NCBI RefSeq assembly: GCF_000149955.1
Contig: NC_030997.1
Span: 1,782,714 to 1,846,713, forward strand
Origin: Fusarium oxysporum f. sp. lycopersici 4287
Lineage: Eukaryota > Ascomycota > Sordariomycetes > Hypocreales > Nectriaceae
Length of the DNA stretch: 64,000 nucleotides
Direction of reading: 5' to 3'
Shown here piece by piece: positions 1 to 64,000 of the stretch. The translations under genes and the position numbers were made by a program. The stretch's first letter is position 1. Every line of letters starts with the position of its first letter. The notes under the pieces are model-generated. The model worked only from the letters and a program-made list of their open reading frames with translations, was not told the DNA's origin and did not search any database.

Positions 1-3000
1 AGAGAAATACCGGATAACCCGATGACACCTTACTGGGGCACCATAGAACTCCCAATTGACTGCCGGCAAAGGCTATTGAGCCAGCCTCCTGTGATTGATT
101 TTCCGGATGTCTGAAAGTCCTCTTCCGTGTCTCTGTCGTGATATTCCATACAGAAACGTCGCCCATAGACCGACGCGCAGCTACCCACCGATCGCCATTA
201 CGTCTTCTGTCAGAGACTGCAATAGGTCCACTATCAAAGTCACCCGAGACTCTTTGCGAGCTCTTATCGGCTAAATCCCACCCAATGATCGATTGCAGGC
301 CGCCGACTAGCAGGTAGCGATCCTTGGGTGAAAATGTGATAGTCCGGATGCTTTGATGAATAACGTCGTCTATGACCAACGAACATAGCATGTCGCTTGT
401 CATCGCGTTCCATACTTCAATACTGTGACCGAGGTCGTAAGCTATCAACTGCCCGTTATCAGAGATGTGGAATTTCTTGTGGGCATCTCGTGTTGTAGGT
501 GGCTTATCAGCTAAAAGGGTATTAGCATCCAAGATCCATAAACCGCTCTCAGTCCCGCATGCAATTTTCTGATCATCGAATGAAATCGCAATTTCTTGCC
601 GATCTGGTAGATGTGGCAGGCCAATTACCCGCCGTACACTGCGATAAGCACGGTCACATATGATAAGTCCATTTTTCCCACTTAGAAGCATCCAAGAATC
701 AGAGTGTGAGACGGCCAAACGAGAGAAAGAGTACTCAATGTGACTCCACATTTCACACTCTTGCTCAACAACATTCCAGAGATAAATGTTATCTCCACCA
801 TCGCAAAACATGAGCAAGTATGTACTGGGGATGAATTTTGTGTCATTTATGGGCCAAATATCCTTCCAGTTAGCATTCTTGTACTGCTCGCCTGTTCTTA
901 AATTGAGGACCCAAATTTGCGTACTGTGGTGCATGTGGAACGCTACCCAGGAACAGTCTGATGAGAAGGAGAAGTAGACCTGTTCAATCTCTGGAATTGA
1001 ATACAAACGAGGCAATGCCTTCTCGAGAGGGCACCGTCGACGAATTCCACCGCTAATATCATAGATTACCAACAATGACCCATAGCACACTAGCAGGCAC
1101 TGACTGTCAGGTGAGATCGTCATGCCTAGAACTACAGGGCTGTCAAGCTCTTGATGCCAAGCGATCCTGTTAAAAGTCAAGTCGTGAACTTGAAGTGTGC
1201 ATTGAGCCGATGACTGCGATGTCTTTGAACCCGGTCCGGAAGCGATAATTGCTAGCCATTTCCCATCTGACGACGGTGCAATTCTTTTATGGCTAGTATC
1301 TCTTTCTATGACGTCAGGCACAGGCTCTTGGCTGACGTGCCATCTGGTCAATGTTGAGCCCGTGGTTACAATTAGCATTTGACTTGTAGGCGCGAAGCTC
1401 ATAGTCTCAATATCGAAATCGTCATGGGGGCATTCAAAAATGTTCCGAATTGGGCTCCACACATCGTCGACTTTTGGGCCCTCGGAGAATATTTCGGAAG
1501 TGTACTGTTTGAATCGATGGCGGATAAGGCTATTCTTCGGGCTGAAGAGCAAACCAGAGGCGTAAATCTGAAGTGGGTAGCTTTCAATTATTGGGCAGAA
1601 ATAGTGTGAAAATCTGAGGGCATCCTCGATCAGGGCCTTGTAGCTTGCTTGCCCTTGCTATTGGAGTCGATTAGTAAGGCTGACTTAGCGCCATGTGGAA
1701 GAATTTGAAACATACAACTGGTAAATTCCTTACAAATACCAAAGCTTTCAATGCTGCTGGTAGGTTCTGACATAAAACAAGCGCCTCTAACCAGAACAAG
1801 AACTTTTCGTTAATAAAATCATGAACAGTGTCAATCCCGGGGATATCGCTGTTTTCCTCGCCCTGAATGGAGAGCTTATACGCCTCTTGCATGTGATCAG
1901 CCCAGAAAACACATGAATATTTCATGTTCTCCAATGGATCAGGATCGGGACAATTCCGGAGAGCTTCATTCAATGAGACTCCCGGATAGACCAAGCCAAA
2001 GATATCCTGATGGAGGCTTTGCAGCATAGCGATACACCTTTGAAAGAGGTCGTATTGATGATGCGCAAGCCCAGATTGGAAGAGTAATGTGCTTGACTCT
2101 TTGAGCAGAAAGTCTTTCGCAGACTGGTGGATGAACACGACAGAGTTCCCTTTCGTCGTCAGAAATGAACCACATTCCACTATGAGATCAGGAAGTATTT
2201 CTTCATCTATTTGCAGGTTCTCCATAGCTATTAGCTCTGCAAAGGTGAGAGGGCGGAAGACCGTTGATGCGACAGCAAGGATTCTAATGTAGAGATCGCA
2301 GCTGTCAGACTTGTGGATTTGGCCCATCATCTTCGCATAGAGCTGGTTGAGGCCCTGGGGAAATTGTGATAATTGATCGGGAATTTCCCAAGCTCGGCAT
2401 CTCTCTAGTCGTTGGCATACCAAGGCCACCCAAAGAAAGGTACCATGGGCGCGCTGAGATAGGTGATCGTGGATTTGCTGCGATGTGCTCTTCTTGAGTT
2501 TCTTTCGCTCAGCTAATTGGCGAGTTCGGTAGCTGATGTAACTGTTGACAGCTTCAGAGACAGAATCCTCGTGGAGTTCCAAAGAGAGTGCGACCTTCGA
2601 TGATGTTTGTCTAAAGAGTTCCTCAATTTCGCAGCGGTTGCGGCTAGTGACAATCCACTTGGCGCGAGAAGACATGCTTGATATCAATGCCAGGAGAAGA
2701 GGGAGGTCCTTAACGCATTCATCCAGAGCATCTATAAGCAAGTATATCTCGCCAGGAGTTGTATCGTCTACCATTTTTCGGAAAGTGCGTTCGAGGGACA
2801 CCTTAGAGTTCCAGTGGTCTTTGTCATGCTTATCGTCTAGATGAGGCACAACAGTTGGGTGCTGAATGGCTAGCAGGTAGATGAGACCTTTCAAGATTGC
2901 TGTATAGTTGTTCAGACCAGAATTTGTAGCTTGGCAGAAGAAATAGGATATTGTGTTGCTGCTCTGCGCGCCGCCTAATTTCGTCAAAGGCTGCAGCTCG

Positions 3001-3353
3001 TTGATGAGACCGGATAATAGCATTGTCTTCCCTTTGCCAGGGTCTCCTCTGATCCACAGAAGCCGGCCAGCCTCGCTTTCGTCGCGCCAAGTAATGAACT
3101 CAGGGCTTTCAAGGATCCACACATACGAATCCTTCAACAAGCCGCCATTAGTCTGTTCGATCCTGGCTTTGTCATCACGAGGGTCAGTCGAGCGCAGTGC
3201 GTCCAGGTATTTCTTCACGCTATCTTGCTCGGACCCTTTGCGATGATGGTGCGTTATGTTGTAGCTGTTGCCGACGTGTACCCTGGAAGAACCGGATGCA
3301 TTCAGAGACTGCACAGAGCTCAACTCTCCCCTGTAAAAATTCTTTCTTGGCAC
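1..3353 (-). CDS. NWD2-like NLR (NACHT + WD40-like propeller), partial at left edge
   Basis: STAND-class signal receptor, probably the activator of the HeLo protein encoded divergently at 4277. The start ATG is at 3353. Residues about 19-40 carry a HET-s-type amyloid motif (SSRVHVGNSYN), the place where NWD2 of Podospora carries its R0 motif. NACHT follows: Walker A GDPGKGKT at 103-110, Walker B IYLLIDALDEC at about 203-213, and a sensor-like WIVTSRN at about 233. The reading frame changes at 1658-1715, which is a 58-nt intron (GTATGT donor, TACTAAT branch site, CAATAG acceptor). Splicing joins the NACHT exon to an open frame that runs to the window edge (over 1098 residues in all). The second exon has the usual post-NACHT segment (SYPLQIYASGLLFSP), then WD40-like blades (for example NIYLWNVVEQ, SIEVWNAMTSD, DVSVWNITTET). 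These blades are divergent, unlike the near-identical WD repeats of canonical NWD2. The motifs and frame are seen; the partner role is inferred from the known pair. Confidence 0.9.
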
Positions 3354-4276
3354 GCACTGTTAGTGCACTGTTAGGAGCGGGATTTTCTACGGGCTACTCG
3401 GCCACACAATACTGCGGGGACGCCATCGGCTCCCTAACAGCAGTTTTCAGAGAAGGAATTTTGGAGAGTTCACCTTCTCTGACAACACCTTTGTCGGATC
3501 TAATGGCGGCACCTCAGAACCAGAACGCCTTAGATATCGGAGGACGGTGCCCGTGGCATCGGTAGCGACATCCTCCCGATCAACGACGCCGATTGCGATG
3601 GGTTTTTCCCCTTTGAAGGCAAGCCGCACCGCCGGCCTCTGATTCCTTCCCAAGGTTTTTCCCTGCCGCCACGACAGTCGACTACGAGCTACAACTTGGT
3701 TACTGGAGATTGTGGACTGCGTCAGCAGATGTAGTGATGCGTGAGAGAATTCTGGTCGGTGGAAAAAGCTCGACAGTAGATTGCCCCCGAACCCGCTGAC
3801 GGGTGACGGGCTTGAGAAATACAGCACCTTTTGTGCCATTGGTATGCTGGATGGTGAAGGAAGCGGGGTTTCCCTGTACCTAGCTAGCTCAGCACGTCTT
3901 TTGCTCCAGTAGGAGATCTGGCTTCGTTACAGCCACCCAGACGAAAAATATACAAACAAACAAACAAACAAACAAAGACTGCACAGAGCTGGATGATGGA
4001 TTCTCCATTGTGAGATCGGTAATCTAAATGTCATTGTCACTCGATGAGGGAGGCGAAAGGGAGAGTGAGAAATTAAATCACGCGAGGGTTGAAAGAGGGG
4101 GAGGTAAGGGGAAACAAGGATATATCCAATCGCAACAAAGATTTGAAGGTGTCTGCCTTTGATCTGCGTGGCTGAGGTTGCCCCGCTCAGAACCAACAAC
4201 CAACACCTTGAAGTGAAAATAACTCACCAAACTGGTCGGTTTCATCAATTGATAACCGTAGCTTGCAAAAACAATC
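3354..4276. promoter_or_regulatory. Divergent intergenic region of the NLR/HeLo pair
   Basis: About 920 bp between the two divergent start codons, so it must hold both promoters. Apart from a short CAAA microsatellite I see no clear element. A 130-codon open frame on the minus strand (3447-3839) has low-complexity, non-family-like composition and was not called. Confidence 0.5.
3953..3976. repeat. (CAAA)6 microsatellite
   Basis: Six uninterrupted CAAA units in the spacer between the NLR and HeLo genes, about 300 bp upstream of the HeLo start codon. Confidence 0.9.
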
Positions 4277-5140
4277 ATGGCTGAGATATTTGGCACCGTC
4301 GCCGGCGCCATAAGCATCGCCGGCCTATTCAACAACTGCGTCGATTGTTTCAACTACGTCCAAATCGCCAGACATTTCGGCCAAGACTTCTCCCGCTATC
4401 AACTACGGCTCGACGTCGCCAAATCCCGACTGGCAAGATGGGGAGCATCAATCGATATCAACAATAACCGACGATTTAGTCTCATCGAACCAGCAGATCA
4501 AACAGTCATATCAGCTCAAGATATTCTCCAAGAGATAGTGGCCAGGTTCGAGACAGCGAGAAAGATCTCGAGACGCTACGAGACCAGGACGAAAGAACAA
4601 GGCTTGAGGATTTACACGGAAGCAGATCTCGGTCCAGTTTCGCATCGCCTGCATAGTCGTTTTGATGGAATTACTAAACAGCGGTATAAGAGCTTGGGGT
4701 TGATGAAAAAGACATGCTGGGCTCTTTACGACAAGAGCTATATGGGAAGGATGATTGATGATATCATTGCATCTATTGAAGACTTGGAAAAGGTCTTCCC
4801 TAGCACTCCCCAGCTCACAAGTCAATTAGTACAGATGGAGATTGAAGAGATAAATGACGAGCAGGAGTTGGAATTGATTCACGACGTCACTGAAGGTGTA
4901 GATCCTGTGTTATCTGATGCCTCCAAGAATAAGAGTCTGGAAATTGCAGGCAAGAATTCTGCTGGACGAATCACTGGGCCTGGCAGGGTTAACATCGGCA
5001 ACTCATTTCTAACAGAGTCGTTTCCAAATTCACAAGGCGTTCGAGTCGATACAGTTAATCATGTTGATGAGATTAATACTGCAGAGCCGTCAAGAGTTCA
5101 TATTGGCAATACTTGGGGTGGCAAGGGGTTTTGGGATTGA
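4277..5140 (+). CDS. HET-S-like protein: HeLo domain plus amyloid-forming tail
   Basis: Uninterrupted 287-codon gene, almost the length of Podospora HET-s (289). The N-terminus (FGTVAGAISIAGLFNNCVD) is the hydrophobic segment that starts HeLo domains; the helical HeLo domain covers roughly residues 1-225. The C-terminal 60 residues hold two HET-s pseudo-repeats, R1 (GPGRVNIGNSF, from about 234) and R2 (PSRVHIGNTWGGKGFWD, 271-287). VNIGN and VHIGN lie exactly 36 residues apart, the spacing of R1 and R2 in HET-s, and the GGKGFWD end is diagnostic. In the known system the tail takes up a beta-solenoid amyloid fold templated by a matching motif on an NLR, and the HeLo domain then acts on membranes to kill the cell. 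The divergent NLR at 1-3353 carries the matching motif. Residue 23 is Asp and residue 33 His; see findings for the allele-type question. The start is the first ATG, in a good context (ATCATGG). Confidence 0.95.
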   Translation: MAEIFGTVAGAISIAGLFNNCVDCFNYVQIARHFGQDFSRYQLRLDVAKSRLARWGASIDINNNRRFSLIEPADQTVISAQDILQEIVARFETARKISRRYETRTKEQGLRIYTEADLGPVSHRLHSRFDGITKQRYKSLGLMKKTCWALYDKSYMGRMIDDIIASIEDLEKVFPSTPQLTSQLVQMEIEEINDEQELELIHDVTEGVDPVLSDASKNKSLEIAGKNSAGRITGPGRVNIGNSFLTESFPNSQGVRVDTVNHVDEINTAEPSRVHIGNTWGGKGFWD

Positions 5141-5589
5141 GGAGATATTGTTGGTAGAGGGCTCATGTGTCTTTGTTTCAGGGTTTCTATATTTCATCTT
5201 CTCAAGTAATTTTCATGCACGGCTATACTAAACTGTATCTTACTTTCTACTTGCTGAATTTTGATTAGTGAAGCCTGAACGCGGCATGCTATATTGTGAT
5301 AACTGTATACTAACATCAACATGCCCATCCTGCCGCAAAGCAAAAGGGTGTTAGTTAATAGTCTAGCCAATCATCTAATCATGCCGTAAGTCATAGGAGC
5401 CATTCAGCCTTAAACCCGTTCATCAGTCAAGCCGGCCCATCTAAATACAAGTCAGCGTGGCATAACTACAGGACAGATCTTTTCACATACAAGCTAAGCA
5501 CACTTAGCAGGCCGCACTTAATAAGTTATCATCTGCGCCCTCAAACTCACCATCATCAGCAACTTGCCCTGCCACTTCCTCTTATCTTC
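5141..5589. other. Intergenic, no gene called
   Basis: Downstream of the HeLo gene. The right part (about 5513-5589, minus strand) may include the acidic C-terminus of the pseudogene that follows (GEFEGADDNLLSAAC in one frame). Nothing else is recognisable. Confidence 0.4.
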
Positions 5590-6560
5590 TAATATTGTTA
5601 ACTAATAGGAGCTCAATGGCAGTCTATCTCTTATCACTCTACAACTCAGAGGGATACCAGTCGTAGCTAAGTCCTTAGCCTCTTCAGCATCACTCAGTAC
5701 CTCATAGAGCTTAGAGTATGGGATCAAGAATAAGAGATCAGGACAGTCTTGAAGCAGTTCATCGGGTGCAAAGTCGTGAAGTGACAGGTCTAGTACAAGA
5801 CTCTGTTTGATTGGGCTTCCATCTGCTGATGGGAAGGGCTAAAGCTGCCAGTTCGGCATTCTTGAGGCTCATATCAGCGACATACCTGTGAATTAACAAC
5901 CTGCTCAATTTTCAAATTGACGTCGCCACTCTCTTGCTGCAGCAATCTAGGCTCCCAGACACAAATAGTAGACCCGTCGTTATTGAGATCAAAGCATAGG
6001 ACGACTTTAATGGCCCCATGAGTGCAGCAAATGTAGCCCTTGGCGATCTTGGGGAGTTATTTTCCGCCTTGACCCTTTGCAACCTTGATGACTACGCATG
6101 GCAACGCACCAACTTTGTAATGGAACTGGGCATCGGGCTGGCGATGTGATGGAGGGGCGTTATCGTCATAATAGAGAACGACTTTGGCAGATCTTGACGT
6201 CTGAATCTTGGTTGAAAGTTTGTGGACTTACTAACTGTCACGACCGTGCAGGAAGAGTTTCTGATAAATGCCATTGCCAAAGACCAAGTGGATGTCTCAT
6301 AGACTGGTGAAGGCATGAGAAAAGTAATACGTTGACATTAAGAGTCGTAATCAAATCTACGAAAATTTACTTCAATCTTGTCCTAAAGATGCGCGATTTC
6401 GTCGTTGCTGAGATAAAAGCTCATCAGCGAAGCGACATCACCAATCTCAATTTTGCGCCTGAAGTCGGCAATGCGTTGGGCACAGTTCGTCAGCAGCGGT
6501 TGATGCAGCTCGGCAACCCTCACCTGAAGCTGGAGGCAGTGGCAGGGACTTGCGCTCTGG
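5590..6560 (-). pseudogene. Decayed unknown gene with several in-frame stops
   Basis: I do not recognise the family. On the minus strand, coherent peptide blocks follow one another but are broken by stops. The first (ELHQPLLTNCAQRIADFRR, then SLMSFYLSNDEIAHL) ends at a TAG (6383-6385). DKIEVNFRRFDYDS then runs to a TAA (6338-6340), and CQRITFLMPSPVYETSTW continues in the same frame. After a probable intron near 6220-6260 comes VVLYYDDNAPPSHRQPDAQ, a TAA at 6057-6059, and KGYICCTHGAIKVVLCFDL. A plausible 47-nt intron (5839-5885, GTATGT to TTTAG) leads to SLVLDLSLHDFAPDELLQD. Each stop could come from CAA or CAG by one C-to-T change, as RIP would produce. The coding blocks are visible; decay by RIP is inferred. 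Confidence 0.6.
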
Positions 6561-7215
6561 TGAGGTGATCTTTCTGTAAGACCCGAAGTTCGAAGTCTCT
6601 TTGGTGATGGTTCTGGTTATGTTCGATGCGTATCTTCCATAGTTAAAGTGTACCCGTTGAGAGTGATTTATCTGATGTTTTGTTTTGGTCTGAACTGATT
6701 GAAGATGGATGGTGGGGCGCGTCTGAGACGCGGGACGCGTTACTTATCGATTGTCGATAAGCGACACACCCTAGCTCAGATCATAGGCACAATAACCACA
6801 ACACCACTTCCTTACCCTAGTCACCTTGGTTTTATTACCTTTGCCAGGATAAACAGCTTTAATATTATTTACTTTATCAGCTCTTGTATTATTTAGTAAG
6901 TAAATGATTTAAACATCAATAAATACCTATTAAGAATACCTAAGTCCTTATTACAGCTTATTAAAACCTGTTAAAGTTATCAGCCTCAATGTCATCGCCT
7001 GTCTCATCATTGATCCTGTGTCATCGCGACGTTATCAGGTTGGGTATTAAAACACACGAGTACTGTGCCGCGCTCCACATACACTTGGCATCAACAACTT
7101 CCGCGAACTTCCATAAAGCAAAATCTAAACTCCAATCGTCATGCCACGGTGATTTATCACGAAAACAAACTCATGCAACCCTCGCTCGGATAACTGGAAA
7201 CAAGGCCTGGCATTC
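6561..7215. other. Intergenic, AT-rich centre, no gene
   Basis: Positions about 6820-6990 are strongly AT-rich. No coding frame with family-like composition is seen on either strand. Confidence 0.5.
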
Positions 7216-8460
7216 TCAGCTCAATGACTGCAGCGAACATTTCGCATCTGTGACAATCTTCTCGAGGCTCTCTTCAAGCTGCTTGTTCATATCAACAAGA
7301 GCTGCATTTCTATCCATGAGGTCCTTGTTTTGTGCAGCGAGGGCATTTTTGCTGCTCTCTAGCTCCTTGACTTTGGAGGCAATTTTATCGAGGCGCTCCT
7401 TGCAAGACTTTTTCGCAATTACTGATTGCTCAAATCTCTCTTTGAGCTTGCTGCTCTTGGCGAAAACACATTGATTGCTGGTCTTGAGAGCTGTAATTTC
7501 CTTCGCGAGGAGTTTGTTACTGCTCTCTAAAGCCCGGTTTTTTGCCATGAGAAGCTCCTTGTAACTCTTGGCAGCATTTCTTGCAAGAGCAATTTTAGTC
7601 AAGAGATCCTGGCTCGTAGCAATATGATCTCCGTTATCTGAATCTATGTCCCTGTTTTCCTCAGCAAGGGCCTCGTTCTCAGTAACAAGATCTTTGTTAC
7701 TCGACTCCAGCTCCTGACTCTTCTTAACAAGCTCTTCATTCTCAGTAATGAGACCCTTGTTACATGACTCCAAGTCCTTGTTCTTCTTAACGAGATACTC
7801 ATTCTTGCTGTTGGCTGCATTAAGTGACTTCTCAAGTTGGCGAATCTCACCGTGGAGCTTTACCTTCGCCATCACGTTAGCCTCGTGGATGCGGTTGTCG
7901 GGGTCAAAAAGTGCTTGATATAAAGATTGTGCCTTGCGCTGAAGTGCTTCTACTTCGAGCTGTAGCTTGAGATTGTGCTGCATCGCAGACTGTTTCTCTT
8001 GCTGAGATTGTCGCAGTTTCTTCTCAAGCTCTTTAGTCTTCTCAACCCAGTGCGCTTCTCTTTTCATCGGATATGACAAGAATGGAACATCCGAGTCAAC
8101 CTCGATATCAGCCTCTGCCGGAATATCTGCAACCTGATCTGGCTTTTCTTCCGTGGCATGTGTATTGCTCTGTTTCATGCCTTCGACCTGCTCTCTCCAG
8201 TCATGAAGTACAATAGCTAGGGCACCATCATCCTCAACCCACTCTCGCGGAAACTCCAGCTCGGAGAGCCGGCGGTGGGATGTGATTCTAGTGACCGGGT
8301 TGAGGTCTCGCGCGGTTCTAAGGTCATCATCTGTCAATAAAACACCTGCAAATGGAGGCCCTTGGGATAGGAAATGCGCAAGATGCTGGATTTGTCGGGC
8401 AACCTTGAGGATCTCAACGTAGGCCCCCGAGTCGGGCTTCTCAGCAGAGGCTGTAGACAT
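7216..8460 (-). CDS. Coiled-coil protein of unknown function
   Basis: Single-exon frame of 414 residues with no stop or frameshift. Residues 1-100 form a short non-coiled head (including LTDDDLRTARDLNP and LSELEFPREW). Residues about 140-410 are an almost continuous coiled coil rich in E, K, N, L and S. Within the coil, a pattern of the form NKDLES-NK-L-TENEEL-KK recurs several times between about 220 and 330, suggesting internal duplication. There is no signal peptide, membrane segment or catalytic motif, so a scaffold or structural role is a guess. The next gene on the right is a broken plus-strand gene that also encodes a long coiled coil, so the two may be paralogous or simply share composition. 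Confidence 0.7.
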   Translation of the reverse strand: MSTASAEKPDSGAYVEILKVARQIQHLAHFLSQGPPFAGVLLTDDDLRTARDLNPVTRITSHRRLSELEFPREWVEDDGALAIVLHDWREQVEGMKQSNTHATEEKPDQVADIPAEADIEVDSDVPFLSYPMKREAHWVEKTKELEKKLRQSQQEKQSAMQHNLKLQLEVEALQRKAQSLYQALFDPDNRIHEANVMAKVKLHGEIRQLEKSLNAANSKNEYLVKKNKDLESCNKGLITENEELVKKSQELESSNKDLVTENEALAEENRDIDSDNGDHIATSQDLLTKIALARNAAKSYKELLMAKNRALESSNKLLAKEITALKTSNQCVFAKSSKLKERFEQSVIAKKSCKERLDKIASKVKELESSKNALAAQNKDLMDRNAALVDMNKQLEESLEKIVTDAKCSLQSLS

Positions 8461-9659
8461 GATGGGATTTAGATTAATCTCGGATGTCTTTCAGCTTTTG
8501 GGGAAGGAAATCGGGGTCGTTGATAGTTGTCGCGATTGTGCAAAAGTGTGTAGTAGTTGAGAGGGTTGACATACTTGACGTGCCAGTAGAAATTGTCTAT
8601 TTATAACCCAAGTCTTGCATGTTCAGAAGCTACATGTTCCCAGAAGATGCTCAATTTACTTCAATAATTTACCTATGGAATAGGCAGCAGCCTTTCAGTC
8701 ACTGGCATATCTGCTGCCTGCCTCATTGCGAACAAAATGGAAGCCCTGGACTCTAATATCTGTCTGATATACCTAAATGAAGGGATGACTACAGAGTAAA
8801 GACCCCTGTGTGGCTGCAGGTCTGATATTTATCTATCGATATACCCATTTATTTATAGAGAATTCAAGTATTTAATAATTGATTCTATGGTCAGAGATAT
8901 ATGCATTGCACCAAAACCGGCATGTTGGTATTGTCGTAGAGAGTCCCAGGTTATATGGCTTTATATACTTTCGGACGTGTCTAGCGCAGCTCGTCACTGA
9001 TGCACGTAATCAAGAATACGTTCTGAGTGCATTTTGGTGAATCCAGGCCAAGCAGAACACCTGTGCAGAGAGGGAGCCAGAGCTAAAAAGTTGAACATGA
9101 CTCTTCTGTTCAGGGTGACAATGGTGCAGGCAACTGGTGCTATGAACAATCAGAAAAGAGGGACTTTGGCAGGTCCAGTGACAGTCATCACTCGATCTAT
9201 GGTGTACATTGGCAATATGGGGTTCTAGCTACGACGACACCTGGGAAGTCTTATAGGCTTGATATGTGGATGGACTTTCTTTTCATGTTCTGTCTTGGAA
9301 GATATTTGCACAGAACCCTAGTAGCTTTATGTACACTGCTTTCTTGTTCAGCAAAGTGCCTAAGATTAGATTCCAAACATAATCGATCTTCTCATTGCAA
9401 ATATGAATCATGTAATACTTAAAGAACACGAAGCCATTAAGGAATCAGGCAGTGGGAACATGGACACTTCCATAAAATCGTGAACAGCTGTTATATTTCC
9501 TCAAACCTGGTTCACATGTCCTCAATTATAAATACGTTCATGACGCCAGCACTAGGACTACGTCCCAGCTTCTCGCCACAGCAATAAGTGGCGTGACTCT
9601 TGCCCTGATCATCCGAACAAGAAGGTGTCCGATTCTTGTTTCTACGAAAAGCCACGATC
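8461..9659. other. Intergenic, no gene
   Basis: Contains the promoter of the coiled-coil gene on the left and AT-rich sequence near 8820-8880. A 64-codon frame at 9034-9228 ends in VYIGNMGF, a weak echo of the HET-s motif, but has no HeLo or NLR context and was not called. Confidence 0.4.
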
Positions 9660-10714
9660 ATGGATTTCAATGAACTCGTGGCCAGTAGGGCGGGGCTGGA
9701 AGCTGCAATCCGAGAAATACAGGGAAAAGTTACAGATCTTTGGCGCATCAATCAGCAACAAGAGGAGAAGATCAGAGACTTGGAGGAGCAAAACGAAGAT
9801 CGAAATGTCAAGTTCGAGGCCACAAAGTCAAGACTCACAAGGACTGAAATGACAATCCGAGCTCTAGAGTAGAAGATTAAGCTCCAGAAAGCCCAGAATG
9901 AAGACTTGAAACAGGAGTCTCAACAGCAACAGGATGAGATCAAGGTGTTGAAGTCTCAGAACAAATGCGATAAGCGAGAATATGCCACCAGAGTCTCAGA
10001 GCTGGAAAGTGAGAATTCGCTCCAAACCGCCAAAATCTCCGAGTTAGAGATGGCGAAGTCATGCGAAGCCTCGGGCGTCAAAGCTAACTTTTCCTTCCTC
10101 CAGTCCAAACTTATGCGCGCAGAAACAGAGTACAAAGATAAGATCAAAGAGCTGAATAGCAAGAGTCTGAAGCAGAAAGTGAAGTTGAGCAACTGCATCA
10201 AGGAGTCACAGAGAATGAATGAAGACCAAGAAGCTGAGATTGAAGCTCTAAAGGATCATCTAAAGGACAAGGAGGATCTCATTTCCAAGCTGCTGGCGCC
10301 TCGCAAACAAAGGATTCATCGTGGGAAACTTAATCACAGCGACTTGCCCTGTTAGAAACCCAGGTCGAAACTCTAGAGGCTGACCAGCGATGCCGAGAGT
10401 CTAGAAGCCAAGAACTCGAGATGAAATACAGCGCTGAGATATTCCGGCGTGAGAAGTTACAAAAGCAACTCAAGTTGAACCAATATGATGTTGACCAAGT
10501 ACACGAGATTGCTCAGAGTCTGGAGTTCCACTTCAACAGCACCTATGTCAGATTCTCTGGGGATAATGAGCTACATACAAAGTCGGAATTGGAGGGGGCG
10601 TATAAAGAAGCGCAAAGGCTGCAGGATAAGCGGAGGGGTTTGGCTCTGGCGCGACGAATGCGTATTCAAGAGGAAGAGGATCGAGACGGGCATGCTTACT
10701 CAAACGGAGGTTGA
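9660..10714 (+). pseudogene. Broken coiled-coil gene (two stops, one frameshift)
   Basis: Starts with MDFNELVASRAGLEAAIREI and reads as a long coiled coil. The frame is interrupted by a TAG at 9870-9872, after which the same frame continues with KIKLQKAQNEDLKQES up to about 10310. The coding frame then shifts; the new frame has a TAA at 10331-10333 and continues with LETQVETLEADQRCRE to a C-terminal region (YVRFSGDNELHTKSELEGAY, then RRMRIQEEEDRDG) and a stop at 10714. Both internal stops would be CAG or CAA after a single reversal. An in-frame ATG at 9636 is an alternative start. No intron signals fit the interruptions, so I call it a pseudogene. The function of the ancestor is unknown. Confidence 0.7.
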
Positions 10715-12124
10715 TATTGCTAGTCAGGCAGTTGGGATAGCTTGGTAGAGATAGGTTATTTTCTCCCGGGTTATTGTACGATTGAATGATTACGTGGTAG
10801 CAGGGTAGGGATGACTCATAATTGCTCCTGGAAAGTATCACGAAATACATGAAATAACATAAACTATTCTTCTGACTTTTAGTTCCAAGTTCATACATAT
10901 ATGGATTAGAAAAGAAACGCCACTGACACTCTTCCCGGTATTGCCTGACAGGTGTTATAACTCTTGAGGCCCTGTGCCCTATTGGGATGAACGTGAATAG
11001 GAGTGACTACACAAACTCTTTGTACTTTTCTAACTCTGTCCTAATGAACCTTTTTTCCAATCTACGACTCATCCGCTGTAACTGCGTCCACGTGTTCTGT
11101 TGGTCTCGTGGTTAGGTGGTTTAGCCTCGTTATACAACATCTCTACTGTAAACATGAGAGGGCATTTGCAGAACACTTTCTCATTTCGAAGCGGAGATAA
11201 GAATTAAACGTGACTCAACTAGAACTTTCAAGAAGGTAAAGGGATGACTACGATTCAGACAGACAGTTCCTTCCAGATAACCCCAGTCCTGTTAACACAT
11301 CATTAGCATGATACAGCTGTTCTGCGGATACCTTGTGTATTTGAATGTCATACCTACTGTGATTTTGTATTCTTGACGGCTTGAGCCGGCATGAGCTGCG
11401 CTTTTCATGTACGCATACGCCACCTCGAGCTGTTACCAGGACTTGGTTCCACTTTGTTTGAGACGATGTTCGCGTATACTCAATGGCTCCCCAGAACAGA
11501 TCTGCGAACCATGTTCTCTATTATCCTTGACATGAGCTGTGTTTTCTCGCCCTTTTCTATGCCAATTACAGTTGTTGCCTGGCATTGCCCAAAAGCAATG
11601 TCAGTACTACGCTGATAAATATCGATAACGTCCATGGTGGAACGCCACAAGCCGGGACTCCGTCGACGCATCTTGTCAATAGTACCAACCAATCTCGATT
11701 TCCTCAAGTTATTCATAGGTGCTGGTTTTAACAGTCAAATCTTGAGTTGTGATAAGTGGCATGATTCCTGCATGTGAGGGGTGGATTTTTGTTGTGATCG
11801 ACAGGATACAGCGTATTTGCAACACCCCCTGTAAAGACCGCTTATGTGACGACAGTAGAATACGCTCGGTGAGTTTGGATACGCTAAATACTCAATACGC
11901 TTTGGAGACCCGATATGCAATTAGAGATCACGGGATTATTGAGAAGCGGGCTTATGGCCCAGTCTTAATGTAAAACATGGCCAAGACTTTTCTAAATAAA
12001 TACACATGCATCTCTATCCAGGACAATCCTTCAACCACCGAAGCTGAGCAATCTCTATAGTATCAAGCTACTCTTTCGATTACACTGCCATCAAAGGCAT
12101 CCAGAGTTTCTCACCTCGTTCAAC
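10715..12124. other. Intergenic, no gene
   Basis: About 1.4 kb with only short, unconvincing open frames on both strands. The part next to 12125 holds the upstream region of the secreted-protein pseudogene. Confidence 0.4.
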
Positions 12125-12478
12125 ATGCACTTCTCCCAGCTCCTGATCACCGCCGCCGCCTTCTTCACCCAAGGCACCCTGGCCGTTGGCATCAAAACCT
12201 ACAGTGGTCGTGACTGCACCGGCACGGAACAGACTCTCACAGTCGATCACAATGCAGCTTGCAATCCCAAGGTTCAGCGTTTCCAGTCTTACAAGTAGAA
12301 CGGATTCGGACCGAGCAACGGCCAGAGAATTGCATTCTACGCTCAGCCTAGTTGCTCTCGGGAGTCCTTCATTTACGACACATACTCTTACAATGGAGAT
12401 TACTTCCATTCCAAACAGTGCTATAATATCGATGGCCATTCCCCTGTCAAGTACGCCCAGGGTGCGAAACTCTATTAG
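12125..12478 (+). pseudogene. Small secreted protein gene with one internal stop
   Basis: The frame begins with a clear signal peptide (MHFSQLLITAAAFFTQGTLA) and continues for 117 codons to a TAG at 12476-12478, but codon 58 is TAG (12296-12298). Downstream of this stop the frame stays coherent and family-like (FGPSNGQRIAFYAQPSCS, then YNGDYFHSKQCYNIDGHSP). Cysteines at CTGT, ACNP, SCS and QCYN suggest two disulfides. No GT-AG intron of normal size removes the stop. It resembles the small secreted proteins common in plant-associated fungi; the function is unknown. Apart from one base the gene is intact, so a sequencing error or a strain-specific nonsense change is possible. Confidence 0.65.
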
Positions 12479-13559
12479 TTAGGTACGTCAACACTTCTGG
12501 TTGAATCAACTTACTAGACGACTTTTCTGACCCGGCTCTCTAGAACAGACCTTTTACCGCTTCCGCCTAAGAGTATCACCAAATGAAGTCATAGAATGAA
12601 CAAGCCCACATTCGTCAGAGGCCGCGGGCAAGATTGACAATAGGAAAGTGTATCACCCCTGATTGAAGAGGATTGGCAAAGAAAAAGACGAAGCACAAGG
12701 CAATGGAATGATGGGAAGAACAATCCTTCCTGGGGATAAAGACTCATTCATTTACTAAAATCCTGCAGGAGGATTCAGCATTATACAGTTCTCTTATTCA
12801 TTCTCTAGTCGAATAGTATTTTGACTATATATACACTCATTTTACTAAGGACAAATCGACAGCATTAAGTGAGTTCCAGCAACCTTAGAGCGAATGAACT
12901 TTCTTTCGTCAGGTATCTTTTCACCCCAGCCTTTGTACATGCCATGCCGCACGGTCTGGTTAAGTAAAACAAGAGAATGAATAATGACAGTGATGCAATG
13001 CACCGTAAACAATATGGTGATTGGAAGATAAAAAGAGTGGAAGAGACTCACAGCACGGAAACTAATCCTACTCTCTGTAATGCTGTTACCCACAATTTCA
13101 ATCCTGTCAAAACAACACCAATGCCACATCTATCAAATAAATATTTGTGTTGTTTTCGGCGCCATGAAAAGTTCTTTGTGTCAGGAACACTCTTCCTTGA
13201 AATATCCTGGTAATTGCATCTTGTAGGCGAAATACAGGACGCGTTTGTCATGTCGGCTTGGTGCGGCGTGACTTCAGACTCAGCAGCGGCTTGCTTTTTT
13301 CACGGGTCAACCTTTGCTTTATGACCCCTTCTTCCTTGCTTTTGACACAATATTGATTACTTGTAGGCTCATTCAATGCCAGCCTCAGCGTTGAGTGCAG
13401 AAGTGGAGGTGACCATGTCATAACTCTATTTTGAAAGACCAAAATGGAAAATTGTCTCCTAAAGGAAGACTGATAAGCACGACTACTTAATATCCAGGTA
13501 TTACCTAGCAAAACTTACAGACCATCAAACAATTCCACAGTTTCTTACAACATTCCAAC
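12479..13559. other. Intergenic, no gene
   Basis: About 1 kb with no supported coding frame on either strand. Confidence 0.4.
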
Positions 13560-13652
13560 ATGGCATCCCATACTATTTCTTCCGAAGCCAAGCAGCTTCC
13601 ACATACTTTTGGTCTCTGGATAGTCCCGAATGTTCGGAAGTGGTATTATTAG
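13560..13652 (+). other. Possible gene-start remnant (30 codons)
   Basis: ATG in a good context (CCAACATGG) preceded by a pyrimidine/A-rich leader typical of fungal 5' UTRs. It encodes MASHTISSEAKQLPHTFGL and stops after 30 codons. Nothing in frame continues it, so it may be the head of a truncated gene. Weak call. Confidence 0.2.
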
Positions 13653-13700
13653 GTACAATTGTTAGCGAGGAAGATACTTTTGATTGTCGGGCTCATCTTA

Positions 13701-14237
13701 TCAAAATGGCGAATCGACAAGGCTGCAGCCAGATCTCGCCAAGACCTTTTTGATCAAAGGCTGGTGTACCTCTACATTCCAAGCATCTCTCGCATCAGCT
13801 AATATTCCATCAACGTCTTCCGGCGACAGATGGCTTCCGACATCCACGTCCAGAAGGGATGTCAAGCTGATCTTGTCCAAGGTTAAGTATTCAGGCCTTT
13901 GAGTTGTTGTCGCTAGATCCCGTGCTCCACCAGGCTCAGGTTTGAGAGCTTGCGTCTTGGAAGCTCGAGAGCTGGATCGCAGACTTGTTGATCTGATGCT
14001 GGCAGATAACTTGGTTGGTGATGATGATGGAGATGTCGCTGGTCTTGGGGGGGTCGGTAATGCTCTTGATGTTTTGTCAACATCTATGTCCTTGACCTCA
14101 TCGCCGTGTTCGGTCTTTGCCGTATTCCTCTTCTTGGTCCTCTCTGGCGTCGTGTCTTGCATTTCATCAAACAGTACTGAGCTGTAGTCAAAGTGATCAG
14201 CCGTCGGTGACCGTTGAGATATATCCAATACCATCAC
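13701..14237 (-). pseudogene. Truncated protein resembling N-part of fungal PD-(D/E)XK nuclease-like proteins
   Basis: Open frame of 178 residues. The first half is a disordered Ser/Pro/Thr/Arg-rich linker (SRALPTPPRPATSPSSSP). The second half contains SLTSLLDVDVGSHLSPEDVDG and DAWNVEVHQPLIKKVL. The pattern of low-complexity linker followed by an 'AWN.EVH.PLL' helix is what I associate with fungal proteins carrying a C-terminal PD-(D/E)XK-like domain, usually 400 residues or more. Here the frame ends right after this helix, and no later nuclease motifs are visible downstream, so the gene looks truncated. The family assignment is from memory of the pattern and is tentative. Confidence 0.4.
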
Positions 14238-14494
14238 GGGTCTGGTGAGTTGGGTTACCAGAGTGAACTTTTATTTGGGCTGGGCGCTCGATGGCTAGGA
14301 CTTGTCGGCAATGTGTTATTATACAATGGATATCCAGTCTAGTTTTATAGGCCCCGTCTGCGAAGAGCGGATAGTGGGCTTGCACAATATAGCATGTGTT
14401 TGACGAGGACAGAGTCCAGATTCCGTTAGATAAATTGGCTACTCTATGCATCTCTGGCTTCTCACGCCACCATCGCGCGATCTCACCGGCTTAC

Positions 14495-15391
14495 CTAGCT
14501 TTCGAAAATACCCTTGTATCCAAGCCATTTGCATGTTGTAGCATCCGATCCCGTTATCTCACAATCGGTCAAGTACTTTCCGTTCCCGAGCACAGGCTCG
14601 GCCTCGACGATAATGCCATGCTCCTGTAGCGATACCTCCTCGTTTGCTGCCGAGATGGCCTTGATGTCAGTAAAGTGTAATTCACCAAAGTCTGGGAACA
14701 GAGTCTCATGGTCCTTGGTCGTCATAAAGCTCTCAACAATCCATTCTGCATGATTCGTGCACAAGGTCCCATTCACAGGGGCGTTTAGTTCTTTTGTAAA
14801 TCTATCACGGTTAGAGCCAGTTATCAACGGATTCTTTGCAACAACTTACTTTTTGTCGGATGTGAAGTTTTCCCACGTGAAGGTACCAGTAACGTTGTCC
14901 TTTTGGGTAACGGTCATGCGCACGTGGTCACCAATCGCAGTCTCGATGCCCTCCGTGTCGTCCAAGAAGACGGGTCCGTCTGGGAACCACTCGTAGAAGG
15001 CGAAAACGCCAAAGTCACCCTCAGGGTCGTATAGGTAGTAATAACCTCCTTGAATGAGACCCCCGTTGTTGATACGCGCAGGATCATCACAGGTATTCTG
15101 GTCTCCACCAATTCCGACCCAAACTGAAGAGCCGTACCTTGCACTGGCATTGTATTAGGGGAAGGTGATATTGGGGATGATGACTTCTGCAGTGACGGAT
15201 GCAAAGCGTGGGCCAGCAACCTCGCCTCCGTTCCAGATATAGCTCGTTCGGTTTTTCACATCTCGGGGCTGGTGTTGAGCCCTGCTCTCAAGCAAGAAAT
15301 TGCGAGAAGTAAACTGCTTTGACTTTGGTATAGCCAATGTTGCGCTATTTGCGAGTGCGCAAAACAGCAATACGTTAGAGAGGAACTTCAT
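14495..15391 (-). pseudogene. Eqolisin (peptidase family G1) with one internal stop
   Basis: Secreted acid glutamic peptidase. The start at 15391 opens a signal peptide (MKFLSNVLLFCALANSATLA) and propeptide. A TAA at 15155-15157 interrupts the mature part (FP-stop-YNASARYGSS). The frame then continues with SVWVGIGGDQNTC, NGGLIQGGYYYLYDPEG and FAFYEWFPDG. A 48-nt intron (14802-14849, GTAAGT to GATAG) leads to LCTNHAEWIVESFM and a stop at 14495. The two catalytic residues of the family are both present: Gln in LIQGG and Glu in AEWIVE. The full frame would be 282 residues, normal for G1 peptidases. Only the single stop argues against function. CAA or GAA is the likely original codon, and no splice option removes it. 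Confidence 0.8.
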
Positions 15392-17747
15392 TGCTGGCAG
15401 TTGTAAGTAATAATAAAAGAATAAATATAGATAAAGGAATTAAAGAGATAAAGTCGGCACAGCCAGCGATCCAGGCCCTTATATTATAACTCACGAGGGA
15501 TTAAAGTGGAATTTCTACTACCGACCAGACTTAGAAATAAGCTTTCTGACCTGAGCATTGGTGGAGTGCTATGAATTCCGTCTCATATTAAGATCCAGGG
15601 GTAATTGGCCAGAAATTCGTTCGACAAACCTCGACCCGCTATACGAGATCCTCTGGCAATTAATCACGCATGGCCTTATGTCCTTCAGACTCCAGCGAGG
15701 ATCTTGCAGTTAGATCTATATTATACCTGCTGTTGCTATAAAGACATCAGGATCTTTAAAGTCTAACTATATAGTGTAGTCTGTAATAAATCATCCCAGA
15801 TGAACCAACACTGTTTGCTCTTCCACATCGTGACTTCAACGCATCCGAAATATGATTACTAAGCGGCTGTTTTGAATCACCGCGCGGCATGTCGTTGCAA
15901 TTATGCCGCTAATAATAAGCATCCTTGACACGGCTCCAACCCTGGTGAATCTCCTCTCTCATTCCTGGCCCGGGCGAATATCATGCCGACAACTGCCCCT
16001 GTCTCGGCATTGCCGTCACCGATCTTTGAACTGCCTGCCGAGAAAAATTGTCCAACATGATCTTGCTCTGTAATAAGAACAAACAATTCATGATTTCAGG
16101 GAAGAAAACAACAGGGCCACTAATGTATTTTAGAATGAGACTAAGACTGTTTCATATTAAGAGCTGTAGACAAAGACAGCTCTACCTTAATCCTCTTTAA
16201 CATCGGCTGCCATGTCACGGAGCACCCTTGTCACTGGCCCCATCGTCGTACAGGCCGTACAAGACTGCCTTTCCTCCAACTTTACCATGCTCGCTGTCAT
16301 ACGCAATGTCTTTGCACTTTTTGAGGCGGCTCGGAAGGTATATGGTGCCTTCAAGGCAAGGGTCTGGTTGACGAAGCAATTAAGCGTATCGTACAATAGG
16401 TCGTCTACTCGAGCGTCGATCGCGGCGCCAGCGATCAGTCATGTGGTTTCTTCACCGACGTTGCGCCTAGTTTCGCGGCCAAGGCCTTTACGACCAGTTT
16501 CCGTGATGCGATAAGGATAAGCTGCTAGAGTATATTGCTATTCCAGACATTGGTGTCCCTGCCGCAGAGGGTTTCATTGATGTGATAAATAGTACTTGAA
16601 GCGAGTGGCTATCGATGACGTGACGGTTCACAATTTCGTTTGTCACTAGCGCTGCTGATAAACGGTCTAATCGTTACGGTATATCGGGGTAGCATTGACG
16701 CCATGACAGAGGAGCGGTCCGACCCCAACAACCTCGCTAGAATGGGAACTGCGCCATCTCCTCAATTGTCCACGTCAAAGTCATGGTGCCATCGGGGCGG
16801 AAGTTCTTCGGGCACGGGGAGTCCCTTCTGTTGTGATAGCTCCTTACCCATGGCTGACAGCATTGAAAAGATCCCGACGCTATACTGAAGATTGGGGAAT
16901 CTCTTGGAGATGGTTGAAAACTTAGGACTTTCACCCTAAACTCACAGATAGATATAGGATATTTCATGGTTAACTTAGGATGCTCTTTTAATAAGCTTAG
17001 CTTAGATTTTTAGTTTGTTTTAGTTATCTATAGTAACTGGTGATTGATATAATAAGCGCTCGGACTCGCGGTATTATCGAAACGGCCTTTCGGTAAATCG
17101 GATGCCATTCCGGCTTAATAACTGCACCACGTGCCGCCCAGTCGAGCCAATGCCTAATCAAGACCCGTCCCATTTGGAACGCCGATGCGCGTTGAATGAC
17201 ATGCTTCTGCTCCTGATAAATGGCTTTCTTCCATTGTCATTGACAGAAACAAGTGCAATTCTGCGTCACATACCGGCTATTCTCTGTACACATCCGCATA
17301 ACCTTACCATCTGCAGTAGCCTAATATCAACTCGGCAACCAGACCCCGAAGCTGGGAGCATCTGGTCCTGCGTCCAATGCCGTGCCCCGAAATCGAGATG
17401 TGACTAAATTATGCCCCAGTGCAGCTGGCGCGCGGGGTTGAAAGGCAAATACACTATCGCAGACTCGAAGCCTATTTTCCCAACAAAGGCGAGACTTCGA
17501 CGGCCACAGGTTTGAGCCCTACCGGAGGATTTGGCCAAGTGAGAAGATTATCCCGACAAGATGAGCCCAATGACGAAAATTAGTGCACAGCTGATCTCAA
17601 CCAATTTCGAATCCTGTGGAGACCCGACACTCCAACGACAGTAAAGCCAATCCGGCCATGACGAGGCAATGAAGTGAATTACCTTGATGCATTCCACTAT
17701 AGCTTTCATTTCAAGAGCATTCGAGTATGACTTCTGTCATTATATCT
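15392..17747. other. Intergenic with weak coding fragments only
   Basis: Starts with the upstream region of the eqolisin. On the minus strand at about 16187-16510 a frame reads ETGRKGLGRETRRNVGEETT, meets a TGA, and continues as DDLLYDTLNCFVNQTLALK to a stop at 16187. It looks like a gene fragment with one nonsense change, but I cannot name it. Plus-strand frames near 16640 and 17102 are not convincing. Confidence 0.3.
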
Positions 17748-19460
17748 TTATATAAAAAGCCAAGAGCCTTCCAGGCTTGATAGCTCATTTACCCAATCCC
17801 AGACAGAATAACCCATGGACAGATACTCGGTCGCGTTAGAACTGTTATATATATGCGAAGAACTGAGATTCGTTTGGTCGTATTTCTCCCATAGCTTTCC
17901 CAAAACCTTTGTAGCATTCTTGGTGTTAGCACAATGCCCTCTGTTCCAGATTCGATCTAAGGTTTTAAGCACCCAAGTTCTAGCTTCGCATGTTGTACTT
18001 GCTGCTCCGACAATGAAGGTTGGCCATATAAGGCACTTAATCAGTTCATCGTCTTCTCGTTCGAGAAATGCGTACGCTGCGATGAGACCTTGAACCTGTA
18101 ATGACTCAGAGGCCAGGGTAGACCCGGTTAGGCAGGCAAGAACACGGCAGGCGTAGATGTCAGCTGAGAGCTGCCAAATAGTACCAAGTCGCGCCAAATC
18201 TTCTGACGAAACTTTTGAGTCTTCTGTAGTGTTATGCACTGCCCACGACACGATATCATATGAACGCATCTTTTGCAGTGCATCTTCAAGGACGACGATG
18301 TTGGAGGTATTTTCACCGAAAACGAAGTCATGCCGTCTCTGCGAGGCAAAGATCTCAACAGTCGATAGAATTTGGACAGGGCATCCGTTCGGCGTGACAG
18401 CGGAGAAAGCTGAAGCCTTTATTGAAGATAGTGTAGAGGCACTGGTCAGAACACCAGGCTTTGCAAGAGACGAACCAAATGTTTGAAGCCTAGGACAAAT
18501 ACTTTAGTTTCTCAAATGACGAGTACCGAAATAGCTTCTGACGCAAAATCACTCACATGGCAGCGTCGTGCAGGAGACTTTGAAGGTTATCATCCCAAGA
18601 GGAAGTACCCTTCATGGCTCCAACTTCAAGCATCTTCTTGATACCCTCAATATGATAGCTCCAAGCGCCAGACCCGCTCTCAAAAATGTCTAGGAAAGCA
18701 AGGAGGACCACGGTTATGAGCAGCGACTGTTGATCCTGAGTGGTTTTATGTATTGCCAATGCTGTAGAGACCAACCCCAGGCACTGGCTTTTGGACCGTA
18801 AATGGTAGTTTACTAATGATCTGATATGTGCGTTTAGCCTGCCTAAAACTGTTCCATTTCGGGTTTGTGGCAGCAATTCCGCCATTGGGCAGTTGGTAAT
18901 ATACTGAATGTAGTGACAGGATGATACTGTCATTATAGCACTTGCTACTGTTGGCATGTTGATCCAGGGAATGACGTTACGATATGGGTTGTCTAACTGA
19001 TCTTGGAGGACCAGAGTTGGGCAAAATGCATTTTGAGACTGTTTGCAGGTTAGCAGGTGATATGTTACACAGAACTAACCCAAAACTAACAATAGTCAAC
19101 AAAGAATCTAGATGTATAACTGAAATCCTTGAATAGAGGCTCAACAAGAGCCACTGGCATCGGAAAACTTCCGGACAGTCTTGTCAACTCCTCCTTCTGG
19201 TGTCGGTGTCCGTGAGAGACAACTGGTGTTGGTCTTTGTAGCGAAGTTTTTTGCGACGGCCGCTGAGTCTGGGCACCTCCAAAAGTCCGGTTTTTCATAG
19301 GCCCTCGCCGAGCCACTCCCTCAACCCAGACCAGGGGTTTCTCGTAGCCGAGGCACTCAACGCCGTGGCTCCAACATTTCAGGCAGTGGGGCACCCCTCC
19401 GTCGCACTTGAGGCGGCGTTGCTTACAGCTCCAGCACTTGCGCGTCCGTGACTGGGTCAT
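17748..19460 (-). CDS. Zn2Cys6 transcription factor
   Basis: Fungal binuclear-cluster regulator acting in the nucleus. The N-terminal DNA-binding domain has cysteines at residues 9, 12, 19, 26, 29 and 36 (C-X2-C-X6-C-X6-C-X2-C-X6-C), followed by basic residues. Exon 1 ends near 19101. An intron at about 19039-19100 is supported by a GCTAAC branch site and AACAG acceptor, but its donor is uncertain. Exon 2 (about 18557-19038) carries LQDQLDNPYRNVIPWINMP and FLDIFESGSGAWSYHIEG, typical of the fungal-specific TF domain (PF11951-like). A second intron (18490-18556, GTGAGT to CCTAG) joins it to exon 3, which ends at 17748. The gene is divergent from the cyanamide hydratase at 20054, so it may regulate it; that is inference from position. 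Confidence 0.85.
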
Positions 19461-20053
19461 CGACGGGTATCTTATGAGTGTAAAGTATTCAAAGGGATGA
19501 GTTTGTGGGAATACAGGAGCTCGTGGCCTGATTGTGGAAAGGTCTATGATGAGAGGGTTCTTTCTGCTCCGCGAGGGCCGATCACAACGTCATCTTCATG
19601 TGTTATGCAATGAACTTTCATTGGTTATTTATGCTACCAGCCCACAAAAGTTCAGTTATTTACTATTCTCAGTTTAGTGCCGATGGCCTAGTTCAAGCAT
19701 AAGTCTCACGCTAGTACGAAACAAGACGTGGATGTGACGCTGAACGTGAAATGGTTAACTGTAACGCCTGAACAGACCGAGACATTAACACGATTCATGC
19801 TTAGTTTCCTTTTCCTCTTCTTTTCCAACGAGGCATTATCTTATGCATGATTCGTCATGAAAGCCCTGCGGGGCAATCTGTAAAATTCCTCCCATTGACA
19901 CCTTTACCATATGTAGGTCTGACGGCCCTTTAGTCGATGTTAGACGCAAGTTTGGGTATAAATAGACGTCCATGAGATACCCATCCTCGACACACTCTTG
20001 CCACCAGCATACTCGCCCAAGTTTCATCGTGCTTCCTACTTTATCTTGACAAA
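19461..20053. promoter_or_regulatory. Shared divergent promoter region (TF / cyanamide hydratase)
   Basis: 593 bp between two divergent start codons. A clean TATAAATA lies at 19957-19964, about 90 bp before the cyanamide hydratase ATG. No Zn2Cys6-type CGG palindrome stood out on reading. Confidence 0.55.
19957..19964 (+). promoter_or_regulatory. TATA box of the cyanamide hydratase gene
   Basis: TATAAATA about 90 bp upstream of the ATG at 20054, the expected distance for a fungal core promoter. Confidence 0.5.
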
Positions 20054-20845
20054 ATGTTGCCCACCGAAGTCGAGGCCAACGGCTGGACTGCCGTGCCTGT
20101 CAGCGCCAAGGCAATCAAGGACTCGGTCGGACAGCTTGTACCCACGCAAACCTACACTCTCCAAGACATTGCTTTCCCTTCTGAGGACAAACTTGTGTCT
20201 GAAGCTCAAGCCTTTGTCAAGGCACGTCTGAGTCAAGAAGCTTATAACCACTCTATGCGAGTATTCTACTGGGGTAAGGATGAATATTTACATTCGATAT
20301 CTTGAGAAAGACATTGCTGAATCATATTAGGATCCATTATTGCCAAGCGTTTGCTACCCAAGCACGCAGAGGCCCTGTCCCCATCCACTTGGGCGCTGAC
20401 ATGTCTTTTGCATGATATCGGTACTGCTGAGGCTTACTTCACTTCAACTCGCATGTCTTTTGATATCTATGGTGGAATCAAGGCAATGGAGGTGCTCAAA
20501 GTTCTCGGTAGCAGCGACGATCAGGCCGAGGCAGTCGCAGAGGCTATCATCCGTCATGAAGACATGGGCGTGGACGGTTCGATTACTTTCCTAGGCCAGT
20601 TAATTCAGCTTGCTACGCTGTATGACAACGTTGGGACGTACGAGGGCATTGAAGATTTTGGCAGCTGGATTGACGAAGCTACTCGGGATAATGTCAACAA
20701 AGCTATTCCTCGTCACGGTTGGTGCTCCTGGTTTGCCTGCACTGTCCGCAAGGAGGAATCCAACAAGCCTTGGTGCCATACTACCCATATTCCTCAGTTT
20801 GATAAGCAGATGGAGGCAAACACTTTGATGAAACAGTGGGAGTAG
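20054..20845 (+). CDS. Cyanamide hydratase (HD-domain, DDI2/DDI3-like)
   Basis: Cytosolic metal-dependent enzyme of the HD superfamily, expected to hydrate cyanamide to urea. Two exons, 20054-20273 and 20331-20845, with a 57-nt intron (GTAAGG to TATTAG) give 244 residues, the usual size. HD metal ligands are visible: H66 in YNHSMRV, H101-D102 in LLHDIG, H149 in IRHEDMG, and a late Asp in LATLYDNVG. The start ATG is preceded by a TATA box 90 bp upstream. The gene is divergent from a Zn2Cys6 regulator. In yeast this family is induced by DNA-damaging and toxic small molecules, so a detoxification role is likely. It is intact, in contrast to the decayed genes to its left. Confidence 0.92.
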
Positions 20846-21059
20846 GCAAAAACAGGTATCTATCGTTAAAGGATGTAGTAATAATAGAATTTCTACAGAC
20901 AATTACTACTGAAGCCTTGTTTATGTTAAAGTCCGAGAGTCCTGGGCCTGCGGTTCTTGGTACGGCATGACGTACTTCAGGTCAGGATTAGACATTGAAT
21001 CAACTGATTTGTGATCCTGCCCTGTGTATTTCCAAGACCCTTCGACACCTAATATTCAC

Positions 21060-21955
21060 GGCTCACGGTCTGGGGTTAGGGTGCATTGAATTAACTGGAA
21101 GTGTTGCATGAGTATTATATTGCTATGTTTAGTCGAACAGATATGCAAGTTCCCACAGGGATCCATTATATTAATATTTAGCACTTGGCCGAAAGAAGGA
21201 AATACAGAACTAGCGGCAATGCAGGTCAGTCTAGTCGCCGAGGGAGCCACCCTATTTTTCTAGCTCTACCTCGCGAATTGTCATGCTTTTATGAGAGGAG
21301 TGGTCCCATCGATGACGCGAATATTGACATTAATATCGGGATTGTTAACTACAAGCTCTACCGTTTATTTATCGCCGGACATGGCTGCAGTGTAAAGGAC
21401 AGTCCGACCTCCGGCGCCTTTTGCATTAACGCGGAAACTCCTTTAGCCAAGGAGCTGTTAAATGGCTTTAATGCTTATGGGATTGGCGTCAAGATTCAAT
21501 GGTCTATTCCCAATCGGACATATACGATTGTCATCTGAATGTGGCATCAGAACCATTATGGCCTCCTTGTTCCGATTTCTAAGTGCTATTTCCGACGGCA
21601 AAACGCTCCTAAAACCCGCTAAAGGATTGAGCTCAACATCTGACCATTAAGGCAGCTCTCTAAACACTTGTTCATGTCCAGCCTCACCAGCAGGTATATG
21701 GCGTTTGTGCCATCTTGATCTCTGCGATTTCTCTCAGCATAGTTTCTTAACAAACTTACGCATTCTGTCTTACCATGGTCAGCGGCAGCTAGAAGTGGAG
21801 TACAGCATACCTACCGTACTTTATGCCAATAGCGTGTTATCCTCATGTACTTGCAATTTGGATTGCCGTTGGATGGTCAAGGAAAAGAAACACCATGGCC
21901 TGTTGCCCTTTTCTCGTCGCTATGTACAAAGCTATGTAATTCAAGGTGCCAACTT
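21060..21955 (-). pseudogene. Ankyrin-repeat gene relic
   Basis: Minus-strand blocks with ankyrin character appear in succession but in different frames and with stops: TLNYIALYIATRKGQQAMVF, then TPLLAAADHGKTECVSLLRN, then a degenerate ALRNRNKEAIMVLM, then GRTVLYTAAMSGDK-stop-TVELVVNNPDINVNI followed by TTPLIKA-stop. The TPL/LAA/GH patterns are those of ankyrin repeats. At least four stops and two frame changes are needed to read through, so this is a pseudogene. No other domain remains recognisable at either end. Confidence 0.65.
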
Positions 21956-22140
21956 ACAATAAAAATTATTATACCTACCCTGCATGTGCTGCAATAAGCG
22001 CTGCGCCATTGGTCTAAAATCATTAGCGATAAGATAAGCGAGGTCAGTCAAGCTGATAAGATTTAACAAAAGAAATACTCCGATAACAAGACACTTCATT
22101 GTCGCGAAATGTAACCAGCCAAGCAAAACAAGACCACATA

Positions 22141-22938
22141 TTACCAAAATCTCAACTCCAATAAAAAAAAAGTCCACGCGCTCGTCCCTACAACTAACAT
22201 TATCGCCCCCCACCTTACCAGCCCTCTATTAATATTCTTCTTTGCAAAATTGTCTATAGCTTGGCTATCGTTAATCCTTGGGAAAGGGACATCTTTCGGG
22301 ACTGGTAGATCTAACGCCTTGCACAACGGTTCCCAGCCGTCATGAACATCTATGAATACCAGATGGTCCTCTGGCACGTTTTCCTTCAACCAAGTGATGT
22401 GCTGATTGTATGAGCTACTCGTCACTGGCTCGGTTTCTCCAAACTTCAGAAACCACTGCTGGCGCAGCGCATCGATGTAGTCGACAAAGTATCGTAGTGA
22501 GGGCACAGGGAACAAGACGAAGCGCAGGAACCACTGCGTCGATTTGCTACTAACGGCAGCCATGCTTCGCTCCCACGCTTCAACACCGCGGACAGTGCAG
22601 ATCACTATTGCATCTGGATAGACCGTCATTAATTCTGGCACGAGAGTTGAGCCGGGCGAGTCGGTAATTGCGGCAAACCCGTCAATATGTTCTTTAATGA
22701 GATCTAGATTAGAGCGCCTTGTTGAATTGTCTTTTGGCCGCCACTGCATCAGTACCTTAATCCATGCTTTGATTTCTCTTTCAGGGCCGAGAAGGGCTTG
22801 TGTCGCGCCATGATATACGGGACCGTCGAGAAGAATTTCCAGAGCTCGGCTGATTGATGCGGTCCCGGTACGAGGAAGGCCAGCGCCAATGACTTGAAGC
22901 TTGGTGCCTGGTCGCGGTTGAGAGTAGTGTTGGCCCAT
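22141..22938 (-). CDS. Sulfotransferase-family protein with C-terminal membrane anchor
   Basis: Single-exon 265-residue protein. The N-terminal VIGAGLPRTGTASISRALE is the phosphate-binding (PSB) loop and helix of fungal sulfotransferase-like proteins (PF17784), which bind PAPS. DSPGSTLVPELMTVYPDAIV and ICTVRGVEAWERSM are the further conserved blocks, and KENVPEDHLVFIDVHDGWEPLCKAL matches the family's C-terminal core. Residues about 240-262 (AIMLVVGTSAWTFFLLEL) form one hydrophobic helix, so the enzyme is probably tail-anchored. The substrate is unknown. It is divergent from the M13 peptidase gene. Confidence 0.85.
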   Translation of the reverse strand: MGQHYSQPRPGTKLQVIGAGLPRTGTASISRALEILLDGPVYHGATQALLGPEREIKAWIKVLMQWRPKDNSTRRSNLDLIKEHIDGFAAITDSPGSTLVPELMTVYPDAIVICTVRGVEAWERSMAAVSSKSTQWFLRFVLFPVPSLRYFVDYIDALRQQWFLKFGETEPVTSSSYNQHITWLKENVPEDHLVFIDVHDGWEPLCKALDLPVPKDVPFPRINDSQAIDNFAKKNINRGLVRWGAIMLVVGTSAWTFFLLELRFW

Positions 22939-23637
22939 GGCGGATCTGCAAGAAAACCAACGTACTGGGTGCTATGACCAATAGAATAACTGATTTAGAA
23001 GGTTTCCATTCTGCGTGAGACCAAGTACGAGCTACGCGTTTTATACATGCACTTCGCCATTGCCAAGAAGCCAACCAGCCTTACCGCCTTTGGTCTTTTG
23101 TATCGCCGAGGTATGGTGCCCAAGTGACGTAAGGGTAGTAGTATTATTTATGATGTCCAGGAGAGTATCCATAGGAGCGATGGATAATGCCTTTTACGGC
23201 TTAGCTCAATTGGTACCAGGCAAATTTCCTGTGCGATGATCATCGATTGATCTTGTGACGCCTGATTGGTCAAAACATTGAAAAGACCAAGCGAGTCAGA
23301 CGCCAACAATAATCTAGGAAGCATAATTAACCTTCTTCTTAGGGGAATATCGCCCGCTTAGGTCCGCCTCATCTACACATTGTGTGTAAGAGTCTACTGC
23401 TTACCAGAACGTCATAATGGCTATGCTATTCTTCCCGTGGCCTGAACTTATATAAGTATAAAAAAGATAACACGGTTATGCTATCATCGACCAGACTGTT
23501 CATAGTCTATATCCATTCCGTAATAAGAGTCGAACGATTTGGAGAGTTTTGCTTCTTATTACCCATTTACCGTTTCACTTTCCCCCAAATTCCCCTATAT
23601 CCTAGACTGCGCTGTCGCGTAGCTGTACACCATCATC
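22939..23637. promoter_or_regulatory. Divergent promoter region (sulfotransferase / M13 peptidase)
   Basis: About 700 bp between divergent starts. TATATAAG at 23449-23456 lies about 180 bp before the M13 ATG. No tRNA or other gene is supported; a short tRNA D-arm-like string near 23200 lacks a B box. Confidence 0.5.
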
Positions 23638-25872
23638 ATGGCCCCCAGCGCTGTCGCATCCGATCTGTGCACATCAGCATCTTGCATACACATCGCTTCA
23701 GAGATGCTCGGAAGTATGGCTCTGAACTACACCGAGATTGACCCTTGCAAGGACTTTGAACAATGTGAGACCTGCCATACACATACCTCCTCTATTCAAA
23801 ATTAGTCACTAACTAACAATACAGATGCTTGCGGTAACTGGGCTGCTCGCCATGAGATCCCTGCAGGCGATGTCTCCACAGATGGACTCACTCTTGCCCA
23901 GGAAAATGTCGTCAGCGCCTTGAGGCGGATCCTTGAGAGCCCATACCCCTCCGGCGAAGACGCTGGATGGATCACCGTCAACCTGACAAAGGAGCAGTCC
24001 AAGGCAGACAAGGAGATCTTTTCTAAGATCCAAGACGCGTATCAAGTCTGCACTAATTATACAGCACTCGAAGAAGAAGGTCTCCAAACTCTGCAGGAGG
24101 TTGTCAAGAACATTGTCGAGCTGTACCCTACTACTCCAGCATCAGGCAACAAGACAGCTGCAAACACAACTCAGCATTCTGTTGCCCTGGGCAAGACTTT
24201 GACCCTTTTCGAGAGCGTCGGCGTTCAGACGTTCCAGCGGTTCATAGTTAAGCAGAAAGACATCGACCCCGACGAAGTCGAACTGAACCTTTTTCCTCTG
24301 CAGCCAAAAGAGTTGGACCTCCCTGCCACCGAGGAGGATCTCGAAGAGTACATCAAGATCGCCTCTCAGCTTTTGGCTGCTGTGAGCCCCTCCAATATCA
24401 GCACAGCGGCTGCTGCCGAACTCGTCACGTCAGTCATCGAGTTAGAAGGCAAACTAGTGGCTGCTTCTACCTGGGCCGAACAGAACGGACCGGAATCTGA
24501 CATTGTCTCAATTGCTGAGGCCCAGAAGCAATTTCCCGAGTTGAACTACGAGTATGTGATCGAACAGCTTGCTCCAAAGAACTGGAAGAGCGACATCCAA
24601 TTCATTGCACCTGCCTATTTCAACAATGCGTCCCAGATTATCTCTGAGACTCCGACTACAATACTCCAGGCATATTTTATATGGAAGGCCATTACTTCCA
24701 TCTCTGTTTACATCGAGGCCGATTTAACCAACGCTTATAACAACTTGGCGACTAAGATCAGAGGTAGAGATTCTGAGAGTCCTGCACCCCGATGGAAGCG
24801 CTGTATCAACTTGATGAACTACGGAGTTGCATGGACCCAAGCCTCCGATATCACGTCACAGTTCCTCGGCCCGACGGGCTTGACATGGATACTCTCACGA
24901 TTCTTCGTGGACAAGCACTTTACCCCAGAAGCCAACAGACTTACATCTGATCTTGTGCAACACATCAAGGACTCCTTTTCAGAGCGCATTGAATCACGGG
25001 GCTGGGCAACAGATAGGGTCAAGAAGGCGTCGATCGAAAAGGTCGAAGCTATGCAAAAGATAATTGGTCTTCCTACGCTGCCTGATGCCGTAGACCCTAT
25101 TGCCCTTAGAGAATACTACTCGGATGTCCAGATTCAGCCTTCTCTGGCCCTAAATGCGCTGTCATTTGCCAAGTCCAAGGTGAATAGCAACTGGATGAGT
25201 CTGGGAAAGCCATTCAACAGGGGCCAATTTGTCTTGAGCACTCTAACCGCCAATGCTTACCACGCCCGCACTCTGAACCAGATCGTTCTCTTCGCAGGCT
25301 TCCAACAGTTCCCCATTTACGACGTGGAATTTCCGTCTTATCTCCTTTATGGTGGAATGGGCAGCGTGGTTGGACACGAGATTACACACGGCTTTGACAA
25401 CACCGGCCGCAACTTTGATAAGACAGGCAACGCGACGAAGTGGTGGGACAAGAAGTCGATCGAGGCCTTTGAAGAAAAGACCAAGTGCTTTGTCGAACAG
25501 TATAACAACTTCACTATCCTCGCCCCCAATGGAACGAATGTTCATGTTAACGGGACCCTCACGCTTGACGAGAATATTGCCGATGCTGGAGGTGTATCTT
25601 CTAGCTATGAGGCCTGGAAAAAGTGGGATAACGAGAAAGGCAAGGCCAAGAATCTTCCAGGTATGCGAAGCTTCACGCACGAGCAGTTATTCTTCATTAA
25701 ATGGGGCCAGACTTGGTGCTCCAATATTGCGCCCAAGTTAGCTTTAACGCTGCTCGAGGAAGACGTGCACAGCCCGGCACCTGCAAGAGTCTTGCTGCCT
25801 CTCAAGAATACGGTTGGATTCAACAGAGCATTTAACTGCCCCAAGAAGGAGCCTATCTGTGAGCTCTGGTGA
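23638..25872 (+). CDS. M13 (neprilysin-family) zinc metallopeptidase
   Basis: Gluzincin that cleaves peptides with a single zinc. Exon 1 (23638-23764) encodes SASCIHIASEMLGSM and DPCKDFEQY. A 60-nt intron (GTGAGA to ATACAG) leads to exon 2 (23825-25872), beginning ACGNWAARHEI. Total 724 residues, normal for M13. The active site is complete: HEITH at 560-564, third zinc ligand E625 in ENIADAGG, and a substrate-binding NAY at 519-521. The C-terminus ends CPKKEPICELW, the usual C-x-x-W. Most M13 enzymes have an N-terminal membrane anchor or signal; here the first in-frame ATG is preceded by an in-frame stop and gives no hydrophobic segment, so either the enzyme is intracellular or an upstream exon was missed. 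Confidence 0.93.
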
Positions 25873-26854
25873 ACAGCTGGTAGCAATGAGTACATATGTA
25901 AATGCTGGCTTAGGGGTAGCACAGGTGAGCCTGTGGTTATTCCTGTACGACACCTTCGCCAATTCTTTTTGTTCTGCTTAATACAGAAGGAAATATTCAA
26001 TTAGCTAGTAAATATAGATAGCCAAATGAAAGCTTATCCCTCGCTGCTGAAAGGTGCCCAAGGAGTTATGCCGGCAGCATCCAGTGTCACTGACTTGGTC
26101 TGGGCACGTTTCTTGGTAAAAAGAAACGTTTAACCTGGCATTGAGGAGTCGCACAGATTAATAAAAATCCTGTCTTTAGAAGATGAAATTATCTGAATTA
26201 ATTTTCGCCCTCTAAAAGGCATCTAGTTACATTCTGGTGTTAGCGTTATCCTTTATATCCGCGCCTCAACATACGTAACCTGATAGAGTCAGGGCCATCA
26301 GGAGCTCGTGAACCAGCCAACAGCGGTGTTTTCTAACAAATTAAAGTCTCAAGCGTAGAGTAGAGCCTCATCAAGATATGTGGTAGCCTTATAAAGCTTG
26401 GCAACAAACTCTTGTACGGCCTATACCTACAGTGACCTTAAAACCATCTCCAGGGACCTTTGACTTATCTTGACATTTACTCATCAGCTACCAATTAAGT
26501 CAAGATCCTTACGTTTTGAGTTCAGACCATTGGTTGAGACATCCTCTAGGATTGTAGCCAGGCCCGACTGGTTATTTTAACCTCGCTGACTCGGTGCGGA
26601 CCCGTATCATGGCCTGTGCAGGATGTCGATTAAGTGTGACAGCCCTAAATGATTAAAACTGATAAGCCTTACGATGGGTTAATCCAATAGCCATAAGCAA
26701 AAACCTAACCGTAAGCAAAAAATAACTTTTAATAATAATAACTTATATCTATTAAAGGTAATAGATTGAAGGCTTTATTGTTACTAGTACGAGTTTTATT
26801 TATACATATTTTCTATTTAAACTAAATACATAGTTGCTATCATGCTATAATAGA
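25873..26854. other. Intergenic, AT-rich right part
   Basis: No gene is supported. Positions about 26640-26850 are AT-rich with TTAA/TAAT runs, as in a decayed repeat. Confidence 0.4.
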
Positions 26855-28640
26855 CTAAAACGCAGTAAGAGTTTCCGCATAAGTCCTCCATAATGGGTCT
26901 TGCATTAACCTGCCCATTGACGAGTCCTCGACTCCAACCCACACTTCAGACCCTCCTCGTTTAGGATTGGGAAGCACAACCTGCACGCCGTGCATTAGCC
27001 CACAAGACGGTGGTCGTAGAGCTTTCATATTGCTACCGAAGGCATCACCCCACTCAATGTCGTAAAAGGGAAAGTCTCGCCAGGATGTCTGAATGATATG
27101 ATTTCCCGGCATGTCCAATATACAAGTTGCCACGAGACAGCTCACATCATCAAGGTCGTCAACGATGGTGATTATCTCATCAAGATAAAAGTTTTGGGCT
27201 CTGGCAACAGCACGTCTCACGAGGATAGCTAAGTCCGCGAGTGAAGCCTCTTGAATGATCTGGTTAAGATCCAGAATGGCCGGAGCAAATCCAAAGATAT
27301 TACCAAGGGTGTGTTTCTGTATGGTACATCCGGATCNNNNNNNNNNNNNNNNNNNNNNNNNNNNNNNNNNNNNNNNNNNNNNNNNNNNNNNNNNNNNNNN
27401 NNNNNNNNNNNNNNNNNNNNNNNNNNNNNNNNNNNNNNNNNNNNNNNNNNNNNNNNNNNNNNNNNNNNNNNNNNNNNNNNNNNNNNNNNNNNNNNNNNNN
27501 NNNNNNNNNNNNNNNNNNNNNNNNNNNNNNNNNNNNNNNNNNNNNNNNNNNNNNNNNNNNNNNNNNNNNNNNNNNNNNNNNNNNNNNNNNNNNNNNNNNN
27601 NNNNNNNNNNNNNNNNNNNNNNNNNNNNNNNNNNNNNNNNNNNNNNNNNNNNNNNNNNNNNNNNNNNNNNNNNNNNNNNNNNNNNNNNNNNNNNNNNNNN
27701 NNNNNNNNNNNNNNNNNNNNNNNNNNNNNNNNNNNNNNNNNNNNNNNNNNNNNNNNNNNNNNNNNNNNNNNNNNNNNNNNNNNNNNNNNNNNNNNNNNNN
27801 NNNNNNNNNNNNNNNNNNNNNNNNNNNNNNNNNNNNNNNNNNNNNNNNNNNNNNNNNNNNNNNNNNNNNNNNNNNNNNNNNNNNNNNNNNNNNNNNNNNN
27901 NNNNNNNNNNNNNNNNNNNNNNNNNNNNNNNNNNNNNNNNNNNNNNNNNNNNNNNNNNNNNNNNNATTCTTCAGCAAAGACCTCGATAAACTTGAATACA
28001 GTAGTCTGATCGCATATCAAACATGCAAAAAAGACATGCTGAGAAGGAGACCACCGCGAATGAAATTGGCTTGCATCAGGGAAACAGTGACACGGTCCCC
28101 GGGTTGAGGCCATTCGCCTCCCAGGCCACGGGGGCAAAATCTGTCGGGGTCAAGCGCAGATGATGGATAACCTTGAGCTTTGAGTTCTGCAAAGCTGGGA
28201 CAAGCACTATCAGCTCGAAAGTCCTTGACAGTAAAATCGTTGAGATTTTCATCGCCATAGTGCCGAAGTTTCGACATACCAGCCCGGCTCTCTCCTGCAG
28301 GGACAACTTCGCAACCAATAAGAGGAACATTCTTTTTCAAGTTACGATAGCCTAGCCTCAACATTTCCACCAGTGCGCTCATGTTATATCTTTCCGAGAG
28401 TTCGAAAAAAAATATGTTTCGCACCCAAATCTTTGGCCCAATCTGCTCAGTTGGCAGGAGAGGAGGGGCCAAGTCGAGTAGATCCTGAGTAATCATTTCA
28501 AGACTGTTATCTTCGGTGATCTCAGAAAAATAGGTAAAGACTCCTGGTTGACGACAAGCTTCCAAGGCTGTAGGAAATGGGAAACACACGAATCGAGGTG
28601 AATTTCAAAGAGAGAGCTGGAAAAGGTGCAGGTTGTAGTC
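26855..28640 (-). pseudogene. BAHD-type acyltransferase, broken and interrupted by an assembly gap
   Basis: Acyl-CoA dependent transferase of the fungal PF02458 group, which includes 3-O-acetyltransferases of secondary metabolism. The N-terminal half reads VCFPFPTALEACRQPGVFTY and VTVSLMQANFIRGGLLLSMS. The C-terminal half, left of the gap, reads IFGFAPAILDLNQIIQEASL and TSWRDFPFYDIEWGDAFG, where DIEWGDAFG is the counterpart of the family's DFGWG motif. Two lesions are visible: a TGA at 28605-28607 near the N-terminus, and a frame change at about 28010-28024 that falls inside the catalytic HxxxD motif (the His and Asp lie in different frames). Bases 27338-27965 are N, so the middle is unknown. 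An intron explanation for the HxxxD shift is unlikely because it would start and end inside five codons. Confidence 0.75.
27338..27965. other. Assembly gap (628 N)
   Basis: A run of N inside the acyltransferase gene. Open frames drawn across it are artefacts. Confidence 0.99.
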
Positions 28641-29175
28641 TGCAAATTCACCCAAGGACAAAACTTCGCATGCTCCATGGTTTTATAGGGAATCTTTCTT
28701 GATTTTAAAATAGAGGTACCGATAAACACAAAGCCTAGAGCAAAGGGATAGTACATCCTGTATAGGGATAGATCCACCCTCCTCCACTAAAACTAGCTGA
28801 TAGCGCGGGACGCCGGTAGGATCTTTAGTTCCACTTCATTCACCATCATACGAAATGATAAGGATTCGTCAACCGGTCCGGTTGCCATTATGAATAAACA
28901 ATATTCCAAAGTATAATTCCTCAGGGCAAGAAGAAGCGAGCTTCGTACATGCTCCTTTCTAGTGCCCCGCTAGCTGTATCGAGGTTTAAACACGAGGGAT
29001 AAACTTTTGCAGCCAATTAAGAGTAAGCATCTATTTTCACGTGGCCAATTACTTTTTTCCGGCTTAGATGAAGACCGCCTAGCTCAAGGGATACGCTAAA
29101 ACCTGTAGATCAGGCGAAAAGCCTCCTGCGCCGATAACTGGCATTCTTCGGCTAGGAGCCGTGGACCATCCCTTA

Positions 29176-29426
29176 AAAGCCGAGGGAGCACCACCTTGGT
29201 ATGTTTTGTAGGTCCAGCCAATTAAGAAGCTAGTATCAAAGGTACTTGTTTTTAAGTGCTCAATAGGCCAAGATTTAAGTACCTGCGATAATGCAGGTTA
29301 CTGATCGTGACCTTTGGCTTCACTACTGTGCCTCCTTGAGGCTGGTATCTGTGGCGTAAAGATCAGCAGCCAATCAATACTGGGGCCCGCCCCACAAAAA
29401 TACATCGCTGGTGCTCCCTCGGCTTT
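29176..29426. mobile_element. 251-bp MITE-like element with 18-bp perfect terminal inverted repeats
   Basis: The left end AAAGCCGAGGGAGCACCA (29176-29193) is the exact reverse complement of the right end at 29409-29426. Similarity weakens inwards. There is no coding capacity. Size and structure fit a non-autonomous DNA transposon; the target-site duplication is not obvious, so the superfamily is open. Confidence 0.75.
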
Positions 29427-29727
29427 CCAGGGATTTAATTAAATTCTCAAATAATCAGCTCGGAAACCACCAATGTAAGCTAATGTTAGCACATAAACCA
29501 CAAAGAGGGACGGAAATTCAAGCGCGTCCCAATATGTTTTGTAAATGGATAAACAGACTTTGACGAGGAAAGGCATGGTCACATAAGTCGCCCACAAACG
29601 AGAGGTTCATCATGTGATAATTAGCCGAAGCAATGATGAACGCCATTGATGCTGAGGTTATGGCTCGCCCCTGTTCACGCGACATTAGAAGGTCAAACTA
29701 AGTCGGCAGTATTTGCGGATTATGATT

Positions 29728-29763
29728 CGTTCGGGAATCTTACACCCCGGCAATGCCCGAACG
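29728..29763. repeat. Short inverted repeat (CGTTCGGG ... CCCGAACG)
   Basis: Two perfect 8-bp arms (29728-29735 and 29756-29763) with a 20-bp spacer. It could be a chance palindrome or a protein-binding site; no neighbouring gene gives it a clear role. Confidence 0.3.
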
Positions 29764-30324
29764 TCTAGGAATTAAAGTGGTTGAGACTAATTCCTTTAGT
29801 ATCAACCTTATTAGCCTGATGCCACAAATCTGCTGGAAGACCGCCTGTTTTGTTATTTTCTGGCTGGCTGGCTCTTCTCAGAACTCGCCAAGGTCACCAC
29901 TTCCGGGACTTGGGACTACGAGTATGTAAACTCTGCATTTATCAACGAGCTTCCTAGCCGAAGAACTTCACATACACTGGTTCTCAGAATGCCAGTAAAC
30001 ATTTGTTCAAAGGACACCAAATTCGAGTACCTGGGGACAAGACGATGTCTTGGGCGCAGTTGGAAATGGAAAGCGTCAAGACACAGCATCGCTTGATAAC
30101 TGATACCTTAATGCTTGATCTAATAAAGCCTTGAGAGCAGGCTATGGCAAACTCCTTTGACAAGGGCTTTCACAAGGATCGTTTTTAACGGCTGTTAATG
30201 CAATAGATCGTCAAGAGCAACATTCCCTTTCTTACTGCCGGGAATGAGGACCTCCGAGCCATATTCGATTATCTGATCTGAGCCTATCAGTATCAATCTA
30301 GGGTTGTCCCACTATACCCCACAA

Positions 30325-31474
30325 TCAATGGTCACTGATGGTAACTGTGGTGGTGACCGTCCTGACAATGCCCACCTGACTTGTATTTGAGCCTCTGTCA
30401 GTATTTATATGTATTGGTCCTGTCGAAGATGATGGAGTCCAGTTCCGGGTAACAAAACGCGTTAGTTCCTTAGACTGAGCATTATTCTGAGACTGCAGAT
30501 CTACAACACGTGAAAGGGACGTGTCATCAACTGATGGAAGTCTCTCTCTACCGACAGTCCTTCTTTGCGTCAGGTGATACGACTCGTTTTGAGAACCGTG
30601 AGTGAATGTCAACTTCGAGGCCAGTAGGTCGATACTGTCCACATGAGCAATTAGCACACAGAAGCTGCCATAGATATCAGTGGGTACTCACAATAGGATG
30701 ACGGGAAAGAGGCATTCAAGTGTGTATAAAAATACATCGATTTGACTCGAGACACTTGTCGCTCCACTGATCGGAGGTTGGAAAAGAAAAGTAATTGCCC
30801 TTGAAACACCGATCAACGCCAGAAAAGCCAGTCGTAACTCGGTGCTTCGGATAAGATATCTAGTAAAATCTGACCTAAGTGAAACCTGCTCGGACGTCTT
30901 CTTGGCCTTGATAAATACTTGTAACAGGAAGAAGGCGCTGAGGCATTCGACACAAGCTAGAGAGATGAAGTAACCAACGTGGGCTCCGTTAACCACGTTC
31001 GTAAATGCCTCCTCACCCTCGAAAATAGACTTAATTCTATAAATCAGAAGCAGCGTTCTGGCCATGCAGATACATAGCATGAAGAACCAAAACAGGATAA
31101 AAAACACCAATCGCATCTTGTTTCGCAGAATTTGCTTGAGTATGATATAGCTGTAAAAGGACAACCCTGCCTCTTGGATCTTGGGCTAGTTAGCCAAATC
31201 ATTCAACCTGACGCGTGAAGATGCGAAGTCGCCAACTTACCATCCACAGGATATCCGCAACGGCGTAAGCAGTAGCCGTCCTTAGCTTGCCAGAGTTCAT
31301 GTACCATGCGTAGTAGCAGAGGCCATTTGCGACTGCGCCGGCCGCAGAGACAATCGCAGGGATAGCCGACAGCCATGAGAGCCTAGTGATACCAATCACA
31401 ATCCAGGAGAAGAAGAAGTTTACCAAGCCGATGGTACTTAGAATGGACCAGCTGCTCTCGTAGTAAACTGCCAT
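30325..31474 (-). CDS. Seven-helix integral membrane protein of unknown function
   Basis: Three exons assemble cleanly: 31241-31474, 30692-31179 and 30325-30634, with introns 31180-31240 (GTAAGT to CCAAG) and 30635-30691 (GTGAGT to GACAG), giving 343 residues. Seven hydrophobic helices can be read, for example [76 protein letters not shown], and a last one across the exon 2/3 junction ([18 protein letters not shown]). The cytosolic or extracellular tail (about 80 residues) is Ser/Thr/Gln-rich and disordered. The topology resembles fungal receptor-like and rhodopsin-like integral membrane proteins, but I see no family-specific motif (no retinal Lys, no CFEM). Confidence 0.8.
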
Positions 31475-32864
31475 GGTGACTGTTTCATTATTTTAAACCC
31501 GAATGTAAGGAGGATAGAGTTAAGCTGATCAAGGGAGAGCAGATGTCTGCTCATATACCACGACAGTGGAGAGCCTAGGACCTTGCATCCCCGCAACCCC
31601 AGATTCCAGCCTGAGCGCCGACATCCCGGAAGATCATTACTGAGTCCTTCCCAAAACAAGATACGTGAAAGACGCTAGGATGGCCATGGTGCTTATTAGA
31701 ATGGAACCTAACTATCAGCTGCGGGATCGACGCATCTCAGAGGGGTAGCACATTAAATAAGGTTAGGTCGAGCTAAGCACTGACCGTAACCTACATATCA
31801 ATTGGTTCGGCTAGTCAAGGGTGTGGTTGGTGGCTTCAGGTGAGACATTCAGAAAACTGCTCATGGTGGTGATCCACAGCAGGCGCCTACTCAACGGCGT
31901 GAGCAGGTACACCAGCGGTTGGAGGTAATACACTTACTGAAAGCCCACCCCTTATATAGCCTGCAGATAAATCAATTGAGCAACACGTGATTGGGATCTG
32001 ACATCGTTGTATGGTATGAGTAAATTGAGATTAATAGAGAGTCGAGATGTTAGGTATGTATTGTTAGCTACCAAATTTCGGCTCTTCGTGCATGCATAAG
32101 CCTCAAAGTTAAAAATGGAGGAATCACGATTAGCGGACTCGCGTCGCATGCTCCACAATTGCTCTTCCTCTAGGCCTCGAAGAACTTGTTCTGACTTCTC
32201 ATTAATGTAAATGTACCGCAAAGTCCTCAGATGATGTCATCTCATTAAGACCGGCTCAAAAGTACGTGTTGCGGTAACGATTTACAGTGTCAAATCGCCT
32301 GATCAAATTTCTAAGAGCTAACGCGGCAGTCGCTACTAAGCTCACAATGGGTTCCGAAGAGAAGGGAAGGGTGTAAAGTCTAACGTATGTGTACGGTATA
32401 TGCAGGGAAGGCTGTCGTATTGTGGGAGGTGGCCCTGATCAGAGGCTGACATCCCATTGGGGTTCGTAACAACCTATTGGCGCGCTTCGAATTCAGTGGC
32501 CATTTCAGATAGAGTTTCGACTCACTGTGATAAAACTGCAGTGCTTTCTTTGTTAGATGATGAACCAATCAGATCTTGCCAAAGCCGAAACTTTCGCTCG
32601 TGTCTTCGTATTTCCAAACCCTGCACCGATCTTGGGAAATGACACTCAAGAAGCTCGTATCCTCATCCGTCACAAGAGTATATTAGTATTTCCACATCGA
32701 TACTAATTATCTTGACTCAAGTGAAGATTTAAATAAAAGGTGAAGCCTAGTGACACCCACGACGAACCTCGACAATTTGCATCTTCTGCGCACTTTGCCC
32801 CTGCTGCTTTGCGCCACCTAATTTCAATACACGATATCTGCATACAACAGTAGCAATATGCTCG
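31475..32864. other. Intergenic, no gene
   Basis: Upstream region of the membrane-protein gene and about 1.2 kb with only short unconvincing frames. Confidence 0.4.
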
Positions 32865-34200
32865 CTAATAATTTGTATGTACAAAATCTCTGCAATCCAC
32901 TGCTACGGTGTCGAAACATTCCACACACAACAGAAAATATCCTTCATCGCATATCGGGCAACCTCTATGCTCCGGGAAACCGAGCAAGTAAGCATCGCAA
33001 AATTCCTTGTGCAAACTAGATTCGATCGATTTTGCTTCATTATCAGTCATGGTCAGCGGCTTAGCAAGTGTGTCAAAATGCAAGATTGGCTAGTCGGATG
33101 GTCTCCGATTCTATTGCAGGAGCAGAAGCAGGAGCTGCAAAATCTGCTCACCAGAAAAGACTTCGACCGAATCTATCTCGACCGTCCACGGCCATATTCT
33201 CATCTGTTGTCAACAATTCTGCCACTTCATAATGGCCATTTACGACAGCAGAAACAAAACGGTTGATCCATGCCAGTCCTTAGAGTTTGGATCAATCCGG
33301 CCGTCGGAAATTGGTGTGCGAACAATAGCTTCATACCCCTGCCTAGAAGCCATGAACAGTGCCATTCACCTAAAATTGTACCTGGATTTGAGAATACTTG
33401 AAAAGCATCTTGGTGGTGTTCTCGGGCCCAATCCTTGCTGCTTTTTGGAACATGGTGAGTTCCTCTGAAGAACGAGCCACGGTGAGCCTTTCTGTTGTCA
33501 CAACTTGGAGGAGATCATTCAAGTGCGTCGGCGCACTCCTGATTCGCTGCCAGACCCAATGGTGACCACACAAAGTTGTTACAATGACCGAGCGAGGCAC
33601 CGTTCTTCACTGATAACTTAACAACCTCGATATAGCCACACTACGCCGCATAGCATAAAGATGTGTACCCGCCGTGTGCCATCACAGGTGAGATATTAAA
33701 TGCCTTTTCGATGACAAATGCGGCCACTTTGAGAAACCCATGTACTGATACTGCATGTAAAGGCGCATCCCAAACGTAGGGGATTGATATCGGCACCTGT
33801 GTCGATGAATGACCGGCACATGCCGAAACGGCCAGGTTGATATGTTAGAACTAACGGCGTCCATGCAGTCGAGGTTGCACCTCCAACGCTCATACCCTTA
33901 TCTAAGAACAACTCAACGATTTCCATAGAATAAAGCATGGCTGCTGTGTCGATCAGCGTAAGGCCACTGGTTCCCTCGACCGTGTGATCTGCCCCATTTC
34001 CTATGAGTAATATGACAGTTTCGGTGTTTTTACGCAAAGATGCATGATGCCACGGTGTATCGCCGTAAGAATCTGGGGTTTACACGAGGTTGCAATCCAT
34101 GGTGATTAAAAACTTCTGGTGCGGCTAACTTTGGTCCGTGCCAGGCATCAAGTCGACCATAATGCATATCTTTTTTGAAGGCTAATGGCAAGATGAAGCC
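32865..34200 (-). pseudogene. Ankyrin-repeat protein with C-terminal zinc-finger-like tail, heavily decayed
   Basis: Reading the minus strand, ankyrin blocks follow each other in changing frames. They start with AFKKDMHYGRLDAWHGPKL and continue with GDTPWHHASLRKNTETVI, DTAAMLYSMEIVELFLDKG and WTPLVLTYQPGRFGMCRSF. These are followed by GGYTSLCYAA-stop-CGYIEVVKLSVKNG, MALFMASRQGYEAIVRTPIS, and NGHYEVAELL with DGRDRFGRSLFW-stop. The end at 32865 is CPICDEGYFLLCVECFDTVA then DCRDFVHTNY, a Cys/His tail of the ZZ/RING-like type that ends many fungal ankyrin proteins. At least four stops and three frameshifts are needed, so it cannot be functional as read. The ancestor was probably a large ankyrin protein, perhaps with an N-terminal NLR part that is gone. 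Confidence 0.7.
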
Positions 34201-36807
34201 TAGCAGTCTAACAGCTTTATTGGAATACGGGGTGATAAAGCATTAGTATGTGAGTTATTGTGGCGTATGAGCCTAATATATTTTTTGGATTGAAATGAGT
34301 TTGTGATGGAGTCCACAGGAAGGGTGATAAGGAGCTGGGTTTGAGGAAATGTGGAAGAATGAATCGGCTGTGATCAAAACTAGCATATAGCCTGAATGGA
34401 CTTGGTCAATTTTGTTTGTTACTATGCTGGCCGAAAAAGGGGGTGAGGGGGGAGGGTTGTAAGGGGCCTGAAAACTTTGCACATAATTATAGCTACTCTA
34501 ATGTTCTTAGTCAATGGAGCGTTCGAGTAATCCCTAAGTTCGGGGAGGTTATTTTCGGCCTTCATCGGCAAACCCGTTAAATAAACGTATCACTACAATC
34601 GCAATCACCTATGTGCATACAAACACCTTCGGCCCTCGCTCGTATGTGAGGTTCTTCGAGAGGCTCTAAGATTAGATAATATAAAGGCAATGCCTAAAGC
34701 AGTGATTTCATGTAGTTCACGATGGGTCACGATGGTATTCTACTAAAAACATGCCGATGGGATGTTCGTCTCACAAAACCATTACCTACTGGCACGGGGG
34801 GCTTGTCAAACTGCTACTTAGCGCTGAGCATGAAGGCTGCACTTAGACAGAAGCTCCACTGTGAGTAGACTCGGATCAGTTATCCATTCAGGCTCGTTAT
34901 GATATTCGTAGCCGTATCGATCTCTTAGGTACAAAAGCGAGGCTGCATTGGGAATGAAGATTGCATGGGCTTACTTAACTTAGAAGTGTTGGAGTCGGAA
35001 GAATATATTTTACGCTTTACCATCGTTGTGTCCTTTCTAACGATTGAGACTCCCTGCGATACAACAGCAGTGTTATGACTGTTTGAGTGATTATTAAACG
35101 CTATGTATAAATCGAATAAGGGCTCTAAAGGAAACGGTAAATAACACAGAACTACCTGAAAGAACTTCATAACAGAGAAGGTATACAGTCTCTAATGTCT
35201 TGGAAGTCACTGTCAATTGCACTACAGTAAGCCCTTGACAAACGTTTCTTCGGGTTGGCTACATAAATAGTCACTAAAAACGCTGAAGATTCGTTCACGG
35301 ATGAATTTAAAAAAGCATGATGAAGATAATATTGAGGGTAACTCTCGACCTACGCCTCTCTATCAGATAACTCGGTGGTTCATATTACTGTAAGTAGACC
35401 ACTCAAACCAGCAAGCCGGGGCTGGGTTGATTCTCGATCTGCCTCGCGCAATCATAAAGGGATCATGGTGCTGTAATAGAAGCCATGTGCGTTTGCGTCT
35501 GACAAGCGCCCTCAGCTGGCTCACAACCTTCTACCACGATTATCCTCAGCTTCTTGATCAGGAACAAAGTACCCTTCTTATACCTTGCTCCTCTCTTTCG
35601 TCGAATTGGGACAGTTGACGCTGTCGCAGTCGACGTGGAGTTGAGGGTCATGTCATTTGCGACAATCAATTAGTTGGTAGGAAACTAGGTATTATATATT
35701 ACAAGTGGGGTATATTGGCGAGAAAGAGACATATAGGAATAGACTATCGTAGATCATAAAGGCAGTCATCGTCGAATCAAACCTATCGGTTGCTCTTCCC
35801 CCTTTGTTGTTGGACGCCAACGCGTTTGGATGAACACACCCTGGCTGGCCGCCAGTTTGATATCACTGCAGTTTCAATCTTTTTCGAACGACTTTCGACG
35901 TGGATTGCGAGCTGGGTTTGAACGGGAGCGCTTAGAACAGGATAATCATTGGGCGCATGGGGGTATCGGCTATAGGGGGGCTATTGCAAAACCCTGGGCA
36001 TTTCCATTTGGGCTTAGTGGCTCCACGTCTCAGTCATCCCACTTTGGGATCGTTTAAAAGATGTACTAGCTGCGGGTTCGGGCCGTAGCCTTAAGCTGGT
36101 AGGGATTGTCACAACCATGTTGGATGAACAGTGAAGATACTACTGGCTAATCTAATTGCCTAGTTATTTGGACATAATGGTGTAGGCTTATGAAATTTCG
36201 GTGTTTCTTAGAGATTTTCTGAGTAATGAAGTTAGGCTTCTTTGGCCCCCAAATTTTGTGGCTTATGCACTTTACCAATCGCGTTATTGGACCAAGGCTG
36301 TTGTTTGTGCCATATTTAGAGCCGGTTAAGCGAGAGCGATCGCTGGACCATCGTACACCGACTCTTGATTGGTTGGGCGACATAACAGCTGTTGGTTCTG
36401 AGCTTGTCAACGGCCAAGTGGCTTGAGGTTGGGTGAGCGGATGTAGATCTATGCTATTTTCGGCTTGCTCTACGCCCTCGAGATCACACGCTTTCCCTTA
36501 ACCGCTAGCGGCAGCTTCAGCCACCAAGGAGGACAGGGATACAGCTCGGGGCTTAGGCAGTCCCAGTAAGCCCAAGCCTTAGGCCCCCCTGTTATCACCT
36601 GGAGCTCGCTTTCTGGTTGGCTGGTCACTGATCTGTTCATCCTAGGATAAGCGAGACTCGTAGGATTCTGGTCTTTAGCTGCTGAGATAGACGAAACAGG
36701 GTCGAGGTACAAATAGTCTTGACATATCGACCATCGTTTCCCCTCAGGAAACTTCATTCTTACCCTCATCTGTATAGCAAAGCGTGCCTTTCGTCTCTCA
36801 AGACAGC
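34201..36807. other. Long intergenic stretch, no supported gene
   Basis: About 2.6 kb. Short frames at 34925-35170 (minus, starting MKFFQVVLCYLPF) and 35463-35669 (minus) are not convincing. The right 100 bp is the leader of the membrane-protein gene at 36808. Confidence 0.35.
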
Positions 36808-38683
36808 ATGGTCGAATGGCGTTTCAGAATCATCGGCAGTATCACGACCGAAAAAGAGCTGCTCGGTACCAGCATCCCACCAGAATGGCAGATGTGGGAG
36901 GAAGCCTACTTCAAACGCGTGTCCGAAACACTTGCAGACTCCAATCACACCGCAACGCTGATTAACGATGGATGCGACAACGGAGACTCAGAACAGCTGA
37001 ACTGCACCAAAACATGCGGCAGCGCTGAGTATATGTTCAAGTCCCCACAGAACCTATGGAACTGCATGACTCTCTCGACTGTGGCTATGAAGGTGGTTCC
37101 AGAGCCAACTAACGACACGGTTAACCGTGAGAGTGAGAGTGAAATGAAGGACAAGTTCCATTTCGAATCGTTACGCGACTTTCGATACCCCTTTGGAAAG
37201 GTCCGTAAATGCTTGTGGCAATCCTGTTCTGATTCCAAATACGGGGCATGTACGCCAGGTCTTGTCGACTATCAATGCGACCTTATTAACCAGTTCACGG
37301 TTGAAAAGTTTGGCACCGTTCTTTCAACAAGCTACTGTAGAAATGCAGATCCGGGCATCGACTCTGACTTGGTGGGACAAGGAGTGAGTAACTGAACATT
37401 TCCTACACCACAATCGCAGTTTCCGACAAATGCTCTAACAATACATGGATCGATAGGTACTTATAGCGTACATCATCCAGCACTTTCTCGTCTTATTCTT
37501 TGGACTTTCTTTTGGCTTGACGTGTAGATGGACAAGAACGAACGTCTGGGGGCGCGTGGGAGTAATTTGGAGCAAAGGTAGCTCCTCAGCTTCTGACACT
37601 AGGAGCCAAAAAGCTCATGGGCTACCTAAGTGGCTCACCCGAATTCGCAGCCAGTTTCCCAGTGCGATAATATCGACCTTAGTCGACCTTCAAGAAGCGC
37701 AGGCTTTGTTCACGGCAACCATCTCCGTTGCCGCAATTATTGCCTTCCACGGCTACCTGGGCTTGGCCAGCATTGTTTCCATATCTTCCTACGTCCTTAA
37801 CAATGAGATCGCTCTTGGAGTGATGATCATCGGCATGAGCCCCCTCTTCTTGCTACAACTTAGTCTTGATGCGTCAGGCAATGCATCCATGTATACACTC
37901 ATCTTCGTTTTTCTCAACTGGCTTTTGATCCTGCTCAAATGGATTCTTCAAAAGGCGCAGGGAGCTTCTAAGTTCGAAGCGCATCTTAAGGACTTGTCAT
38001 CAGTACCAGCATGCGGCGACAATCCCGGTGCCATGTCATACTGCATGAACTATGGGATAACGACAGGTCTTGGTTACACCAAACAAAGTTTCATTTTAGG
38101 CCATGTGCTAATTGCCCTACTTGCGGTATACTGGACACTAAGATATCTAGTCGCTCTGGGCAGTGATTCGGTAGTGTACTATTCCAGAGACACTGGCTCA
38201 TTGTGGGAACGCACCAAGCCGGGCGCCATTCGCCTGGCGCAAAGCCTCGATAGCTTCTTCGTCTTTGAGATCTTGGTTGCTCTGATGGTAGTCTTATCCG
38301 TCGTGGCAACGACTTTGGGTCTTACTGACTTATTCGTGCTTCACCAAAAATTGCACATTCTATACACGCCTCAAGGTGGACTGCCCTGGTCGTTCGGACA
38401 GCTCACTGCAGTGGCAGTTTGGTTTCCAGTAGTCTTTAAATTCCTTTACTACTGTGAGTTTTTCTCGCCCATAACTTCGTTCGCGTGTGCATGTGCTGAC
38501 TTGCCCTAAATAGGCGGAGTGGAAGACGGAGTCCAGGCGCGCATCGACAAGGACGAATATGTCGTGTCGCGCCGCGAAACTGCCATTTCAGAATTTCAGG
38601 ATTCCAAAGAACCTACGTCAGAGGGTGACCGCTTAATTGAGCCCGTCAGCGCAAGTGAGACCACGTCTGGGCTTGAGCGCTGA
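36808..38683 (+). CDS. Polytopic membrane protein with Cys-rich N-terminal domain, unknown function
   Basis: Three exons (36808-37383, 37457-38453, 38514-38683) joined by introns 37384-37456 (GTGAGT to CGATAG, with GCTCTAACA) and 38454-38513 (GTGAGT to AAATAG) give 580 residues. The first 190 residues are hydrophilic with many cysteines (CDNGDSEQLNCTKTCGSAEY, and CLWQSCSDSKYGACTPG) and N-glycosylation sites, so probably extracellular. About seven hydrophobic helices follow, such as VLIAYIIQHFLVLFFGLSF, TATISVAAIIAFHGYLGLA, TLIFVFLNWLLILLKWIL and LTAVAVWFPVVFKFLYYC. The last 55 residues are a cytosolic acidic tail. No signal peptide is seen, although the N-domain looks extracellular, so a 5' exon may be missing or the first helix may act as a reverse anchor. 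A GTG in the same frame at 36784 is not a likely start. Confidence 0.8.
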
Positions 38684-40414
38684 TGTGGAAACTCGGTGAG
38701 GCATGCTTACTTCGACTTGAAATCTGAATATCTTACAATTATTGAAAATAAATTTGCGCTGTTCTCGTTTAGACAATGTGGCGGTTCAAGGCCAAGCTGA
38801 AATTCCACACTAGCAAATAACCATTGGTTCCTGTGTTTAGTATACCTCTTTAGCGCATTATCGGGAGTGTCCCATTATGCCGTTCGGAGAATTAAGACAT
38901 TAAGAAGAGTCAAGAACTCAATAGTAGGACTAGTGTTTTAATAGCTATATAGTTATATAGGAGGCATAGAGTTGTGGCTAAAGGGCTTAGATTATTGAGT
39001 ATATGAGCGACTAATTATAGAATCGTTAGGTAAGTAAGCTGCAGGTATCGACGCTTTATAAAGTCAGTGCTGCATCTAGCAATAGTAAACGAAGTCTAAT
39101 AATACGAGCATCTCCATTCCCTTGCTTTATGACAATTTCTAGGCCTTAAAGATAAAGCTTTGGGCTTAGATAAAGATATTTACCTGTCCCATTAATTATC
39201 AACTACTATCTGCCTCTTACCTAAAAGAAAAAAGGAAAGTATTCTATAATGAATAAAAACATATATTTACTTTATTATATATATCTACATACTATTTAGA
39301 GATATAATATTAAACCTAAATCTCCTAAATCTTTTAATTAATATTATAACTTACCATGATATAGCTAGCTAGTAGTTATATATATACCTTAGTAGTAAAT
39401 TAGTTATTAACTCTATTAGAAATAATTATAGCTATTAATATTTATTATATATTATAATCTATTTATAACCTTAACTTAGAGGATAATAAGACTTTGAGAT
39501 ATATTTTAGATTCTAATATAAATTATTCATCTTAATTTATTAACGTACTATTTATTTTCTTTATTAAATAGCTTGTAAGTTCCCCTTGCAGATTCTGGAT
39601 TACCTACTCCTATTTTATCAGAGCTATAATAGCACCACTCTATCACTTCCTGTCAAGTATAGGCCGATCTTGCGGAGATCTGCGTACCCTATCTGAACTT
39701 CTTTAACTCAAGCTTTACCTTCCCGACAGATCCAGACGACCACTGTTACGTTTTTTAGAATACACGTCCATTAATTGGGGCGCTCACTTCCGCAACGCTG
39801 ATTTCATCGACGATGCTACTATAATAACTTTCGCTCTGTTAAAGAGGCCGAGCCCACCATCTTCATACTCATTGGCTGCAATACCTAAGCAGCCATCTTT
39901 AATAAGTCCATAACCACCCTTAACATCAATAACAATTCTCACAGCCAGTCTTTATCCATTAGTACAAGTGCATTTGAGCCCAGACATATGTACTTAGTTT
40001 TATATAAGCAATATAACAGGCCAAAAACAGGTAGGCGGCCCAGATTTAGTCTCTTGCAGGGAGCGCTGACCAGGTATATAATCCGAAAGATAGGCCTGCG
40101 CAGACACCTCAGTCCAAGCTCAGTACCAACTCAGCCTAGAGCGATAAGAAACCAGCTCTGGGAATGGAAATGGACTCTGGCGTGGTTAAGTTTCACCTCC
40201 GAGTTCTTTCATATTAAAATTAATAAAGTTTTTAATATATATCTAATACTACAAGAAGTAATTTTATTTTCTATTTTAATTGCTTGAAAGACCGATACTA
40301 ACTCAGTTGACCACTATCTAGCCTTTGAATATATATAGATAAGAAATTTAGACCTTGAATAGTATTGACATTACTCAACACCATGAGAAGCAGCTTATCC
40401 AGTGTTGTCCAGTA
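38684..40414. other. AT-rich island, probably RIP-decayed repeat
   Basis: Positions about 38880-39590 become increasingly A/T with long TATATA and TTAATA runs and no coding frame; 39230-39560 is almost pure A/T. The sequence returns to mixed composition at 39590-40300 without a supported gene. This is what old RIP-mutated transposons look like in such genomes. Confidence 0.6.
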
Positions 40415-41468
40415 TTACAAGGGGATCTGGTCTGAAGAAAGAGAGGAATGTTTGTCGATACGGAATGCGGCGAAAGGAGGAAAGTAATACGAGGGATAGA
40501 ACACGGTGAGGAGCAAAGTGGCAAGTGCCATCATCCTGCGATATAGGTAAGCCTTGCATACGAATTACGACATCACGTAGCATCATGACTTACATTCCGT
40601 CTAGTATAAGGAACTCTTTCTCGATACGCATGAGAGAATTTCCCCAACCACCGGCCAGTTCCGGTATTCTGTAAATACAGCGGATGAGGACGAAGAAATA
40701 TGCAGCAATGAGAACCACGGCGAAGGCCTTGAGTTTCGGGCGCGATACTGTTCCGTTGGCCTTGCTTTCATCGTAAGGGCTTCTGCTCTGAGGCTGTTGC
40801 TTCCCTCTTTTGTTTGTTTGGTGTCGGAAGATGTAGATAGCAAGCAAAGCACCACAAATGCCCATCGTGACGACCTGGAAAACAATACCAGCGACCATTA
40901 TGTGATTGCCGAGCTGAGCAATACTGTTTTTGCCACCACCCGTCCCAGCAGACGCGACACCGCCACCAATAGCTTGAAGGACAATCGATCCAACATCGCA
41001 ACCGACGAATAGCCAGGGGTAAAGAGTAGGTCTGAGAGGAGAATATTGTGGCCCACAGTATATGATAAAATGCTTCAAGGTGAGATAAATAGACGCGGCG
41101 ATAAAGCAGGGCCCAACAATAAGGAAAAGCATTTGTATAATGAAGCCACCTGATGACCAAGGATTTTTATGCATGATCAAGCGGCCAATATATCCAAGTA
41201 CTTCAAACAAAGTGCCAGTAGAGAGGGCTAAGGTGTAAGACCATGTCTTGTTGCGTTTTCCAAGATAGAGCTGGGCGATGAATAGGAATAGGAAGAATAT
41301 AAGAAAGAAGGTATTGCCGCCAAGGTTGGGATAATAACCATATGTTGTAAGCTCTACAGGACACTCAGGCGTAATCTGAGTGCAATTGGAAGTGTCGGTA
41401 GTAGCCCGTGCCAAGACATAGGCTGCGTGATTGGTGGGGTTGATAATCGTTGGAGCTTTTAACGACAT
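40415..41468 (-). CDS. RTA1-family membrane exporter
   Basis: RTA1-like lipid-translocating exporter (PF04479), a seven-helix plasma-membrane family linked in yeast to sphingoid-base export and resistance to 7-aminocholesterol. Exons 40594-41468 and 40415-40535 with a 58-nt intron (GTAAGT to TCGCAG) give 331 residues. Family blocks seen: TYGYYPNLGGNTFFLIFFLF at the first helix, EVLGYIGRLIMH, IQMLFLIVGPCFIAASIYLT, FVGCDVGSIVLQAIGGGVAS, and FFVLIRCIYRIPELAGGWG. After splicing, the end of exon 1 and exon 2 give EFLILDGMMALATLLLTVF, which closes the last helix. It is divergent from a UPC2-like regulator at 41970. Confidence 0.93.
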
Positions 41469-41969
41469 GGTGTATACTTGACCTTGATGTATGAAGGGAT
41501 ATCACAAGGAAAAAATAAAAATAAAGACTGTGAAAATTGTTTAAGCTATAGATTAACAAGAGGAGTTAACTTTGAAGAGAGAGCCTGTATCTATAATATA
41601 TGCAATCTGCTGGAAGAAGGATTTGAATACGTCCTCGTTAAGTGGGCCTCACTTGTAAGTCTCGTACTTTAAGCGAGCATAACTCGTAGCCCCACACAGA
41701 CGCGGCAGTGTTGGATCACAGATCTAAATCTTATGAGACCTAAGAGAGCCTTTATCGATAAGGCGCGCCAAAGATGCTACCCACAAATACTAGGCCATAT
41801 AACCAATCGGAAGATCGTGCCAGCTCCTGAAACTCCCCAACTCATCTTAAAACAAGGCCGCCCGGAATGCTCGGGCCTGCATAAGCCCTAGCCAATACAA
41901 TTAAAACCTTGCTGTTCTTGGATTTTACAAACCTCCTTCTATCGCTGCTTTTCTATATACGACAATCCA
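41469..41969. promoter_or_regulatory. Divergent promoter region (RTA1 / UPC2-like regulator)
   Basis: 501 bp between divergent starts. No sterol-response-like element was identified with confidence by reading. Confidence 0.45.
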
Positions 41970-43412
41970 ATGTCGAGACGGACACATCCAAAAACCCGAA
42001 CGGGGTGTCAGCAATGCAAACGCCGAAGAGTAAAGGTTACTAAATCCGGTATCCACCACTTAGTGTGTCTTTGATGCTGACAGACTCCTGTAGTGTGATG
42101 AAAGACGCCCTTCATGCTTCAACTGTACACGTTATAATGCTCAGTGTAGCTTCTCATACCCCGATCTATCAGCATGCCCAACCTGTGGACAAAGCAGAAA
42201 ACACTCAAAATTGCTTACCAATAGTCCAAGAAGCGATGCAAAGGCCTCGCAATACAAAATTAGTCCCGAGAATCATGAGGTGACTCTAAATCTCGACTAT
42301 GGCAATCAGCATGCTTCACGGGACCAAATTGATGCAGCTTACAATACAACCGACATCGCAATCGGCACCAGCTCTTTACCAACAGTAGATCAATCCTTTG
42401 ACGCCGCGCTGGCAGATTTGCGACATCACGACTTCGAGCTGATGCACCATTATTTCACTGCTGCATACTTAACCATGGGACTTCAAGATGAATTGCGCAT
42501 TGTGTGGAAAAATGCTATACCCCAACAAGGTTACGATCATCCCTTCGTTATGCACGGCATTATGGCCATATCTGCTTTGCACAAGGCCTACCTACTATAC
42601 GATAAAGCTGATACGTATTTGACGCTCTCTGCGTATCATTATACGCGTGGGCAAGCCGAGTTCAGGAGAAATCTACTAGCAGTTACGGAGGGCAATTGCA
42701 GGCCAGTCTTCTGTTTTTCACTGATTCTCATCGTGTACATGTGTGCCGCACCTGTCACACGGTCTCCGAGACATATTATAGAGGATCCCATCCAGACAAC
42801 CCTGGAACTGTTCCTTGTGTGCCGAGGTTTGCGGGCGGTCACTGAGCCGTATTATGACCGAGCCCTCAAGTCGGATCTCTACCCACTTGTCAGGACATCG
42901 TGGCTCACTGGGGATGACGATCCTCTTAAAATCCCGTCTGTCTTCCTCTCGATACCCATGTATGTATAGAGCATAAGTGTTAATCCATGCTTAGGACATT
43001 TTCGCTTCAGAACTCACCGCTACCAACCGATACGTTCGAAGCAATTGACCGTCTTAGGGACTACCTATGCAATCAGGTGGATTTGATTCATCTCAAGGAA
43101 GCCGAAGAAGCCGTTGATTACTTACGGGCGACAGCTGTGCATGTTGCGATGGCGGGTATTAACGTGGAACTGGGGAATGTGGTTAACTGGCCACTCAATC
43201 TCTCAGATACCTTTATGTCTGATATAAAACAGTTTAGGCCGCACGCATTGTTGATCCTCGCTTACTTCGCGCCTATTTTAGGCATGGCGGATCGTAGCTT
43301 CTGGTTTCTCCATGGCTGGAGTAAATATCTCCTTGCTGATATCGAACGGCATTTAAATAATCTCCCAGAATTAATACGATACTTGGAATGGCCAAAAGCC
43401 CACGTTAGATAA
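41970..43412 (+). CDS. Zn2Cys6 transcription factor, UPC2-like
   Basis: Nuclear regulator. Exon 1 (41970-42035) and exon 2 (from 42094) together encode the cluster, with cysteines at residues 13, 16, 23, 30, 33 and 40; the intron (42036-42093) splits it between VK and CDE. Exon 2 runs to 42959. An unusually short 35-nt intron (42960-42994, GTATGT to GCTTAG) restores the frame into exon 3 (42995-43412), total 449 residues. The regulatory part has HHYFTAAYLTMGLQDE and HPFVMHGIMAISALHKAYL, and near the end RPHALLILAYFAPILGMADR with WFLHGWSKYLLADIERHL. These are the signatures of the sterol-uptake-control (UPC2-like) group. The gene is divergent from the RTA1 exporter, which hints that it controls it; this is inference. 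Confidence 0.87.
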
Positions 43413-43578
43413 ATATGTTGGATTTGGTAAATATTAGTATTAGATAATTAGGTTACTGTATCACTGCCCATTTTACTTATAAGGTTGCACTGGAAGTGTT
43501 TTAACCAATCATGCTACTACTGACTCAATGCCCACTATCTAACATTCTCTTTCCAGCTTTGTCTGGGTTGTGCGTCCC

Positions 43579-43860
43579 TTAGCAGTTCTGCTGGCAGACC
43601 TTGGAGGCAGTGGCAAAGCAAGTGGCTTGGCCAGCACCAATAGGGCATGCGCGGTGTCGACCAGCAAGGCAAGCATTGTAGTTAGCGTAGCCAAGACAGC
43701 CGCCACGGGCCTCAAGGTTCTGAGTGTCGCCCTTGTCAGCGATGGGGTTGGTAGAGGCGAAGGTGGACAAGGCCATGACAGCGACGAAGAGCTTCTGTTT
43801 CACATGTCAGTGTTCGAAGATTTCGATGTAGAGTGTAGTACCTACAGTGAGAGAATACAT
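43579..43860 (-). CDS. Small secreted cysteine-rich protein (76 residues)
   Basis: Exon 1 (43846-43860) encodes only MYSLT; a 51-nt intron (43795-43845, GTAGGT to AACAG) joins it to exon 2 (43579-43794). The spliced N-terminus MYSLTKLFVAVMALSTFAST is a good signal peptide; a pro-segment ending EAR could be Kex2-processed. The mature part has six cysteines (GGC, NAC, RAC, ATC, KVC, QNC), enough for three disulfides. A TATAAATA on the coding strand (43933-43940) lies about 75 bp upstream. Small secreted cysteine-rich proteins of this kind are effectors or antimicrobials; I cannot assign a family. Confidence 0.75.
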
Positions 43861-45716
43861 GTTGAGCTTGTGAATCTGATTCTTAAGACTTGTGTGTAGA
43901 ACTAATTGATAATAAACGGGATGGGTCTTGACTATTTATACGTGGGATATGCCCGACATCGCCCATCCGTTCAATCCTTCGAGTCTGGGGGTTAGGCCAC
44001 GACGTACGATGTTTGCAGATCTGTGAGGAAAAGTGCTCAACTTGGCGATCCTCGGGTCATCGGGTCATCGGCGACTCGAAGATGGACGTCTCCAAGAATC
44101 CGCTTAAAGCGCCGAGCTCGCAGCTCGCCGCAGCCTGTCTTACATCCCACCTTTAGCGCGGCAGCAAATGATGTTATTGGGCAGATCGAGAGTTAGCCTA
44201 CGGCGTAGCGCTTGATTTTCCGGATACACCCGTCCGACGGTGGGTATAGCGTCACTGATTACCTGATTGATTAGATAAAAACAATCAAGCCCACCCTCGA
44301 TTGCCACTAGCGAATAGAGCCACTCGCATTTTACTGGAGAGCCTCCACGGGAGATGTCCGCCCATATGGGACACATAGAATCCTTTCTTTCTCCACTCCC
44401 TGGAAAACCGAACCATTGCGATCCTTCGTGCCTTTTTTGCTTGCCGCATAGCCGGTGTCTCCATCTTCCATAAAGCCTAGCTTGCTCTGGGATACTAACC
44501 AACCAGTCTGTAGCCTTTCTAAGCTAATTTAGGTACCTAAATATTCTTAGCTAGAATTTTAAAAGAGTATGGCGTTGAAGAAATGTTCTTAGGTAGACTT
44601 TAGGTATGATGAAAGCTGGTTTGGCTATTGGGAGAGTGCTCGCTCAGTCTCGATATGTATAACTTGAATATTTACGTCGTCATTACTTTTGACTTTTAAC
44701 GGCTACCAAGTCATGTCATGAAATCGGACTGCAACGGTTCTATGTTTATCCCCTAAACCTTTCTTTATTTTTCATATAATTCTTTCTGCGCTTCTACGTA
44801 TCAGACATCTACACGGCGTAAACTGTTTCCAATTACACCCTTAATAGCATAGCCCAGCTTGTTAGGAATAACCAGTTGCTGTAAACTACTTACGTAATTC
44901 TTTTAGTATGGCCCTATATAGGTTAACCCAGCACCGATAAATATTTGTTAATACATCGAGCTGCATTTTCCTACGCCTCTAGTGACAGATTCTTGTCTGC
45001 TACTTCAATGGCGCTCTGCCCACGCACAGGAAGATATCGCCGCAATTACTGACTTACACCCCATAGGGAGTAAACACGGCCCTGGATGCAGACCCTTTAC
45101 TGTCTTGTTATAATCAGGCTGTAGGCCGATACGGATAAGGAGCTAGACAGAGATCTTCTCTCTGGAAGCTTGTTGATACTATACCTGATTTCTTTATGAG
45201 TGTTCTTGCGGATATCTTTAACCCTGCCAGCTTTCTGACACCCCTAAGTATACTTGCTAGCAGCTTTAATAATGATTTGGGGATCTGTTGTCTCTCGGTC
45301 CTTATGATAAGTTTCTCTGGCTTTCCTGGCCTTGGACTGGGCCTTACAAACTCTCTGGTGGGATGTCTTAATAAGTGTATTGGCTAAGACCTCCTGCAGT
45401 GCCTGGCTTCCGAAATCCTCTGAAGATACCTCAGTGGCTGGAGCTACTGGTAAAATGGCCTGCAGGTGGATTAATTACACTTGGGCATTCATGTACCAGG
45501 ACCTACCACCACAAGCATTTAATACGGCGCTGGGTGTCGCAGGTCACATGGCGTAGTCATCAGGCCATACGTTTTTGGTGCAAACGCTCGAACTTGGAAA
45601 GACCTGCATCATGTACCGTGTCACTTGCTGCTTCGGCAAAAGATGGTCTACCATGGCACAGACTTCCTCCTGTGTATTTTTTATCTATTCCTTCTGGCCA
45701 GTATCATGCCTAATCA
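43861..45716. other. Intergenic, no supported gene
   Basis: Apart from the TATA box near its left end, this 1.85-kb stretch holds a 120-codon minus-strand frame (44140-44502) and overlapping plus-strand frames (45196-45713) that have no family-like features. Parts around 44520-44960 are AT-rich. Confidence 0.35.
43933..43940 (-). promoter_or_regulatory. TATA box of the 76-residue secreted protein gene
   Basis: TATAAATA on the minus strand about 75 bp upstream of the ATG at 43860. Confidence 0.45.
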
Positions 45717-48248
45717 TTAAAGATCAAAACGCCAACGCTTGCTATTTTCCTTAACGAACCATCTAGTCATAAATGCACCTTCTTCTGCCCACTCTGCAAC
45801 CTCTCTTCCATACCTCTGTTCTATAGCCTGTAAGAACGATTTGAAATCTAATGCTTGCACAGGGTTGTGCTCGTGTGGGTCTTTTGTCAGGTCTGCCAAC
45901 TTCCAAGCCACGTTTTCTATTATGGGCACAACAAGATGGCGCTCTGGATACCGGCCGTCACGGATACTAAGCATGGCACGTCCAGGATTGGTGATAGTGA
46001 ACTGCCATTGCCCCTCGCCGGTAGCCAAGGGACGGATGAGCGATTGTCCTTCGTAATTGCGGATTAAGTCCTCAGCTGCCCGGCGGCTTGTCTTGCTCAG
46101 TGAGCCTGTTTCGAGGAGGATATCCAGGATTGTGGGGAGAATTTGAGTTGCATGCACCGCCTCGTTGATTCTTCATGTAACATCTTATCGAGCATTGCTT
46201 CGCTATAGCTCTACCTTAAGTGGGTTATAGTATGGCGAAGCAATATCATTTTCTGGAAGAGATACGCCGTGGTCGCCCTGAAAGATGACCAGTGTCTCAT
46301 TGGTAACTCCTTGCTTATCCAAGATATCAAGGACCTTGCGAATCCATCTGTCTTCATAGCCAATTGTGTTGATATATCTTGACATCATCTCAAGATGACC
46401 ACCGTTGGCCATAGGTGTATACTTTTCTGTCTTTGGCAGGTGAAACCGATGGTGGCTGGTAGATGTAATATGGCTCAGAAATACGCGGTTGTTTTCTGTG
46501 GTGGCGTTTTTGAAGACATCGGTAATGTAGTCTTCCAGTGGATCCTCTTCAAAGGCGAAGTCGTTAATATTTTCCAACGTGACTGCTCCGTGCTTTGCGT
46601 TAGCGCTGCGAAGATATTCCTGGCCAATTATGCCCTCATCTGGGAATCCCATTGCAGACATTAAAGCACCATGGCTATCATAGTCGAGTTTAGCTGCTTG
46701 GAAAAAGTAGGACTTCCACTTGTCCTTCTGACTGGTTTTCTTTATACCGGCTTGTTTCTCCTCTGCTTTATTTAGTGCGTTGAAAATATGCGGCAAACAA
46801 GGCTGGTAGATATGATGGCTGTAATCCAGATTGAAATCTGCAGCTAGAGGCGCTATACCACAGATTGTACCTGTTAGGCTTTTAAGGGTGTATGTTCCTG
46901 AGGTATGTGCGTTGGTGAAGTGAATCCCCCCTCGCTTAGGTCTATTGGCATGCTCAAAACCGTCTGAGTAGTCGCCTGTAATGAAATTTGCTGTTGGTGT
47001 TAAGTTGGCAAGCTTCTCCTGAATGTCTTGTGGCAGTCCATGTGGAAAGGTATCAGCAAATCGATTCCAGATTAGACCATTCTTTTTGATAGGGAAGACA
47101 TCATTTCGGGTACTCTCCAGAAAGAACATAACTATATGTCGAATGTTGAGTTCCTGTAATTTCCCCCGGAGAGAATCTCGTAGGGGCTCGTCTAGGTTTG
47201 AGATTCTCATAGGGTCAGACTTGGCGCTATAGTGTGGTTCCTGAAGATACCAATCTTTGAAACCTTCCAGGGCTGGTATGTCCATTGGAAGCCAGCTGAA
47301 ACGGGTAGGCTGTACCAGTGCGGTACGTTCGTCCCAGCTTCGCTGTACTCCCTTTCCGAAAACTGATGGAATATTGTCGAGGAATGGCGACGAGGCAAAG
47401 TCGATGAAAGGTAAAAGCCCAGTAGTCCAAGAAAGAAAGATCAGAGAAGGATCCTTGGGTCGAATAAAAGTAAGGATAAAAAGTGCCGTTAACAGAAGAG
47501 TAACAATCGGGTAAGGAAGTATGCGTAGAAAACGACCAAGTTTAGATCTTCGTACTGGTGAACCACCTCTGGAGCTTCGTGGTGAACTCAACAGTGAGGT
47601 CGAAGGCGAGCTGAACTTTCCCTTAAATTCCTTGTCTTGATATGAGGTGCTCTCGATGTCGAGCCATGACAGATCATCTCGTTGCGATAACGGATCGTAA
47701 CCAAATCGATGGCCCAATCGGCGACAGATGAAAGTAATTGGCCAGTTGACGAGATCTCCACCCCAGCCAAAGAGAGAGTAGCAAGCGACCTGAAGCAGTG
47801 CGCTTAAGCAAGCGCAGACACAGAAGACACCGATGAAAGCTGTCAGGCCCGATAGAATAATTGCTTGAGCAGTTGGGTCGGCCATGAAACCGATATTGCG
47901 CCAGTGGATTTCAGATCCTGAGACTAGATAAAAGGAAACTGAGACAGTGCAAATGATAGTGTTGTAGGTCATCACGGAGAATGCAAGTATATTGACGGTT
48001 CTCCGTAGCTTGCCAGCACTAGGCACCCAATGACTTAGGAGAAGTCTGATTAGAAGGAGTAGGAGGATATCTTGAGTAAAGAAGGAGAAAAAGAAGAGAA
48101 GCATGCGCTTGGGCGTCACTGAAGCTCTGTGATTATGAAGATGCACTCCTTTAGCAGCACATACTGCCAATGTGGTAAGAGTGAAAGCAAGGCGTTGGTT
48201 AGCTAGTTTTGAGGCATATAGTAAACATATCCTCCTGAAGGGGGCCAT
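45717..48248 (-). CDS. Membrane-anchored sulfatase/alkaline-phosphatase-fold protein
   Basis: The first 680 codons start at 48248. Five hydrophobic helices lie in the N-terminal 280 residues (e.g. MLLFFFSFFTQDILLLLLI, AIILSGLTAFIGVFCVCAC, PYPIVTLLLTALFILTFI). The sulfatase fold (PF00884) follows: HIVMFFLESTRNDVFP with the usual Ser/Thr nucleophile region, GTYTLKSLTGTICG, and VIFQGDHGVSLPEND with the DHG metal site. Three stops then occur within 54 nt (46161-46214), after which the same frame continues: AVHATQILPTILDILLETGS to the end at 45717. Either this is a 54-nt intron with weak signals (GTAGAG to ACGAG; the result would be 825 residues) or the gene was broken by nonsense changes. Related proteins are membrane phospho- or sulfo-hydrolases; the substrate is unknown. 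Confidence 0.75.
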
Positions 48249-50415
48249 CTTGAATGACGTGCTGACTAAAAAGCGAGGAAAGGAAGGGAAAATGGAAATA
48301 GGGAGCCAAGACTCTTTTTCTTAAATACACAATTTACAATGCGCAGACGTGACTCCCCTTTGATTAATATCACCCCATAATACCTAGCTCCATTAACCGA
48401 CCGAACATGGTTTGGGCATTACTGTTGACCACGCGAGCAGGAAGAAGTAATCTGGACCATTAATAGCGCTTACTTAGACCGCGCCGCAATATGCGCTCGA
48501 GATGCCTTTTGGTTTGTCGCGTCGTATAATCGCTCGTATTGGATTTTCAGCTCTAGCCCAGACTGGGCTAGACTCAATGCCAAATGTGGGGTCTAGGGGT
48601 CTGGGTCCGGCTAAGTGGCAGCTTCCCCTGACTTGATGAAATGGAGCCCTTAGCAAACGGCACCTTGCTGCCGTGTTTGGTCATGACACTTCACAGAGAT
48701 TGAGTTTGCATGTGCGTAGTCTTTGCCGACATCCGGTAAGTTGACGTTCCTGGAACCTTGATTTCTCTTATGCAATGAAGACGTTTCATCAACAGGTTGC
48801 AGCAAAAAGGGTGCATAACCAATGCATGTCTTTCTGGAGAGGGGCTTCGAAACATCCCATGGCGCCTGGAGGATCGTGTTCCACCAGCAGGATTGTAATT
48901 TGTAGGGCTATGCTGAGTCAAGCGAAATGTCGCGTGCTTTAAGGGACAGGCTAACGGGTAAGACGGGTGAACCTGTTCCAGATAGATTCTAGACCCTGGG
49001 CTGCATATAAAGACATTTGTGGCTGCTATGGCTTGTGGTAGTGCTAAATAAAATTTCGGCACCTTCCGTTTTTTCTCGGCTTCCGCGCCCTGCGAAGCAG
49101 ACCAAGGGTCCAAGGCTGATGTGGCAGACCAGGATTATCATTCAGCTCCTGCCTGAAATTTCTTCTGCATCCGCAAAGACCCATATTATCCTCGGCAAGA
49201 TGCTGCCAAGGCACCAACGTTTACGGAGGTCAGTCTCAAAAGTCTTTGCCCAAGATGACTTACGCCACAATTACTTGGCCCTGTCAGGTACAGAAGTATA
49301 CAAGAGAAAATAAAGTCTATTGAGGCACTGCCCTGTAATCACCTTATAATTATAAGGTGTTTAGGGAGAATCTCTAAGTATTTTACTGACTGCAACTGGT
49401 ATGCCTTAATTATGTTCAGTGACTGTATCTCTGGTATCTTATCAAAAGTGGGTCGTTCAGCCATGGCCTTCTTTGGCAAACACCTTTGAGACCGACCTCC
49501 GTATCAACGGGTTAATTAAACCGGATGGATTATGTAATGCAGATTGTTCTTTTCTTCCAGGGATGTCAGAAGGGATTATTTCCGCCTGAATTCTCGTCGT
49601 GCCAGTCTATAGTATCTTCTTCGTTAAGAGTTTATTAGATATTCATCGCTTGATGTCTAGTAGCTTCACTTAGACCTAGACTTCCACTCGGCAGTGAATG
49701 GTGCTGCTGCACCGGTTACATTGACGATAGGCATTTTTAAAAGCCTCAAGCTTCAATGCAGCACATATGATAGTGGTGTCGTGAAGCGTTCCGATCAGTA
49801 TCTTTACGAAGCTGTACTTTTAGGAAGCTGTATTTAGTATCAGCAGAATAGGGTGTAAAGGAGCAGATGCAGAGAGTACCTGACTAGACGGAGAAGTGGC
49901 GGAGGTGTTTTATTGATATGGTGCCATTATATATAACCTATGTATTTTGCTATGGATCGAAAAGAATAGAGGAATTTACGTCTGGGTGTCCCGGATTGGC
50001 CTCGGTGTCCATGAACCAGAATGTTCCCCCGCAGCATCGTCAATCCCCGCATTGATTAATGCCGCTTACTCCGGATCATCAATCGATAACTAAATAATGA
50101 CATAATTTGTCTACTTCAGGAAATGATGATCGCCAAGCTCGGGCCGAATTGCAAGCCTTGAACAAAAGCCGTTAGAATTTTGACGATTTCAGAGCTAACT
50201 TGCGGGGTTACCAAGATTTTGGCATGGTCTGATTACCGATCTTTGATTTCTTGTTCATTTTCATCGAGATGTCAAATAAAACGTCGAACTCTTTTTTCGG
50301 GTCTTTGAGACTTCCTTGCCAGATTGTTTATATATCATAGCTTGCCTCTACGAGAACAATCCAGTAAAATCTGCTGGTTACTGAGTGTATATCACCAAAT
50401 GGGATAACCGACACC
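48249..50415. other. Long intergenic stretch, no supported gene
   Basis: About 2.2 kb. Minus-strand frame 48691-49113 and plus-strand frame 49017-49313 overlap and have no family-like features. The right end is the promoter of the acid trehalase gene. Confidence 0.4.
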
Positions 50416-50710
50416 ATGCTTTCCTCAGTACGTCAAGACAAACTCTTAAATTCATCAAGCTCATACTTCTTACGATAACTCCTCTTTATCCCTTTACATC
50501 ACTCGAATGCTAATTCTTCTGATGTAGCATCTCAATTATGTCATTTTGACGCTTCTCTCTTCAATAACGCTGGCAACCAGTACTAACGACCATGACCGCA
50601 TTAAAAAATGCCATCAACGTCATAGCACATTCAGCCACTCACGCAAAGCCAGCAACATCTACAAAACCTCCTTCTCCGGCGTAACATGGGATAACGACAA
50701 TTGGCTCCTT

Positions 50711-50718
50711 ACCACAAC
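50711..50718 (+). repeat. Left target-site duplication (ACCACAAC)
   Basis: 8-bp direct repeat flanking the hAT element; its partner is at 51478-51485. It is the original trehalase coding sequence. Confidence 0.93.
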
Positions 50719-51477
50719 CAGGGTTCAAATCCATACCACGAAATCCACATATGGATCCATAATGTGGATCCATATCCATTCCATTCCATTCCACGTGGGC
50801 TTCAGCATTTCCATATCCACGCCACGAAGCCCCTTCCACATGTTCCACATGTGGAAATCGTGGAATATTTTAGGTGGGGTTCGAAAATACCTTGATTTCC
50901 TTGTGAAATCCCGCATATCCTAAGTACTTTCTATCACCCACAACAACACAACATCGATTTGCCACCCCATTTTCCTCCGTACACAATGAGTCCATTCTGG
51001 GGGCTTCACTGTTACTCGCGTTACTACCCCAAATCGAAATGGCCACTCCCCATCCTACCAAGTCAACCACATCCGTTCCAGAACGAACAGAAGAGGACAA
51101 TCAACGGCTCTTTCAGCTCTACAAAAGCTGGATCTTGACGGAGAGAGACGGCAAGGCGCGTCTATAGGTATATCGGTTCGGCTACGAATATCCAGCATAA
51201 CAAGAAACAGGAACGTCGGTGGGTGTGTTGCCTTTGCGTCAAGCAACGGCGGATTTTAATGGACCAATGACAAAAACATTGACGTCACCGAGGGCGGGCG
51301 GGACCCATTAATTACCATTGTTGGACGAAGTAGGTTTCCATTCCACGAATTCCACAATATGGATCCATTTCCATAATGGATCCATTTCCACCCATTCCAC
51401 ATCGAAATTATTAGTCAGCATCCATATCCACGCCATATTCACAAATGTGTCGTGGAGTGTCGTGGATTTGAACCCTG
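50719..51477 (+). mobile_element. hAT-type DNA transposon derivative, 759 bp, inserted in acid trehalase
   Basis: The ends are perfect 15-bp inverted repeats, CAGGGTTCAAATCCA at the left and its reverse complement at the right, flanked by an 8-bp direct repeat. CAGGG ends with 8-bp target duplications are the hallmark of hAT elements. Subterminal regions (about 50740-50870 and 51325-51440) are packed with TTCCA/TGGAA, TGGATCCAT and CCACG units in both orientations, the pattern bound by hAT transposases. The centre holds a short transposase-like remnant (51039-51250), so this is an internally deleted, non-autonomous copy that needs a transposase from elsewhere. Confidence 0.92.
51039..51250 (+). 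pseudogene. Transposase N-terminal remnant inside the hAT element
   Basis: From an ATG at 51039 a 42-codon frame (ending LYKSWILTERDGKARL) stops at TAG 51165-51167. Further on, in other frames, come YRFGYE and QERRWVCCLCVKQRR. An aromatic/basic stretch followed by W-V-C-x2-C is what the start of a BED-type zinc finger of hAT transposases looks like. The rest of the transposase is missing. The assignment rests on this pattern and on the element context. Confidence 0.45.
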
Positions 51478-51485
51478 ACCACAAC
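51478..51485 (+). repeat. Right target-site duplication (ACCACAAC)
   Basis: Second copy of the 8-bp target sequence, directly after the element. Trehalase coding sequence resumes at 51486. Confidence 0.93.
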
Positions 51486-54400
51486 CAACCTCGACCAAGG
51501 CCACTATCAATCTCGCGGGTCAGTAGCAAACGGCTACCTCGGCATCAATGTTGCCGCCGTCGGCCCCTTCTTTGAGATCGATGCCGATGAAGAAGGCGGT
51601 GTCATCAACGGCTGGCCGCTCTTCTCAAGACGGCAGACCTTTGCAACTATCGCCGGCTTCTACGATGCACAGCCCAAGACAAACGGGACCAACTTTCCAT
51701 GGCTTTTGCAGTATGGCTATGAGAGTGTCATTAGTGGTGTTCCGCACTGGAGCGGACTTATTCTCGATCTAGGAGATGATGTGTATCTTGATGCGACGGT
51801 TGATAATCGAACTGTTCATAACTTTACGTCGACTTATGACTTCAAGGCTGGCATTCTGGAGTGGTCGTATACCTGGAAGCCAAAGGATCGGAAGGGCTCC
51901 TATCAGATCAAGTACCGCTTGTTTGCGCACAAACTCCACGTCAATCAGGCCATCGTGGATCTAACGATTGTCCCATCCACCGACTCGGAAGCGACAGTTG
52001 TCAACGTCATTGATGGATACTCGGCAGTGCGTTCAGACTTTGTCAAGTCAGGCCAGGATGAAGATGGAGGCATATTCTCAGCTGTCCGACCCGTTGGAAT
52101 CGCCAATGTGACCGCCTACATATACGCACAAGTCAACGGATCAAAGTCCCTCGACCTGTCTCGCCGCAAATTGGTCCATGGAAAGCCGTATGTGCACACC
52201 AACGAATCATCTATTGCACAAGCCATCCCTGTCAAGTTCTCAGCTGGTGTTCCGGTTCATATCACCAAATACGTAGGAGCCGCCTCCTCCGACGCCTTTG
52301 AAGATCCAGAAAAGACTGCGAAGGAGGCTTCAAATAGAGCATTGGAGGAAGGGTACGAAAAGTCTCTTTTATCACATCTCAAGGAATGGGAGAGCGTCAT
52401 GCCGAGTGATTCCGTGGACAGCTACGCCTTTCCCGAGAACGACACGCTCCCTGACGATGAGTACATCATCGACTCTGCCATCATTGCCGTCACAAACACC
52501 TACTACCTCCTCCAAAACACAGTCGGCAAGAGTGCACAAAAGGCAGTATCAGGAGCCCCCGTGAACATCGACAGTATCTCAGTCGGCGGCCTCACCTCCG
52601 ACTCCTACGCCGGGCTCATCTTCTGGGACGCTGACCTTTTCATGCAACCCGGTCTCACAACATCACACCCAGAAGCTGCTCAGCGAATAACGAACTACCG
52701 CGTGGCCAAGTACGACCAGGCCAAGAAAAACATCGCCACTTCTTTTGCGGGCTCTCAAAACAAGACCAAGTTCTCGGAATCAGCGGCTGTGTATCCGTGG
52801 ACGAGTGGACGATTTGGGAATTGCACTGCTACTGGTCCTTGCTGGGACTACGAGTACCATTTGAATGGGGATATTGGGATATCTTTGGTGAATCAGTGGG
52901 TTACGAGCGGTGATACCGACTTCTTCAAGGAGACACTGCTGCCGATTTATGACTCGGTGGCGAATCTTTTTGCGGATTTGCTGAAACCCAATGGATCGTC
53001 GTGGACTATCACAAATATGACTGACCCCGTGGGTTTCATCGGCTGCTTACCTTCGTTTCGAATGCTGATCTATGTATAGGATGAGTATGCCAACCATATC
53101 GACGCCGGCGGTTTCACCATGGCACTTGCCTCGGAGACCTTGATCCAGGCCAACCAGATCCGCAGACAGTTTGGAATGACAGAGAATAAGACGCAGGACG
53201 AAATAGCCTCTGATGTGCTTTTCATCAGAGAGAACGGCATAACTTTGGAGTTCACGACTATGAATGGCAGCGCCATCGTGAAGCAGGCTGACGTGGTGCT
53301 CATGAGCTTTCCTCTGGGTTACAACGATAACTACACTGACCAGAATGGACTCGACGATCTCGACTATGTAAGTTTACCAACATTATGATCGCATATGGAA
53401 ATTCTGACTTAAATGGTGTTGAAAGTACGCGAACAAGCAGTCTCCCGATGGGCCAGCAATGACCTGGGCAATCTACTCCATTGTAGCGGACGAGCTCTCA
53501 CCATCCGGTTGCTCAGCATACACCTACTCACAATACTCCTACAAACCTTATACACGACCTCCCTTCTACCAGCTTTCAGAACAGTTGGTAGATAACGCAA
53601 CCGTCAACGGCGGCACGCATCCTGCATATCCCTTCCTCACTGGCCACGGAGGCGCTAACCAAGTGACTATCTTTGGATACCTTGGCCTACGGCTTTTTCC
53701 TGACCAAGGTCTCCACGTCAACCCGAATTTGCCGCCTCAGATTCCGTATCTGAAGTATCGAACGTTCTACTGGCGTGGTTGGCCTATCTCTGCTTGGTCG
53801 AATTACACGCATACTACTATTTCTCGACACCCGACGACTAAACCTCTCGATGTTGCGGATTCTCGGTACGCTAATAAAGGTATTGCGGTTTATGCTGGGA
53901 AAATGGGAGACTCTGCACTTCATCATTTGACATTCGATGAGCCTGTCGTTATCAAGAACAGACAGATAGGCAGTGTTAACACAGTGCACGGCAATCTAGC
54001 TCAGTGCCGACCGGTAAAATCTTCCAACTCTTATGAGCCAGGGCAGTTTCCCATTGCTGCTGTAGACGGAGCTACTTCGACAAAGTGGCAGCCCTCAAAG
54101 GCCGCTGAGGTCAGCTCACTGACTGTTTCTCTTGCGAAAAAGGACGTTGGATCTAAGGTCAAGGGCTTCTACTTCGATTGGGCTGATGCCCCACCTATCA
54201 ACGTCACAGTTCTGTTCCACAACAAAACCATTGATGATCCGACAAAGGTATATGGGACATCGAGCCATGACTCGGGATATGATGTCGTTGTGTCCATAAA
54301 GAAGGTCAAACTCTCGGATGCATACAACGCGAAGACCGATAATCTGGATGCAGTCGTCATGCCTACAGGAAACACTACCAATGTCACTCTTCCAGAGCCT

Positions 54401-54520
54401 GTTCCCTTATCTCGATGCGCCACGTTGCTGATCGCGGGGAACCAGGCTCTGGACAAAGTTGATCTCAAAGCTGGGAATGGTACAGGCGCTACAGTCGCTG
54501 AGTGGGCAATCCTGCACTAA

Positions 54521-55038
54521 AGGTGATCGTGAGATACAAATGATGGTGTACAGTATAAGGTTCAATGGCGGTCGTAGGGAAAGGATGGCAAGGGTTTAGT
54601 TTAGGAAGGACATTTATGTAATCAGTGCAGAGGTCAGGTTTCCAATGCTTCTTGGCTTTAGCTAGCTTCGTTACCAATGATAATCTACTGTCAATAATGA
54701 AGAAAGCTCGTACGCTTGATGCGCAAGTCAAAAGCCCAGTTCAAGGCGTCATGACTCGTTAAGTCTCGCGAAGACAACGACTGCTTTGTAAGAGAGGGTG
54801 AGTCGGGTTTCCAAACTACTTCAGTCACCTACGGTAGAGAGAGTTGAAAAATACTTATACCTCTCAAGTCAACCGCTTTTATCGAGCATTGGGGTCAAAG
54901 TCCCATCACCCTGCATGGTTGGTGAATGCACCAAAAGAATATATGTAAATTGAGCAAAGAATCGAATCTATGGACACAAGCCTTTTCGTCGGTCCTAAGA
55001 CAAGAATTGGCTGGATCAAGCTACTTACAGCTTATCGC
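54521..55038. other. Intergenic, no gene
   Basis: 3' region between the convergent trehalase and cysteine-rich protein genes; nothing recognisable. Confidence 0.45.
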
Positions 55039-55653
55039 TCAAGGCTTGCATGTATCATAAGGCGGGTTAGGCTTGTCGCACGCACATGCCCCATTCGGAT
55101 GAGCTTTGTCGATTCTGCCCTTGCCGCGGCCCTGGTCACGACAATCCTTGTTACAAACCTGGTTACTGACAGCGCCGTGGCACTCAACCGCGTAGTAGTA
55201 CTTCCAAGGGTTGGTACCACTCTTGAATCCCCGTTCCTGGCAATACGCATCCATTGCCTTCTTGTTGGCCAACTACAAAGTGGTCAGATATAGGTAGTGA
55301 TTGAAGAGGGCAGTACATACAATGCAGTAGCAATGGTGAGTGTCAGTCACCTTGGGACTAAAGTACTCATCGCAAGGGAACTGGTCGAACTTGCACGCTG
55401 CGTAAGAGTCGCCGCAGGCGGGAGGGTCCTTTGGCCCTTGAGAAGCGGGTGTTGTGCACTGGCGAGTATTAGAATATTGAGTCTGCAGGAGCTGAGCTGC
55501 TACTGGAATCTAGCTTACCATGGGTCTGGGACATGTGCCGTCCCGGGCACTCAAATGATGGACGGAACCATCAGGGGCACGAAGTTGAGCCCTTTGGTCT
55601 GCGGACACCAGAGTCGCAGTTGCGAATGCAGAAATGAGAGTTAGGAGCTTCAT
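55039..55653 (-). CDS. Secreted cysteine-rich protein (168 residues)
   Basis: Three exons: 55519-55653, 55321-55458 and 55039-55272, with introns 55459-55518 (GTAAGC to GCCAG) and 55273-55320 (GTATGT to TGTAG). The signal peptide MKLLTLISAFATATLVSADQ starts at the ATG 55653; an upstream in-frame ATG at 55761 is unlikely, because a TATATATA at 55730-55737 lies between. Fourteen cysteines follow, including DSYAACKFDQFPCDEYF, DTHHCYCI, NKDCRDQGRGKGR and GACACDKPNPPYDTC. No enzyme motif is seen. It is a candidate effector or antimicrobial protein of the kind common in plant-associated fungi; the family is not recognised. Confidence 0.8.
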
Positions 55654-58084
55654 GCTGACGTTAATAGACTTGATGTAGTGTGGACGAAGAGCCTGTGGGT
55701 AGATAGCAAATACGTTGGAAGATACTTGGTATATATACTGTCCTTTTCTAAAAGTAGACAAGGTTGGTGTAATTTCTCATATAGCGGTAAAAAAAGGTTG
55801 AGTCTATTAGAAATTAAAACTATATTATACGGAGGAAATATTATGCACTTATGGGATAAAGTTCTGAACTACAGGGATATGTGTAAACTTGATAACTGCC
55901 GAATGACGTTGACCGTGCCCTCGGTGCTGAAAAGCATAAATAATATAATCCATCGTTTAACACACCGCTTTTCAAGCGACTGAGCCATATATGCATTTCA
56001 GATTAACTGCCGGAATTGAGGCTCGAAGTATAAATTATTACCCAGCTCTCTTACCATTACCCCCGGGGCTGCTTCAACTCACCATACCGGACTAGCCGGG
56101 TAGTCGTGAATTTGACGCATTTCAACTTCGGGAAGTCGGCATACCTCATTTCTGTCTAGCTTAATTGTATTTGTATACTCGGACTCTTGTCAACCATATG
56201 GTCATTTTCGTTTTCTCACTGCCCTCGCTCAAACAACATCTATAGCGGTGTGTATTTTATGCTTGTCTAAGGGGTACTTTCCAAAGGATGTTCTTGCGGT
56301 GCTGAAGATGGCAGTAGATGGGGTCCAAAGGACTGTCGCATGGGGAGCCGAGTTCCGAAATTACATTTTGGTTCAGGTTACGCATCCGTCAAAACTGATG
56401 CAACTTACCGCCCTCAACGAGTTAACGTTAGGCCCTATTGACGGCGCCACAAAGCTTGACACCATTTGCTAATCCAACGATTTCGAATGCCGTTATTACT
56501 TCCCCAAACGCTACTCGCAGTGAAAGCCGGCAGATAGTAGACAAATCACTCCCGAGAGGCTGATCAAGAGAGATCCGCACCTGTTAGCAGACACTCTGCC
56601 TGTGCATTTTGTCTGCCTGAGAAGAAACCTCCATAGCAATCTGCGGGTGATGACCTCCTTTCTATCGTTTCTTCTTCACCTACGTTAGGTGACGACTAAT
56701 CGTATCACTGGAAAAATACCTGCCTTGTAGAGATGTTACCAGGTCTCTCCAACAGCTCATCCAACTTCTTCACCAGCCGATATTCCTTCGTTGTCAGCTT
56801 GTTAATGTCTGCCACCTTCGCACACCAGCCCGATGGAACTGGCGGTCTCTGGACATGACAGAAACAATTCGGGTTCATTGGTCAAACGAGGGTGCCACCA
56901 TGTCTCCAAATGATTGCCGACTATGCTCTTACGCGAATTCACCGTCTTACTAAATATATGGTTCTCCAAATGGTAGTTTCTACAGTCCTCCATTGCTACA
57001 ATACAAAGCTTCGGTGATAGTAACCCATACCGAGTCTCAAGCTACTCAGTCTTGATGGTGTGAACTGTTTTTGCGCACTGACAAGAAACCTGCTCCATCA
57101 AACTTTCCATGGGAAATGGTGTCTGACCCTAGTCCCAGCAACCTCGGAATCGGACAGGCAGTCTTTCTACTGGCATTCTTGGATCCGGTGTGATACCCAA
57201 ATATGCATGATGGGGAAGTGAGAGAACCAAGGCTCTCAATCCTCTGCAATGCTGGGCTCTTATTGACGACAGTCTTGGACGTGTTCACTGGAAGACAGTT
57301 ACTCAGCTAGAGGCTTGCACTGCAGATTAGGGTCCTCTTGACCAGCCTCTTGAATAGTCTACTAGCTACTAGTTCTGAGCCTGATTAGTAACAGTTGCCT
57401 ACTTGCTGAATTAGACCAACCTTCCTCACCAACAGATGATAAGTACAGCCCTAAACCAATGGTCAATGTGTCGTCGATCTCGCCAACCAGGTGCCTTGTC
57501 GCATTTGTGAACCCCAGGCTTATCGCCTATAACTACAGTAAAAGTCTATCTGTATAGGTAACTGTAGTTTCAGACTTTCTCCACAGAGTCTGTTTTCATC
57601 CCTAGACACTCCTTACCATCTCGACTCTCACGCATGGCCCAAAGGGATCAAGATGAATACCAGAAGACACTTCTATGAGCCTATGATCCAGGGCAGGGCG
57701 GTGCAAGGGAGGCTACGTTGAAGGCAAGACATGTTCCGGAACATAGAGTAATCCCTACTAAATGGAATGGTTCCCGGGGCCGAGTCTCCATGGTGTTGCT
57801 CGCGGATGAACTATAAGAGTTGCAAGGGTAGGATTCGCTTTATATAACCTACCTAGCCGTGTACTCTAATCAAGGGACATGGCCATGGCTTTTAAGTCAA
57901 GCTGCAGGCAAAACAATACTGAGTTCAGGTCTCACTGTCGCATTGATCAAAGTCTGGTCACGTGTAAAATCCATGTTACAGGAACAGGTATCTGGCACCC
58001 GATACATTTCTTAGTAAAAACGCTGAGTTGAAGTTTTTCTGGAATAGTAGACACTAAATCGGCCGCGAACTACTAGGTCGAGGA

Positions 58085-58460
58085 ACGATATAATCTGCTA
58101 TTTAACAGGATTTGTAAAGTATATAATATAGCCACAATACTTATTAGGAATTATATAAGAATGGTTATAATAGAGTTATTAATATTATCTTTTAGTAATT
58201 TAATACCAATGTTTTTATTATAAGTTTTTATATCTTTTTAACCTAATAATAAGTAGAGTTTAAATAATATTAAATATATTAATTATTAATACTTACACAA
58301 ATATAATATAAAGATAATATTAATAAATAATATATTATTAAGTTCTATAATTTATATAATTCCTAATAATAATAATATAACTTACAAAAGTAATTAATAT
58401 AATATTTTATAAGATTATATTTTATTTATATTATATATATTAATATCTTCAAATTTATTC
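58085..58460. repeat. AT-only island, probable RIP relic
   Basis: Dominated by TATTAATA/TATAATAT runs, sharply distinct from both flanks. It resembles the island at 39230-39560. Confidence 0.55.
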
Positions 58461-58999
58461 TCATTTATATAGTGACATTAAAATAGCAGTGGGTTAGACT
58501 ATTATCCTTTTACCTAGCTGTTCGTTTTACTCAACTGAATGATATGTCTAGTTTACCAAGTGTCATTGCCTAATGCCTTATACATAATCTCAATTAGCAC
58601 GACTCACTTCTAGCCATCAGAGAAGGTTTACACCCAATTGTCAAAGGTCTGTAATGGTGTGATGGGAATTGCGGGGTAAGGCCGGAGTCACGAGGCACTA
58701 TCTCTAGGTTGCAATCGAGTCGTCTTGGATCAGATCATCACTTGTAATGTCGATGATGAAACACGTCATTGTCACAATCCCAAAAACTCTATCACGAAGT
58801 CAGATCATTAACACAACACTACTGCTCCTGCATGGGTATTACTGGCCCTGAAGTCAGAGGCCACTCTTTGCATCAGTCATTGCATCAGATCATGCCGAAT
58901 CATGCTGAGTTTACAGCAGATTGACAATGAGGAAATCCTTCCTGTAATGACACGCAGAATCATGCCAGCCAGATGTAAATAATCTGCCTTCTTTATTAA

Positions 59000-59007
59000 T
59001 ATATATA
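59000..59007 (+). promoter_or_regulatory. TATA box of the Hsp20 gene
   Basis: TATATATA about 50 bp before the first ATG at 59055 and 155 bp before the second at 59163. Confidence 0.45.
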
Positions 59008-59054
59008 CCCTAAGCAGCTGACCTCCAGAACAACGAGCCTACAATCGACTTCCT

Positions 59055-59729
59055 ATGTATTCCTGCAGATCACTGGTTTCTCAACAAGCACGCAAATCAA
59101 TAGGCGGTTTATTTATTAACAAACGCTTCTTTCCACATTCCATTGCCAGCAAAGCACGCACAATGGCTCTTTTCCCTCGCAGCCTTTACAATTCTGAATC
59201 TCCCTTCAACCCAATCTTCCGACTTCTCGAAGATTACGACACGTACTCCCGAAGAGATCAGAATACCCATCACGCTGGAATGATCCACTGGCAGCCCAAG
59301 TTTGATATCTGCGAGACGCCTCAGGCTTACGAGCTCCATGGGGAGCTTGCTGGTATGAAAAAGAAGGAGGTACACCTCGAGTTTACTGAGCCGCAAACAA
59401 TGGTCATTCGTGGAAAGTCCGAGCGAAACTACACCTCGGGAAACCCTCCTGCGGGGTTTGTCGAAGGCCCATCTGCGCATGGAGCTCTTAAAGGCGAAGG
59501 AGCCGAGCAGAGCAAATCCCAGCCTCAACAGCCACATAAGGACGACAAACATGACGAAAAGACCAAATACTGGCTTGCTGAGCGCAGCATCGGCGAGTTC
59601 TCCCGCACCTTCACCTTCCCATCTCATGTAGATCAGGATGGTGTCAGTGCTAGCTTTGAAGACGGGATTCTGACTATCATTGTCCCAAAGGTCAAGAAGC
59701 ACGAATCTCGTCGCATCCATATCGATTGA
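59055..59729 (+). CDS. Small heat-shock protein (Hsp20/alpha-crystallin, HSP30-type)
   Basis: ATP-independent chaperone that holds unfolding proteins during stress. Single exon, 224 residues from the first ATG. The alpha-crystallin domain spans about residues 78-220: PKFDICETPQAYELHGELAG, then a strand VHLEFTEPQTMVIRGKSE, a long charged insert (about 125-170) typical of fungal HSP30, then IGEFSRTFTFPSHVDQDGVS and FEDGILTIIVPK. The usual HSP30 start (MALFPRSLYN) corresponds to the ATG at 59163. The 36 extra residues (rich in Arg, Ser and hydrophobics, no acidic residue) could be a mitochondrial presequence if the first ATG is used, or simply 5' UTR. Heat-shock elements were not clearly seen. 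Confidence 0.93.
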   Translation: MYSCRSLVSQQARKSIGGLFINKRFFPHSIASKARTMALFPRSLYNSESPFNPIFRLLEDYDTYSRRDQNTHHAGMIHWQPKFDICETPQAYELHGELAGMKKKEVHLEFTEPQTMVIRGKSERNYTSGNPPAGFVEGPSAHGALKGEGAEQSKSQPQQPHKDDKHDEKTKYWLAERSIGEFSRTFTFPSHVDQDGVSASFEDGILTIIVPKVKKHESRRIHID

Positions 59730-59949
59730 GTCAAACCGCGAGGCCATCGAGTATGGCGGCGTGCTTGAACTTTAACTAATTTCGTCTTGTATTATCATTC
59801 TGACTTTCTTAGGAGGCTTATTTGGATGTCTATAACATAATTCGGTCCTTTATCTCCCTGATGTCTTGAAAATACACAATCTCTTCAGTTTTGGAGTAAT
59901 TCTATAAGATTGCCCTATTTACAACGGCCTCTAGGCCCCTAAGAACGTG

Positions 59950-60829
59950 TTATGTGTAGTCCAGATTAGTATTTACAAGTTTTACGATACCATAGCTAGC
60001 GCCCGCAGCAATAGCCCCTACAAGAAGCGTTTCTAGTGACCCATACACGGCAGAGCGACGGCTAAGCCCAGTAATGATAGCTTTCCCATAACCAAATATA
60101 CACAACATAACACATGTGACTCCGATTGAAGCAAACAGCGCAGTGTTGATATGCTTCGTAGTAAAGTAAGGTACCATGGGAATAAGTCCCCCTATGTACT
60201 TGTCAACATACAGATAAAAGAAAGGCTCACCCTGTTGAGATATACAAACCTATAAAGTAAGATAGCCCCATTGTGAGAGCAGAAACCCAGGGTCGAGACC
60301 AGCGGGGGCGTTCAAGTTTCAGTTCGAAGTCCATCATAAACTACATGCTATTAGCTTTTTCTGACGACGGCAGCGAACTCACTTTGACCCAAGACTGTGG
60401 ATTTCTCCAGAAACTTTCGATGATGGGTGATATTTCCTGGTAGGTAATACCATATCTTTGGAAGAGATTCACCAGCAGTTCGCCTTCTAGGTGTGGAGTT
60501 TGAGTAACTTGGCGCTGCTCGCGTGCTTCCTCTACTTCAAAGTGATGGGCATCAGTGATTGTGGCTAGATAAGCCCCCAGTCCCATACTGATGGACCCGG
60601 CAAACAGTTCGGCCATCCCACCAAGAATGACAAGCTTGCTCGATCCAATTCTACTCATTGATCAGTGTTAAAAGTAATCAGAATGAGAATGAACCCACGA
60701 GGATAATCCAGCTGTCAATGCGAAGGGTACTGTCAGTCCATCTGCAAGACCGATGATGGCATCACGAGTTAGGCCGCTCTGTGTCGTATGCCTCTCAAGC
60801 CGATGTCGCTCAGTCTCAGTGCTTTGCAT
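59950..60829 (-). CDS. VIT1/CCC1-family metal transporter
   Basis: Vacuolar-type Fe2+/Mn2+ transporter with five helices. Four exons: 60699-60829, 60383-60653, 60250-60340 and 59950-60191, with introns of 45, 42 and 58 nt with acceptable signals, give 244 residues. Blocks of the family: RDAIIGLADGLTVPFALTAG at the first helix, then after splicing SSKLVILGGMAELFAGSISM with GLGAYLA, the cytosolic metal-binding helices (EEAREQRQV and YGITYQEISPIIESFW), then SALTMGLSYFIGGLIPMVPY (across an intron) and the final helix pair. The gene is complete and has no lesion. It probably loads iron or manganese into the vacuole. Confidence 0.92.
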
Positions 60830-61607
60830 GGTTTGTTTTAGTGTATTGTATATGAGAAAAAAATCAATCTACATGGGTCAAATCAGACCAGATTCAGAGA
60901 TATCAAGCTTGGAGCCGATATAAAGACCATCAGCGTTCAGAGACACGTGAACGTCAATCAAGAGGCATATGGCTAAGATTTCTACTCGCACCTCTTGCGG
61001 TGATCCTTAAGACATTGCAAGACACATTATTCGACTCTGACCAATTATGGCATGATACCTGCATAACAGTCTGTTAGGCCTGGTGGCTTCTTGCTGAAAA
61101 ACCTTATGCTTAGTGCATGATGAAAGTATGTTTGCCTCAGTGCCGTACCTATCATATGATGATGGCATGACATAAATTACTAATCTCGGCCAATTAATTA
61201 AGCTTTATCCGCCATCTGCCATCCATGATCATAATGAAGACTTCTTTTATGTATATGGCATTTACTACTTGCCGTAATTTACTTAGTAGCACTGGCAGTC
61301 CAGAAGGTACCCATGGCCATATCATAGTCTTCTATACTCCTAATAAAGAAGTCTTTTGAACTTGCAGATGGATCATTAAGCTGTAATACATACTCCACCA
61401 AGTAATAACATACTAGAAATGCTACAACGCGTATCGGACCTGTGATAAGATGTTGAATTATATTGGACCTATCTAGAGTATGGCAGCTCAAGGTGTTTGG
61501 AGTATTCTCCTGGGAGCTTTCATAGGCTCCACCGTGTTCAAATTCAAGACATCTCCAAAGTTTCTGTAGTTGATTACAGAGTTCTAGCTAATTTAGCTGG
61601 ATCCTTC
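60830..61607. other. Intergenic, no gene
   Basis: Promoter of the VIT gene and 3' region of the trehalose phosphorylase. A 70-codon minus-strand frame at 61279-61491 (VRVVAFLVCYYLVEYVL-like) has one hydrophobic stretch but no other support. Confidence 0.4.
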
Positions 61608-64000
61608 TTAGTTGATCTTCTTATCCTCGATGGAACAACGTGGTAGTTGTTCCTCGTCAGCGGAGTATGGGCAATTTGCCTCGTCTCTCGCCATGTCATA
61701 AACCCATCTCTCATTTGGTTGGAGAACGGCCTTGCCGGATTCTTCGGTACCAATATCTCTCCACTTGGAAGCTAGGTAGAACCAACACAACGCATTACTG
61801 ACTGTGCCAACTTCGTCAGACACGCCCGTTCTTGCAGCATAACTCATCCTGTCATACAGAGCATTATTAGTGAACAGATCCATGAGGTAGGAAGCAACAG
61901 CCCTCCAATCTCCGGGCTCAACAAGAAATCCGTTAACGGAATCCTTGATCTGAAGAGGAAGACCGCCAGTCTTTGTCGCAACGACTGGCCGTCCAGCATG
62001 CAATGCTTCTGAAACCTTTACCTCAAATCCCTCACTAGTTGAGAGTTGAAGGACAACATGGGCTTTGGAAATAAGTGTGTTGAGTAACTGATCATTTGGT
62101 ACCAGGCACATCACACTGATATCCTTCATAAGCTCTGGGCATAACGACATTATCTGATCTAGTGTCTGGTCGTAGACAATACTTGCGTCAGGATCATCAA
62201 CAGACTGGTTACCGCAAAGGACAAGCTGCGGAGTATCCTCAATATCGGCCACTTTGCATTGGCGGCGAAATTCGGCGTATGAATCTATCGCCGTTGGAAT
62301 ACCCTTTGAGGGGTCGAACCGGGCAATTTGAATGATGTATTTGCGAGCCGGCCAGTGCAGCTCGGTCCTTTGTTAGAATTAGCAGCCTTGTTTCTCATTA
62401 TGGTAGGAAAGCTTTTGTGTGGGCTTACATCTTTTGTGCGTGGCAGCTGGCATTGTACATGTTTCCATAGTATCCAACATCCCAATCTCCTAAAGGCTTA
62501 TTTAAACCATCAAGCCAATCCGTAGTAGCTGGCATATAAGCTACCTTTGCTCTGGGGACTGTATCAGGAACAAATGCAGGAATTGGGTGGCTGATATACA
62601 TATCCGCCAGTTGTATGTTGCTCCACAGGAATTTCCAAACATCAGCCTGGGCCGAGCTGTCTTTGGCAATTAGGTCACTCCTGATTTGGATGTGAGAGCG
62701 ATATACAACTGGCCGATCCGGAGTAAACCTTTTGATGAGAGGAATTAAACCCGGCATTTGCGGGTCATCAATCTGTTGTGTCAAGTCAACGGAAGCTCTA
62801 CTAATAAATTGATTGCAGAGAATTGACGAGGAAGAACTTGAATTATCAAGCGTGAGATGAGAGGAACTTACAATTATGATATGAGCACCACCTTCCTCCG
62901 CTGGGCGTAGTGGGCCAGATTCTGAAAGCCAGTATCGATATGCATTTTCGGTAATCCAGTGGATGACGGCCTTCTTTTCCTCCGCGGTGATGCGTTGGCT
63001 GGGAGGACTTACTCCCTGGAGGATGTTGTGGATATTCTTGGTAACTCTGAGGGCAGTAGGGAGCGGTTTGGGAACTATCTTATTCATCAATAACAGTGAC
63101 AAGACATGTATTAATCATATCCCTCGCTTTCGAGCAATGCTTACCGTACCAAGATAGGTCGACCTCTATTCGACGTGCAAATCGTACTAGCGCATGACGC
63201 ATGAGAGCTACGCCGCCACCTTGTGGAGTAGAGCTGAAAAATGCGATACGAGTCTTATCGCGACGTAGCTTCTCTGCATAGGTCATCATAGTCTCCCAGG
63301 TGGAGGCGCCACATGTGTCCTTGTAGTTCTGAATAGTCGTTAAATATGCACGAAATCCAACATCAGTCTGGACCAAACCGCGGAAGCCAACTTGAAGCAG
63401 AGGAGCCTGCGAAGGCCCGAAGTACCTTAGGTAAGGTTAGTGATTAAGCTGAACATATTTGTGGTTGTATACTAACATGACGCATTTTCGAACCATTGAG
63501 TCAGCCTGTTCGTCAACACGTTTCAGATCCCAGAAGTCCTTCTCTCTCTTCCTACCGTCTTCATCCTCATCCTCTCTCTCATCAAGTACTATAATTGGAA
63601 CGATATCTAGATCTAGCCATAAGCGAGAGCATAGTGTTTTACTTACACGCGCAAGCGTGGCTGGTAGACCGGCTCCGATGAACTTGGCAAATTTCTCATG
63701 CTGATAATCCTTAACCTCCTTCAGTACATAGTCTGCAATGGCATCCCGACCGAATCCTTGGTTGTCGCTGAGGTCAAGATGCTTGACGGAGAAGTCGGTA
63801 AGGTAGATACCATCGTTGATGGCTAGAGCAATAAGTGCAGTATGATCGTTCGAGAAAACAGCCGATATGCCAAGGTATAGCCTCTGGCGCGTAGGTCAAC
63901 ATTAGGACAGAGAATATATAACCCAACAACTAAAGGTAGCTTACCGTGAGAGCCGGGCCGAACTGGCCTTCCGTCTCGGCAGCACTACTTAATCGCCGTT
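61608..64000 (-). CDS. Trehalose phosphorylase/synthase (GT4, CCG-9-like), partial at right edge
   Basis: Retaining trehalose phosphorylase of fungi, interconverting trehalose plus phosphate with glucose 1-phosphate plus glucose; known in Neurospora as the clock-controlled gene ccg-9. Exons on the minus strand: beyond 64000-63945, 63883-63477, 63425-63145, 63074-62872, 62772-62429 and 62367-61608. The five complete exons sum to 665 codons with all frames consistent. Landmarks: TRIAFFSSTPQGGGVALMRH, KPLPTALRVTKNIHNILQG, DDPQMPGLIPLIKRFTPDRP, YRSHIQIRSDLI, YIIQIARFDPSKGIPTAIDS, and the nucleotide/phosphosugar motif SEGFEVKVSEALHAGRPVV (E-X7-E). About 58 nt near 63590-63647 have intron-like ends but are open and family-like (SKTLCSRLWLDLDIVPIIV), so I keep them coding. 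The N-terminus lies outside the window. Confidence 0.93.

What the first reader, a model, noticed from the sequence alone, without database searches (positions are those of the whole stretch)
1..5140. Divergent HET-S/NWD2-type amyloid-signalling pair
The NLR N-terminus (SSRVHVGNSYN at about 22-32) and both C-terminal repeats of the neighbouring HeLo protein (PGRVNIGNSF and PSRVHIGNTWGGKGFWD) share one short motif, and the two HeLo repeats are 36 residues apart as in Podospora HET-s. That an NLR and a HeLo protein with matching motifs sit head-to-head is the genetic signature of a prion-like cell-death module. It is the best-supported complete biological system in the window.
Basis: partly seen in the sequence, partly recalled or inferred. 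Interest (0 to 1): 0.9.

Follow-up and report, generated by a model that had tools for sequence, protein, structure and literature searches.

The report
Mobile element splits prion-like death receptor
This Fusarium window holds a known kind of prion-like cell-death gene pair, but a mobile element with many identical copies in the same genome sits between the receptor's start codon and its trigger motif, so the receptor is likely switched off in this strain while the gene for the predicted killer protein is intact.

Summary
A HeLo protein gene (4277-5140, +) with two C-terminal HET-s repeats 36 residues apart faces a NACHT-WD receptor gene (minus strand) bearing the matching motif (PF11558 E=1.9e-21; PF17108 E=1.1e-11). 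It is a HET-S/NWD2-type pair, reported from Fusarium in 2012.

"Complete system" is not supported. A ~655-bp SINE-like element (3321-3975), with (CAAA)n tail and 15-bp target duplication, lies between the receptor's start codon (4008) and its amyloid motif (3252-3314). Of 42 matches listed in this genome (own copy included), 27 are identical over 654 bp. From the start codon the frame closes after 39 codons; the first ATG in the motif's frame follows the P-loop. An uninterrupted database protein is identical over 1,145 residues. Rescue by splicing is not excluded.

The effector keeps the HET-S-type H33. Podospora's nwd2 is also transposon-inactivated, but in strains with non-toxic HET-s; I found no description of a broken receptor beside a HET-S-type effector.

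The receptor is also a mosaic: its first 300 residues are 93-100% identical to an F. oxysporum receptor (P0085) whose WD sensor is only 36-48% identical. Two WD classes cross Fusarium species, as expected under balancing selection.

The parts
4277..5140 (+). HET-S-type effector gene, 287 aa, single open frame (HeLo domain residues 6-201)
   Evidence: PF14479 9.1e-53 and PF11558 1.9e-21; PDB HET-s/HET-S HeLo 2wvn/2wvo/2wvq; D23, H33
4955..5017 (+). amyloid repeat r1 (residues 227-247)
   Evidence: PF11558; alignment; AlphaFold2 strands 227-233 and 237-240
5063..5125 (+). amyloid repeat r2 (residues 263-283), 36 residues after r1
   Evidence: PF11558; AlphaFold2 strands 261-267 and 273-276
4009..4276 (.). 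268-bp stretch between the two divergent start codons, the likely shared promoter
   Evidence: sequence, start codon positions; promoter role inferred
3976..4008 (-). receptor's start codon and first 11 codons, cut off from the rest; includes one copy of the target-site duplication (3976-3990)
   Evidence: matches the N-terminus of P0073 and relatives; read-through from the ATG closes after 39 codons
3321..3975 (+). SINE-like element, (CAAA)n tail at its + strand 3' end
   Evidence: 42 matches listed in the own genome, this copy included, 27 of them 100% over 654 bp; 28 of 30 fetched copies show a direct repeat of 8 bp or more at their ends
3306..3320 (.). other copy of the 15-bp target-site duplication
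   Evidence: exact 15-mer at 3306 and 3976; 18-bp pair 94%
3252..3314 (-). receptor amyloid motif r0, without an in-frame ATG upstream
   Evidence: PF17108 1.1e-11
2532..3065 (-). NACHT domain; first in-frame ATG of the interrupted gene at 3023, directly behind the P-loop's GKGKT
   Evidence: PF05729 8e-11, PF24883 1.9e-34; ORF 1671-3023; translation
1658..1715 (-). likely native intron (58 bp; a 76-bp alternative is 1658-1733)
   Evidence: the shorter form agrees with P0073 and P0074
1..1657 (-). WD/beta-propeller sensor exon; open to window coordinate -577 on the same contig

Best explanation
This is a Fusarium HET-S/NWD2-type gene pair in which a ~655-bp SINE-like element lies between the receptor's start codon and its amyloid motif, so the receptor is likely silenced while the predicted HeLo cell-death protein, whose frame is intact, would remain ready to be templated. 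Shown: both genes and all three motifs; the insertion with its target duplication and its many identical copies elsewhere; the closed frame after 39 codons; an uninterrupted database protein identical over 1,145 residues; H33 in the effector. Inferred from the Podospora system: in uninterrupted alleles the WD sensor would bind a ligand, the NACHT domain would oligomerise, the r0 motifs would fold into a beta-solenoid rung that templates r1/r2 of the HeLo protein, and the freed HeLo domain would damage the membrane. In this strain the first step likely fails, yet the effector should still respond to a seed or an intact receptor arriving from another strain by cell fusion. Also inferred: the receptor is under long-term balancing selection, since its WD sensor belongs to one of two classes that cross species while its signalling end groups with F. 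oxysporum receptors of the other class.
For: Pair. Insertion: exact 15-mers at 3306 and 3976; 42 genome matches listed, 27 at 100% over all 654 bp, own copy included, 40 of 284 candidates scored; direct repeats in 28 of 30 fetched copies, 24 distinct upstream flanks; tail length varies among copies. Loss: read-through closes after 39 codons, first in-frame ATG at 3023 behind the P-loop, and 0 of 50 in-frame single introns (GT-AG or GC-AG) reproduces the relatives' N-terminus. Empty site: P0073, exact blocks of 529 and 616 residues; in 16 of 16 rows P0074-P0089 the start codon runs into the motif without a break. Sensor classes: holding 8 F. oxysporum-type rows together on the WD region costs 320 log-likelihood units (p-AU 1.9e-47), while holding class B together on residues 1-300 costs 140 (p-AU 1.1e-9); mosaic break near residue 319, 0 of 5000 permutations as strong.
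Against: 36 GT-AG introns inside the insertion region would keep the frame open into the motif, so a spliced, slightly altered receptor is possible; no RNA data were available. P0073's source is withheld, so the empty allele may come from another assembly of the same clone. Sensor classes, and the rows of the mosaic test, were chosen after seeing a first tree and an identity table, which makes the p-values optimistic. Two further F. oxysporum rows, P0094 and P0097, carry the motif but belong to a third, more distant lineage, so paralogues exist in the species. No own-partner excess in motif similarity in 13 pairs. Amyloid formation and toxicity are untested here, and AlphaFold2 may have learnt the HET-s solenoid from the PDB.
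Confidence: 0.75

Rival explanations
1. The pair is complete and works: the element is spliced out as part of a new intron, or is missing from most nuclei, and the receptor still carries its motif.
For: 36 GT-AG pairs keep the frame; everything downstream of the element is open (1,273 codons with one intron), and an otherwise matching uninterrupted protein is known.
Against: None of the 50 in-frame single-intron options gives the relatives' N-terminus; the 11 options the script printed are 565-676 bp long, which is long for this fungus (recalled), with donors I judge weak. Frame-keeping options arise by chance in an insert of this size. A young insertion leaves the rest of the frame open anyway.
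Confidence: 0.18
2. The two sensor classes are not alleles of one locus but old paralogues, kept or lost differently in different species.
For: The database proteins give no position for most class B members; F. oxysporum as a species has both classes, and a third, more distant motif-bearing lineage (P0094, P0097; P0097 and class B P0089 are both labelled f. sp. vasinfectum).
Against: In this genome, of 38 matches to a class B query, only the window locus (48% in its WD part) and one weak place (C10:77560-77970, 29%, E 2e-9) reach beyond query residue 556; 36 of 157 candidates were scored. F. phyllophilum class B P0092 and its HeLo P0003 are reported from a contig of the same length, as in the class A pairs. 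The shared signalling end with a break near residue 319 fits exchange between alleles.
Confidence: 0.25
3. The HeLo protein now works without this receptor, as the target of other amyloid-motif receptors or as a self-propagating prion like Podospora HET-s.
For: Its frame and tail are intact although the receptor is split.
Against: H33 is the HET-S (toxic, non-prion) state, and none of 72 relatives (70 with a residue there) has P33. No other receptor with PF17108 was found in this genome at E<=10; the receptor pieces next to the two other HET-s-type genes have open frames of only 419 codons. The insertion looks too recent for the effector's integrity to show continued use.
Confidence: 0.12

Closest known systems
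HET-S/NWD2 of Podospora anserina (HRAM1 class)
   Same: HeLo effector with r1/r2 36 residues apart; divergent adjacent NACHT-WD receptor with N-terminal r0; HeLo domain alignable to the solved ones
   Different: 41-44% identical in the HeLo domain; here the receptor is split by a SINE-like element while the effector is still HET-S-type. The HRAM1 label is by resemblance; I ran no HRAM classifier
nwd2 pseudogene of Podospora het-s strains (repa transposon scar of about 0.5 kb; PMC4344463, passages; PMC3321046, passages and sections 7 and 14)
   Same: The same kind of receptor, put out of action by a mobile element
   Different: A separate event; in Podospora it goes with the non-toxic effector, here with H33. 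PMC3321046 says the order of the two losses could not be resolved; this strain would be a case of receptor first
FgHET-s and the Fusarium HET-S/STAND pairs of Daskalov et al. 2012 (PMC3321046)
   Same: Same family and genus; F. oxysporum homologues and their adjacency to STAND genes were reported there
   Different: The passages and sections I read mention no interruption and no sensor classes in Fusarium
Foxy, SINE of F. oxysporum (PMC3599309, PMC5063351, passages)
   Same: Dispersed short retroelement of F. oxysporum, reported as active and also present on core chromosomes
   Different: I had no Foxy reference sequence; the identity is inferred from description only

Membership tests
HET-S/NWD2-type amyloid-signalling pair | effector with HeLo domain | tested here: met
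   PF14479 9.1e-53; PDB 2wvn 1.2e-63; Foldseek 2wvq E 1.4e-18
HET-S/NWD2-type amyloid-signalling pair | two C-terminal HET-s repeats, 36 residues apart | tested here: met
   PF11558 1.9e-21; cores at residues 236 and 272
HET-S/NWD2-type amyloid-signalling pair | adjacent NACHT-WD receptor with homologous N-terminal motif | tested here: met
   PF17108 1.1e-11 and NACHT; minus strand, next gene
HET-S/NWD2-type amyloid-signalling pair | receptor motif in frame with, and close behind, the start codon | tested here: not met
   element at 3321-3975 intervenes; frame closes after 39 codons. Met in 16 of 16 rows P0074-P0089
HET-S/NWD2-type amyloid-signalling pair | tail folds as a two-rung beta-solenoid | tested here: inconclusive
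   AlphaFold2 puts strands at both repeats, pLDDT 61-88 by block of ten over residues 221-287; Foldseek 2mus E 0.027, 2rnm E 0.15. Model may be learnt from the PDB
HET-S/NWD2-type amyloid-signalling pair | tail forms templatable amyloid; HeLo kills on templating | not testable with these tools
   needs expression of fusions
Podospora [Het-s] prion allele | proline at HeLo position 33 | tested here: not met
   H33; 0 of 72 relatives, 70 with a residue there, have P
SINE (Foxy-like) | under 1 kb, simple-repeat tail, target duplications, many dispersed copies | tested here: met
SINE (Foxy-like) | RNA polymerase III promoter, tRNA-related head | tested here: inconclusive
   no Rfam match up to E=5 over 3200-4100; no separate tRNA or promoter-box search was made
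SINE (Foxy-like) | sequence identity to the published Foxy | not tested
   no reference sequence held
Allorecognition (het) locus under balancing selection | allele classes older than the species, crossing species in the tree | tested here: met
   classes named after the first tree, and allelism itself not shown
Allorecognition (het) locus under balancing selection | unlike alleles cause incompatibility on fusion | not testable with these tools
   needs strain pairings

The most novel reading that the evidence does not exclude
The locus is an ancient Fusarium allorecognition switch with two sensor alleles older than the species. A SINE has just created a receptor-dead, effector-armed allele: the missing first step on the road that in Podospora ended in the [Het-s] prion, caught in the act, and a sign that transposon loss of the receptor is a recurrent fate of these pairs.
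Probability: 0.28. Interest if true: 0.78.

Novelty: new variant of a known kind. Interest (0 to 1): 0.58.

Why it matters
In Podospora the receptor nwd2 is reported dead in all het-s isolates analysed, and the order of events (receptor loss or effector mutation first) was left open (PMC3321046). A Fusarium genome with a freshly split receptor beside a HET-S-type effector would be a natural case of receptor-first, and it can be tested directly. The sensor classes point to a concrete candidate locus for vegetative incompatibility in F. oxysporum. For annotation, it warns that matching motifs in neighbouring frames do not prove a working amyloid-signalling pair.

Tried and rejected
r0-r1 identity own 0.234 versus other 0.239 (p 0.70); r0-r2 0.332 versus 0.341 (p 0.82). 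A negative result, reported as such.

The thought that the motif's missing ATG was only a short upstream exon (a normal gene model) was dropped when the 15-bp duplication and the genome-wide copies appeared.

Rfam on 3200-4100 gave nothing. Two of 30 element copies gave no direct repeat by script: L012, whose 3' flank is shared with L026, so it is probably rearranged, and L029, where by eye the flanking stretch does recur.

Single introns only were tested as a way round the element; pairs of introns were not. A second structure job, VIA-align and the third protein search were not used.

My notebook entry 2 overstates two things: not every copy showed a duplication (28 of 30), and not all of P0074-P0124 start with the motif (P0090, P0107, P0114 and P0120 do not show it at their start). 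While checking the draft I also found that I had left out two F. oxysporum rows of a third lineage (P0094, P0097) and one weak WD match elsewhere in the genome. Because of these I raised the paralogue rival from 0.20 to 0.25 and lowered the novel case from 0.30 to 0.28.

Paper searches that gave no description of this interruption or of sensor classes at this Fusarium locus. I saw the listings (20 of 24, 20 of 36 and 20 of 40 papers; all matching papers in the others), passages from PMC3321046, PMC4518210, PMC4986451, PMC4344463, PMC9262711, PMC5870968, PMC3599309, PMC5063351, PMC12345182 and PMC7914406, and two whole sections of PMC3321046. PMC5870968 reports trans-species patterns at other F. 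graminearum non-self genes. Only open-licence papers are held.
Full report
What is there. The HeLo ORF at 4277-5140 (+) encodes 287 residues. Pfam gives HeLo (9.1e-53, residues 6-201) and the HET-s prion-forming region (1.9e-21, residues 222-281). The closest solved structures by sequence are the Podospora HET-s and HET-S HeLo domains (2wvn 1.2e-63, 2wvo 4.2e-62) and the HET-s amyloid (2kj3 7.5e-6). The two repeat cores start at residues 236 and 272. An AlphaFold2 model from 58 sequences (mean pLDDT 84) places strands at 227-233, 237-240, 261-267 and 273-276; over residues 221-287 the blocks of ten average 61-88. Foldseek matches its HeLo part to 2wvq (E 1.4e-18) and its tail, weakly, to the HET-s amyloid models (2mus E 0.027, 2rnm E 0.15). 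The model may have learnt this fold from the PDB, so it is supporting evidence only. That the organism is a Fusarium, probably F. oxysporum, rests on the matches: the closest HeLo relative with a name is an F. oxysporum protein at 97%.

The neighbour on the minus strand is a NACHT-WD receptor. Its first open frame (3359-1671, stop to stop) hits PF17108 (the HET-S motif of receptors, 1.1e-11), NPHP3_N and NACHT; the next (1657 and on) hits beta-propeller models below their cut-offs. The frame continues beyond the window to coordinate -577. One intron of 58 bp (1658-1715) agrees with P0073 and P0074.

The receptor is interrupted. There is no in-frame ATG between the upstream stop and the motif. 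About 700 bp upstream, an ATG at 4008 opens the same N-terminus as in the relatives, for 11 codons. Between them lies an element of about 655 bp, flanked by an exact 15-bp duplication (3306-3320 and 3976-3990) and ending in a (CAAA)n tail. A search of the own genome (61.2 Mb, 71 contigs) scored 40 of 284 candidates and listed 42 matches, the window's own included; 27 are 100% identical over all 654 bases, and all but one of the others are 97% or more identical over at least 652 (the last is a 286-base piece at 99%). Of 30 copies fetched, 28 carry a direct repeat of at least 8 bp at their ends, with 24 distinct upstream flanks; the tail length varies. Some copies share flanks on contigs C3, C6, C1 and C15, which points to segmental duplication of those stretches. 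This is how a SINE inserts, and the identity suggests recent activity. F. oxysporum has a SINE family called Foxy that is reported as active and dispersed also on core chromosomes (PMC3599309, PMC5063351; passages). I had no Foxy sequence to compare.

Consequence. Reading from the ATG, the frame closes after 39 codons, without the motif. The first ATG in the frame of the motif is at 3023, directly behind the P-loop's GKGKT, so a protein started there would lack both motif and P-loop. I asked whether a single intron could bridge the element: 50 GT-AG or GC-AG pairs keep the frame, 36 of them GT-AG, and none gives the N-terminus of the relatives. Splicing to a slightly altered but motif-bearing receptor is therefore possible and untested. 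The uninterrupted database protein P0073 is not such a single-intron product. It equals this gene over blocks of 529 and 616 residues; its last 60 or so residues follow another splice model and can be read in this genome's DNA further downstream. Its source is withheld; its contig (2.36 Mb) differs in length from the window's (2.23 Mb). The insertion is thus very young, or even polymorphic within one clone. In 16 of 16 rows P0074-P0089 the start codon leads straight into the motif. P0090, an F. oxysporum protein, is annotated to start at the methionine behind the P-loop; its gene may be interrupted too, but I could not see its DNA.

The effector is not damaged. At position 33, which separates Podospora HET-S (toxic) from HET-s (prion) according to PMC3321046, it has H; among 72 relatives (70 with a residue there) none has P. 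Position 23 is D, as in 69 of 72.

Comparison with Podospora. In wild het-s isolates nwd2 is a pseudogene carrying a repa transposon scar of about 0.5 kb (PMC4344463, passage; PMC3321046, section 14). The authors propose that loss of either partner removes selection on the other and say that the order could not be resolved. The present strain has a probably dead receptor with a HET-S-type effector, so it would be a case of receptor first. That both genera lost this receptor to a mobile element may be a pattern or a coincidence of two.

Sensor classes. By blocks of 100 residues, the window's receptor is 100, 99 and 93% identical to the F. oxysporum protein P0085 over its first 300 residues but 36-48% beyond residue 600, whereas it is 90, 82 and 84% identical to another F. 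oxysporum protein, P0074, over the first 300 and 59-90% beyond residue 600. On 25 rows, a WD tree puts eight F. oxysporum-type rows into two classes. Class A (window, P0073, P0074) lies with F. annulatum, proliferatum, fujikuroi and others. Class B (P0085, P0086, P0089, P0090 and P0091, the last labelled only Fusarium sp.) lies with F. mundagurra, phyllophilum and pseudoanthophilum, support 100/99. Holding the eight rows together costs 320 log-likelihood units. On residues 1-300 the opposite holds: holding class B together costs 140. There, F. oxysporum without P0091 was not a perfect clade either (p-AU 0.032), because P0082 of F. gaditjirri joins P0074. Two more F. oxysporum rows, P0094 and P0097, carry the motif but lie outside both classes with F. 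redolens (57-75% identical over residues 1-300); I did not count them in the eight, and they show that the species also holds a third lineage, possibly another locus. A mosaic test of the window against P0085 and P0074 on 389 informative sites places a break near residue 319 (95% like P0085 before it, 11% after; 0 of 5000 permutations as strong). Classes and rows were chosen after a first tree and table, so the p-values are optimistic; the differences are not marginal. In this genome, of 38 matches to a class B receptor, only the window locus and one weak place on C10 (29%, E 2e-9) reach beyond query residue 556 (36 of 157 candidates scored). The pattern is that of an allorecognition gene under long-term balancing selection, but allelism and incompatibility are untested.

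Pairs elsewhere. Contig lengths and consecutive locus tags link HeLo and receptor genes in other Fusarium species, for example LB506_011458/011457, FGADI_5975/5976, FANTH_1249/1250 and FLONG3_4495/4494. In 13 linked pairs the motif of the receptor was no closer to its own partner's repeats than to others'; within this genus the motifs are too alike to show specificity.

Other HET-s-type genes in this genome. Two further HeLo genes with the HET-s tail lie on C3 and C6, in stretches 100% identical over 7.5 kb. Each is followed by a receptor piece with a motif-like start and the beginning of a NACHT domain, in an open frame of 419 codons. PF17108 finds only the window's receptor and, weakly, the window's own HeLo tail. 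So at these thresholds I found no whole receptor of this type in the genome, against three open effector genes. Divergent motif classes could have been missed.

Verdict. The pair is real and of a known kind. It is most likely disarmed in this strain by a young SINE-like insertion, with the effector still in its HET-S form, and the receptor gene shows the marks of an old recognition polymorphism.

Noticed in passing
L048/L049 (G000:C3 and C6 neighbourhoods): Second HET-s-type HeLo gene followed by a receptor piece with an open frame of 419 codons, in two identical copies (100% over 7.5 kb).
   Followed up: partly
P0090 (database protein, F. oxysporum): Class B receptor annotated to start at the methionine directly behind the P-loop, the same place where an interrupted gene's longest ATG frame would start; possibly a second, independent interruption.
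   Followed up: no
P0094, P0097 (database proteins, F. oxysporum): Motif-bearing receptors of a third, more distant lineage within F. oxysporum (45-50% identical overall); perhaps partners of another HeLo gene such as P0016 (63%).
   Followed up: no
L013/L021/L025, L014/L022/L024, L015/L023, L001/L027: SINE-like copies with identical flanks on different contigs, suggesting recent segmental duplications between C3, C6, C1 and C15.
   Followed up: no
7216-8460 (-): 414-aa open frame with a long, repetitive, coiled-coil-like sequence; not analysed.
   Followed up: no
G000, HeLo family search: 19 HeLo-domain matches in the genome, several in frames of 500-1000 residues, so other HeLo-bearing proteins exist.
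   Followed up: no
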